Source: Pleurocapsaceae cyanobacterium CSU_1_1
Lineage (GTDB): Bacteria; Cyanobacteriota; Cyanobacteriia; Cyanobacteriales; Xenococcaceae
Assembly (NCBI GenBank): GCA_012034765.1
Contig: JAAUOU010000036.1
Span: forward strand, 1 to 39,539
Length of the DNA stretch: 39,539 bases
Direction: 5' to 3'
Part shown: positions 1 through 39,539 of the stretch, one piece after another
Layout of the letters: the number at the start of each line of letters is the position of its first letter
How positions within the stretch are numbered: position 1 is the first letter of the stretch
The notes under the pieces: model-generated
Told to the model about the DNA's origin: nothing
What the model saw: only the letters and a program-made list of their open reading frames with translations
The model's database searches: none
Made by a program: the position numbers and the translations under genes

Positions 1-545
1 AGCGCACCGGAAAGATCGCTTCAGTTGAAGTTGGAGATGGAATGCTCGGACGGGTGGTAGACACAATTGGGTCACCCCATCGACGGCAAAAGGTCCCCCT
101 TTCAGGACAGTTATATTGATATGCCGTTGGAACGCAAAGCTCCGGGCGTTATTTTCCGCCAGCCTGTAAAACGAACCGTTGCAGACAGGTATAAAAGCCA
201 TCGATTCAATGATCCCTATTGGCCGAGGTCAGCGTGAGCTAATCATTGGTGACCGCCAGACAGGAAAAACGGCCGTCGCGCTCGACGCAATTGTCAATCA
301 AAAAGAGTTTTACGATAGAGGAGAGCCTGTATATTGTATCTATGTAGCGGTTGGTCAGAAAGCATCGACTGTTGCCGCGGTAACAGCTGAACTTGAAAAA
401 GCTGGTGCACTGGCTTACACCGTTGTTGTATTGGCATCTGCGGCTGATCCGGCTCCACTTCAATTCTTTGCTCCGTTTACGGGTGCTGCCATCGGTGAAT
501 ATTTCCGTGATACTGGTCGTCCAGCATTGGTTGTTTATGATGATT
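1..545 (+). pseudogene. atpA: ATP synthase F1 alpha subunit fragment, Bacteroidetes-like, broken and truncated
   Basis: The fragment covers the central part of the F1 alpha subunit: [21 protein letters not shown], then [19 protein letters not shown], the P-loop GDRQTGKT (about 249-272), [14 protein letters not shown] and [15 protein letters not shown]. The YCIYVA form of the P-loop domain is typical of Bacteroidetes rather than cyanobacteria, which is a judgement from memory. The first 180 bases read correctly only after removing extra bases in short homopolymers: after GGGTCA, in GGCAAAAGG, in GTCCCCC, in TATATTGAT and in GTAAAACG. The frame from about 179 onward is clean. At YDDL the reading frame passes straight into peptidyl-tRNA hydrolase. 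There are no HIP1 sites here. It is probably not part of this chromosome. Confidence 0.85.
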
Positions 546-841
546 TAGATTTACCCGTAGGCAGGTTACGCATCCGTCTATCAGGCTCTGCTGGCGGACA
601 TAACGGCATGAAATCAATTATTGCTCATCTAGGCAATCAAGAGTTTCCTCGTTTAAGAATTGGGATCGGGAAATCATCTGGGGAAAAAGATACCATTGGG
701 CATGTTTTAGGTAAGTTTGCCCCTCAAGAATTTAAAACTATCGAAGAAATTTTATCTGTTGCGGTTAAAGCGATTGAATTAAGTTTAAGACAAGGGATTG
801 ACCAATCTATGAATCGCTACAATGGGTTTGCAATTGACTGA
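530..841 (+). CDS. pth: Peptidyl-tRNA hydrolase, C-terminal half only
   Basis: From [14 protein letters not shown] to the stop, this frame encodes about 100 residues of bacterial Pth, which hydrolyses the ester bond of peptidyl-tRNAs released from stalled ribosomes. Visible family features are DLDLPVG with the catalytic-site Asp, [12 protein letters not shown], the substrate-binding segment [14 protein letters not shown], and HVLGKF. The full protein is normally about 190-200 residues, so the N-terminal half with the catalytic His is missing. It is replaced by the foreign atpA frame, joined at the tripeptide-scale homology YDDL. Base composition from here on resembles the rest of the window. 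The intact gene should exist elsewhere in the genome. Confidence 0.85.
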
Positions 842-1131
842 TTTTTGGCTAAGAAAAACCCACGCTACCAGACTGAGGTTGATTATGAGAAGATTGTTTG
901 CTCTAGAAGCTGCTTTCGCTCAAAATAATCTAGTAGTTCAATATAAAAACTAAATAAACTAAATATATAAAGTGAGAAGTGGATCTAAAACTATTGCCAT
1001 AAGTTGACCACGCTTAAATTTAAGATTTAAATAGCGTTAAATTAACTTATGTAAATTATTATAGCAATATATATTAATTTATGTAAATTTATCTAATCTA
1101 TCTTGAGAATTATTTTGGGATCATTAAATAT
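842..1131. other. AT-rich intergenic region with a spaced 17-bp direct repeat
   Basis: No gene is visible. The stretch is very AT-rich. ATTAACTTATGTAAATT at 1041-1057 and ATTAATTTATGTAAATT at 1073-1089 differ at one base and start 32 bp apart, about three helical turns. The second copy ends 43 bp before the next start codon, so the pair could be a regulator site or merely AT-rich redundancy. Confidence 0.4.
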
Positions 1132-2001
1132 ATGAGCGATACCTTCGGTGAACTTCGCGATCGCCAAGAAAGACAAGCAAGAAATAAATCAAGTCTGTTA
1201 AACAATATTTATCGCTGTGCTGATAAAAGTACCTGGTATGATTCAGTAGCGTCAGCTTACGATCGCACAAGACCAAGATATCCTGCTGAAATTTTGGCTC
1301 GGATGCAGGAAGTAGCAGATTTACAGCCTGGTAAGTCAGTTTTAGAAATTGGTGCGGGAGTGGGGATTGCCACGGTTGAATTGGCTCGCTTAGGAGCAAA
1401 AATAGTCTGTCTTGAGCCGAGTCAAGCTGCTTGCGCCATAACAAGAGATAAATGTGCAGCTTATGGCAACGTGGAGGTAATTAACCATACTTTTGAAGAA
1501 TGGAAGTTAGGGATGCAAAAGTTTGATGCTGTAGTTGCAGCAACTTCTTTTCATTGGATCACACCAGAAGACAGATATGCTAAAACCGCAGCAGCTTTAA
1601 ATGACAACGGGTTACTAATTTTGCTCTGGAATACACCCCCTCAAGCCAGTTATGAAATATATCGAAGTTGCCAAGCTATATATCAAACCTATGCCCCCGA
1701 ACTAGGCAAATATGAGAGTCATCAGGATTATCAGCACAATATTGGCAAAATAGCTCAAACGGCGATCGCTTCAGGTTATTTTCAAGATTTAATCACTCAC
1801 CAGACAATTATTCCCGTTACCTATACAGTAGATGACTACCTGACATTACTGAGTACTCTTTCTCCCTACATTAGATTGGCATCAGCGCAGCGTCAGGCTC
1901 TATTTAGCGAATTAAAGACTGAGTTAAAGCGATCGCTAAATAGGCAAAATCTACTGGAACTTTCTTACCTTTCTTTGTTGCAGATTGCTCATAAGCATTG
2001 A
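1132..2001 (+). CDS. Class I SAM-dependent methyltransferase
   Basis: This is a 289-residue soluble protein. Motif I is clear as VLEIGAGVGIATVELA (about residues 70-85), followed by an acidic residue at the end of strand 2 in VCLEPS and by FDAVVAATSFHWI, a post-I/motif IV pattern typical of the methyltransferase type 11/25 group. HWI after the fourth strand is common in trans-aconitate- and ubiE-like small-molecule methyltransferases. The start follows an AT-rich region and no strong Shine-Dalgarno is visible. Neighbours do not reveal the substrate: Pth lies upstream and an export adaptor downstream, each separated by more than 200 bp. The methyltransferase assignment is firm; the substrate is unknown. 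Confidence 0.85.
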   Translation: MSDTFGELRDRQERQARNKSSLLNNIYRCADKSTWYDSVASAYDRTRPRYPAEILARMQEVADLQPGKSVLEIGAGVGIATVELARLGAKIVCLEPSQAACAITRDKCAAYGNVEVINHTFEEWKLGMQKFDAVVAATSFHWITPEDRYAKTAAALNDNGLLILLWNTPPQASYEIYRSCQAIYQTYAPELGKYESHQDYQHNIGKIAQTAIASGYFQDLITHQTIIPVTYTVDDYLTLLSTLSPYIRLASAQRQALFSELKTELKRSLNRQNLLELSYLSLLQIAHKH

Positions 2002-2211
2002 CAAGACATTTCTGGGAACTATAAAAAGTAATAGCAAAGGATGTTTTTCAAATCGCTAAGAGCTTGAAATGTAACTATCGTAAGATCTAAAGCATTTACT
2101 AAGGCAAAATAGCTACCATGAAGTAGTAACCGTGTGAAAGCAAGATTCATCTAACCCGATTAATCCAGATCTAGATAGTAGATATATATCTCTCGAAATT
2201 AAACAACATAT

Positions 2212-3636
2212 ATGAAATTATCTATAAACAAAAAATTTCAACGTAGTCCTGTTGTAGTTACAAGCATAGCAGCAATATGTTTAGCTCTAATCGGTTTGAC
2301 TACTTACCGAGTAGTCAAAGGCAACAACTCGGAAATTGAGATGGGAGAATTAACCGTACCCGTTAAGCAACAAGATCTTAATCTTGAGATTGAAGCTAGT
2401 GGTAGGGTTGAGCCGATTAAAAACGTTAACGTTAGTCCCAAAGAGCCAGGAAGACTAGTTAAACTGATGGTAGAACAAGGCGATCGCGTTAAGGCTGGTC
2501 AAACTTTGGCAATTATGGAAAACGCTGAACTGGCGGTTCAAGCTGGTCAGACACAAGCAGACTTAAAGCAAAATCGCGCAACTTTTGGCGAAAGTAAAGC
2601 AAAAATAAATGCTGAAATTGCTCAATCTCAGGAACAGTTAAAGCAGCTTGAGGCAAAATTAAATCAGGTTCAAAATAGAATCCCGCGAGATATTGAACAA
2701 ACTAAAGCACAAATTAATGCTGCCACATCTCGTTTAAACTTGGTACAGCAAAGAGTCCAGCGTAACGAGTATCTGTTAAAGCAAGGAGCAATTTCTCAAG
2801 ATACTTTTGATGAGATTAGTGACAATGCTCAAAATGCTCAGTCTAGTATTGATGAACTGCGACAAAAATTAGCACAGCTACAAAATACTAGTGGTGGAGA
2901 AGTTGAACAAATTCAAGCGGAAATTGCCGAATCGAGAATTGCGCTAGAGCAAAAACGGGCAACTGCACCCGATGAAATTGCTGCTTTGGAAGCTTCTTTA
3001 GAAAAGGCGCAAATGTCTTTAGAACAATCACAGATTCAATATAACGATAGTATCGTCAAAGCTCCTTTCGATGGGATTGTGACCCAAAGATATGCAGTAG
3101 AGGGGGCATATGTTGCACCGAGTACTTCTGGCTCTGATACAGCTTCGGCATCGGCTAGTTCAATTTTGGCATTAGCCCAAGGATTAGAAATTGTTGCCAA
3201 AGTTCCTGAATTGGATATTGGTCAGCTACAGCCAGGTCAAAAGGTCAAAATTGTCGCTGATGCTTATCCAGATCGCGAATTTACAGGGGAGGTCAAGCGT
3301 ATTGCTCCTGAAGCCGTTGTTGAAGAAAACGTTACCTCTTTTGAAGTACGAGTCAAACTGCTTACAGGTCAGGATGTTTTACGTTCTAAAATGAATGTGG
3401 ACGTTACTTTTATCGGCAAGGAATTAAGCGATAGTTTAGTTGTGCCGACTGTGGCAATCTTTACTGAAGATGGTAAGCAGGGGGTTATGATTCCCGATCA
3501 AAACGATCAACCAGTTTTTAAGCCTGTTAAGGTAGGAATATATTTAGGGGAGCAAACTCAAATTCTTGAGGGAGTTAAAGCTAATCAGCAGGTGTTTATC
3601 GATCTGCCAGAGTCAAAAAAACGGGATCAAGAATAA
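2212..3636 (+). CDS. HlyD/MacA-type periplasmic adaptor (membrane fusion protein)
   Basis: The protein has 474 residues. An N-terminal membrane anchor (about 14-36) is followed by a beta-barrel/lipoyl-like half motif (EASGRVEPIKNVNVSPKEPGRLVKL, then GDRVKAGQTLA), a long Gln/Glu/Ala-rich coiled-coil hairpin (about 100-280), the second lipoyl half (VKAPFDGIVTQRYAVEGAYV) and a C-terminal barrel (ELDIGQLQPGQKVKI). Such adaptors link an inner-membrane ABC or RND pump to a TolC-type outer-membrane channel. The closest general type is MacA/DevB. Normally the pump permease and ATPase genes follow directly; here the next gene is egtB, convergent and only 9 bp away, so the pump must be encoded elsewhere. 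Confidence 0.88.
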   Translation: MKLSINKKFQRSPVVVTSIAAICLALIGLTTYRVVKGNNSEIEMGELTVPVKQQDLNLEIEASGRVEPIKNVNVSPKEPGRLVKLMVEQGDRVKAGQTLAIMENAELAVQAGQTQADLKQNRATFGESKAKINAEIAQSQEQLKQLEAKLNQVQNRIPRDIEQTKAQINAATSRLNLVQQRVQRNEYLLKQGAISQDTFDEISDNAQNAQSSIDELRQKLAQLQNTSGGEVEQIQAEIAESRIALEQKRATAPDEIAALEASLEKAQMSLEQSQIQYNDSIVKAPFDGIVTQRYAVEGAYVAPSTSGSDTASASASSILALAQGLEIVAKVPELDIGQLQPGQKVKIVADAYPDREFTGEVKRIAPEAVVEENVTSFEVRVKLLTGQDVLRSKMNVDVTFIGKELSDSLVVPTVAIFTEDGKQGVMIPDQNDQPVFKPVKVGIYLGEQTQILEGVKANQQVFIDLPESKKRDQE

Positions 3637-3645
3637 TTAAATAGT

Positions 3646-4857
3646 CTAATCTTTGGCACAGCGAAAACCTGCAAATATCTGTCTAACTTGAGGATGATAC
3701 CAGTTACGAAAACTGGCTCTAATACCGACGCTACTGGTTGCCCAACTACCACCCCGCAAGACTCGATGCTGACCATCAAAATATACTTGTGAGTAGCCTG
3801 GATAGGGATAAGGGCTAAATCTTGGATAACCATCAAACCAAGAAGCTGTCCATTCCCAAACATTGCCTAACATATCCTGACAACCAGAATGACTAGTTTC
3901 AGCATATGTATCTACAGGAGTGGTATGCCCAATTAAATGACCATGATTGCAGTTGAGAGATGCGCCTAAAGCTGCTTTTTCCCATTCGGCTTCGGTAGGA
4001 AGTCTTTTCTGGACAAAATTGCTATAGGCTTCTGCTTCGTAATAGCTCACACCATATACAGGATGATCTAACCAATCGGCATCATTAGACCAATATAAAG
4101 GCTGATTAACAGGATATTGCTGTAACCATTGCCAGCCTGCTGCACTCCAGTATTCTCGCCGTTGATAACCTCCTGCTGCTGTAAATTGAGCATATTGTCT
4201 ACAGGTAACAGGATGGCGATCGATCCAATAGGTATTTAGATAGATCTGATGTGCAGGGCGTTCATTATCTAAAGCGTCTACAGCATCACTACCAATAGTA
4301 AATTTTCCCCCTTCAACCTTGAGCATTTCAGTTGCATTAATCGCGATCGCTACCATATTTTCAGATGAGATCGATTGATACGTATTAAAGCTGGCTATAT
4401 CTAAATAGCGCTGCTGATATAGTTGTCGCAGGAATGAAATAGTTTCGCAATGTTGAGTTTCATGTTGAATTAGCCAGCGCCAAAGTCTTTCTTGTTGAGC
4501 AATAGGGGCAGTTGCGAGATAGTCTAAAGTTTGACTTCTAATTGTCTTTAGATACTCTTTAATAGTCGCTACGGCAGGTAGATTTTGACGCTCCTGTTTT
4601 GGTAATCCATCCGCAGCAAATAATCGCTGATCTGCGTCAGGGAAGTTTAGGGATATACCAGCCAATTGTTCTAACCAATAAGCCTCGGTAAAAGCAATAT
4701 GCCCAAAGTGCCAGCCTATCGGACTAAACTCTGGGTGAATCTGCAAGCAAAATAATGATTCATCAATCTGAGTCAGTAGCTCTAAGGTAGGCGATCGCGT
4801 TTGGGTTAAGGCTGTGGTAATAGAATATCTAAGAGATAGAATTGACGCTGATTTCAA
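3646..4857 (-). CDS. egtB: Ergothioneine synthase EgtB (non-heme iron sulfoxide synthase)
   Basis: The protein has 403 residues. The N-terminal DinB-like domain holds the three expected iron ligands: H53 in WHFGHIAFTE, and H132 and H136 in the HETQH motif. The C-terminal half is an FGE-sulfatase (formylglycine-enzyme fold) domain with LPTEAEWEKAA, GNVWEWTASWF and RVLRGGSW. EgtB couples a gamma-glutamylcysteine or cysteine thiol to hercynine with oxygen. The start is a TTG at 4855-4857 preceded by AGGAGA five to six bases away; no ATG fits. This start lies inside the end of egtC (29-base overlap, different frame), which implies translational coupling. Neighbouring egtC suggests the gamma-glutamylcysteine route. 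The histidine methyltransferase gene egtD is not in this window. Confidence 0.9.
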   Translation of the reverse strand: MKSASILSLRYSITTALTQTRSPTLELLTQIDESLFCLQIHPEFSPIGWHFGHIAFTEAYWLEQLAGISLNFPDADQRLFAADGLPKQERQNLPAVATIKEYLKTIRSQTLDYLATAPIAQQERLWRWLIQHETQHCETISFLRQLYQQRYLDIASFNTYQSISSENMVAIAINATEMLKVEGGKFTIGSDAVDALDNERPAHQIYLNTYWIDRHPVTCRQYAQFTAAGGYQRREYWSAAGWQWLQQYPVNQPLYWSNDADWLDHPVYGVSYYEAEAYSNFVQKRLPTEAEWEKAALGASLNCNHGHLIGHTTPVDTYAETSHSGCQDMLGNVWEWTASWFDGYPRFSPYPYPGYSQVYFDGQHRVLRGGSWATSSVGIRASFRNWYHPQVRQIFAGFRCAKD

Positions 4858-5617
4858 GATTTTCTCCTACACCAATAATACTTGCTTCGGGACAGCTAAT
4901 CCAGTCTCCTTTAAACATAGGTTCTGAGGCGATCAACACTCCATCAGTTAAGAAATGATGATCTTTTATATAGTATAAAGTAGGACTTGCTTCACGATTG
5001 GAATAGCGAGAAGCTACCAATTCTTTGCCATTGCTGAGAATAATATTGGCAGAAAAAGCAATTTGGTCTGTATGTGCTAGCTTGATTAAGCGTGTAATTG
5101 TACGACCTAAAGCCTGTTTTAGACTGATATTGTGGTTTGTCTCGAATTCGTTGACGATCAGCGCAAAGATATGTTCTGAATCCGTAGTTCCCTCAATACG
5201 TTGATAGGCAAAATCGTCTAATTCATTGCGAATTGGTCGGTAAAGCGTTTTGCGGAAATTATCAATAAAGCCATTGTGAACAAACAACAGATTCTGATGT
5301 AAAAATGGCTGACAATTAATTATATCTACCGAAAGATTAGAAGTCGCACTGCGTACATACCCTAAATAACATGATGATTTAATGTAGCGTCCTAGTTGAG
5401 GTAAATTAGCATCATTCCAGATGGGCAACACATTTTTATAGGCATAAGGCGGATTTTCTGGTTCGCCATACCAACCAATGCCAAAACCATCAGCATTAAG
5501 CAATCCTGCGGTCATTTGTTGAGGCTGATAACTTTGAACAACTAAAGAATGTTCTGGTTTAAGCAATATACGGTCTAGTTGAATTGAAGAACCAAGATAA
5601 CCTAATAATCGACACAT
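4829..5617 (-). CDS. egtC: Class II glutamine amidotransferase EgtC-like
   Basis: The 262-residue protein begins MCRLLGYLG, so Cys2 would become the N-terminal nucleophile after removal of Met. Other family marks are NADGFGIGWYG, the SATSNLS stretch, CQPFLHQNLLFVHNGFIDNF and TTDSEHIFALIVN. EgtC removes the gamma-glutamyl group from the EgtB product gamma-glutamyl-hercynylcysteine sulfoxide. It is the first gene of the two-gene unit, with egtB starting within its last codons. Generic annotation would be 'class II glutamine amidotransferase'; the direct link to egtB makes EgtC the better call. Confidence 0.88.
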   Translation of the reverse strand: MCRLLGYLGSSIQLDRILLKPEHSLVVQSYQPQQMTAGLLNADGFGIGWYGEPENPPYAYKNVLPIWNDANLPQLGRYIKSSCYLGYVRSATSNLSVDIINCQPFLHQNLLFVHNGFIDNFRKTLYRPIRNELDDFAYQRIEGTTDSEHIFALIVNEFETNHNISLKQALGRTITRLIKLAHTDQIAFSANIILSNGKELVASRYSNREASPTLYYIKDHHFLTDGVLIASEPMFKGDWISCPEASIIGVGENLEISVNSIS

Positions 5618-5745
5618 TATTGATATTGATGATGCTGGGAGTGAAATAGCTTCGTTAATAGTAAACGTTTTTGAGTTTTTAACTTGAACAATTACTACAA
5701 TTGCGAAATGGCGATCGCTTATTATATAGTGATGATAAAATTAGC

Positions 5746-6263
<518 letters not shown>

Positions 6264-6373
6264 TACATAAAACCTGTCAGAATATATAGGATTGCAGATA
6301 GTTTGGTCAAGGAAAAATATTAAACTGATTTTAAATCGAATTTGATTAAATCCTGCTCTTAGATAACTTACCC

Positions 6374-6937
6374 ATGGAAATAACTGCCATATCACCTATT
6401 CTAGAACGCCTTTTTAATCACGAAGATATTCAACATGATGTAGAAGAAGCATGGCAAATCAGAAACTCGCAAATACATTTACTGGTTATCCTTTCAGAGG
6501 ATCATGGTTGGCTAAGATTACTATCTCCCATTGCTACTGCTGATGAAGCTCAATCTTTGTTGTCTCAGTTGTTAGAAGACAATTTTGATACGACTCAAGA
6601 AGTTCGCTATGCCCTCAATCAAAACGTTCTTTGGGGAGTATTTCATCATCGTTTAGAAAGCTTGACTATAGAAGATTTAGAAAATGCGATCGCATCTTTG
6701 ATTTCTCTAACGGAAAAAGGTTTGTCCCAACCTTTTAATCAGGTAATTGAAAGACAAATTATGCAAATTGTTCAAGCAGCCAAAGCACAAGGGCAAAGTC
6801 TAGAGTCTACCTATCAAACTATCGATCGTTTTTATCAAGAAGGAGTTATGGGTGGTGTCGATCAAGATCCTGCTCAACGAGAACAGTTTTTGGCAGCTTG
6901 GAAAGCTCAACTACAGCGTTTATGGTCTGAGGTTTAG
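6374..6937 (+). CDS. Conserved hypothetical protein, possible YbjN/CesT-chaperone-like fold
   Basis: This is a 187-residue acidic soluble protein without signal peptide or membrane segment. The first 110 residues alternate strands and helices (IHLLVILSEDHGWLRLLSPIA, then DEAQSLLSQLLEDNFDTTQEVRYAL and VLWGVFHHRLESLTIEDLENAIASLISL), a layout resembling the YbjN/type III chaperone-like fold. The last 70 residues are helical and Gln-rich. It starts 111 bp from tadA, facing away, so the two probably share a divergent promoter region. I do not recognise a specific function. The fold suggestion is inference from pattern only. Confidence 0.7.
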   Translation: MEITAISPILERLFNHEDIQHDVEEAWQIRNSQIHLLVILSEDHGWLRLLSPIATADEAQSLLSQLLEDNFDTTQEVRYALNQNVLWGVFHHRLESLTIEDLENAIASLISLTEKGLSQPFNQVIERQIMQIVQAAKAQGQSLESTYQTIDRFYQEGVMGGVDQDPAQREQFLAAWKAQLQRLWSEV

Positions 6938-7062
6938 GCTAGTACCGCTGCGCGAAAGTCAAAAGTCCTAAAGGATAAGCTTCGCGACGCGATATGCGGA
7001 GCGGTATCCTTTAGGACGTAAGGAGCTAGTCCTTTAGGGCAAATCAAAAGTCAAAAGTCAAG
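6938..7062. repeat. Palindromic repeat element inside a heptamer array
   Basis: A perfect 13-bp inverted repeat, GTCCTAAAGGATA (6965-6977) and TATCCTTTAGGAC (7005-7017), encloses a 27-base GC-rich loop with a further CGCGACGCG palindrome. A second arm of the family, GCTAGTCCTTTAGGGCAA, follows at 7025-7042. The unit is flanked by copies of the heptamer AAAAGTC (about 6955-6966 and 7046-7059), a type of short tandem repeat common in cyanobacterial genomes. Related sequences lie inside lysA (14376-14425) and the polyketide synthase gene (31108-31133), so this is a dispersed family rather than a local terminator. Confidence 0.85.
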
Positions 7063-7086
7063 AGCATTTAACTGCAACCTAACACG

Positions 7087-7521
7087 ATGAAAAAACAACC
7101 ATCTATTTCTGATGATCCAAGTCTTAAAGATTTGGTAGCAATTCTCCAGGAAGATTATGCTAAATTTCCTGAAAACCAGACCTATGATATTTATGCTGAT
7201 GATGTCTATTTTAAAGACCCTTTGAATGAATTTCGAGGAGTCAAGAAATATCAAGCCATGATTGGCTTTCTCAATAACTTCTTCAGCCAGGTTGAAATGA
7301 AAGTTCATAGCATTGAATCAGAAGCAGAACTAATTAAGACTGAGTGGACATTAAATATGACCCCCCCTTTACCTTGGCAACCGCGTCTCTCTATTCCTGG
7401 CAAAAGTGAACTAAGGGTTAATCAAGATAACTTGATTGTCTCCCACATTGATTATTGGCATATTTCTCCCTGGTCAGTTTTACGTCAGAATTTCTTTTCG
7501 GGCAAAAAAGCGTCACAATAA
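7087..7521 (+). CDS. DUF2358 (NTF2-like) protein
   Basis: This is a 144-residue soluble protein. The pattern LKDLVAILQEDYAKFPENQTYDIYADDVYFKDPLNEFRG, followed by Y..MIGFLNNFF, WTLNMTPPLPWQPRLSIPGKSEL and HIDYWHISPW, is that of DUF2358, a family of cyanobacteria and plastids with an NTF2-like barrel. Its biochemical role is not known. It begins just after the palindromic repeat and ends 45 bp before the ArsA-like gene on the same strand, so the two may be cotranscribed. Confidence 0.82.
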   Translation: MKKQPSISDDPSLKDLVAILQEDYAKFPENQTYDIYADDVYFKDPLNEFRGVKKYQAMIGFLNNFFSQVEMKVHSIESEAELIKTEWTLNMTPPLPWQPRLSIPGKSELRVNQDNLIVSHIDYWHISPWSVLRQNFFSGKKASQ

Positions 7522-7566
7522 AGTTAAGTAATGTAAATATATTTAATTTGGAATCTAAGATTTAAG

Positions 7567-8721
7567 ATGCGGGTAATTTTAATGACGGGTAAAGGCGGTG
7601 TGGGTAAAACTTCTGTTGCTGCTGCTACTGGTCTTCGATGTGCTGAATTGGGTTACAGAACTTTGGTGCTGAGTACCGATCCTGCACATTCTTTAGCAGA
7701 TAGTTTCGATCTTGAACTAGGACACGATCCTCAAGAAGTACGACCTAATCTTTGGGGTGCTGAACTTGATGCCTTGCGGGAATTAGAAGGAAACTGGGGT
7801 GCCGTTAAGCGATACATTACTCAAGTCTTACAGGCTAGAGGATTGGATGGAGTGCAGGCGGAAGAATTGGCAATCTTGCCAGGGATGGATGAGATTTTTG
7901 GTCTAGTGAGAATGAAACGTCACTATGATGAGGGCGAGTTTGATATTCTCATTATTGACTCTGCACCTACAGGAACAGCTTTGAGACTGTTAAGCTTACC
8001 CGAAGTTGGTGGCTGGTACATGAGACGCTTTTATAAGCCATTACAGGGGATGTCTGCTGCTTTAAGACCTTTGGTCGAGCCGTTTTTCAAACCGCTTGCA
8101 GGTTTTTCCTTGCCTGATAATGAGGTAATGGATGCACCTTATGAGTTTTATGAGCAAATTGAAGCTTTGGAAAAGGTTTTGACTGATAACACCAAGACTT
8201 CGGTACGTCTGGTAATGAACCCCGAAAAAATGGTGATTAAAGAATCCCTGCGCGCTCATGCTTATCTCAGCTTATATAACGTGGCGACCGATTTAGTCGT
8301 GGCTAACCGTGTAATTCCTAACGAAGTCAACGATCCCTTCTTTGAACGTTGGAAAGCTAATCAAGACATCTATAAGCAAGAAATATATGATAATTTTCAT
8401 CCCTTACCTGTAAAAGAAGCGCCTCTATTTCCGACTGAAATGTGCGGTATGGAAGCTTTAGAAAAACTTAAAGAGATACTCTATCAAGACGAAGATCCAA
8501 CTCAGGTTTACTATAAAGAAAACACGATTAAGATTATTCAGGAGCAAGGAAATTATAGTCTCCAGCTATATTTGCCAGGAATCCCCAAAGAGCAAATTCA
8601 GCTAAATAAAACTGGCGATGAGCTAAACGTGAGAATTGGTAATCATCGTCGTAATTTAGTTCTTCCTCAAGCCTTGGCTGCACTGCAACCATCGGGGCAA
8701 AAATGGAAGATGATTATTTAA
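7567..8721 (+). CDS. ArsA/GET3-type ATPase with C-terminal HSP20-like domain
   Basis: The 384-residue protein opens with a deviant P-loop GKGGVGKTS (residues 8-16), switch [11 protein letters not shown] and [17 protein letters not shown] (switch II), the signature of the ArsA/TRC40 ATPases. The last 80 residues ([37 protein letters not shown]) form the HSP20-like extension often found in photosynthetic bacteria. There are no arsenite-binding Cys clusters and no arsenical genes nearby. A tail-anchored or hydrophobic-protein targeting role like GET3 is therefore more likely than arsenite export, though this is inference. It is a single half-size ATPase and so must act as a dimer. Confidence 0.85.
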
Positions 8722-8959
8722 AAATTAGCTTTAAAGATATGACGATGGTTTAGCATTTCATCATATCTGGATAAGGAATTCGCGATCGCATTTTTAACTC
8801 CAGAAAATAATAAATGCGATCGCGTTCCTGCTTCATCATTGCCTGCACCACAACTACCGTGTACACACAAGTTGATTCTGAGAGAGTTTCCAGCCCAAGA
8901 AAATAGATTTCAAATCGCCTCAATCCATCTCTTACACAACCCCTACACAAGTTAATTCG
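8722..8959. other. Intergenic region with HIP1-armed stem-loop and 14-bp direct repeat
   Basis: Between the ArsA-like gene and pdhB there is an imperfect hairpin whose arms each contain a HIP1 site: 8775-8793 (ends GCGATCGCATTT) and 8811-8828 (begins AAATGCGATCGCG), with an 18-base loop. It could terminate the two convergent transcripts. ACACAAGTTGATTC at 8865-8878 recurs with one change at 8945-8958. I see no convincing gene here; a 66-codon minus-strand opening (8750-8950) has low-complexity codon use and no recognisable features. Confidence 0.5.
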
Positions 8960-9943
8960 CTAAATCTGGTCGTTCATCATTTTCTGTACTGCTTCCGCAA
9001 TTTGCGCTGGCTGCACAATGGTCAGATTCTCTAACTTTCCGTTATAAGGAGTAGGAATGTCTTGAGATGATAAACGCAACACGGGTGCATCTAATTCATC
9101 AAATAGCTGTTCGCTAATCAATGCCACTAATTCGGCACCAATCCCACCAGTTTTCATACACTCTTCCACAATGATCACCTTGTGAGTCTTGCGTACAGAC
9201 TTAGCGACCGTTTCCATATCAAAAGGCTTGAGAGAAATCAGATCGATGATTTCGGGATCATATCCCTGTTTTTCGATCTCTTTAAGCGCTTGAGTACAGT
9301 GATGACGCATCCGTGAATAGGTCAGGATTGTTACGTCTTTTCCTGATCTGACCATTTCTGCCTTGTCCAAAGGGAGAACATATTCATCAGCAGGTAAATC
9401 GTCTTTAAGATTGTAAAGCAGGACGTGTTCAAAAAACAGTACAGGATTATCATCTCGAATTGCAGCCTTGAGTAAGCCTTTAGCGTTGTAGGCTGTAGAA
9501 CAAGCCACAATCTTTAATCCAGGTACAGCATGAAAATAAGCTTCTAAGCGTTGAGAGTGTTCTGCACCTAGTTGTCTACCTACCCCGCCAGGGCCTCGAA
9601 TTACCATGGGCATTTTAAAGTTACCGCCAGAAGTGTAGCGTAACATCCCTGCATTGTTAGCAATCTGGTTAAATGCTAAGAGCAAAAAACCCATATTCAT
9701 TCCTTCAATCACAGGACGTAAGCCAGTCATAGCAGCCCCTACAGCCATCCCGCAAAAGCTATTTTCCGCAATGGGAGTATCCAGCAGACGTAAATCGCCA
9801 TATTTTTTGTGCAGATCCTTGGTGACTTTATATGAACCACCGTAATGTCCGACATCTTCACCTAAGACGAAGACAGTCTTATCCCTTGCCATTTCTTCGT
9901 CCGTCGCTTCTCTCAAAGCGTTAAACATTAAAGTTTCAGCCAT
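8960..9943 (-). CDS. pdhB: Pyruvate dehydrogenase E1 component, beta subunit
   Basis: The 327-residue protein begins [21 protein letters not shown] and contains [46 protein letters not shown], the [32 protein letters not shown] region and [14 protein letters not shown]. These are hallmarks of the transketolase-like beta subunit that, with PdhA, binds thiamine diphosphate and decarboxylates pyruvate for acetyl-CoA synthesis. The length is normal. In cyanobacteria pdhA is usually unlinked, and it is not seen here. The gene is divergent from the PmbA-like gene, with a 122-bp intergenic region. Confidence 0.93.
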
Positions 9944-10065
9944 AATAATTTATTTTTAGTCACCAGAAACTAATATTATCACTACCAGATTGCTACTATG
10001 TAATTTTATCTTAGGCTCGATCGCTCAAAGATCATCACCTTTCACTCCTCAATTGTTAGTTAAAT

Positions 10066-11436
10066 ATGACTTTAGTCACTTCTAATACATTTCTTACACA
10101 AAAAGAAGCTCTTTCATTAATTGATTTTGCGATTTCCCTCTGGGAACGCTCCGCGATCGCCCAATCTCAAGCCGACGGCGTATTTATCAGTCTGAGTGTT
10201 CGTGAAACAGCCCTCAGTCGTTTTTCGGAAAATCAGATTAGTCAAAATATCCGCAAGCATACTTTTAGCCTGACTGTTACTAGTTATTTTGGCAAGCGAA
10301 GCGCCTCGGCTTCCACTACAGAATTAGATCGTGAAGCGATCGCTCACACTCTAAAACGTGCCGAAGATTTAGCGCGGATTGCCCCCGAAGATCCAGAATG
10401 GGTCGAATTATTACCACAGCAAGTCTACAGCGATCGCACTCCTGCCTTTGACCAAGCTACTGCTTCCCTTTCTCCTCTCAAGCAAGGGGAAATTATTCAA
10501 CAGGTATGTTCTTTAAGCAAGAATGCAGGAGTAAACGGATCGGGAACAATCAGTTTTAAAGCATCTCTTGATGCCATTGGCAATTCGGCTGGTTTGCGGG
10601 GTTGCGATCGCGCTACTGAAGCCGACTTTAGCTTTACCGCTCGGATCGATAATGGTTCTAGCTGGAATCGCTGCACTGCCTGGAGTATAGACCAGTTACC
10701 TATTATAGAATTAACTGAGCAAGTAATTAAAAGGGCGATCGCTTCCCGTAATCCTCAAACAATTGAACCAGGAGACTATACAGTTATCTTTGAACCCGCT
10801 GCCTTTGCTAGCTTATTGCCTTGGGTGATCTGGAATTTAGATGCTCGTGCAGCCGACGAAGGACGCTCTTTTATGTCTCGCAGCGATGATTCTGGTAAGC
10901 CTATCGGCAACAAAGTGGGTGAACAGCTATTCAACCCGCTGGTTGAGGTACAGCGTAATCCTGCTCATCATTTATTACAGAATGACAGATTCTTTGGCAA
11001 TGGCTTGAGCAATCACCCCCTAGACATTATTAAAAACGGTATTCCCCAAACTCTTTCCTATAGTCGGTATTGGGCAAAAGAACAAAATCAAGAACCAACA
11101 GGGGGAATGTATCCCATCGTCATGACTGGTTCAGATCGGAGTATAGCTGATTTAATTGCCAGCACCGAGAGAGGTATCTTAGTAAGTCGCGCTTGGTATG
11201 TCCGCTACGTTAATCCTCGTACCCTGGAAGTTACAGGCATGACCAGAGACGGTACTTTTTTAGTTGAAAATGGCAAAATATCTCATCCCATCAAAAACCT
11301 GCGTTTTAACCAGTGTTTACCTGAAATGCTCAAAAACATAGTTGCAGTAAGTGAAGCCAAACGCTTCGGTGGTAGTGTAATTCCTGGCTGTAAAGTAGAG
11401 AATTTTCACTTTAGTAGCATTACCGATAGTATTTAA
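10066..11436 (+). CDS. TldD/PmbA family protein, TldE (PmbA)-like
   Basis: The 456-residue protein has the three-part layout of the family: an N-terminal segment (ENQISQNIRKHTFSLTV), a middle domain (GDYTVIFEPAAFASLLPWV) and a C-terminal barrel (FFGNGLSNHPLDIIKNGI, TLEVTGMTRDGTFLVENGKI, LPEMLKNIVAVS). The HExxxH zinc motif of the TldD protease subunit is absent, so this resembles the non-catalytic TldE/PmbA partner that pairs with TldD to digest unfolded peptides or mature modified ones. No tldD is adjacent. The segment SLWERSAIAQSQADG (about residues 26-40) contains a sequence resembling a repeat fragment and may be a small insertion. Confidence 0.82.
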   Translation: MTLVTSNTFLTQKEALSLIDFAISLWERSAIAQSQADGVFISLSVRETALSRFSENQISQNIRKHTFSLTVTSYFGKRSASASTTELDREAIAHTLKRAEDLARIAPEDPEWVELLPQQVYSDRTPAFDQATASLSPLKQGEIIQQVCSLSKNAGVNGSGTISFKASLDAIGNSAGLRGCDRATEADFSFTARIDNGSSWNRCTAWSIDQLPIIELTEQVIKRAIASRNPQTIEPGDYTVIFEPAAFASLLPWVIWNLDARAADEGRSFMSRSDDSGKPIGNKVGEQLFNPLVEVQRNPAHHLLQNDRFFGNGLSNHPLDIIKNGIPQTLSYSRYWAKEQNQEPTGGMYPIVMTGSDRSIADLIASTERGILVSRAWYVRYVNPRTLEVTGMTRDGTFLVENGKISHPIKNLRFNQCLPEMLKNIVAVSEAKRFGGSVIPGCKVENFHFSSITDSI

Positions 11437-11486
11437 AAACTTGATTTAGATTAAACCTTGAAACGTGTTTATCTAAAATGCTAGAT

Positions 11487-11580
11487 GATTCGGAGATCAC
11501 GCCTGTGTTAAGCATCCCTTATTGCTGCTGTCTTCCGACCCTGACAAGGTTCGGGCGTTAATACTGCATGAGTCCGAATC
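11487..11580 (-). ncRNA. ffs: Signal recognition particle RNA (4.5S type)
   Basis: Read on the minus strand, the ends GATTCGGA and TCCGAATC pair perfectly to close the molecule. The tip carries the SRP core: GTC-GGAA-GAC tetraloop hairpin within CTTGTCAGGGTCGGAAGACA, followed by GCAGCAATAAGG, giving the conserved symmetric and asymmetric internal loops that bind Ffh. Length is about 94 nt, as expected for small bacterial SRP RNA. It lies between the PmbA-like gene (convergent) and uppS (same strand, about 40 bp upstream of it on the transcript), so it may be processed from, or sit at the end of, the lysA-cdaA-uppS transcript. Confidence 0.9.
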
Positions 11581-11619
11581 ACTTATCAGCATAACATATT
11601 TACTGTCACTGTTCATTGC

Positions 11620-12371
11620 TCATTTAACTTTACCAAAACGGCGATCGCGTTTTTGATAGGTAATTAGAGCTTGATGAAACTCTTCGCGATCAAAATCTGG
11701 CCAGAGGGCAGGAGTTACGTAAATTTCGGCATAAGCAATTTGCCAGAGTAAGAAATTGCTAATTCGCATTTCGCCGCTAGTACGAATTAACAAATCGGGG
11801 TGAGGAATGCCTTGAGTATAAAGGTACTGTTCAAATACTGCTTCGTTAATTTCCGAGATTTTTAAGTGCCCTTGTTCTACTTTGGTGGCGATCGCTGACA
11901 AGCCTGAATAATTTCGTGTCTACCACCATAGTTAGTAGCTACAGTAAATTGAATACCCTGATTGTTTTTCGTATCTTCCATCGAGCGATCGATTTCTTGT
12001 CGGAGAGAAGCTGGTAAATCTTGTAAGTTGCCAACAAAGCGAATTTTGACATTCTCGGCCTTCATCTCCTGCAATTCTCGTCGTAGCACCCGTTCAAATA
12101 AAGTCATGAGGAACTGAACTTCCCCGTGAGGTCGTCCCCAATTTTCAGTTGAAAAAGCATAGGCAGTTAGAGCAGGAATTCCCCAATCTTTGCAGCAGCG
12201 TAACAAATCCTTAAGAACATCTACACCCTTCTGATGACCAATAATACGTGGTTTGCCCTGGTTCTTAGCCCAACGACCATTACCATCCATAATCACAGCG
12301 ACGTGCTGTGGGAGACGGTCTTTACTCAAATCCGTGGGTAACTGTTGCAAAATGATTGGCTCTACGCTCAT
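11620..12371 (-). CDS. uppS: Isoprenyl transferase (undecaprenyl diphosphate synthase), one-base frameshift
   Basis: UppS makes the C55 lipid carrier for peptidoglycan by cis-condensation of isopentenyl diphosphate. The first frame has [17 protein letters not shown] with catalytic Asp29, then [12 protein letters not shown] and [15 protein letters not shown]. It breaks at about 11895. The second frame resumes at AIATKV and continues with [34 protein letters not shown] and a normal C-terminus. On the plus strand the site reads GCGATCGCTGAC; one extra C would give GCGATCGCCTGAC and restore QACQAIATKV, a total of about 250 residues, the usual length. An essential gene with both halves perfectly conserved argues for sequence error. 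Confidence 0.9.
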
Positions 12372-12436
12372 CTTTTAACACTGAACATTAAACATCGACC
12401 ACTAAACATTAAATTTGTATAAATTGCCAGGAATAA

Positions 12437-13354
12437 TTAATGCTTCTTGCGAGAATTTGAGGGCAAGAAACGCAAACCGCGCTCAAGCAAAACCTTACCC
12501 TGAAATCCAATTTTGCGACTAAGCCGCACAGCATCTCCTTCGGCGATTGGGGTAAATCTTTCTCGTAATAGCTCTTTTAGTTTACTACTGGTTAGGGGTC
12601 TATTTAACGTTCCTCTTTCGGCTAAAGAAATTGAACCAGTTTCTTCAGAGACAACAATACACAAACACTTTTCTACTCGCTCGGTAATGCCCATGGCTGC
12701 GCGATGACGAGTTCCTAACTGACGGGAAGCAGTACGCTCTGACAATGGTAGAATTGCTGCTGCTGCCAAAATTCTGGACCCACTAATTACTACTGCGCCA
12801 TCATGTAGCAGGGTAGTAGTTTGAAAAATAGTTTGGATCAGTTCTTTAGAAACTTCGGCATTTAAACTAACCCCTACAGAAACATAATCTTCGTCTTCTA
12901 AAGATCCTGTGGTTTCCATTAAAATCAAAGCACCTGTACGGTTTTGAGATAGTTCTTTAACCGCCTCAACAATACGGTCAATTACACTGTCTGGTTGAGT
13001 TTTTGGTCTACCAGATCCTTGAAATAGTTTTAAAACTTCACCGCGCCCAATTTGCTCTAGGAGACGGCGAAATTGGGATTGAAAAATTACCGCCATGGCG
13101 ACAGCCGAACCCAAGACTAATTTTTCGAATAAAAATTTGAGTAACTGTAGGTTTAGTTTTCCGCTGACTACGGTTGCCAACATCAAGATAATAAAACCCC
13201 TAATCATCCACAAGCTACGACGTTCACCCTCGCCAATAATTAACAGCAGGGCATAACTTAGGGCTAAGACTAAGCCCAAATCGATGATGTTGATTAAATC
13301 TGGCAACCAAGAAAGAATCTGGTTGAAGTCAGGAACCAAACCCGACAATGACAT
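12437..13354 (-). CDS. cdaA: Diadenylate cyclase CdaA
   Basis: This membrane-bound cyclase makes c-di-AMP from two ATP. The start chosen is ATG at 13354 (MSLSGLVPDFNQIL); a TTG 54 bases upstream would add an untypical tail. Two to three N-terminal membrane segments (within INIIDLGLVLALSYALLLIIG and MIRGFIILMLATVVSG) precede the DAC domain with LLHDGAVVISGSRILAAAAILPLS (DGA motif) and RQLGTRHRAAMGITE (RHR motif), both catalytic. C-di-AMP controls potassium uptake and osmotic and night-time adaptation in cyanobacteria. It sits between lysA and uppS, all minus-strand, with 65-125 bp gaps. Confidence 0.93.
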   Translation of the reverse strand: MSLSGLVPDFNQILSWLPDLINIIDLGLVLALSYALLLIIGEGERRSLWMIRGFIILMLATVVSGKLNLQLLKFLFEKLVLGSAVAMAVIFQSQFRRLLEQIGRGEVLKLFQGSGRPKTQPDSVIDRIVEAVKELSQNRTGALILMETTGSLEDEDYVSVGVSLNAEVSKELIQTIFQTTTLLHDGAVVISGSRILAAAAILPLSERTASRQLGTRHRAAMGITERVEKCLCIVVSEETGSISLAERGTLNRPLTSSKLKELLRERFTPIAEGDAVRLSRKIGFQGKVLLERGLRFLPSNSRKKH

Positions 13355-13478
13355 TATTTTAGTTACTCGACTATGAGTGATTAAGGTAAGAAGACAAACC
13401 TGGATCAAGATACTGAATTACAATAAAGAGTATGGAAACCCAGCCACAGTCAATAGTATGCGAGCTTCCATACTAAAT

Positions 13479-14960
13479 TTATTCAGGTTTTACCAGTCTT
13501 TCAGGCAAGCGATCGCGTTCAATTAGATTATGATAGGTTTCACGCTCAATAATTAAATTGGCTTCTCCTTCATGAACTACAACTGCTGCTGGTCTACCGA
13601 TACGATTATAGTTTGATGCCATGCTGTAATTGTATGCTCCTGTATCCAGGACTACTAATATATCTCCTGGTTCGGTTTTTGGTAAGGTCGCTTGCTTAAT
13701 TACTACATCTCCTGATTCGCAGTGTTTTCCTGCTACAGTGACTTCTTCCGTTAGCGGTTCAGACATGCGATTGGCAATGACAGCGCGGTATACGGACTGG
13801 TAAGTAATCGGGCGAGGATTATCCGACATCCCACCATCTACCGCCACATAGGTATGGAAATTAGGAATTTCTTTACGGCTACCAACGGTATATGCTGTAA
13901 CACAAGCCGAACCAATCAAAGATCTGCCTGGTTCCGCAATTAGTCGGGGCAAAGGTAAACCCGCTTCATTACAAGCTTTTTCTACTGCTTGACTGACTGC
14001 CTTAACCCATTCAGAAATACTTGGCGGGTCGTCTGATTCTGTATAGCGAATACCTAAACCGCCACCAACGTTAAGAGTTGTTACGGGCAAGCCATAACCT
14101 TGAGCTTTTTTCAGCCAATCTACTAAAACTGCTGCTAAATCTTGGTGAGGTTGACGTTCAAAAATTTGCGACCCAATATGGGCGTGTAAACCAATACAGC
14201 TAATGCTTGACTGCTGAGCGAGATAAGCAAACACTTCTTCCAGTTGATTAGGATCGAAGCCAAACTTACTGTCTAGATGTCCTGTGCGAATATATTCGTG
14301 AGTATGGCACTCAATTCCTGGAGTGAGACGAATCATTATCGGCACTGGTTGCGAGCTTTCTTGATGAGCATTCCCTTGCCCTAAAGGACTAACTTCGTGT
14401 CGCGCCTGTCGGCGACGCGGGGTCTCATCGCTTTTATCCGCAGCTATTTGTGTCAAAGTTTTCAGCTCTAACCAGTTATCAACCATAATCGTACAGCCAG
14501 CTTCGACGGCTAATTCTAGTTCAGCAGCCGATTTATTATTGCCGTGAAAATAAATTTTGTCTTTGCTTACTCCAGCTTCCAGGGTTGTGTATAGTTCTCC
14601 CCCTGAAACCACATCAAAACCTAAACCTTCACTGTCAATAATGCGACATACCGCCATACAGCTCCAGGCTTTAGAGGCGTAAATAACCAGAGATTCTCCG
14701 CCATAGTAGGTAGCAAAACTATCACGATACTGACTGCAAGCTGTTCTGAGGGTAAACTCATCTAAAACATAGAGAGGAGAACCATATTGTTTAACCAACA
14801 GTTGCAATTCACAACCGCCAATTTCTAGCTGATTATTGCTGTTGACTTGAGCAGTCAGGGGCATCAACTCCTGATTGGGTGAAGGAGGAACTTCGAGACT
14901 AGTAATTTGAGGAATGTAACGATGTCCCGTATTTGGTAAACTGCGATCGGTCGAAAGCAT
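13479..14960 (-). CDS. lysA: Diaminopimelate decarboxylase with a repeat-derived insertion
   Basis: LysA decarboxylates meso-diaminopimelate to lysine using PLP. The 493-residue protein has the PLP lysine K97 in YASKAWSC, FDVVSGGELY, the HIGSQIF segment, GGGLGIRYTE, AEPGRSLIGSA and the substrate-site motif KHCESGDVV near the end. Cyanobacterial LysA proteins usually pass directly from the ELKTLTQIA region to PVPIMIRLTPGIE. Here about 28 residues (176-204, DKSDETPRRRQARHEVSPLG and onward) intervene. They are encoded by a repeat element described separately. The insertion is in frame and the active-site motifs around it are intact. The gene is divergent from rimI. Confidence 0.93.
   Translation of the reverse strand: MLSTDRSLPNTGHRYIPQITSLEVPPSPNQELMPLTAQVNSNNQLEIGGCELQLLVKQYGSPLYVLDEFTLRTACSQYRDSFATYYGGESLVIYASKAWSCMAVCRIIDSEGLGFDVVSGGELYTTLEAGVSKDKIYFHGNNKSAAELELAVEAGCTIMVDNWLELKTLTQIAADKSDETPRRRQARHEVSPLGQGNAHQESSQPVPIMIRLTPGIECHTHEYIRTGHLDSKFGFDPNQLEEVFAYLAQQSSISCIGLHAHIGSQIFERQPHQDLAAVLVDWLKKAQGYGLPVTTLNVGGGLGIRYTESDDPPSISEWVKAVSQAVEKACNEAGLPLPRLIAEPGRSLIGSACVTAYTVGSRKEIPNFHTYVAVDGGMSDNPRPITYQSVYRAVIANRMSEPLTEEVTVAGKHCESGDVVIKQATLPKTEPGDILVVLDTGAYNYSMASNYNRIGRPAAVVVHEGEANLIIERETYHNLIERDRLPERLVKPE
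14376..14425. repeat. Palindromic repeat copy inside lysA
   Basis: TTGCCCTAAAGGACTAAC at 14376-14393 matches the reverse complement of 7025-7042 at 17 of 18 positions. It is followed by a GC-rich palindrome with arms GTCGC and GCGAC around GCCTGTCG (about 14400-14416). On the minus strand it is translated in frame as part of the extra segment of LysA, rich in Arg, Gln and His. Confidence 0.75.
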
Positions 14961-15091
14961 AGTGATATCTTATTAGTTTATTGGCGAGTGAAATCATAAA
15001 TAATTACTTATTTTAATAGTCTACAGTTGTCTAGTGCCTAGTTACCATTCAATTGAAAGATGCGGAGCAAAACTATTTTGTTATTTTGTTT

Positions 15092-15658
15092 GTGAAAGAA
15101 ATTGAAATAAAATTACTAACTCCCTCTCAAGTGCCAGCAGTATTAGCATTGGATCGAGTTTGTCTGGGAGGCTTGTGGACAGAGGAAGGCTATTTGAGGG
15201 AAATTGAGAGTGACAAAAGCACTTTGATCGCTTTGTTTATGGTCGATTCCGAGTTTAATGAGCAGATGCAAATGATTGGCATGGCTTGTTTATGGTCGAT
15301 TGTAGAAGAGGCGCATATTACCCTGTTGGGCATTCATCCCGATCATCGTCAGCAGGGATTAGGACAATTACTGTTACTTAGTTTATTCAAAGATGCGATC
15401 GCCCGTCAGCTTGAACGGGCAACTTTAGAAGTTAACGAACATAATTTAGCAGCGATAAATCTCTATCAAAAGTATGGTTTTCAGATTGCAGGAAGCAGAA
15501 GAAATTACTATCAACCAGCAGGAGATGAGGCTCTAGTCCTCTGGCTCAAAGGTATACAGCAAGAAACTTTTAAATCCAATCTGATTCAATGGCGACAGCA
15601 CTTAAGCGATCGCCTAAGTAAAAATTCTTATCATTTAAAGCAGACCAAATTCTGTTAA
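15092..15658 (+). CDS. rimI: RimI-like N-acetyltransferase (GNAT family)
   Basis: This is a GNAT protein of about 188 residues. The acetyl-CoA site is LLGIHPDHRQQGLGQLLL (motif A with QxxGxG), followed by LEVNEHNLAAINLYQKYGF (motif B: N..A..LY.K.GF), the standard RimI tail that acetylates N-terminal alanine of ribosomal protein S18 and possibly others. The GTG start at 15092 (KEIEIKLLTPSQV) matches where the family normally begins. A TTG at 15053 would add 13 residues. Neither has a clear Shine-Dalgarno. It lies between divergent lysA and codirectional clpC. The Lys/Gln-rich last 35 residues are not part of the fold. Confidence 0.82.
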   Translation: MKEIEIKLLTPSQVPAVLALDRVCLGGLWTEEGYLREIESDKSTLIALFMVDSEFNEQMQMIGMACLWSIVEEAHITLLGIHPDHRQQGLGQLLLLSLFKDAIARQLERATLEVNEHNLAAINLYQKYGFQIAGSRRNYYQPAGDEALVLWLKGIQQETFKSNLIQWRQHLSDRLSKNSYHLKQTKFC

Positions 15659-15760
15659 ATTCCCTACCGTATTTCCCGTCCATTCCAGTCGAGTCAGGAA
15701 ACCAAAAGGCTGTGCTAAAATCACCAATAATAAGGGCATAGCAGGTGGATGGAATAAGAC

Positions 15761-18232
15761 ATGTTTGAACGCTTCACAGAAAAGGCAATAAAAGTGATTA
15801 TGTTAGCCCAGGAGGAAGCACGCCGTCTGGGTCATAATTTCGTAGGGACTGAACAGATTCTCTTGGGTTTAATCGGAGAGGGTACTGGAGTCGCCGCTAA
15901 GGTTCTCAAATCAATGGGAGTAAATCTAAAAGATGCTCGCATCGAAGTTGAAAAAATCATCGGGCGTGGTTCTGGTTTTGTAGCAGTAGAAATTCCCTTT
16001 ACCCCGAGAGCCAAAAGGGTTTTGGAATTATCTCTAGAAGAAGCTCGCCAGTTAGGTCATAACTATATTGGCACCGAACATCTACTTTTAGGATTAATTA
16101 GAGAAGGGGAAGGAGTTGCCGCAAGAGTCCTCGAAAACCTGGGGGTAGACTTGTCGAAAGTCCGTACTCAAGTAATTAGAATGCTGGGCGAAACTGCCGA
16201 AGTGGCTGCTGGTTCTGGCGCGACTCAAGGTAGGAATAAAACGCCGACTCTGGATGAATTTGGCTCAAATCTAACTCAAATGGCAGGAGAAGGAAAACTC
16301 GATCCTGTAGTAGGGAGACAAAAAGAAATTGAGCGAGTCATTCAAATTCTGGGTCGTCGAACTAAAAATAATCCTGTTCTCATTGGTGAACCTGGGGTTG
16401 GTAAAACCGCGATCGCTGAAGGACTGGCACAACGCATTGCTAATCGAGATATTCCTGATATTTTGGAAGACAAACGAGTCGTTACTTTAGATATCGGTTT
16501 ATTGGTAGCTGGGACAAAATACCGTGGTGAATTTGAGGAACGTCTCAAAAAAATCATGGATGAAATTCGTCAAGCTGGCAATGTAATTCTGGTAATTGAC
16601 GAAGTACATACCCTCATTGGTGCTGGGGCTGCTGAAGGGGCGATCGATGCTGCCAATATTCTCAAGCCAGCTTTGGCGAGGGGCGAATTGCAGTGTATTG
16701 GTGCTACCACATTAGATGAATACCGTAAGCATATCGAGCGAGATGCAGCCTTAGAACGTCGTTTCCAACCCGTACAGGTAGGGGAACCATCAGTAGATGA
16801 AACTATTGAAATTCTCTACGGTTTGCGTGAGCGTTACGAACAGCATCACAAGCTAAAAATCTTAGACGAAGCCTTAGAAGCAGCAGCCAAGCTGTCGGAT
16901 CGCTATATTAGCGATCGCTTTTTGCCCGATAAGGCGATCGATTTAATTGATGAGGCTGGTTCTCGCGTTCGTTTGATTAATTCTCAACTTCCTCCCGCAG
17001 CTAAAGAGTTAGACAAGGAACTAAGAGAAATCCTCAAACAAAAAGACGAAGCGGTCAGATCGCAAGATTTCGACCAGGCTGGAGAATTGCGCGATCGCGA
17101 AATGGAAATCAAAGAGCAGATCCGCACCATTGCTTCCAACAAGAAAAACGAAGCTGACGACGGTGAAGATAATGCCAATGTTGATGCTGAGGAAATCGCT
17201 CACATCGTGGCATCTTGGACTGGAGTACCAGTTAACAAAATCACTGAATCTGAGTCGGAAAAACTAATGCATATGGAGGATACCCTGCATCAGCGCATTA
17301 TCGGACAGGAAGATGCGGTTAAAGCCACTTCTCGCGCCATCAGACGAGCTAGAGTTGGTCTGAAGAATCCTAACCGTCCCATTGCTAGTTTCGTCTTCTC
17401 TGGCCCGACTGGGGTGGGTAAAACCGAACTGACCAAAGCTTTAGCAGCTTACTTTTTTGGTTCAGAAGACGCGATGATTCGCCTCGACATGTCCGAATAC
17501 ATGGAACGCCATACAGTCTCTAAACTAATTGGTTCTCCTCCAGGCTATGTCGGTTATAACGAAGGTGGTCAATTAACCGAAGCCGTACGTCGTCGTCCCT
17601 ATACAGTAGTGCTGTTTGATGAAATTGAGAAAGCACACCCCGACATCTTCAATATGCTATTGCAGATTTTAGAAGATGGTCGCTTAACTGATGCCAAAGG
17701 TAGAACAGTAGACTTTAAAAATACTCTGCTGATCTTGACTTCTAACATTGGTTCTAAAGTGATTGAAAAAGGTGGTGGCGGTCTTGGTTTCGAGTTTGCT
17801 GATGACCAAGCAGAAGCTAAATACAACCGCATCCGTTCTTTGGTTAACGAAGAGTTGAAAAGCTACTTCCGTCCAGAGTTCCTCAACCGTCTCGATGAAA
17901 TTATTGTCTTCCGTCAGCTTAATAAAGACGAAGTCAAAGAGATCAGCGAGATCTTGCTCAAAGAAGTGTTCCAGCGCTTAACTGAGAAAGATATTACCCT
18001 CGAAGTTACCGACAAGTTTAAGGAGCGTTTGGTAGACGAAGGATTTAACCCAGCCTACGGCGCGCGTCCTCTACGTCGAGCAATTATGCGTTTATTAGAG
18101 GATGTCCTGGCTGAAGAGATTCTATCTGGTCGTCTGCGGGAAGGAGACACCGCAACAGTCGATATCGACGAAGAAAACAAGGTTGCGATTGTACCTCAAA
18201 AAGAGAAAATAGAATTACTGCCTTCTTCATAA
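15761..18232 (+). CDS. clpC: Clp protease ATP-binding subunit ClpC
   Basis: This 823-residue HSP100 unfoldase feeds substrates to ClpP. It has two N-domain repeats ([20 protein letters not shown] and [20 protein letters not shown]), AAA1 with Walker A GEPGVGKT (209-216) and Walker [12 protein letters not shown], the central UVR-type M-domain (about 415-455, [19 protein letters not shown]) typical of ClpC rather than ClpB, AAA2 with Walker A GPTGVGKT (548-555), and a C-terminal D2 domain ([13 protein letters not shown]). Length is normal. GTGGATGGA upstream of the ATG is the likely ribosome site. A rho-independent terminator follows, so it is probably monocistronic. Confidence 0.96.
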
Positions 18233-18259
18233 TCAATCGCAATTAAATTATTAATTTAG

Positions 18260-18289
18260 GTAGAGATATTACAGGCTCTACTTTTTTTT
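18260..18289 (+). terminator. Rho-independent terminator after clpC
   Basis: GTAGAG (18260-18265) pairs with CTCTAC (18276-18281) across a 10-base loop and is followed at once by eight T. It begins 28 bp after the clpC stop. Confidence 0.75.
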
Positions 18290-18539
18290 GGCTAATCATA
18301 CCGAAGATAAAGATAAGATTTTTAAATCAATTTTTGCTGAGTTAGGTTGATTTTTGTTACTGGCGATCGCGATCACCAACTTTACTAGTACACTTTGAAT
18401 AAAAATAGCTGGTAAATAATTACCTATTTGCTTGAAATTTAGCCCAGTTCAAACTCTAAAAACTTAGACTTATATTTTCTGCTAAGAGCTAAAAGTTAAT
18501 TTATCTTTTAAACTACCATTATTTGGTAGCCTAAAAAAT
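18290..18539 (+). promoter_or_regulatory. Leader of the SLH gene with a candidate sigma-70 promoter
   Basis: The stretch holds no gene. TTCAAA at 18448-18453 and TATATT at 18471-18476 are separated by 17 bp, a plausible -35/-10 pair that would start transcription near 18483, about 57 bp before the SLH-protein start. A HIP1-like cluster CGATCGCGATC lies at about 18363-18373. Confidence 0.35.
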
Positions 18540-19760
18540 ATGACAAATTCATCTCCTCCAGAATCACCAAATCCAATCCCAGAAAGACGTAGAAGACCTG
18601 CAACGGGTCTAACTTTCGACGAAATGATTGCAATTATCGTTGCTTTTTCTACTATTGGTACTATCTTACTTTGGGCTATTGGTGGCAGAAACAACAAGCT
18701 GGCGGGCAATCTTGGTTTAAATGGCAATAGCAGTTTGCTCGCTTCAGATCAGGGGAATGATACTAGCTTTGGTTTTGGCAACATTTTGTCCCAAGACACC
18801 AATACTGATGCCAGTGTCAGGGAGCAGAAGCTCGAAGCAGAAAATCGTCAACTAGCTGCTAGACTCAGGGAACAAGATGCTCCTGTGGTATATATTCCGC
18901 CTAATAAAACAGTTAACTTACCAGCCAAAGCAGAACGGAAATCTATTTCTCTTGATTCTGGGGGCAAACTAGTTCCCTTGGCTGGGGTAGCTACTTTGCC
19001 TGGATTGAGAAATAAACCTGGCGATCGCCCTCCAACCAAAGCTGAGAATAATGTTGAAACTGAACCGCCGATCGGTATGTCAGAAAAGGTCAAGCCAGAA
19101 GCAGAGGTTGTTCCCATCCCTGCACCTGTCCAACAACCTCCAGCGATCGCTCCTGCAACTAAAATGCCTCAAGATGTTGCTGTCGATTATTGGGCGTATC
19201 CCTTTATCAAGCAGATAAGGGACAGGGGGTTAGTTTCTGAGATAGCAAAAAATCAGGAGTTAGAGCCAAATGCTCTAATCACTAGAGCGAGTATGGCAAC
19301 TTTGGTCAGTCAGGCTTTTGATAAACAGCCTGAAACACAGGCTATTAAAAAATTCAACGATGTCAGTAATAAAAATGAGCTTGCCAAGGATATCGACAAA
19401 GCGGTACGGACTGGCTTTATGCAAGGCTACTCCAATAACGAATTTAAGCCTTTGGAAAACATTCCTCGTTATCAAGTACTAGTTACTTTAGCGACAGGAT
19501 TGGGTTTGCAGCCATCACAGGATGCCGATCAAATTCTTCAGCAGTTTGGCGATCTTGCTCAGATGCCAGATTGGGCTAAACAACAGGTAGCAGCAGCAAC
19601 AGAAGCTGGATTAGTAGTTAACCCGCCTGATCTTGACAAAGGTTCTTTAGCACCAGAAAGATCAGCAACTAGAGGAGAAGTCGTAGCTATGATCCACCAA
19701 GCTTTAGTTAAAACTGGTAGGCTTAAACCGTTAGAGTCTGAATATATTGTTAAGCCATAA
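18540..19760 (+). CDS. Single-pass membrane protein with SLH (S-layer homology) domains
   Basis: The 406-residue protein has a basic Pro-rich cytoplasmic start (PERRRRPATG), one membrane segment (about 29-49, MIAIIVAFSTIGTILLWAIGG), a short coiled coil (LEAENRQLAARLREQ), a Pro-rich periplasmic linker, and from about residue 215 three SLH-like repeats (VDYWAYPFIKQIRDRGLV, then FNDV...KAVRTGFMQGYSNNEFKP, and FGDLAQMPDWAKQQVAAATEAGLV). SLH domains bind peptidoglycan-linked polysaccharide, so this probably tethers the inner membrane to the cell wall. It lacks the C-terminal porin barrel of cyanobacterial SLH porins. It is flanked by terminators on both sides, suggesting independent transcription. 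Confidence 0.83.
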   Translation: MTNSSPPESPNPIPERRRRPATGLTFDEMIAIIVAFSTIGTILLWAIGGRNNKLAGNLGLNGNSSLLASDQGNDTSFGFGNILSQDTNTDASVREQKLEAENRQLAARLREQDAPVVYIPPNKTVNLPAKAERKSISLDSGGKLVPLAGVATLPGLRNKPGDRPPTKAENNVETEPPIGMSEKVKPEAEVVPIPAPVQQPPAIAPATKMPQDVAVDYWAYPFIKQIRDRGLVSEIAKNQELEPNALITRASMATLVSQAFDKQPETQAIKKFNDVSNKNELAKDIDKAVRTGFMQGYSNNEFKPLENIPRYQVLVTLATGLGLQPSQDADQILQQFGDLAQMPDWAKQQVAAATEAGLVVNPPDLDKGSLAPERSATRGEVVAMIHQALVKTGRLKPLESEYIVKP

Positions 19761-19804
19761 AAGTTTTTTAATCAGGCAAAAAATAATCTTGGTAATTTAC
19801 AATC

Positions 19805-19834
19805 AAAACCCCTAGATTAATCTCAGGGGTTTTT
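19805..19834 (+). terminator. Rho-independent terminator after the SLH gene
   Basis: AAAACCCCT (19805-19813) and AGGGGTTTTT (19825-19834) are complementary, enclosing the palindrome AGATTAATCT, and end in T residues. It lies 45 bp beyond the stop codon. The arms are A/T-symmetric and could also act on the minus strand. Confidence 0.8.
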
Positions 19835-19925
19835 GCTTGGTCAGTCAAGACTGACTAAATTTTAGTTTACTCAAATTAATCACGAACAATTTAAACAATT
19901 CAATCTTATCTAGGTTAATTATCTT

Positions 19926-20774
19926 ATGTCTGCTCCTCCAATTCAGTGGTATCCAGGACACATAGCTAAAGCAGAAAAACAATTAAAAGAACAGCTAGGA
20001 AAAGTAGATGTAGTCTTAGAGATCCTTGATGCGAGAATTCCTTTGGCTTCTCACCATCCCCAAATAAATAGCTGGATTGGCACTAAACCCAAAATCACTG
20101 TGCTAAACCGCGAGGATATGATTCCTGAAGCGGCCAAACAAGAATGGTTAGGTTGGTTTCAATCCCAGTCAGAACAACCATATTTTACCAACGCCAAGCA
20201 GGGCAAAGGCATCAACACGATCAAAAGTGCTGCTCAAAAAACAGGAATCACCATGAATCAACGTCGAAGCGATCGCGGAATGCGTCCTCGTCCAGTAAGA
20301 GCTGTAGTCATTGGCTTTCCAAATGTGGGCAAGTCAGCATTAATTAACCGTTTAGTAGGCAAAAAAATCGTTGTTAGTGAACGTCGTGCGGGGGTTACCC
20401 GCCAGCTACGGTGGGTAAAAATATCTCAGGAAATTGAATTACTTGATGCCCCTGGAATTATCCCCTGGAGATTAGAAAATCAGCATGATGCCATAAAATT
20501 AGCTATTTGTGAAGATATTGGCGAGGCTTCTTATGATAATCAAGTTGTGGCAGCCGCAGCCATAGATTTGCTGATTAAAATTGGCTATGAGCAAGTTTTG
20601 CGATCCCGTTTTAATTTTGACTTCGAGCCGACTGAAACTACAGGAGAATCATTCATTCAAGATGTGAGCGAGCGCTCTTTTAAAGGAGACAAAGAAAGAG
20701 TGGCGCGACAGGTGCTGCATGATTTTCGGACAGGAAACATGGGTAAAATTCCCCTGGAGTTACCGCCTGTGTAA
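19926..20774 (+). CDS. ylqF: Ribosome biogenesis GTPase YlqF/RbgA
   Basis: This 282-residue protein is a circularly permuted GTPase with motifs in the order G4-G5-G1-G2-G3: NRED (the NKxD equivalent, residues 58-61), then GFPNVGKS (P-loop, about 129-136), RAGVTRQ (G2) and DAPG (G3). The opening WYPGHIAKAEKQL is diagnostic of the YlqF/RbgA group, which assists late maturation of the large ribosomal subunit. NRED instead of NKxD is a mild variation that still provides the guanine-specific Asp. The C-terminal helical ANTAR-like part (about 170-282) is complete. Confidence 0.93.
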   Translation: MSAPPIQWYPGHIAKAEKQLKEQLGKVDVVLEILDARIPLASHHPQINSWIGTKPKITVLNREDMIPEAAKQEWLGWFQSQSEQPYFTNAKQGKGINTIKSAAQKTGITMNQRRSDRGMRPRPVRAVVIGFPNVGKSALINRLVGKKIVVSERRAGVTRQLRWVKISQEIELLDAPGIIPWRLENQHDAIKLAICEDIGEASYDNQVVAAAAIDLLIKIGYEQVLRSRFNFDFEPTETTGESFIQDVSERSFKGDKERVARQVLHDFRTGNMGKIPLELPPV

Positions 20775-20824
20775 GTCAAAAAAAGTGTTCCAGAAATTTG
20801 GATTGGAGTAAGTGATCTGAAGTA

Positions 20825-21166
20825 TTGAAAATATACGTGAAATACATAAATTTACTACTATTATTGTTGCTGCTATTTTGGCTGGGGTTTATGCCAGTAG
20901 CTAAGGCACAAATGTGTCGCAATAGAGATGATCATCAGGTGTGTATTCTCAAGTTAAAACGTAGTGCCAAAAACTATTGGGAATATCGAGCTACAGTTAG
21001 CATTGACGGAGAAAAACAAAGGAATATAGAAGTATATAACTGTCGCGATCGCACTTTGACTCGCAAAGGCAAGTATCCCATACCTTTTCAGCCCGATAGT
21101 CCAGGAGAATTAGTATGTCAAACTTTCCAAAAACAAATCAATACCTATAAACCCTCTAGGTGGTAA
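20825..21166 (+). CDS. Small secreted protein of unknown function
   Basis: The protein has 113 residues. A TTG start is used at 20825 (a GTG at 20837 is an alternative). The signal peptide is obvious: YINLLLLLLLLFWLGFMPV followed by AKA, a good signal-peptidase site. The mature part is about 85 residues with four cysteines (MCRNRDDHQVCIL, YNCRDRTLT, LVCQTFQ), suggesting two disulfides. I do not recognise a named family; it looks like a conserved cyanobacterial periplasmic or secreted protein. It is convergent with ggt. Confidence 0.65.
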   Translation: MKIYVKYINLLLLLLLLFWLGFMPVAKAQMCRNRDDHQVCILKLKRSAKNYWEYRATVSIDGEKQRNIEVYNCRDRTLTRKGKYPIPFQPDSPGELVCQTFQKQINTYKPSRW

Positions 21167-21176
21167 TTGCAAAATA

Positions 21177-21197
21177 TATAGTCATTCCAATTAATTT
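21177..21197. repeat. 21-bp repeat, copy 1
   Basis: ATAGTCATTCCAATTAATTT plus a preceding T is identical to 28900-28920. Both copies lie just after the end of a plus-strand gene and follow a GGTAATT sequence. It may be the end of a small mobile element. Confidence 0.6.
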
Positions 21198-21212
21198 CCT
21201 GATGAATGATTA

Positions 21213-22967
21213 CTAATAAGCAACTGCCTTTCCCGCAGGCTTACGAATGTCATTAACCCCAATCATCGTTTTATCCCCATTAACCAGGATTGATTCTGCT
21301 GCACCCCAAGACATAAAAGGCATAGTGCTATAACCTCGTATTTTTAAAGCTCTAAAGGTATCAGGCGTAATTGCATGAGCTTCAGCAACTACGCGCTTGG
21401 GTAAACCTTGATAGTGTACACGGGGAGAATTAACCGCATCTGCTAAGTCCATACCGTAATCAATCACGTTAGTAATTACCTGCAACACCGTAGTCGGGAT
21501 AGTTGAACCTCCTGGACTACCTGTAACTAGATAAACCTGTCCATCCTTGGTAACTATAGTAGGGGACATAGAGCTTAAAGGACGTTTGCCAGGCTCAATT
21601 AAGTTCGCCGATCCCTGACGTAAACCAAACTGATTAGAAGATCCAAGCTTGGTCGTAAAATCATCCATCTCGTTATTAAGTAAAAATCCTGTTCCTGGCG
21701 CAACTACTCCCGCACCAAAATAAGAATTAATTGTGTAGGTAACGGCTACGGCATTACCTTCTTTGTCCACTACAGAATAATGAGTGGTATTTGTTCCCTC
21801 CTGCTGAACGTCAGTCGAATATACAGACTCAGGATCGAGTGCCTCAAAAGCTATTGTTTCTCTCAGGGAAGCAGCATATTCAGCAGACAGTAGTTTATTC
21901 GTCGGGTTATCAACAAAATCAGGATCGCCCAAATAACGATTGCGATCGCCAAAAGCGAATAACATTGAGGAGAACATATGATGCAAACTTTGGGGCGTAT
22001 GCCAGCCTAATTCTTTTAAATTATAGCCAGATAAGATATTGAGCATTTGACAAACGGTAGTACCACCACCAGGGGGAGGTGAAGAAGCTATACGATACCC
22101 CCGATAATTGCAACTTACGGGTTCATATTCTGCCACCTGATAACTGGAAAAATCTTCTAAACTCAAAATACCGTTGTTTTTTTGACTGGCTGCCACAACT
22201 TTTTGGGCTATTTCTCCTTGATAAAAAGCTTCTGTTCCCTCCTGAGAGATTGCTTTTAACGTGTTAGCAAGATCGGGCTGAACTAAAACATCTCTGACTT
22301 GATAGGTTTTCTGGTCATCTTGCAAAAAGATCTTGGCAACATTAGGTTGCAGCAGTTTCTCTTTTCCTGCTTCAAATATCTCTACGTCTCCTGCTTGCAG
22401 TACAAAACCATGTTCGGCTAAATTGATCGCTGGCTTGATCACTTTTTTTAGCTCCATCGTCCCATATTGCTCTAGGGCGTAATTCAAACCCTTAACCGTA
22501 CCTGGAACACCTACCGCTAAGTAACCATCAGTACTCAAGTTTTCCCTCAGCTTCCCCCGCTCATCTAGATACATCTTGCTATCAGCTTTTAAAGGTGCAG
22601 TCTCACGGAAATTAATAAAAGCTTCATTCCCATCGGCTGAATGAATCAGCATAAACCCACCTCCCCCTAGATTACCGCAGCAGGGATCTGTCACTGCCAA
22701 GGCATAACCTACCGCCACCGCAGCATCGATCGCATTTCCTCCATCTTGAAGCACCTCCAACCCCACCTCTGAAGCATCTTGCTGAGTTGAAACGACTACT
22801 CCATTAGTCCCCAGAGCTTGTGTGTTGACTGTTTTAGCATTGACCTTACTCCAGCTATCAACTGTTGAATAAACTAGATAAAAGTTATTGATGAGATAAT
22901 TACTTATTACAATGAGCAAAACAACGCTCACCACGAGAGATATAGCTCGTTTAATTTTTATTTTCAT
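21213..22967 (-). CDS. ggt: Gamma-glutamyltranspeptidase
   Basis: The 584-residue protein is made as a precursor that cleaves itself before the nucleophile Thr394 in the motif TTHYSVVDKEGNAV, which matches the family's N-terminus of the small subunit. Other features are an N-terminal membrane/signal segment (about 8-28), AAVAVGYALAVTDPCCGNLGGGGFM, FRETAP with the alpha-carboxylate-binding Arg, and PLSSMSPTIV and GSPGGSTIPT near the oxyanion hole. GGT transfers or hydrolyses gamma-glutamyl groups, chiefly of glutathione, in the periplasm. It is cotranscribed with, or reads after, the PhzF-like gene 18 bp upstream. It has no frameshift. Confidence 0.94.
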   Translation of the reverse strand: MKIKIKRAISLVVSVVLLIVISNYLINNFYLVYSTVDSWSKVNAKTVNTQALGTNGVVVSTQQDASEVGLEVLQDGGNAIDAAVAVGYALAVTDPCCGNLGGGGFMLIHSADGNEAFINFRETAPLKADSKMYLDERGKLRENLSTDGYLAVGVPGTVKGLNYALEQYGTMELKKVIKPAINLAEHGFVLQAGDVEIFEAGKEKLLQPNVAKIFLQDDQKTYQVRDVLVQPDLANTLKAISQEGTEAFYQGEIAQKVVAASQKNNGILSLEDFSSYQVAEYEPVSCNYRGYRIASSPPPGGGTTVCQMLNILSGYNLKELGWHTPQSLHHMFSSMLFAFGDRNRYLGDPDFVDNPTNKLLSAEYAASLRETIAFEALDPESVYSTDVQQEGTNTTHYSVVDKEGNAVAVTYTINSYFGAGVVAPGTGFLLNNEMDDFTTKLGSSNQFGLRQGSANLIEPGKRPLSSMSPTIVTKDGQVYLVTGSPGGSTIPTTVLQVITNVIDYGMDLADAVNSPRVHYQGLPKRVVAEAHAITPDTFRALKIRGYSTMPFMSWGAAESILVNGDKTMIGVNDIRKPAGKAVAY

Positions 22968-22985
22968 CTATTTAAAAGCCATAAC

Positions 22986-23780
22986 CTACAACAACTCCCC
23001 TCGCATCACCGTTATTGCTTGACCTTGAAGCAAAACGCGATCGCCACCATCATAATACACTTTAACTACCCCTCCACGAGCAGAGGCTTGATAAGCTAAA
23101 AACCGATCTTGGTTCAGGCGATCCCGCCAATAAGGAGCAAGACAGCAGTGTGCAGATCCAGTGACAGGATCTTCCTCGATGCCAACCCCAGGGGCAAAAA
23201 ATCTGGAGACAAAATCATATTTGGAATCCCGATCAGCTCTACTCGTCACAATTACATTAGAGATAGGTAATTGCTTGAGCAGGTTAAAATTAGGCTGTAG
23301 CTTTTCCACCTCTTGAGCAGTAGCAACTTCTACCAAGTAGCCTAAGGAGTTGTATAAGACCGTTTTTAAAGGTACGCCTAAAGCATCCCCTAATTTAGTA
23401 ATTGGGGGAATATCTTGGGAGCGATTAACAGGAAAATCTAGCTCGATCCAGTCGTCTTGATATTTAGCCGTTAAAATACCACTTTTGGTTTCAAACTGAA
23501 TTAATTGCCCTGTCGAAGCATATCCTTCTGTCCAAAGTACATGAGCGCTGGCGAGGGTAGCATGACCACATAGAGAAACTTCGCTGGTGGGAGTAAACCA
23601 GCGCAAACTGTAAGCTTGACCTTCCCTGTATAAAAATGCTGTTTCTGACAAATTCATTTCCCGAGCTACCAACTGCATCCATTGCTCATCTTGAGGTGAT
23701 TCCAATATACAGACAGCAGCAGGATTCCCCTGAAAAGGGCGATCGGTAAAAGCATCTACTTGAACGATAGTTTGTTTCAT
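22986..23780 (-). CDS. PhzF family isomerase/epimerase-like protein
   Basis: The start is ATG at 23780 (MKQTIVQVDAFTDRPFQGNPAAVC), which is where the family begins; a further 14 codons upstream are not typical. The 264-residue protein has the two-fold diaminopimelate-epimerase-like PhzF fold: the active-site Glu in MNLSETAFL, SLCGHATLASAHVLW, and EEDPVTGSAHCCLAPYW in the second half. PhzF itself isomerises a phenazine precursor, but most homologues have unknown substrates and no phenazine genes are near. It lies 18 bp upstream of ggt on the same strand. Confidence 0.88.
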   Translation of the reverse strand: MKQTIVQVDAFTDRPFQGNPAAVCILESPQDEQWMQLVAREMNLSETAFLYREGQAYSLRWFTPTSEVSLCGHATLASAHVLWTEGYASTGQLIQFETKSGILTAKYQDDWIELDFPVNRSQDIPPITKLGDALGVPLKTVLYNSLGYLVEVATAQEVEKLQPNFNLLKQLPISNVIVTSRADRDSKYDFVSRFFAPGVGIEEDPVTGSAHCCLAPYWRDRLNQDRFLAYQASARGGVVKVYYDGGDRVLLQGQAITVMRGELL

Positions 23781-23936
23781 AAATATTGCTCTAGCCGAAC
23801 TTAAATAAAACTTAAACCACAATAGCCATCAAAGCAAGCCTTATCTTGCTGCAATCAAAAAAAATCAGCTGGCTTTGCGTTACTAATACCTAAAGTCAAT
23901 ACAATACTAAAGAAGGAGTATTTGGATAATTAAACT

Positions 23937-24125
23937 ATGAACCCTAGCAACCCGACAGATTTCAAAATATTTTTAGGATTAAGTATTGCGACAAGTCCTT
24001 TTATTTTTAGCATTTTATTGCTATATCTCTTGTCAGAATTCATGACTGAATTCGGCAAAGCTAGTGAAGAAATATTTCGCTCAGAACGCTTGCCGATCCT
24101 TAATTTTCCTAATTTTGAGCCTTGA
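23937..24125 (+). CDS. Small membrane protein, unknown
   Basis: This is a 62-codon frame with one strong hydrophobic helix (about 11-35, FLGLSIATSPFIFSILLLYLLSEF) followed by an amphipathic acidic tail (MTEFGKASEEIFRSERLP). AAGGAG lies upstream, though about 19 bases from the ATG, farther than ideal. It is the only good frame between the divergent PhzF-like gene and ppc. Its composition is compatible with a real short thylakoid or plasma-membrane protein, but I do not recognise it. Confidence 0.5.
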   Translation: MNPSNPTDFKIFLGLSIATSPFIFSILLLYLLSEFMTEFGKASEEIFRSERLPILNFPNFEP

Positions 24126-24297
24126 GTATTTTGAATTTAACTAGCGATGTGGCGATCGCCCTTACCAATCTAGTATTGGTGTAGTTGATCTAGATCCGCT
24201 CAAAGCTGGAAGCTATAAACTTTTTGCTCTGTCAAATTCCCAACATTATCACTACACCAATCAAGCTACGATTTATTTAAGTCAAATAGAGGTTTTT
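24126..24297 (+). promoter_or_regulatory. ppc leader with an 11-bp inverted repeat
   Basis: ATTGGTGTAGT (24175-24185) and ACTACACCAAT (24251-24261) are perfect inverted repeats 65 bp apart, so the leader RNA could form a long hairpin or the two could be a paired operator. The ppc frame stays open upstream of its ATG back to about 24145, which is either chance or a coding remnant. Confidence 0.35.
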
Positions 24298-27200
24298 ATG
24301 AGTTCGCTTGTTCAATCTTCGATAGTAAATCGAGAAGACACTGATGTGGTTGACACTTCCCACTTACTGTTGCGTCATCGACAAAAATTAATTGAAGACC
24401 TCTGGGAGTCGGTGCTGCGCTCAGAATGCGGTCAGGAAATGCTCGATCTGCTCCAGCAAATGCGCTCTCTTCATTCTGCTGAAGGACAAGTAACAGTAAC
24501 ATTTACCCAATCTTCCGTACCACAGTTAATTGAAAAGTTAAGTCTGAACGATGCTATTCAAGGAGCCAGGGCATTTGCGCTTTATTTTCAACTAATTAAC
24601 ATTGTTGAACAACATTACGAATCAAGAGAGCAAAAACTAGCTCGGCGTGTGACTCAAGTTTCCCCTCATGACCTTAACGATAAAAAGCCCTTAGTGCCAG
24701 AAACTCCGACTACGGAAGCTCACAGTAAAACACCAAAATTAAACAATAATTGGACTGAACCCAGCATATCGAGCAGCAATCAGGCGGGACTATTTCATTG
24801 GCTCTTTCCTTATCTCAAGGAAATTAATATGCCTCCGTTGATGTTGCAAAGACTATTAGATCAGCTTGATATTAGATTAGTTTTTACCGCTCATCCTACG
24901 GAAATTGTCCGTCACACCATCCGCAAAAACAGCGCCGTATTGCCCAAATTTTAGAGCAGTTAGACGTTGCCGAAGAAGCAATGCAAGAAATTGGGCAAAT
25001 TGAATCCTGGGAAGCTAATGAAATCGTGGCTCAGTTAACCGAAGAGATTCGCCTTTGGTGGCGGACTGATGAGCTGCATCAATTTAAACCTAAAGTATTA
25101 GATGAAGTAGATTACTCCCTACACTACTTTCAAGAAGTCTTATTTGACGTAATTCCTCAATTAGCTTCTCGCCTCAAGCAGTCTTTAGGGGCATCTTTTC
25201 CCAAACTAATTGCTCCAACCCATAACTTTTGCTACTTCGGGTCTTGGGTCGGTTCAGACCGTGATGGTAACCCGTTTGTGACACCTCAAGTAACCTGGGA
25301 AACTGCCTGCTATCAGCGAACAATTGTCATCGGCAAATATCTAGAGGCGATCGCCCAATTAAGAGAAATTTTGAGCCTTTCCCTGCACTGGAGTGATGTA
25401 CAGCAAGAATTACTTGACTCTCTAGAGCAAGATCAGCAGCAAATGCCCAGCGTTTACCAGGAATTATCAATTCGCTATCGTCAAGAACCTTATCGTCTCA
25501 AGCTAGCCTATATTGCTTGTCGATTGAGCAACACGCTGGAAAGAAATCGAGCTTTGTCCTCAGCGGCGGGAAGACAGGCAATCTCCGAAATTCAGACTGA
25601 AAATATCTACACTGCGGGAGATGAGTTTGTCGCTGAATTAAAGCTGATGCAGACTAGTTTAGCTGCCACCAGGCTACAGTGTCGTGAGTTGGATAATTTA
25701 ATTACTCAAGCCGAGGTGTTTGGCTTTAACTTGGTCGAGTTAGATTTTCGTCAGGACTCCTCTCGACATAGTGATGCGATCGCCGAAATTACTGCCTACC
25801 TTCAGGTCTTACCAAAACCCTACGATGAACTTTCTGAAGCCGAAAAAACTACCTGGTTGATTCAGGAATTAAAAACTCGTCGTCCCCTGATTCCAGGAGA
25901 AATGCCTTTTTCCCCTACGGCTTGTGAAACAATTGAAACTTTTCGGATGTTGCGACTTTTGCAGCAGGAATTTAGCACCAAAATTTGTAAAACCTACGTC
26001 ATCAGCATGACTAATTTTGTCAGCGATGTTTTAGAGGTGCTGCTGCTGGCTCAGGAGGCGGGACTATACGACCCTGCTACTTGCTGCACTTCGATTAGGA
26101 TTGTTCCTTTATTTGAGACGGTAGAAGATCTCAAACGCGCGCCAGAAGTGATGCGAGAACTATTTGAGCTACCTCTATATCGTGCTTCCTTGGCGGGGGG
26201 GTACGAACATGTTTCAGCGCAACGGGAGGAGATTTCAACCACTACTTTAGTGCCTCTGCAACCCTGTAATTTACAAGAAGTGATGTTGGGCTATTCCGAC
26301 AGTAATAAAGACTCAGGTTTTTTAAGCAGTAACTGGGAAATTCATAAAGCTCAAAAAGCTTTACAGCAGGTGGCGGCTGAATTTGGTATCTCCCTACGGA
26401 TTTTTCATGGTCGCGGTGGTTCGGTAGGTCGCGGTGGTGGACCCGCTTATTCAGCAATTTTGGCTCAACCAACAGATACGATTCAGGGCAGAATTAAAAT
26501 TACCGAGCAGGGAGAAGTGCTAGCTTCTAAGTATTCTTTGCCTGAATTGGCTTTATATCATCTCGAAACAATGACTACAGCGGTAATTCAGTCTAGTTTA
26601 CTCGGTAGTGGATTTGATCGGGTTGAACCCTGGAATCAGATTATGGAAGAGCTATCAGCGCGATCGCGCACCGTCTATCGCTCTCTAATTTATGAACAAG
26701 AAGACTTCGTTGACTTTTTCCATTCCGTCACTCCTATAGACGTAATTAGCCAGCTTCAGATTGGCTCTCGCCCCTCTAAGCGTCCAGGCAAAGGTGGAGC
26801 TGGAGCTAACAACAAAAAAGATATGAGCAGTCTCAGGGCAATTCCCTGGGTGTTTAGCTGGACTCAAAGTCGCTTTTTACTACCTGCTTGGTATGGTGTC
26901 GGCTCGGCACTACATGGCTTTTTAGAGCAAGAGCCTGAGAAAAATCTCGATCTGCTGCAATATTTTTATGTCAAGTGGCCTTTCTTTCGAGTGGTTATCT
27001 CTAAAGTAGAAATGACCCTGGCTAAAGTAGATCTTCAGATTGCCGAACATTACGTCAAAGAATTATCTCAACCAGAAGATCTTGAGCGTTTCCAAAAGTT
27101 ATTTGCTCAGATCTCAGAAGAATATAATCTCACTAAAGCCTTAATTCTCAAAATAAACGGTCAGCAAAAGCTGCTAGACGGTAATCTTGAGCTACAGCGA

Positions 27201-27428
27201 TCAGTGCAATTGCGTAACGGCACAATTGTTCCCCTTGGATTTTTACAGGTAGCGCTAATCAAACGCTTACGTCAACACGATAAATCTCAAGTGCTTCACT
27301 TCCGCTTTAGCAAAGAAGAATTATTGCGGGGGGCAATGTTAACTATTAATGGGATTGCTGCAGGGATGAGAAATACTGCTGATCCTTCAAAGCTTACTTT
27401 TGACTTTAGCTTTGAAGGAGTGCGGTAA
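24298..27428 (+). CDS. ppc: Phosphoenolpyruvate carboxylase, one-base frameshift
   Basis: PEPC fixes bicarbonate onto PEP to make oxaloacetate, the main anaplerotic step of cyanobacteria. The first frame ends after the catalytic His motif [14 protein letters not shown]. The second resumes with [41 protein letters not shown], the glycine loop [14 protein letters not shown], and the C-terminal tail [11 protein letters not shown]. The break is a run of five A at 24925-24929; six would give [15 protein letters not shown] and join the halves into a normal protein of about 1043 residues. The N-terminal Ser/Thr-rich linker (about 125-165) is usual in cyanobacteria. Every catalytic motif is intact, so sequence error is the likely cause. 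Confidence 0.93.
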
Positions 27429-27439
27429 TTAAATACGCC

Positions 27440-28887
27440 ATGAAAAAAAAGTGGGTAATTGCTGTTTGCCTATTGGGAATAAGTGTCTTGGTTCGTTTCC
27501 CCTACTATTTTGTCGATGTCATCAATTGGGATGAAAGCACATTTATTTTGATGGGTCAATCTCTTTTGGATGGACATCTTCCTTATACGGAACTATGGGA
27601 TATTAAACCACCCCTAGCATTTGCAGCTTACGCTTTTGTGATCATGTTGTTGGGCAAAAATATTCTGGCTATTCGTATTGCAGGGACAATATGCGTGTTT
27701 CTAACTTCATGGTTAGTTTATCTAGTTGGTAGATATATTGGGAGCAATTCCGCAGGCATATTTGCGGGCATTTTGACAATTGTGACTGTAACGGCGATCG
27801 ACAGCGGACAGGCTACTATGACCGAACATGTTGCCTGTGTACCGCTTCTAGGAGCATTAACTTGGTTAGTTACCCACAAAATGACTCCAGGAGCGCTATT
27901 TCTAGGGGGTCTATTGCTAACTGGAGCAACATTAGTCAGGCTTAATTTGGCTTATGTGGTGTTAGGAGTCGGAATTTGGCTTGTATATAGCACTTTTAAG
28001 CATCAGACGCTAGAGTTACAAGGAATAGCTGCCTATTGCCTGGGTAGCTTTAGCTTAATATTCTTAACTTTTTTTCCCTATCTGATTAAGGGAGACAGTT
28101 TAATTTGGTTTAATTCCGTGGTGTTAGCTCCTCTCAGTTATGCTAATTCAGCAGGACACACAGGAATGGGAACGGAGAAAAAATTACTTCTTGCCTGCTT
28201 AATTTTCGGGATTCTCAATCAACTCTGGCAAAGAACTTCAGCCAAGCAACAGCGAGAATTTGGGCTATTGCAGGTATTTCTTTTGAGTACAGTCATCTCA
28301 ATTATTCAAGGTGGGGAATTGCACGAGCATTACTGTATTCAGATTTTTCCGTTATTATCCTTAACTTTTGCTTTATTTTGGGCGAGATTACCGAAAATAA
28401 GTCGCTTACTGCTGGTGACTTTGGTTGCTTTTGGGCTGATTTCTATATTAAAGCCGATATATACTCAATATCAGGTTGTTGGCGATCGCCTAAAACTAGA
28501 AAACCTCTAAATTATGGTCATTCCTATGAAATTATTGAATATTTACAGCACCATAATCCTGAACAACGACCTGTATATCTGATGAAAAATCATCTTGTTT
28601 ACTGGCTTACTGAGCTTAAGCCTCTAAGTAAAGCAGCTACTCATCCTTCTAATCTTTCTAAAGATTACCTTTTTAAATACATCGAGGGTGCAGCAGGTTC
28701 TACAGAAGCAGAATTAAGCAAAATATTGACAAAAAAGCCCGAATTTATCATCAAAGGAGGCGAAGATACACCCTATATTGAAGATCATCCTGATGCGAAT
28801 TTATTATTGAAGCAGGTTTTAACCACCAAATATAAGTTAGTTAAAAAAGTTGGCGATCGCGAAATTTATCGGATTCGTTCCCTTTAA
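27440..28887 (+). CDS. ArnT/PMT-like membrane glycosyltransferase (GT39 type), one-base frameshift
   Basis: The start lies 11 bp after ppc, so the two are probably cotranscribed. The first 340 residues contain about ten membrane segments. NWDESTFILMGQSLLDGHLPYTELWDIKPPL carries the acidic residue near the first loop that is typical of polyprenyl-phosphate-dependent mannosyl- and arabinosyltransferases. The frame ends at ENL (28510). A shift at the A run 28500-28503 (five A instead of four) gives DRLKLEKPLNYGHSYEII and continues with the soluble tail YLQHHNPEQRPVYLMKNHLVYWLTE to 28887, total about 482 residues. Acceptor and sugar are unknown; a cell-surface glycan role is inferred. Confidence 0.82.
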
Positions 28888-28899
28888 GGTAATTAAATT

Positions 28900-28920
28900 T
28901 ATAGTCATTCCAATTAATTT
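28900..28920. repeat. 21-bp repeat, copy 2
   Basis: Identical to 21177-21197 over 21 bases. It starts 13 bp after the glycosyltransferase stop and borders an epimerase remnant, so a small rearrangement or element insertion may have occurred here. Confidence 0.6.
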
Positions 28921-29109
28921 ACTTTCGAGATTAGCCTCAAATTTCCAAGTATCTGGCATCTGGCTTTTAGGAAGGATTACTATTTTGCCCTGCCAACCGA
29001 CAATAGAAGCGATCGCTCTAACTAAATCTGCTACTATAATTGTTGACTCGGAAACATTATAAATCCTCCCCGTGGCTCTTTGCTTAGTAAAATCAATTGT
29101 ACCGAGGTC
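28914..29109 (-). pseudogene. Remnant of an NAD-dependent epimerase/dehydratase
   Basis: On the minus strand the segment ATGRIYNVSES, then DLVRAIASIVGWQGKIVILPKSQMPD resembles the C-terminal third of extended short-chain epimerases (GRIYNVGEP...W...IA...GW.G.IV.VP). Neither the Rossmann GxxGxxG start nor the YxxxK catalytic pair is present anywhere nearby, and the frame runs into the DUF4079 stop region, so this is a truncated relic. It stops at the 21-bp repeat. Confidence 0.5.
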
Positions 29110-29119
29110 GAAGCTGTTA

Positions 29120-29596
29120 CTAAGACACCATCTTATCAAAAATTTTCTGGACAATTTGCATACCTGTAATCGCCTGCCATCCAAATAAACCTAGCAACAC
29201 AATATTAAGAGAAACGTGAGTAGTACGAGCAAGGCTATTACCCTTCTGCATTAAAGGGACTAAAGATGCAGAGACGGCAATCAAACCAGTCATCCCTAAC
29301 CCTGCCAAAAGATGAGGACCAACAAAAAGCTTACCATTGTTGATATAGGTAATTGCCATTCCGCCAATGTTCCCCACAACCATCAAAGCTAAAAGGATTG
29401 AGCCTGTTTGATGATGCCTTTCGCCAAATTTCTGCTTGACTAGCTCTTTTCTGCTTTCTTTATCGGCACTGCGAACTTTTTTATATTGAAGTCCTAAATA
29501 CAGTGCATAAACCGTAAGACCTAGCAAAACCCACATGAGAATTGGATGACCAAATTGTGACCAAGTTTTGATGCCATCGGGAATTTCAAACGCCAT
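29120..29596 (-). CDS. DUF4079 membrane protein
   Basis: The 158-residue protein has four membrane segments (about 15-38, 66-85, 93-113 and 126-146) and histidines in or next to them: FGHPILMW, HHQTGSILL, GPHLLAGLG and TTHVSLN. This arrangement suggests a b-type cytochrome-like four-helix protein. The family is common in cyanobacteria and has no established function. The start is ATG at 29596 (MAFEIPDGIKTW), with 194 bp to the divergent polyketide synthase gene. Confidence 0.78.
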   Translation of the reverse strand: MAFEIPDGIKTWSQFGHPILMWVLLGLTVYALYLGLQYKKVRSADKESRKELVKQKFGERHHQTGSILLALMVVGNIGGMAITYINNGKLFVGPHLLAGLGMTGLIAVSASLVPLMQKGNSLARTTHVSLNIVLLGLFGWQAITGMQIVQKIFDKMVS

Positions 29597-29790
29597 AATA
29601 TTTTCTTGAATTGAAATCAGCTTAAAACTTTATGAAAATTAACTTAACATAAAGGAACTTTGTATAGGGAAAGAATGCTGAATTTTTGCTCAAATTTGAG
29701 ATTTAGATAAATAAACGAAGTCTACAATAACTGAGAGATATGCTAATCTACACGACAGTTAATTAGTTCCCGATTGTACTACCCTCAACA
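29597..29790. other. Divergent intergenic region between DUF4079 and the polyketide synthase
   Basis: No gene is present. The region is AT-rich and must hold the promoters of both flanking genes. I do not see a clear -35/-10 pair at standard spacing, nor a Shine-Dalgarno before the polyketide synthase ATG. Confidence 0.4.
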
Positions 29791-32700
29791 ATGCAACTAG
29801 AACCCATCGCAATTATTGGTATTGGCTGTCGTTTTCCAGGTGCTGAGAATCCCCAAGCTTTTTGGTCAATGATCCGAGATGGCAAAAGTGGAATAGTTGA
29901 AGTCCCTGAATCTAGGTGGGATGTTGATGCCTATTACGATGCGGATTGTAGTCAGCCAGGGAAAGCCCATACTCGCTGGGGTGGGTTTCTCGACGATATA
30001 GAAAGTTTCGATCCGCAATTTTTTGGCATTGCTCCCAAGGAAGCAATCACAATGGATCCTCAACAACGTCTTTTGTTGGAAGTGGCTTGGTCAACTTTCG
30101 AAGATGCAGGACAAATTCCTGAAGAGCTTAAAGGTAGTAAAACAGGAGTATTTATCGGGATTGGGACTCATGATTATTCCATCATGATGTGGCAACAGCC
30201 TGTGAGTGAACCCTATGCCACTACAGGGACAGGTAACTGTATTGCTGCTAATCGGATTTCTTATAGTTTTGATTTTAAAGGGCCTAGTTTGGCGGTGGAT
30301 ACTGCTTGTTCTTCTTCCTTGGTAGCGGTTCATTTGGCTTGTCAGAGTATTTGGACGGGGGAGTCGGAGTTAGCTTTAGCTGGTGGGGTAAATATGCTGC
30401 TGTTGCCAACAATTATGGTGGGTTTTAGTAAAGGTGGATTTATGTCTACCCAAGGGCGCTGTCAGAGCTTTGATGCAGATGCGGATGGCTATGTTAGGGG
30501 AGAGGGAGCAGGCTTGGTACTCTTAAAACCTCTCGCTCAAGCTAAAGCAGATGGGGATAATATTTACGGGGTAATTCTCAGTAGTGCTGTTAATCAGGAT
30601 GGTTTAAGTAACGGTTTAGCAGCACCAAATCCCCAGGCGCAAGAGGCGGTATTACGAGAAGCGTATCAAAAAGTAGGGATAGATCCTACTCAGGTAGATT
30701 ATGTTGAAGCACACGGTACAGGAACAAAAGTGGGCGATCCTATAGAAGCGAATGCTTTAGGGGCAGTTTTTGGAGAGCGTCGTGAATCAGGAAATAAGTG
30801 CCTAATTGGTTCAGTTAAAACAAATATTGGTCATACCGAAACCGCAGCGGGAATCGCAGGGATTATCAAGGTAGCACTGGCGCTCAAGCATAAACAGATT
30901 CCTCCTAGCTTAAATTTTAACAAACCCAATCCAGCGATCGCCTTTGAAGATCTTAAGTTACAGGTGGTAACAGAATTGACTCCCTGGTTAGCAGACAAGC
31001 CTTTAATTGCGGGGGTGAATTCCTTTGGTTTTGGGGGAACGAATGCTCATGTTGTCATGGGTGGGGTTGAGGATGGGGAATTAGGGAAATGGGGAATTAG
31101 GGAAGTAGTCCTAAAGGATACCGCTTCGCATAGGCGAGCTGATCTGCTGACTTTATCGGCGAAGAGTAAGTCTGCTTTAAAGGAGTTGGCGCAAAGTTAT
31201 TTAAATTTTATCCCAAATTGCGATCTCTCTTGGACAGAAATTTGTACGGGGACTCAAACGCAGCGGAGTCATTTTAATCATCGTCTAACCTGTATTGCTA
31301 AATCTCCAGAGCATTTGCAGCAACAGTTAACAGCTTTTATAACCAACCAAGAAGCAGCAGGATTAAGATTTAGCACCGTTAGTAATCAAACTAAACAAAT
31401 TTGTTGGCTGTTTACTGGACAAGGTTCGCAATATGTGGGGATGGGTCAAGAACTTTATCACACTCAGCCTGTGTTTCAGGAGTCATTAGACCGCTGTGCC
31501 ACCATTCTAAAAGCTTATTTAGATCGACCTTTATTAGAGGTGATTTTTTCCTCAGATACTTCTGATTGCACCGATCATCAAGCAGAAATTAATCGCACTG
31601 TCTATACTCAACCCGCGATCTTTGCCTTGGAATATGCCTTGGCGCAATTATGGCTAGCTTGGGGAATTAAACCTGATTATGTAGCGGGACATAGTATTGG
31701 CGAATATGTTGCTGCCTGTATTGCAGGGGTTTTTAGTCTAGAAGATGGTTTAAAGTTGGTTGCCACTAGGGGTAGGTTAATGGAAGAATTGCCCTCATCA
31801 GGAGGGATGCTGGCTGTGTTTAGCAGTCAGATTGAAATTGCCGAATTGATTGCTCAGTATCAGGAAGTAAATATTGCAGCAGTTAATCATCAGCAAAATA
31901 CAGTTATTGCAGGCAACATCAATACCCTAGCTGTAATTGAAGATAAGCTGGCAAGTTTAGAGATTTCTAGCACTCTGCTGGAAGTTTCTCATGCTTTTCA
32001 TTCTCCCTTGATGAAGCCGATGCTGGGAGATTTTCGACAAGTGGCGGAGTCTATTACCTATCATCTGCCTCAGATTCCTTTAGTTTCTAGCGTTACGGCG
32101 CAGCTTGCCAATGAATCAATTACTAGTCCTAATTATTGGGTCGAGCATATTATTCAACCTGTTAATTTTGCTGATGGGTTTCAGTTTTTGTTAGAGCAAA
32201 AAATAGATATCTTTCTCGAAATTGGGGCAAAACCAATTCTTTCTAGTATTGGTGCAACTATCTCAGCCACAACCGATTATGCAACCATTTTGCTGTCGAG
32301 TTTATCAAATAAGCAACCTGATGAACAAGTAATCTTAAATAGCCTTGCCCAGTTATATCATCAGGGAATAGAAATTAATTGGCGCAAGTTCAACCAGGAT
32401 ATTGATTCCCGTAGAGTTAAACTACCCACCTATCCTTTTCAACGTCAGCGTTATTGGTGGGAACAGGCTAAGTTTTGGACTAAAGATGTTCCTGTACAGC
32501 AGATACATCCTCTGTTGGGGAATCCGTTAACTTTAGCAGGGACATCAGAAATACGCTGGACAGGGCAAATTAATGGTCATCTTCCTGATTATCTTCAGGA
32601 TCATCGCTTAGAGGGGGAGATTGTCTTTCCCGCAACGGCATATCTAGAGATGGCTTTAGCAGCAGGGTCAGATATTTGTGCTAAGAGCATACAGCTAAGA

Positions 32701-35700
32701 GAATTTATTATTCATCAGCCTTTAATCTTGAGAGATAAATCTACTCAACTTCAGACGGTGTTATCCCCTGTTGTAGATGTTGTAGATTCAGCTTATCGGG
32801 TACAGATTTTTAGCCGTGAGGTAGATAGTGATCCTGATGCATTTATTCTGCATAGTGAAGTGGTAATTACTTTTCAAGCCGAGGAATTGACTAACAACCT
32901 AGACTTGGCTCATCTAAAATCGCGATTACAGCCACAAACAGCAGAAATTGCTGATTACTATCAGTCGTTGAGCAAACAAGGCTTAAATTATGGCGTTAGT
33001 TTTCAAGGCCTTAAACAGATTTGGTATGGGGAAACAGAAGCTTTAGGCTATATTCAGTTACCAGATAATTTAAACAGTCAAGCTAGTAACTATCAAATTC
33101 ATCCTGCTTTACTTGATGCTTGTTTACAGTTAATTGGCACAGTTACCGAAGCCAACTCAGGCATATACTTACCCGTCGGCATTGAATCTCTAAGTTTGAC
33201 TCAAGCTAATCTTAATCAAGTATGGGCTTACATAACCATTAAACCCACCCTAAACAAGCAAATTATTACAGCAGATCTAGTTTTAACAAATGATGCGGGT
33301 ACTGTAGTAGTAGAGATTATTAATTTATCTCTTCAATATCTTAGCTGGCGATCGCTCCAAAAACTCCTCAATATTTCTCCATCAGCAGAAAATAAAAATA
33401 GTCTTACTCAACATCTCTACGAAATAGACTGGGAACAGAAGAGTTTAATTACCACTGAAGCGACAAAACCAACAGATCATGACTGCTGGCTGATCTTTTC
33501 TAGGGACAACGAACTAACTCAAGTGTTAACTCAAAAATTAGCTGGTATTTCAGTGATTTTAGGGGATGATTACTTTAATCAATCTAATACCCATTTATAT
33601 ACCATCAATCCTAGTCAAGTAGAAGATTGGCAGAGTTTATGGCAGGCTGTTAACTACCAACCGCAGAATAATTTAAAAATTGCTTATTTTTGCAGTCAGG
33701 AAGAACCTGCAAGCAGTAACCTTTATGCCGAAATATTCAATTTAATTCAGTCTATAACCGAAGCAAGGCTTAATCTGACTCAATTAAACATTATTACCGA
33801 GCAAAGTCAATACAAAGCAATAAATAATCTGACAGGAGGACTCTGGGGTTTAGGTCGCACAATACAGCAGGAATATCCCCAGTTATGCTGTAATTTACTT
33901 GATTTTGATAGTTTACAGCTTAATAATCTACCCCCAATATTCTCAGAATTACTCGCCTCGGATGGTGAAACTCAAGTAGCGTATCATCATCAGCAAAGAT
34001 ATGTCCCCAGACTAACTCCCAGAGATAATACCTTAGATCATCCTTACTGTCTGCAATTATCTGCATACGGTAGTCTCGACAATCTTACCCTCGCACCCAT
34101 AGAGCGTAAAGCGCCTCAACAGGGAGAAATCGAAATTGCGGTAGCAGCTAGTGGAGTTAATTTCCGTGATGTGTTGAACGCCTTGGGAGTACTCAAAGAA
34201 TATCTTCAGGCAATGGGGTTTAATGACTCCACTGAAGTTCCTTTTGGGGGAGAATGTGCAGGGGTTGTGGTGGCAGTAGGCAAAGATGTAAAGAATTTCC
34301 AGATCGGTGATGAAGTAATTGCAGCGCAGGCGGTGGGAAGCTTAAGTAGTCATGTAACGGTGCAGGCTAAATTTGCGATCGCAAAACCAAAAAATCTCAC
34401 CTATAGTTCAGCTGCAACCATCCCCACTACCTTCTTGACTGCATACTACGGGCTACATCATTTAGCCCAAATCAAACCAGGAGATAAAATTCTCATTCAC
34501 GCTGCTGCGGGGGGTGTCGGGCTGGCTGCGGTACAGATCGCCCAACAGATAGGTGCAGAAGTTTACACTACCGCTTCTGTTGGCAAATGGGACTTTTTGA
34601 AGGCTTCAGGGGTTAAATATGTAATGAACTCCCGTAATCTGGATTTTGCTGAGGAAGTAATGCAGTTAACGGGTGGCAAAGGGGTAGACTTAATTCTCAA
34701 TAGCTTAAACGGTGATTTTATTCCCCAGAATTTAGCTATTCTCGCCCCCAATGGTCGATTTGTAGAGATTGGCAAGGTAGGTATTTGGGAACATGCTCAG
34801 GTGGCGGAAGCACGAGATGATATTAGTTATTTTCCTTTTGATTTACTAGAGGTTTCCCGTCAAGATCCCGATCTGATTAAGCGTATGTTTGCTGAATTAA
34901 TTCAGCAGTTTGTTGATGGTAAATTAGAGCCTCTACCCCACCAGATTTTTCCCATTCAGCAAGCGGATGATGCCTTTCGCTATATGGCACAGGCTAAACA
35001 CATCGGCAAGGTGGTAATTGATTTCCCTACTAATCATCAGGTAGTTACCAGCGACGGCAGCTATTTGATTACAGGTGGTATGGGTGCGTTGGGTTTACAG
35101 GTGGCAAACTGGCTAGCCGAAGAAGGGGCAAAACATCTGATTCTTGTAAGTAGAAACCAGCCTGAGATATCTGCACAACAAGAAATAGCTTCCCTCAAAC
35201 AGCAAGGTATTAAAGTAGATCTGATCCAGATTGATATTAGCGATAGTCAAGCTGTAAACGATCTCTTTGAGAGTTTTAATTCGAGTCAATTTAAGCTCAA
35301 AGGTATAATCCACGCAGCAGGAATCCTGGATGATGGTCTTTTAAAAAGCCTCTTTTGGGAGCGTTTTCAGCGAGTTTTACAGCCCAAAGTTGCTGGGGCT
35401 TGGAATCTCCATCAAGCTACGGAAAAATTAGCCCTAGACTGGTTTGTCTGCTTCTCTTCGATCGCATCTACTTTTGGTGCAGCAGGACAAAGTAACTACG
35501 CGACTGCTAACGCTTTTATGGATAACCTGATGAGTTATCGCCGTCACCAGGGTTTACCAGGCTTAAGCATCAACTGGAGTATTTGGGATGAAGTAGGAAT
35601 GGCAAGTCGTTTGACTCCCGAACAACAGCAAAGATTAAGCCAACAGGGTTTAACTGCGATCGCGCCATCTCAGGGATTAAAAGTACTCAAACAATTATTG

Positions 35701-37404
35701 CAGCAACAGGCAACCCAAACCATCGTCTTTCCCGTAGACTGGGCAAGGTTTTTAAGTCAACAACCTGCTAATCCTTTCTTTGAGAGAGTACAGCCCCAAG
35801 CCAAGGTTCAAAAAGTTCAAACTTCATCTTTCCTCCAGCAGTTAGCCCAAACCAACCCAGCACAACAACATGATCTTTTACAATCCCACATTCGCCTACA
35901 AATAGCCAAGGTGTTAGGCTTTAGCGATCCTGAAAATGTTGATATCCAAGAAAAATTTGCCGATTTGGGTATGGATTCCCTGATGGCGGTAGAGTTTAAA
36001 AACAATCTCCAGGCTAGCTTTGGTAATGCGATCTCTTTAACGGCTGCTTTTGACTATCCCAACGTCGAACTGCTAACAGCGTATCTTGCTCAAGAATTAT
36101 TAGACGGAAATGTTTTATCAAATATAGATCAATCCCCGCAGCAGGTTACAGCTAAAATCCCTATCGCCAATAAACCGCAAATTACGCCGATAACCACCAA
36201 GAAAATCCAGGTTAAACCCGAATACAGCCAATTCAAACTTACTCCAGAATATATCAATCTTAAAAAAGACTTACAACGGGTAGAAAAATTAGGCAATCCC
36301 TTCTTTAGTCTCCATCAGGGTATTGCCCAAGATACAATTCAAACTGGCGATCGCACCTTAATCAACTACTCCAGCTACAATTATCTCGGTATGTCAGGAG
36401 ATCCCACCGTCATTGCTGCTACCCAAAAAGCGATCGCCGAATACGGAACTTCAGTCTCCGCCAGTCGAGTATTATCGGGAGAACGTCCCATCCATCTGGA
36501 ATTAGAACAGGAAATAGCAGATTTAATCGGCACAGAGGCAGCGATCATTTATGTAGGCGGTCATGCTACCAACGTCAGCACTATTGGTCATCTGTTTGGC
36601 AAACAAGATCTAATTATCTGTGATGCCCTCAGCCACAATAGTATTCGAGAAGGATGTAACCTATCAGGAGCAACGATCATTGATTTCCCCCACAATGACT
36701 GTCAGGCTTTAGCAGAAATCTTAAACCGAGAAAGAACTAAATATCAAAAAGTCTTAATTGCGATCGAAGGTATTTATAGCACTGATGGCGATCTTGCTCC
36801 CTTGCCCGAAATAGTTGCCCTGAAGCGACATTATCAAACTTTTCTCTTAGTTGATGAAGCTCATTCAATTGGTGTACTGGGTTTATCTGGCGGAGGAATT
36901 AGAGAACACTATAACCTGCAACCAACAGATGTGGATCTATGGATGGGAACTCTCAGCAAATCCTTTGCTAGCTGTGGTGGCTATATTGCGGGAAGTAGTG
37001 AACTGATCGAATATCTCAAATATACTGCTCCTGGTTTTGTCTTCAGCGTGGGGATGTCTCCTGCTAATACCGCAGCAGCTTTAGCAGCAATTAGATTACT
37101 CAAGTCAGAACCAGAAAGAGCGATTAAAATCCAAACGAGAGCCAAATTCTGCCTCGATTTAGCTAAAAATAAAGGTTTAAATACAGGCTACAGCGCCGAT
37201 TCGCCTGTCATCCCAATTATCGTCGGTGAACCCCATAAAGCAGTGCGTTTGTCACAACTATTAAATCAAGCAGGAATTAACGTTAACCCGATGGTATATC
37301 CTTCTGTACCCTACAATGCTGCTCGTTTACGCTTTTTTATTACCTGTCTGCATACAGAGGCTCAAATTCAGCAGACAATCGAAGCTGTAGTGGCTTCTAG
37401 CTGA
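29791..37404 (+). CDS. Single-module reducing type I polyketide synthase fused to an alpha-oxoamine synthase
   Basis: The protein has 2537 residues and no frameshift. Domains in order: KS (1-425) with Cys173 in DTACSSS, His308 in EAHGTGT and His348 in NIGHTE; AT (about 530-840) with Ser635 in GHSIGEY and HAFH at 734-737, indicating malonyl-CoA; DH (about 905-1180) with His938 in HRLEGEIVFP and Asp1109 in HPALLDAC; a non-catalytic KR half; ER (about 1445-1750) with HAAAGGVGLAAVQ near 1570; KR (about 1755-1930) with TGGMGALG at 1761, LDD, Ser1890 and Tyr1903; ACP with Ser2063 in GMDSL; and a PLP alpha-oxoamine synthase (about 2155-2537) with His2282, Asp2355/His2358 (DEAHSIG) and Lys2390 in TLSKSFAS. 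There is no thioesterase, so release should be by decarboxylative condensation with an amino acid. The start MQLEPIAIIGIGCRFPG is canonical. No accessory biosynthetic genes are adjacent. Confidence 0.93.
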   Translation: MQLEPIAIIGIGCRFPGAENPQAFWSMIRDGKSGIVEVPESRWDVDAYYDADCSQPGKAHTRWGGFLDDIESFDPQFFGIAPKEAITMDPQQRLLLEVAWSTFEDAGQIPEELKGSKTGVFIGIGTHDYSIMMWQQPVSEPYATTGTGNCIAANRISYSFDFKGPSLAVDTACSSSLVAVHLACQSIWTGESELALAGGVNMLLLPTIMVGFSKGGFMSTQGRCQSFDADADGYVRGEGAGLVLLKPLAQAKADGDNIYGVILSSAVNQDGLSNGLAAPNPQAQEAVLREAYQKVGIDPTQVDYVEAHGTGTKVGDPIEANALGAVFGERRESGNKCLIGSVKTNIGHTETAAGIAGIIKVALALKHKQIPPSLNFNKPNPAIAFEDLKLQVVTELTPWLADKPLIAGVNSFGFGGTNAHVVMGGVEDGELGKWGIREVVLKDTASHRRADLLTLSAKSKSALKELAQSYLNFIPNCDLSWTEICTGTQTQRSHFNHRLTCIAKSPEHLQQQLTAFITNQEAAGLRFSTVSNQTKQICWLFTGQGSQYVGMGQELYHTQPVFQESLDRCATILKAYLDRPLLEVIFSSDTSDCTDHQAEINRTVYTQPAIFALEYALAQLWLAWGIKPDYVAGHSIGEYVAACIAGVFSLEDGLKLVATRGRLMEELPSSGGMLAVFSSQIEIAELIAQYQEVNIAAVNHQQNTVIAGNINTLAVIEDKLASLEISSTLLEVSHAFHSPLMKPMLGDFRQVAESITYHLPQIPLVSSVTAQLANESITSPNYWVEHIIQPVNFADGFQFLLEQKIDIFLEIGAKPILSSIGATISATTDYATILLSSLSNKQPDEQVILNSLAQLYHQGIEINWRKFNQDIDSRRVKLPTYPFQRQRYWWEQAKFWTKDVPVQQIHPLLGNPLTLAGTSEIRWTGQINGHLPDYLQDHRLEGEIVFPATAYLEMALAAGSDICAKSIQLREFIIHQPLILRDKSTQLQTVLSPVVDVVDSAYRVQIFSREVDSDPDAFILHSEVVITFQAEELTNNLDLAHLKSRLQPQTAEIADYYQSLSKQGLNYGVSFQGLKQIWYGETEALGYIQLPDNLNSQASNYQIHPALLDACLQLIGTVTEANSGIYLPVGIESLSLTQANLNQVWAYITIKPTLNKQIITADLVLTNDAGTVVVEIINLSLQYLSWRSLQKLLNISPSAENKNSLTQHLYEIDWEQKSLITTEATKPTDHDCWLIFSRDNELTQVLTQKLAGISVILGDDYFNQSNTHLYTINPSQVEDWQSLWQAVNYQPQNNLKIAYFCSQEEPASSNLYAEIFNLIQSITEARLNLTQLNIITEQSQYKAINNLTGGLWGLGRTIQQEYPQLCCNLLDFDSLQLNNLPPIFSELLASDGETQVAYHHQQRYVPRLTPRDNTLDHPYCLQLSAYGSLDNLTLAPIERKAPQQGEIEIAVAASGVNFRDVLNALGVLKEYLQAMGFNDSTEVPFGGECAGVVVAVGKDVKNFQIGDEVIAAQAVGSLSSHVTVQAKFAIAKPKNLTYSSAATIPTTFLTAYYGLHHLAQIKPGDKILIHAAAGGVGLAAVQIAQQIGAEVYTTASVGKWDFLKASGVKYVMNSRNLDFAEEVMQLTGGKGVDLILNSLNGDFIPQNLAILAPNGRFVEIGKVGIWEHAQVAEARDDISYFPFDLLEVSRQDPDLIKRMFAELIQQFVDGKLEPLPHQIFPIQQADDAFRYMAQAKHIGKVVIDFPTNHQVVTSDGSYLITGGMGALGLQVANWLAEEGAKHLILVSRNQPEISAQQEIASLKQQGIKVDLIQIDISDSQAVNDLFESFNSSQFKLKGIIHAAGILDDGLLKSLFWERFQRVLQPKVAGAWNLHQATEKLALDWFVCFSSIASTFGAAGQSNYATANAFMDNLMSYRRHQGLPGLSINWSIWDEVGMASRLTPEQQQRLSQQGLTAIAPSQGLKVLKQLLQQQATQTIVFPVDWARFLSQQPANPFFERVQPQAKVQKVQTSSFLQQLAQTNPAQQHDLLQSHIRLQIAKVLGFSDPENVDIQEKFADLGMDSLMAVEFKNNLQASFGNAISLTAAFDYPNVELLTAYLAQELLDGNVLSNIDQSPQQVTAKIPIANKPQITPITTKKIQVKPEYSQFKLTPEYINLKKDLQRVEKLGNPFFSLHQGIAQDTIQTGDRTLINYSSYNYLGMSGDPTVIAATQKAIAEYGTSVSASRVLSGERPIHLELEQEIADLIGTEAAIIYVGGHATNVSTIGHLFGKQDLIICDALSHNSIREGCNLSGATIIDFPHNDCQALAEILNRERTKYQKVLIAIEGIYSTDGDLAPLPEIVALKRHYQTFLLVDEAHSIGVLGLSGGGIREHYNLQPTDVDLWMGTLSKSFASCGGYIAGSSELIEYLKYTAPGFVFSVGMSPANTAAALAAIRLLKSEPERAIKIQTRAKFCLDLAKNKGLNTGYSADSPVIPIIVGEPHKAVRLSQLLNQAGINVNPMVYPSVPYNAARLRFFITCLHTEAQIQQTIEAVVASS
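31075..31140 (+). repeat. Tandem 14-mers and palindromic repeat half inside the polyketide synthase gene
   Basis: GGGGAATTAGGGAA occurs at 31075-31088 and 31091-31104, followed at 31108-31133 by GTCCTAAAGGATACCGCTTC and GCATAG. The latter matches the reverse complement of the 6992-7017 part of the intergenic palindrome at 24 of the first 25 positions. The whole segment is translated in frame as the KS-AT linker (about residues 429-450, ending KDTASHRRADLL). Confidence 0.8.
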
Positions 37405-37585
37405 TTAATTATCTCCCTATCTTCCTAAACAAGAAGTATTGTTTTAATCACGCACTCGTATCAAAAAGTACTAAATTTCCTAGCGGGGCGACAATCTAGA
37501 CTATAAAGTAAAGGAGGAGAGAGTTTGAGACAAGTAGCAAAAAAAGATAGGCTGAAGAGCGAGTCGTCAAACCTATCGTTATATA
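37405..37585. other. Region downstream of the polyketide synthase; probable left end of an IS relic
   Basis: No gene. No clear terminator for the polyketide synthase is seen. The last 70 bases (from about 37515) directly precede a transposase N-terminus and are probably the leader of that insertion sequence; GGAGGAGAG at about 37512-37520 is purine-rich but too far from the transposase ATG to serve it. Confidence 0.35.
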
Positions 37586-37715
37586 ATGTTACCTGAATTA
37601 TATCAAACCCATTTCCAAAAATATCTCAAGCCATCTGATTACGTGTTATTAGAGATTCTAATTAATCTCCTACAATCAATCAAACAAGTAAATAAGCGAA
37701 AAGCAAAGTTAATTG
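37586..37715 (+). pseudogene. IS4-type transposase, N-terminal remnant
   Basis: MLPELYQTHFQKYLKPSDYV followed by LLEILINLLQSIKQV is the characteristic N-terminus of cyanobacterial IS4-family transposases of about 350-400 residues. After some 45 codons the similarity ends. The frame then runs antisense through a methyltransferase remnant to 37834. No DDE catalytic residues remain, so the element is dead. Confidence 0.7.
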
Positions 37716-37727
37716 TTTTGCATATTT

Positions 37728-37830
37728 TATTACAAGTTCCTGTAGTTCAATATTCTTGGATGTCTCTAAAAATTTTCTGGGCTAAAGCAGATACTAAATC
37801 ACAGCCTGAGAATAAAGAAATAATCTCCAT
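37728..37830 (-). pseudogene. Internally deleted copy of a cytosine-5 methyltransferase gene
   Basis: From ATG at 37830 the minus strand reads MEIISLFSGC, three unmatched residues, then SALAQKIFRDIQEY and stop. The first part equals the N-terminus, and the second the C-terminus, of the intact methyltransferase at 38294-39343 (MEIISLFSGC and YALAQKIFIDIQEY). About 300 codons between motif I and motif X are gone, and the fusion stays in frame. DNA similarity continues past the stop to about 37728 (TTATTACAAGTTCCTGTAGT in both). This is a relic of a paralogue, not a rearranged end of the intact gene. Confidence 0.8.
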
Positions 37831-37834
37831 TTGA

Positions 37835-38116
37835 TTAGCCTTCTAAACCTTCTATCAAAGCCCGAATGAGAACATCAAAAGCCAATCCAGGTATTCTGTC
37901 ATTGAATGAAGTTGCTATCCCTACGGGTAATTCTAAATCGACCTTGTTTATATTTCTCACTACAGTATTTTCAGTTCGATCACACCAATCCGTAAATGAC
38001 CTGTTGCTCCTAAAACTAGCTCGGTTATCTCTCGCTGCAATATTTCGGCGCGATGTAACAAAAAACTGGCATGGGTACTCAGTGCTTCTCCTGCTTTAGT
38101 TAGCTGTATCGACAAG
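37835..38116 (-). pseudogene. LysR-type regulator remnant with internal deletion
   Basis: On the minus strand, IQLTKAGEALSTHASFLLHR followed by AEILQREITELVLGATGHLRIGV is the end of a LysR helix-turn-helix domain, its linker helix and the first strand of the effector domain. It then hits a stop (IELKIL). A second open piece, VDLELPVGIATSFNDRIPGL then AFDVLIRALIEGLEG and stop at 37835, reads like a protein C-terminus and may be the end of the same regulator, with the middle lost. The DNA-recognition helix is also missing. A plus-strand frame over the same bases is not a gene. Confidence 0.65.
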
Positions 38117-38293
38117 AAGGATAATAGCCTCAGTCAATACTGTACTTTGACAACTTTCTACCTTCACAGATTAATCATTGCGTAACATTATGATTCTGAG
38201 AATTGCTATAGATATCCGAGTTTACAAGGGAATATTATTTCAAATATCTTTCACTATCTATATTGCGATCGCCTTGATGATGAGATCGGGAAT
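38117..38293. other. Non-coding stretch between LysR remnant and methyltransferase
   Basis: AT-rich, with one HIP1-like GCGATCGC near 38266. No gene, RNA or terminator can be supported. Confidence 0.4.
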
Positions 38294-39343
38294 TTAATTA
38301 AGTACAGTTAATTGCCTTGTACATTCTAGCTTGCGTAAATTATTACAAGTTCCTGTAGTTAAATATTCTTGAATATCTATAAAAATTTTCTGGGCTAAAG
38401 CATATGCAAAATTAACAGGTACAGCATTTCCCACCATTTTATAGCCATTATTTATATATTCATATTTAAAGACAAAATCATCAGGAAATGTTTGTATTCT
38501 GGCGCATTCTCTGACAGATAATCTACGATATGGTTTAGGGGATAAAGGATCAAAGATTCTTTTATCTTTTTCCACAAAAATCATTTTATTGGCTTGAGGA
38601 TGTAAAGGTGCATGTCTTCCTCCAGCTTGAATAGTAAAAGATGGTTCATTCCAACTTCTTACTCTATTTCTTGACATATAAATACTAGAAAAACTTGCAT
38701 CTAAGTATTCATGATTTGTCACTGATTCACAATTTTTAATTAGCTTATCTTTAGTTTTAATTGGCTCTATTAATCTTAAATCGTATATAGCATCTTGAAT
38801 TTTTAAGCCTGAGTTAACAAATGAAGGAAAATCAAAAGTACCGTTTAGTTGATGATGATATCCAACAATAATTACTCTTTGTCTATCTTGTGGCACTCCA
38901 AAATTATTAGCATTTAAAAGTTTATAAGAAACTTCATATCCTATATTTCTAAATTGATTCAATATATTAGTAAAAGCTTTTGTATGTTTTTCAGCTAAAA
39001 TTCCGCTGACATTTTCGGCTAAAAAGAAAAGAGGCTGTTTATCTTCAACAATCCTGATATAGTCATAAAATAGTTGCCCGCGAGAATCATTAATTCCGCG
39101 ACCAGCACCTGCTTCACTCCAACTTTGACAGGGGGGGCCACCAATAATTCCTAAGCACTTTGGTATTTCTGAAGAGTTTATATCTTTGATATTTCTACGA
39201 TCTAAAAAAGTTTTAGCATGATTTAATTCATAAGTATCCCAAATAGTCTTATCATATTCATTCGCCCAAATAATGTTGAATTTTGCTTGAGAAAAGCCTA
39301 AATCTAATCCTCCACAACCTGAGAACAAAGAAATAATTTCCAT
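38294..39343 (-). CDS. DNA (cytosine-5-)-methyltransferase, M.HaeIII-like
   Basis: The 349-residue protein has all main m5C motifs: I FSGCGGLDLGF, IV GGPPCQSWSEAGAG with the catalytic Cys, VI ENV, VIII QDRQRVIIVG, IX RRLSVRECARIQTFPDDF and X GYKMVGNAVPVNFAYALA. The target-recognition region NHEYLDASFSSIYMSRNRVRSWNEPSFTIQAGGRH follows M.HaeIII closely (SRNRVR.WNEP.FT.QA.GR, LHPQA), so methylation of the internal cytosine in GGCC is inferred. An unrecognised partial gene ends 11 bp upstream on the same strand, as expected of a restriction-modification operon. Confidence 0.93.
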   Translation of the reverse strand: MEIISLFSGCGGLDLGFSQAKFNIIWANEYDKTIWDTYELNHAKTFLDRRNIKDINSSEIPKCLGIIGGPPCQSWSEAGAGRGINDSRGQLFYDYIRIVEDKQPLFFLAENVSGILAEKHTKAFTNILNQFRNIGYEVSYKLLNANNFGVPQDRQRVIIVGYHHQLNGTFDFPSFVNSGLKIQDAIYDLRLIEPIKTKDKLIKNCESVTNHEYLDASFSSIYMSRNRVRSWNEPSFTIQAGGRHAPLHPQANKMIFVEKDKRIFDPLSPKPYRRLSVRECARIQTFPDDFVFKYEYINNGYKMVGNAVPVNFAYALAQKIFIDIQEYLTTGTCNNLRKLECTRQLTVLN

Positions 39344-39354
39344 TTTTTAATTAT

Positions 39355-39539
39355 TTATCTTATTTTATAGTTAATAATCTTAGCAGGTATTACTTGTTCT
39401 GGGTTATCAGGTGAATTGATATTCTCAAGCTTTATACTTAATTTATAGTTGGAATTAGCATAAGATTCTAATAAATTTCTACTTTCTGGGGAAAAGATAA
39501 ATATTTAGTTTCTTTCATAATTGCAATAACTTGAAAGGT
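39355..39539 (-). CDS. C-terminal end of an unrecognised gene upstream of the methyltransferase, with probable frameshift
   Basis: The window cuts this gene. The minus strand reads TFQVIAIMKETKYLSFP, then a one-base shift in a run of four G (plus strand, 39488-39491; five would keep the frame), then ESRNLLESYANSNYKLSIKL and a tail ending NYKIR at 39355. Both pieces are protein-like and Asn/Lys-rich like the adjacent methyltransferase. Position and strand make it a candidate restriction endonuclease cognate to the M.HaeIII-like enzyme, but the visible 60 residues show no diagnostic motif. Confidence 0.5.

Follow-up and report, generated by a model that had tools for sequence, protein, structure and literature searches.

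What a gene makes that joins a complete reducing polyketide synthase (PKS) module to an alpha-oxoamine synthase (AOS) domain, and whether it makes it alone, is the question raised by one locus in a 39,539-nucleotide stretch of DNA (here called the window) from Pleurocapsaceae cyanobacterium CSU_1_1. The assembly to which the window belongs, as contig C74, is a 4.6-Mb draft genome of 196 contigs; among named organisms, Pleurocapsa and Xenococcus are closest to it by AOS. An initial annotation had read the gene as a stand-alone enzyme that builds a saturated chain iteratively and releases it as an alpha-amino ketone, analogous to a sphingoid base.

The PKS-AOS gene and its domains

Positions 29791 to 37404 form a single forward frame with an ATG start, encoding a 2537-aa protein in which Pfam placed KS-AT-DH-ER-KR-ACP and then Aminotran_1_2, every domain above its gathering score; the domain order first proposed was thus borne out. 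The features are as follows.

29791..37404, + strand: PKS-AOS gene, 2537 aa; 91% identical copy in L004; dN/dS 0.215
29800..30918, + strand: KS domain, residues 4-376 (Pfam); C173/H308/H348; nearest PDB entry CurL
31405..32253, + strand: AT domain, residues 539-821 (Pfam); HAFH motif; S635/H737
32506..33345, + strand: DH domain, residues 906-1185 (Pfam); H938, D1109
34120..35019, + strand: ER domain, residues 1444-1743 (Pfam); GGVG motif
35056..35592, + strand: KR domain, residues 1756-1934 (Pfam); Y1903
35893..36087, + strand: ACP domain, residues 2035-2099 (Pfam); S2063
36355..37386, + strand: AOS domain (Aminotran_1_2), residues 2189-2532 (Pfam); D2355/H2358/K2390

Catalytic residues had been said to be present, and all 12 positions checked (C173/H308/H348, S635/H737, H938/D1109, Y1903, S2063 and D2355/H2358/K2390) were indeed there and did not vary in any of the 10 full-length fusions compared; K2390 and the DEAHSIG motif (residues 2355 to 2361) lay where the initial annotation had put them. 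The AT, described there as malonyl-type, carries HAFH, which we take to be the malonyl-type motif. The glycine of HxxxGxxxxP, presumably the DH motif pattern, was present in the window protein and absent from the nine relatives compared, and the LDD motif of the KR was variable among nine fusion relatives compared. As had been stated, no thioesterase was found in the PKS-AOS protein, the AOS being its C-terminal end. Ahead of the KS, the fusions showed nothing that resembles a docking segment, a point against the pathway proposed below. A full-length copy with 91% identity is present in Pleurocapsa sp. CCALA 161 (locus L004), with a dN/dS of 0.215 for the whole gene (0.057 for the KS and 0.146 for the AOS), and the frame is therefore not a chance one. 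A DUF4079 gene upstream was the only flanking gene found to be common to the window and L004.

Elsewhere in the window, a phosphoenolpyruvate carboxylase (24145-27425) lies in two overlapping frames, 24145-24951 and 24876-27425, with the break near a run of five A, which may be a sequencing error or a real break. At 27416-28884, a second frame on the same strand (28147-28884) overlaps that of a PMT_2 glycosyltransferase (27440-28510), possibly a frame break as well; this glycosyltransferase had no BLAST match to the GT39 proteins of Planktothrix.

The AOS family and the origin of the fusion

A scan of genome contigs found 95 AOS relatives, 80 of which were kept. Relatives of the window AOS were mostly carrier-linked, as PKS-ACP-AOS, ACP-AOS or FAAL-ACP-AOS proteins or as a discrete AOS whose gene neighbors one for a PKS or an ACP. 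The complete KS-AT-DH-ER-KR-ACP-AOS layout was found in Pleurocapsa, Xenococcus, Chlorogloea, Okeania and Leptolyngbya, as well as in genomes G011, G296 and G123 and on a Planktothrix plasmid, and a discrete AOS beside a PKS in Microcystis, Cyanothece, Cylindrospermum, Opitutaceae and Rhodospirillaceae. FAAL-ACP-AOS proteins of about 1100 to 1200 aa occurred in Nostoc, Burkholderiales and, as assigned by length (Pfam on one), many Planctomycetes; ACP-AOS proteins of about 510 to 580 aa occurred in several cyanobacteria and in Legionella. PKS-AOS proteins of other order were also found, such as the KS-AT-AOS of Mycobacterium, in which Pfam detected no carrier domain at E 1e-5.

The AOS tree comprised 115 rows and came from a quick search with long-branch warnings; AOS stretches below 300 aa, duplicates (L001, L084-L087, L089-L091, L093, L094, L096, L097, L100, L102 and L103) and most loci numbered L115 and above were left out. 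In this tree the complete fusions formed one 12-row clade (SH-aLRT 97), in which rows L005 and L009 are contig fragments, and PKS-AOS proteins of different layout (L037, L043, L062, L064 and L074) fell outside it. The KS tree held 33 rows, partial pieces included, after KS stretches below 180 aa or 80 bits had been dropped; in it the 10 fusion KSs grouped with a support of 94/86, just under the star mark of the tool. Because the fusions form one clade in the AOS tree and their KSs group as well, the complete fusions in the sampled set appear to go back to a single event.

Some relatives lie in other settings. Five Legionella genomes (L036, L040, L054, L060 and L065) encode a 508- to 532-aa protein ending in a window-type AOS, all in one clade; in L036, the only one of the five scanned, Pfam gave ACP-AOS. 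On L009, a contig assigned to Tatlockia (Legionellaceae), the AOS and the GT4 are 95% identical to those of Chlorogloea; the contig is probably misbinned cyanobacterial DNA. A B12-binding radical SAM protein with DUF4070 was observed at or near the AOS in L111, L159, L165, L108 and L095 (by Pfam in three and by BLAST in the rest).

The window AOS has the hallmarks of the fold-type I PLP AOS family (Schiff-base Lys, Asp, stacking His and Arg) and, on its sequence, is a member of that family. It was 34% identical to serine palmitoyltransferase (SPT) of S. multivorum (3a2b), and the curated NCBIfam equivalog cut-offs for SPT were not reached by the window protein (327 of 640, 285 of 500 and 226 of 670 bits). 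In the AOS tree it lay in a 97-row clade (SH-aLRT 100) that lacks 3a2b, the sole SPT included, in a quick search with a long-branch warning; it scored 354 of 426 bits and was placed apart from a 7-row clade of cyanobacterial BioF-like proteins. The pocket comparison, which the initial annotation had proposed as a guide to the amino acid, showed that several places conserved in SPT differ in the window AOS, so that serine is not established as the substrate. A Ser before the Schiff-base Lys was common to the window AOS, SPT and the BioF-like proteins and therefore does not discriminate SPT. Homology gives good support to an alpha-amino ketone as the released product. The AOS is intact, and the sphingoid-base analogy was upheld. 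In comparison with SPT and with the SPT/AcpR/AasR set of Rhodobacteria, as covered in the part of PMC9386255 considered here, the acyl chain of the window system would be PKS-built and PKS-held in cis.

The genome of the window encodes two more AOS proteins: contig C141 has a 537-aa ACP-AOS with 64% identity, and C51 a 400-aa protein with 38%. The latter falls in the 7-row cyanobacterial clade of about 400-aa proteins (two rows being the same protein), which is taken to be BioF. In the window's genome and one of the same genus, an ACP-AOS gene is flanked by two sigma-70-type genes (L104 10546-14535 and L109 6938-11066).

Chain building ahead of the AOS

The PDB entry nearest to the KS-AT of the window was CurL (4mz0), a module of the curacin line, which has no AOS. 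The KS-AT scores speak against an iterative reducing PKS like mycocerosic acid synthase (534 bits, versus 852 bits for CurL), and by KS-AT likeness and domain order the window PKS is classed as a modular cis-AT type I PKS module. Lines that end in a window-type AOS contained no PKS module (FAAL-ACP-AOS), one (G296) or two (G123 and Planktothrix). In G296, FAAL-ACP, PKS-AOS and a short-chain reductase (SDR) stand in a row, and in G123 an AT-DH-ER-KR-ACP protein, cut by the locus edge, lies directly upstream of the PKS-AOS. The region on plasmid p3 of Planktothrix agardhii NIVA-CYA126/8 reads FAAL, GT39, alpha/beta hydrolase, PKS-AOS, GT39, hypothetical protein, GT4, SRPBCC and a second PKS, the last being a 2811-aa FAAL-ACP-KS-AT-DH-ER-KR-ACP protein 7.4 kb from the PKS-AOS. 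Between the SRPBCC gene and the second PKS, two unannotated KS-like frames (L167 20505-22419) are perhaps the remains of another PKS gene.

Pieces of C141 in the window's genome matched this second PKS at 43 to 48% over nearly its whole length, and an SRPBCC gene adjoins them; the homologue is split in three frames (G000 C141, L113 4448-12916), with the ACP-AOS near it on the same contig. FAAL genes are present in the genome, including a FAAL-hydrolase pair on C24 that resembles the one on the Planktothrix plasmid. The description of the gene as stand-alone thus holds for the window and fails for the genome, with its FAAL-ACP-PKS homologue, its FAAL genes and the genes on C8 and C122 described below. 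Another large PKS gene, on C173 (L139 8000-16248), is also broken, into two frames.

The iterative reading, in which the PKS-AOS acts alone and uses malonyl-CoA to build a saturated chain of fixed length that the AOS then releases, accords with a protein that begins at its KS and comprises one complete reducing module, and with the lack of an adjacent loading gene in the window, L004 and L006. We consider it unlikely, since the KS-AT resembles modular CurL far more than the iterative mycocerosic acid synthase, the number of modules before the AOS varies from 0 to 2 across related lines, and FAAL-ACP loading occurs in several of them. We infer from these likenesses that the window gene would be the last module of a FAAL-loaded, two-protein line.

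Reductase, glycosyltransferase and the candidate pathway

SDR genes were found next to fused AOS domains, discrete AOS proteins and FAAL-ACP-AOS proteins alike; at 10 loci, the stop codon of the AOS gene and the earliest possible start of the SDR were -56 to 526 nt apart (median, 37.5). The best PDB match of the SDR beside the AOS in L106 was the 3-ketodihydrosphingosine reductase (KDSR) TSC10 (8jat; E 5.5e-31, the next being 1.1e-24). A reductase on C8 of the window's genome was 62% identical to this SDR and also had TSC10 first in the PDB, by less than 2 bits (109.2 versus 107.5 for 8hjw); for the next-best SDR of the genome, TSC10 was absent among the best 60 of 447 PDB matches. The signature PPDTDTP-x4-EN-xx-KP, which we take to be the form in human KDSR, was present in 16 of the 17 SDRs compared from this family, the remaining one having PPDTNTP, and in none of 9 SDRs from outside it; its EN-xx-KP part is common to TSC10 and the family SDRs. 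With TSC10 as its nearest solved relative and the EN-xx-KP region present, the C8 gene is a candidate 3-ketodihydrosphingosine reductase; it differs from TSC10 in being bacterial, unlinked to a PKS-AOS gene and of predicted activity only. A GT4 gene is the next gene after the PKS-AOS in Chlorogloea and lies on C122 in the window's genome, likewise unlinked to the PKS-AOS. The earlier statement that no sphingolipid-type genes accompany the gene is accordingly correct for the window and is amended for the genome, which has both the KDSR-like reductase and the GT4. A further GT4 copy, with one internal TAG, was observed on C98 (1346-2560).

Co-occurrence was assessed in 386 cyanobacterial genomes at E 1e-90 or better for the AOS, 1e-50 for the SDR and 1e-70 for the GT4, with p-values that ignore the relatedness of the genomes. 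The AOS was found in 19 genomes and the SDR in 17, with both in 13 (0.84 expected); by genus, AOS and SDR were found in 15 and 12 of 142, respectively, with an overlap of 10 (p 2.8e-10). All 14 genomes with the GT4 had the SDR, and 10 of them had the AOS. Three of the genomes with SDR and GT4 (G058, G083 and G211) have a divergent FAAL-ACP-AOS immediately next to the SDR, in the order FAAL-ACP-AOS, SDR, FAAL, GT4; when these are counted, a carrier-linked AOS accompanies the SDR in 16 of 17 genomes and the GT4 in 13 of 14. In G118, which has reductase and GT4, a carrier-linked AOS was not found. Of the 17 SDR genomes, 8 had the SDR near the AOS and 8 had it elsewhere, among them the window's genome and G011, where it is about 20 kb away. 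A fusion-sized frame (2465 to 2760 aa) was present in 4 of the 19 AOS genomes. Neither SDR (E 1e-50) nor GT4 was found in 6 of the 19 (G002, G022, G235, G237, G251 and G382), and a different SDR was near the AOS in G002, G251 and G382. As a control, the patchily distributed DNA methylase of the window (23 of 386 genomes) shared 2 genomes with the AOS (1.13 expected, p 0.31), 3 with the SDR (1.01 expected, p 0.07) and 3 with the GT4 (0.83 expected, p 0.044), and is not quite flat for the GT4 or the SDR.

Other genes were observed in these neighborhoods. Aspartyl/asparaginyl beta-hydroxylase-like proteins, which might hydroxylate the lipid, are encoded near AOS or GT4 genes in four genomes (L105 4544-5311 and relatives in G157, G262 and G360; Pfam on one). 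A histone-deacetylase-like protein (L158 13199-14134) and an inositol-1-phosphate-synthase-like protein (L171 11451-12545) are encoded close to GT4 genes.

We regard it as fairly probable that a glycosylated sphingoid-like lipid is made by a dispersed pathway in which the PKS-AOS is the terminal module, extending and releasing the chain. In such a pathway, a FAAL would activate a fatty acyl chain and an ACP would carry it in trans, the best loading candidate being the FAAL-ACP-KS-AT-DH-ER-KR-ACP homologue on C141; the window KS would then accept the chain and extend it once, adding C2 from malonyl-CoA. The extended chain, held on the ACP, would be fully reduced by KR, DH and ER; at the AOS, a PLP-bound amino-acid carbanion would attack the acyl-ACP with loss of CO2 and free a long-chain alpha-amino ketone, so that no thioesterase would be needed. 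Adjacency in relatives and co-occurrence suggest that the C8 reductase would turn the ketone into an amino alcohol and that the C122 GT4 would glycosylate this alcohol or its N-acylated form. Because the C8, C122 and C141 genes lie on other contigs, the linkage is drawn from homology and co-occurrence.

That separation, together with the 6 of 19 AOS genomes without reductase and GT4 and the radical SAM or other genes that adjoin some AOS relatives, would also suit a soluble secondary metabolite, an amino ketone or a derived, prodigiosin-like pyrrole or heterocycle, unlinked to reductase and GT4; PigH-type AOS domains feed pyrroles, according to the part of PMC3870968 considered here. Co-occurrence of AOS with SDR and of SDR with GT4, and their adjacency in relatives, including beside the PKS-AOS of G296, make such a product improbable. 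The AOS-SDR-GT4 set might instead belong to the C141 ACP-AOS, with the window gene a side branch that has its own product, as in the same-genus genome G070 an ACP-AOS, SDR and GT4 are present with no match to the PKS-AOS; the broken C141 PKS may likewise serve the nearby ACP-AOS instead of the window gene. We find the side-branch reading doubtful, given that the PKS-AOS is the only strong AOS in G296, G011 and G123, all of which have SDR and GT4, and that the GT4 directly follows the PKS-AOS in Chlorogloea.

Proteins of the PKS-AOS kind were already known, since Milano et al. (2013; PMC3870968), in the parts considered here, describe Aminotran_1_2 (AOS) domains after carrier proteins in PKS and NRPS proteins, with layouts A-CP-PLP2, CP-PLP2, A-CP-KS-AT-PLP2 and KR-CP-PLP2 and with cyanobacterial and planctomycete members. 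Those domains resemble that of the window in following a carrier protein and in having SPT as nearest solved relative. Table 2 of that paper lists no complete KS-AT-DH-ER-KR-ACP-AOS, a reducing module being listed with Aminotran_3 (C8RZN9), and the main-text parts give no link of a KDSR-like reductase or glycosyltransferase to the AOS. As far as the literature search reaches, the complete reducing module with AOS, in the company of reductase and GT4, is new. In sphinganine-analogue mycotoxins and vitroprocines, as treated in part of PMC4523872, a polyketide chain likewise leaves its synthase by joining to an amino acid, which gives a sphingoid-like product; the window system differs from those PLP-release systems in the fusion of its AOS to a bacterial PKS of modular type.

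According to part of PMC8895605, only two cyanobacterial sphingolipids are known, from Scytonema julianum and Moorea producens, the genetic basis of both is unreported, and Nostoc punctiforme appears to be without a route. One glucosylceramide, mooreaside A, is built on a C17 base (PMC6272925, in part). PMC8895605 also points to a putative 571-aa second AOS of Moorea, which by length alone is about the size of the ACP-AOS proteins found here. The set of AOS, KDSR-like reductase and GT4 is a concrete candidate for the missing sphingolipid genes, and a one-gene PKS-AOS would offer a compact means of producing long-chain amino ketones. We tentatively suggest, as a possibility somewhat short of even, that the window gene ends a dispersed cyanobacterial route to PKS-built glycosphingolipid-like lipids, made via FAAL-PKS, PKS-AOS, KDSR-like reductase and GT4, and that this route is a candidate for the genetic basis of cyanobacterial sphingolipids; if so, the sphingoid chain in these organisms would be finished by a PKS and not taken ready-made from fatty acid synthesis.
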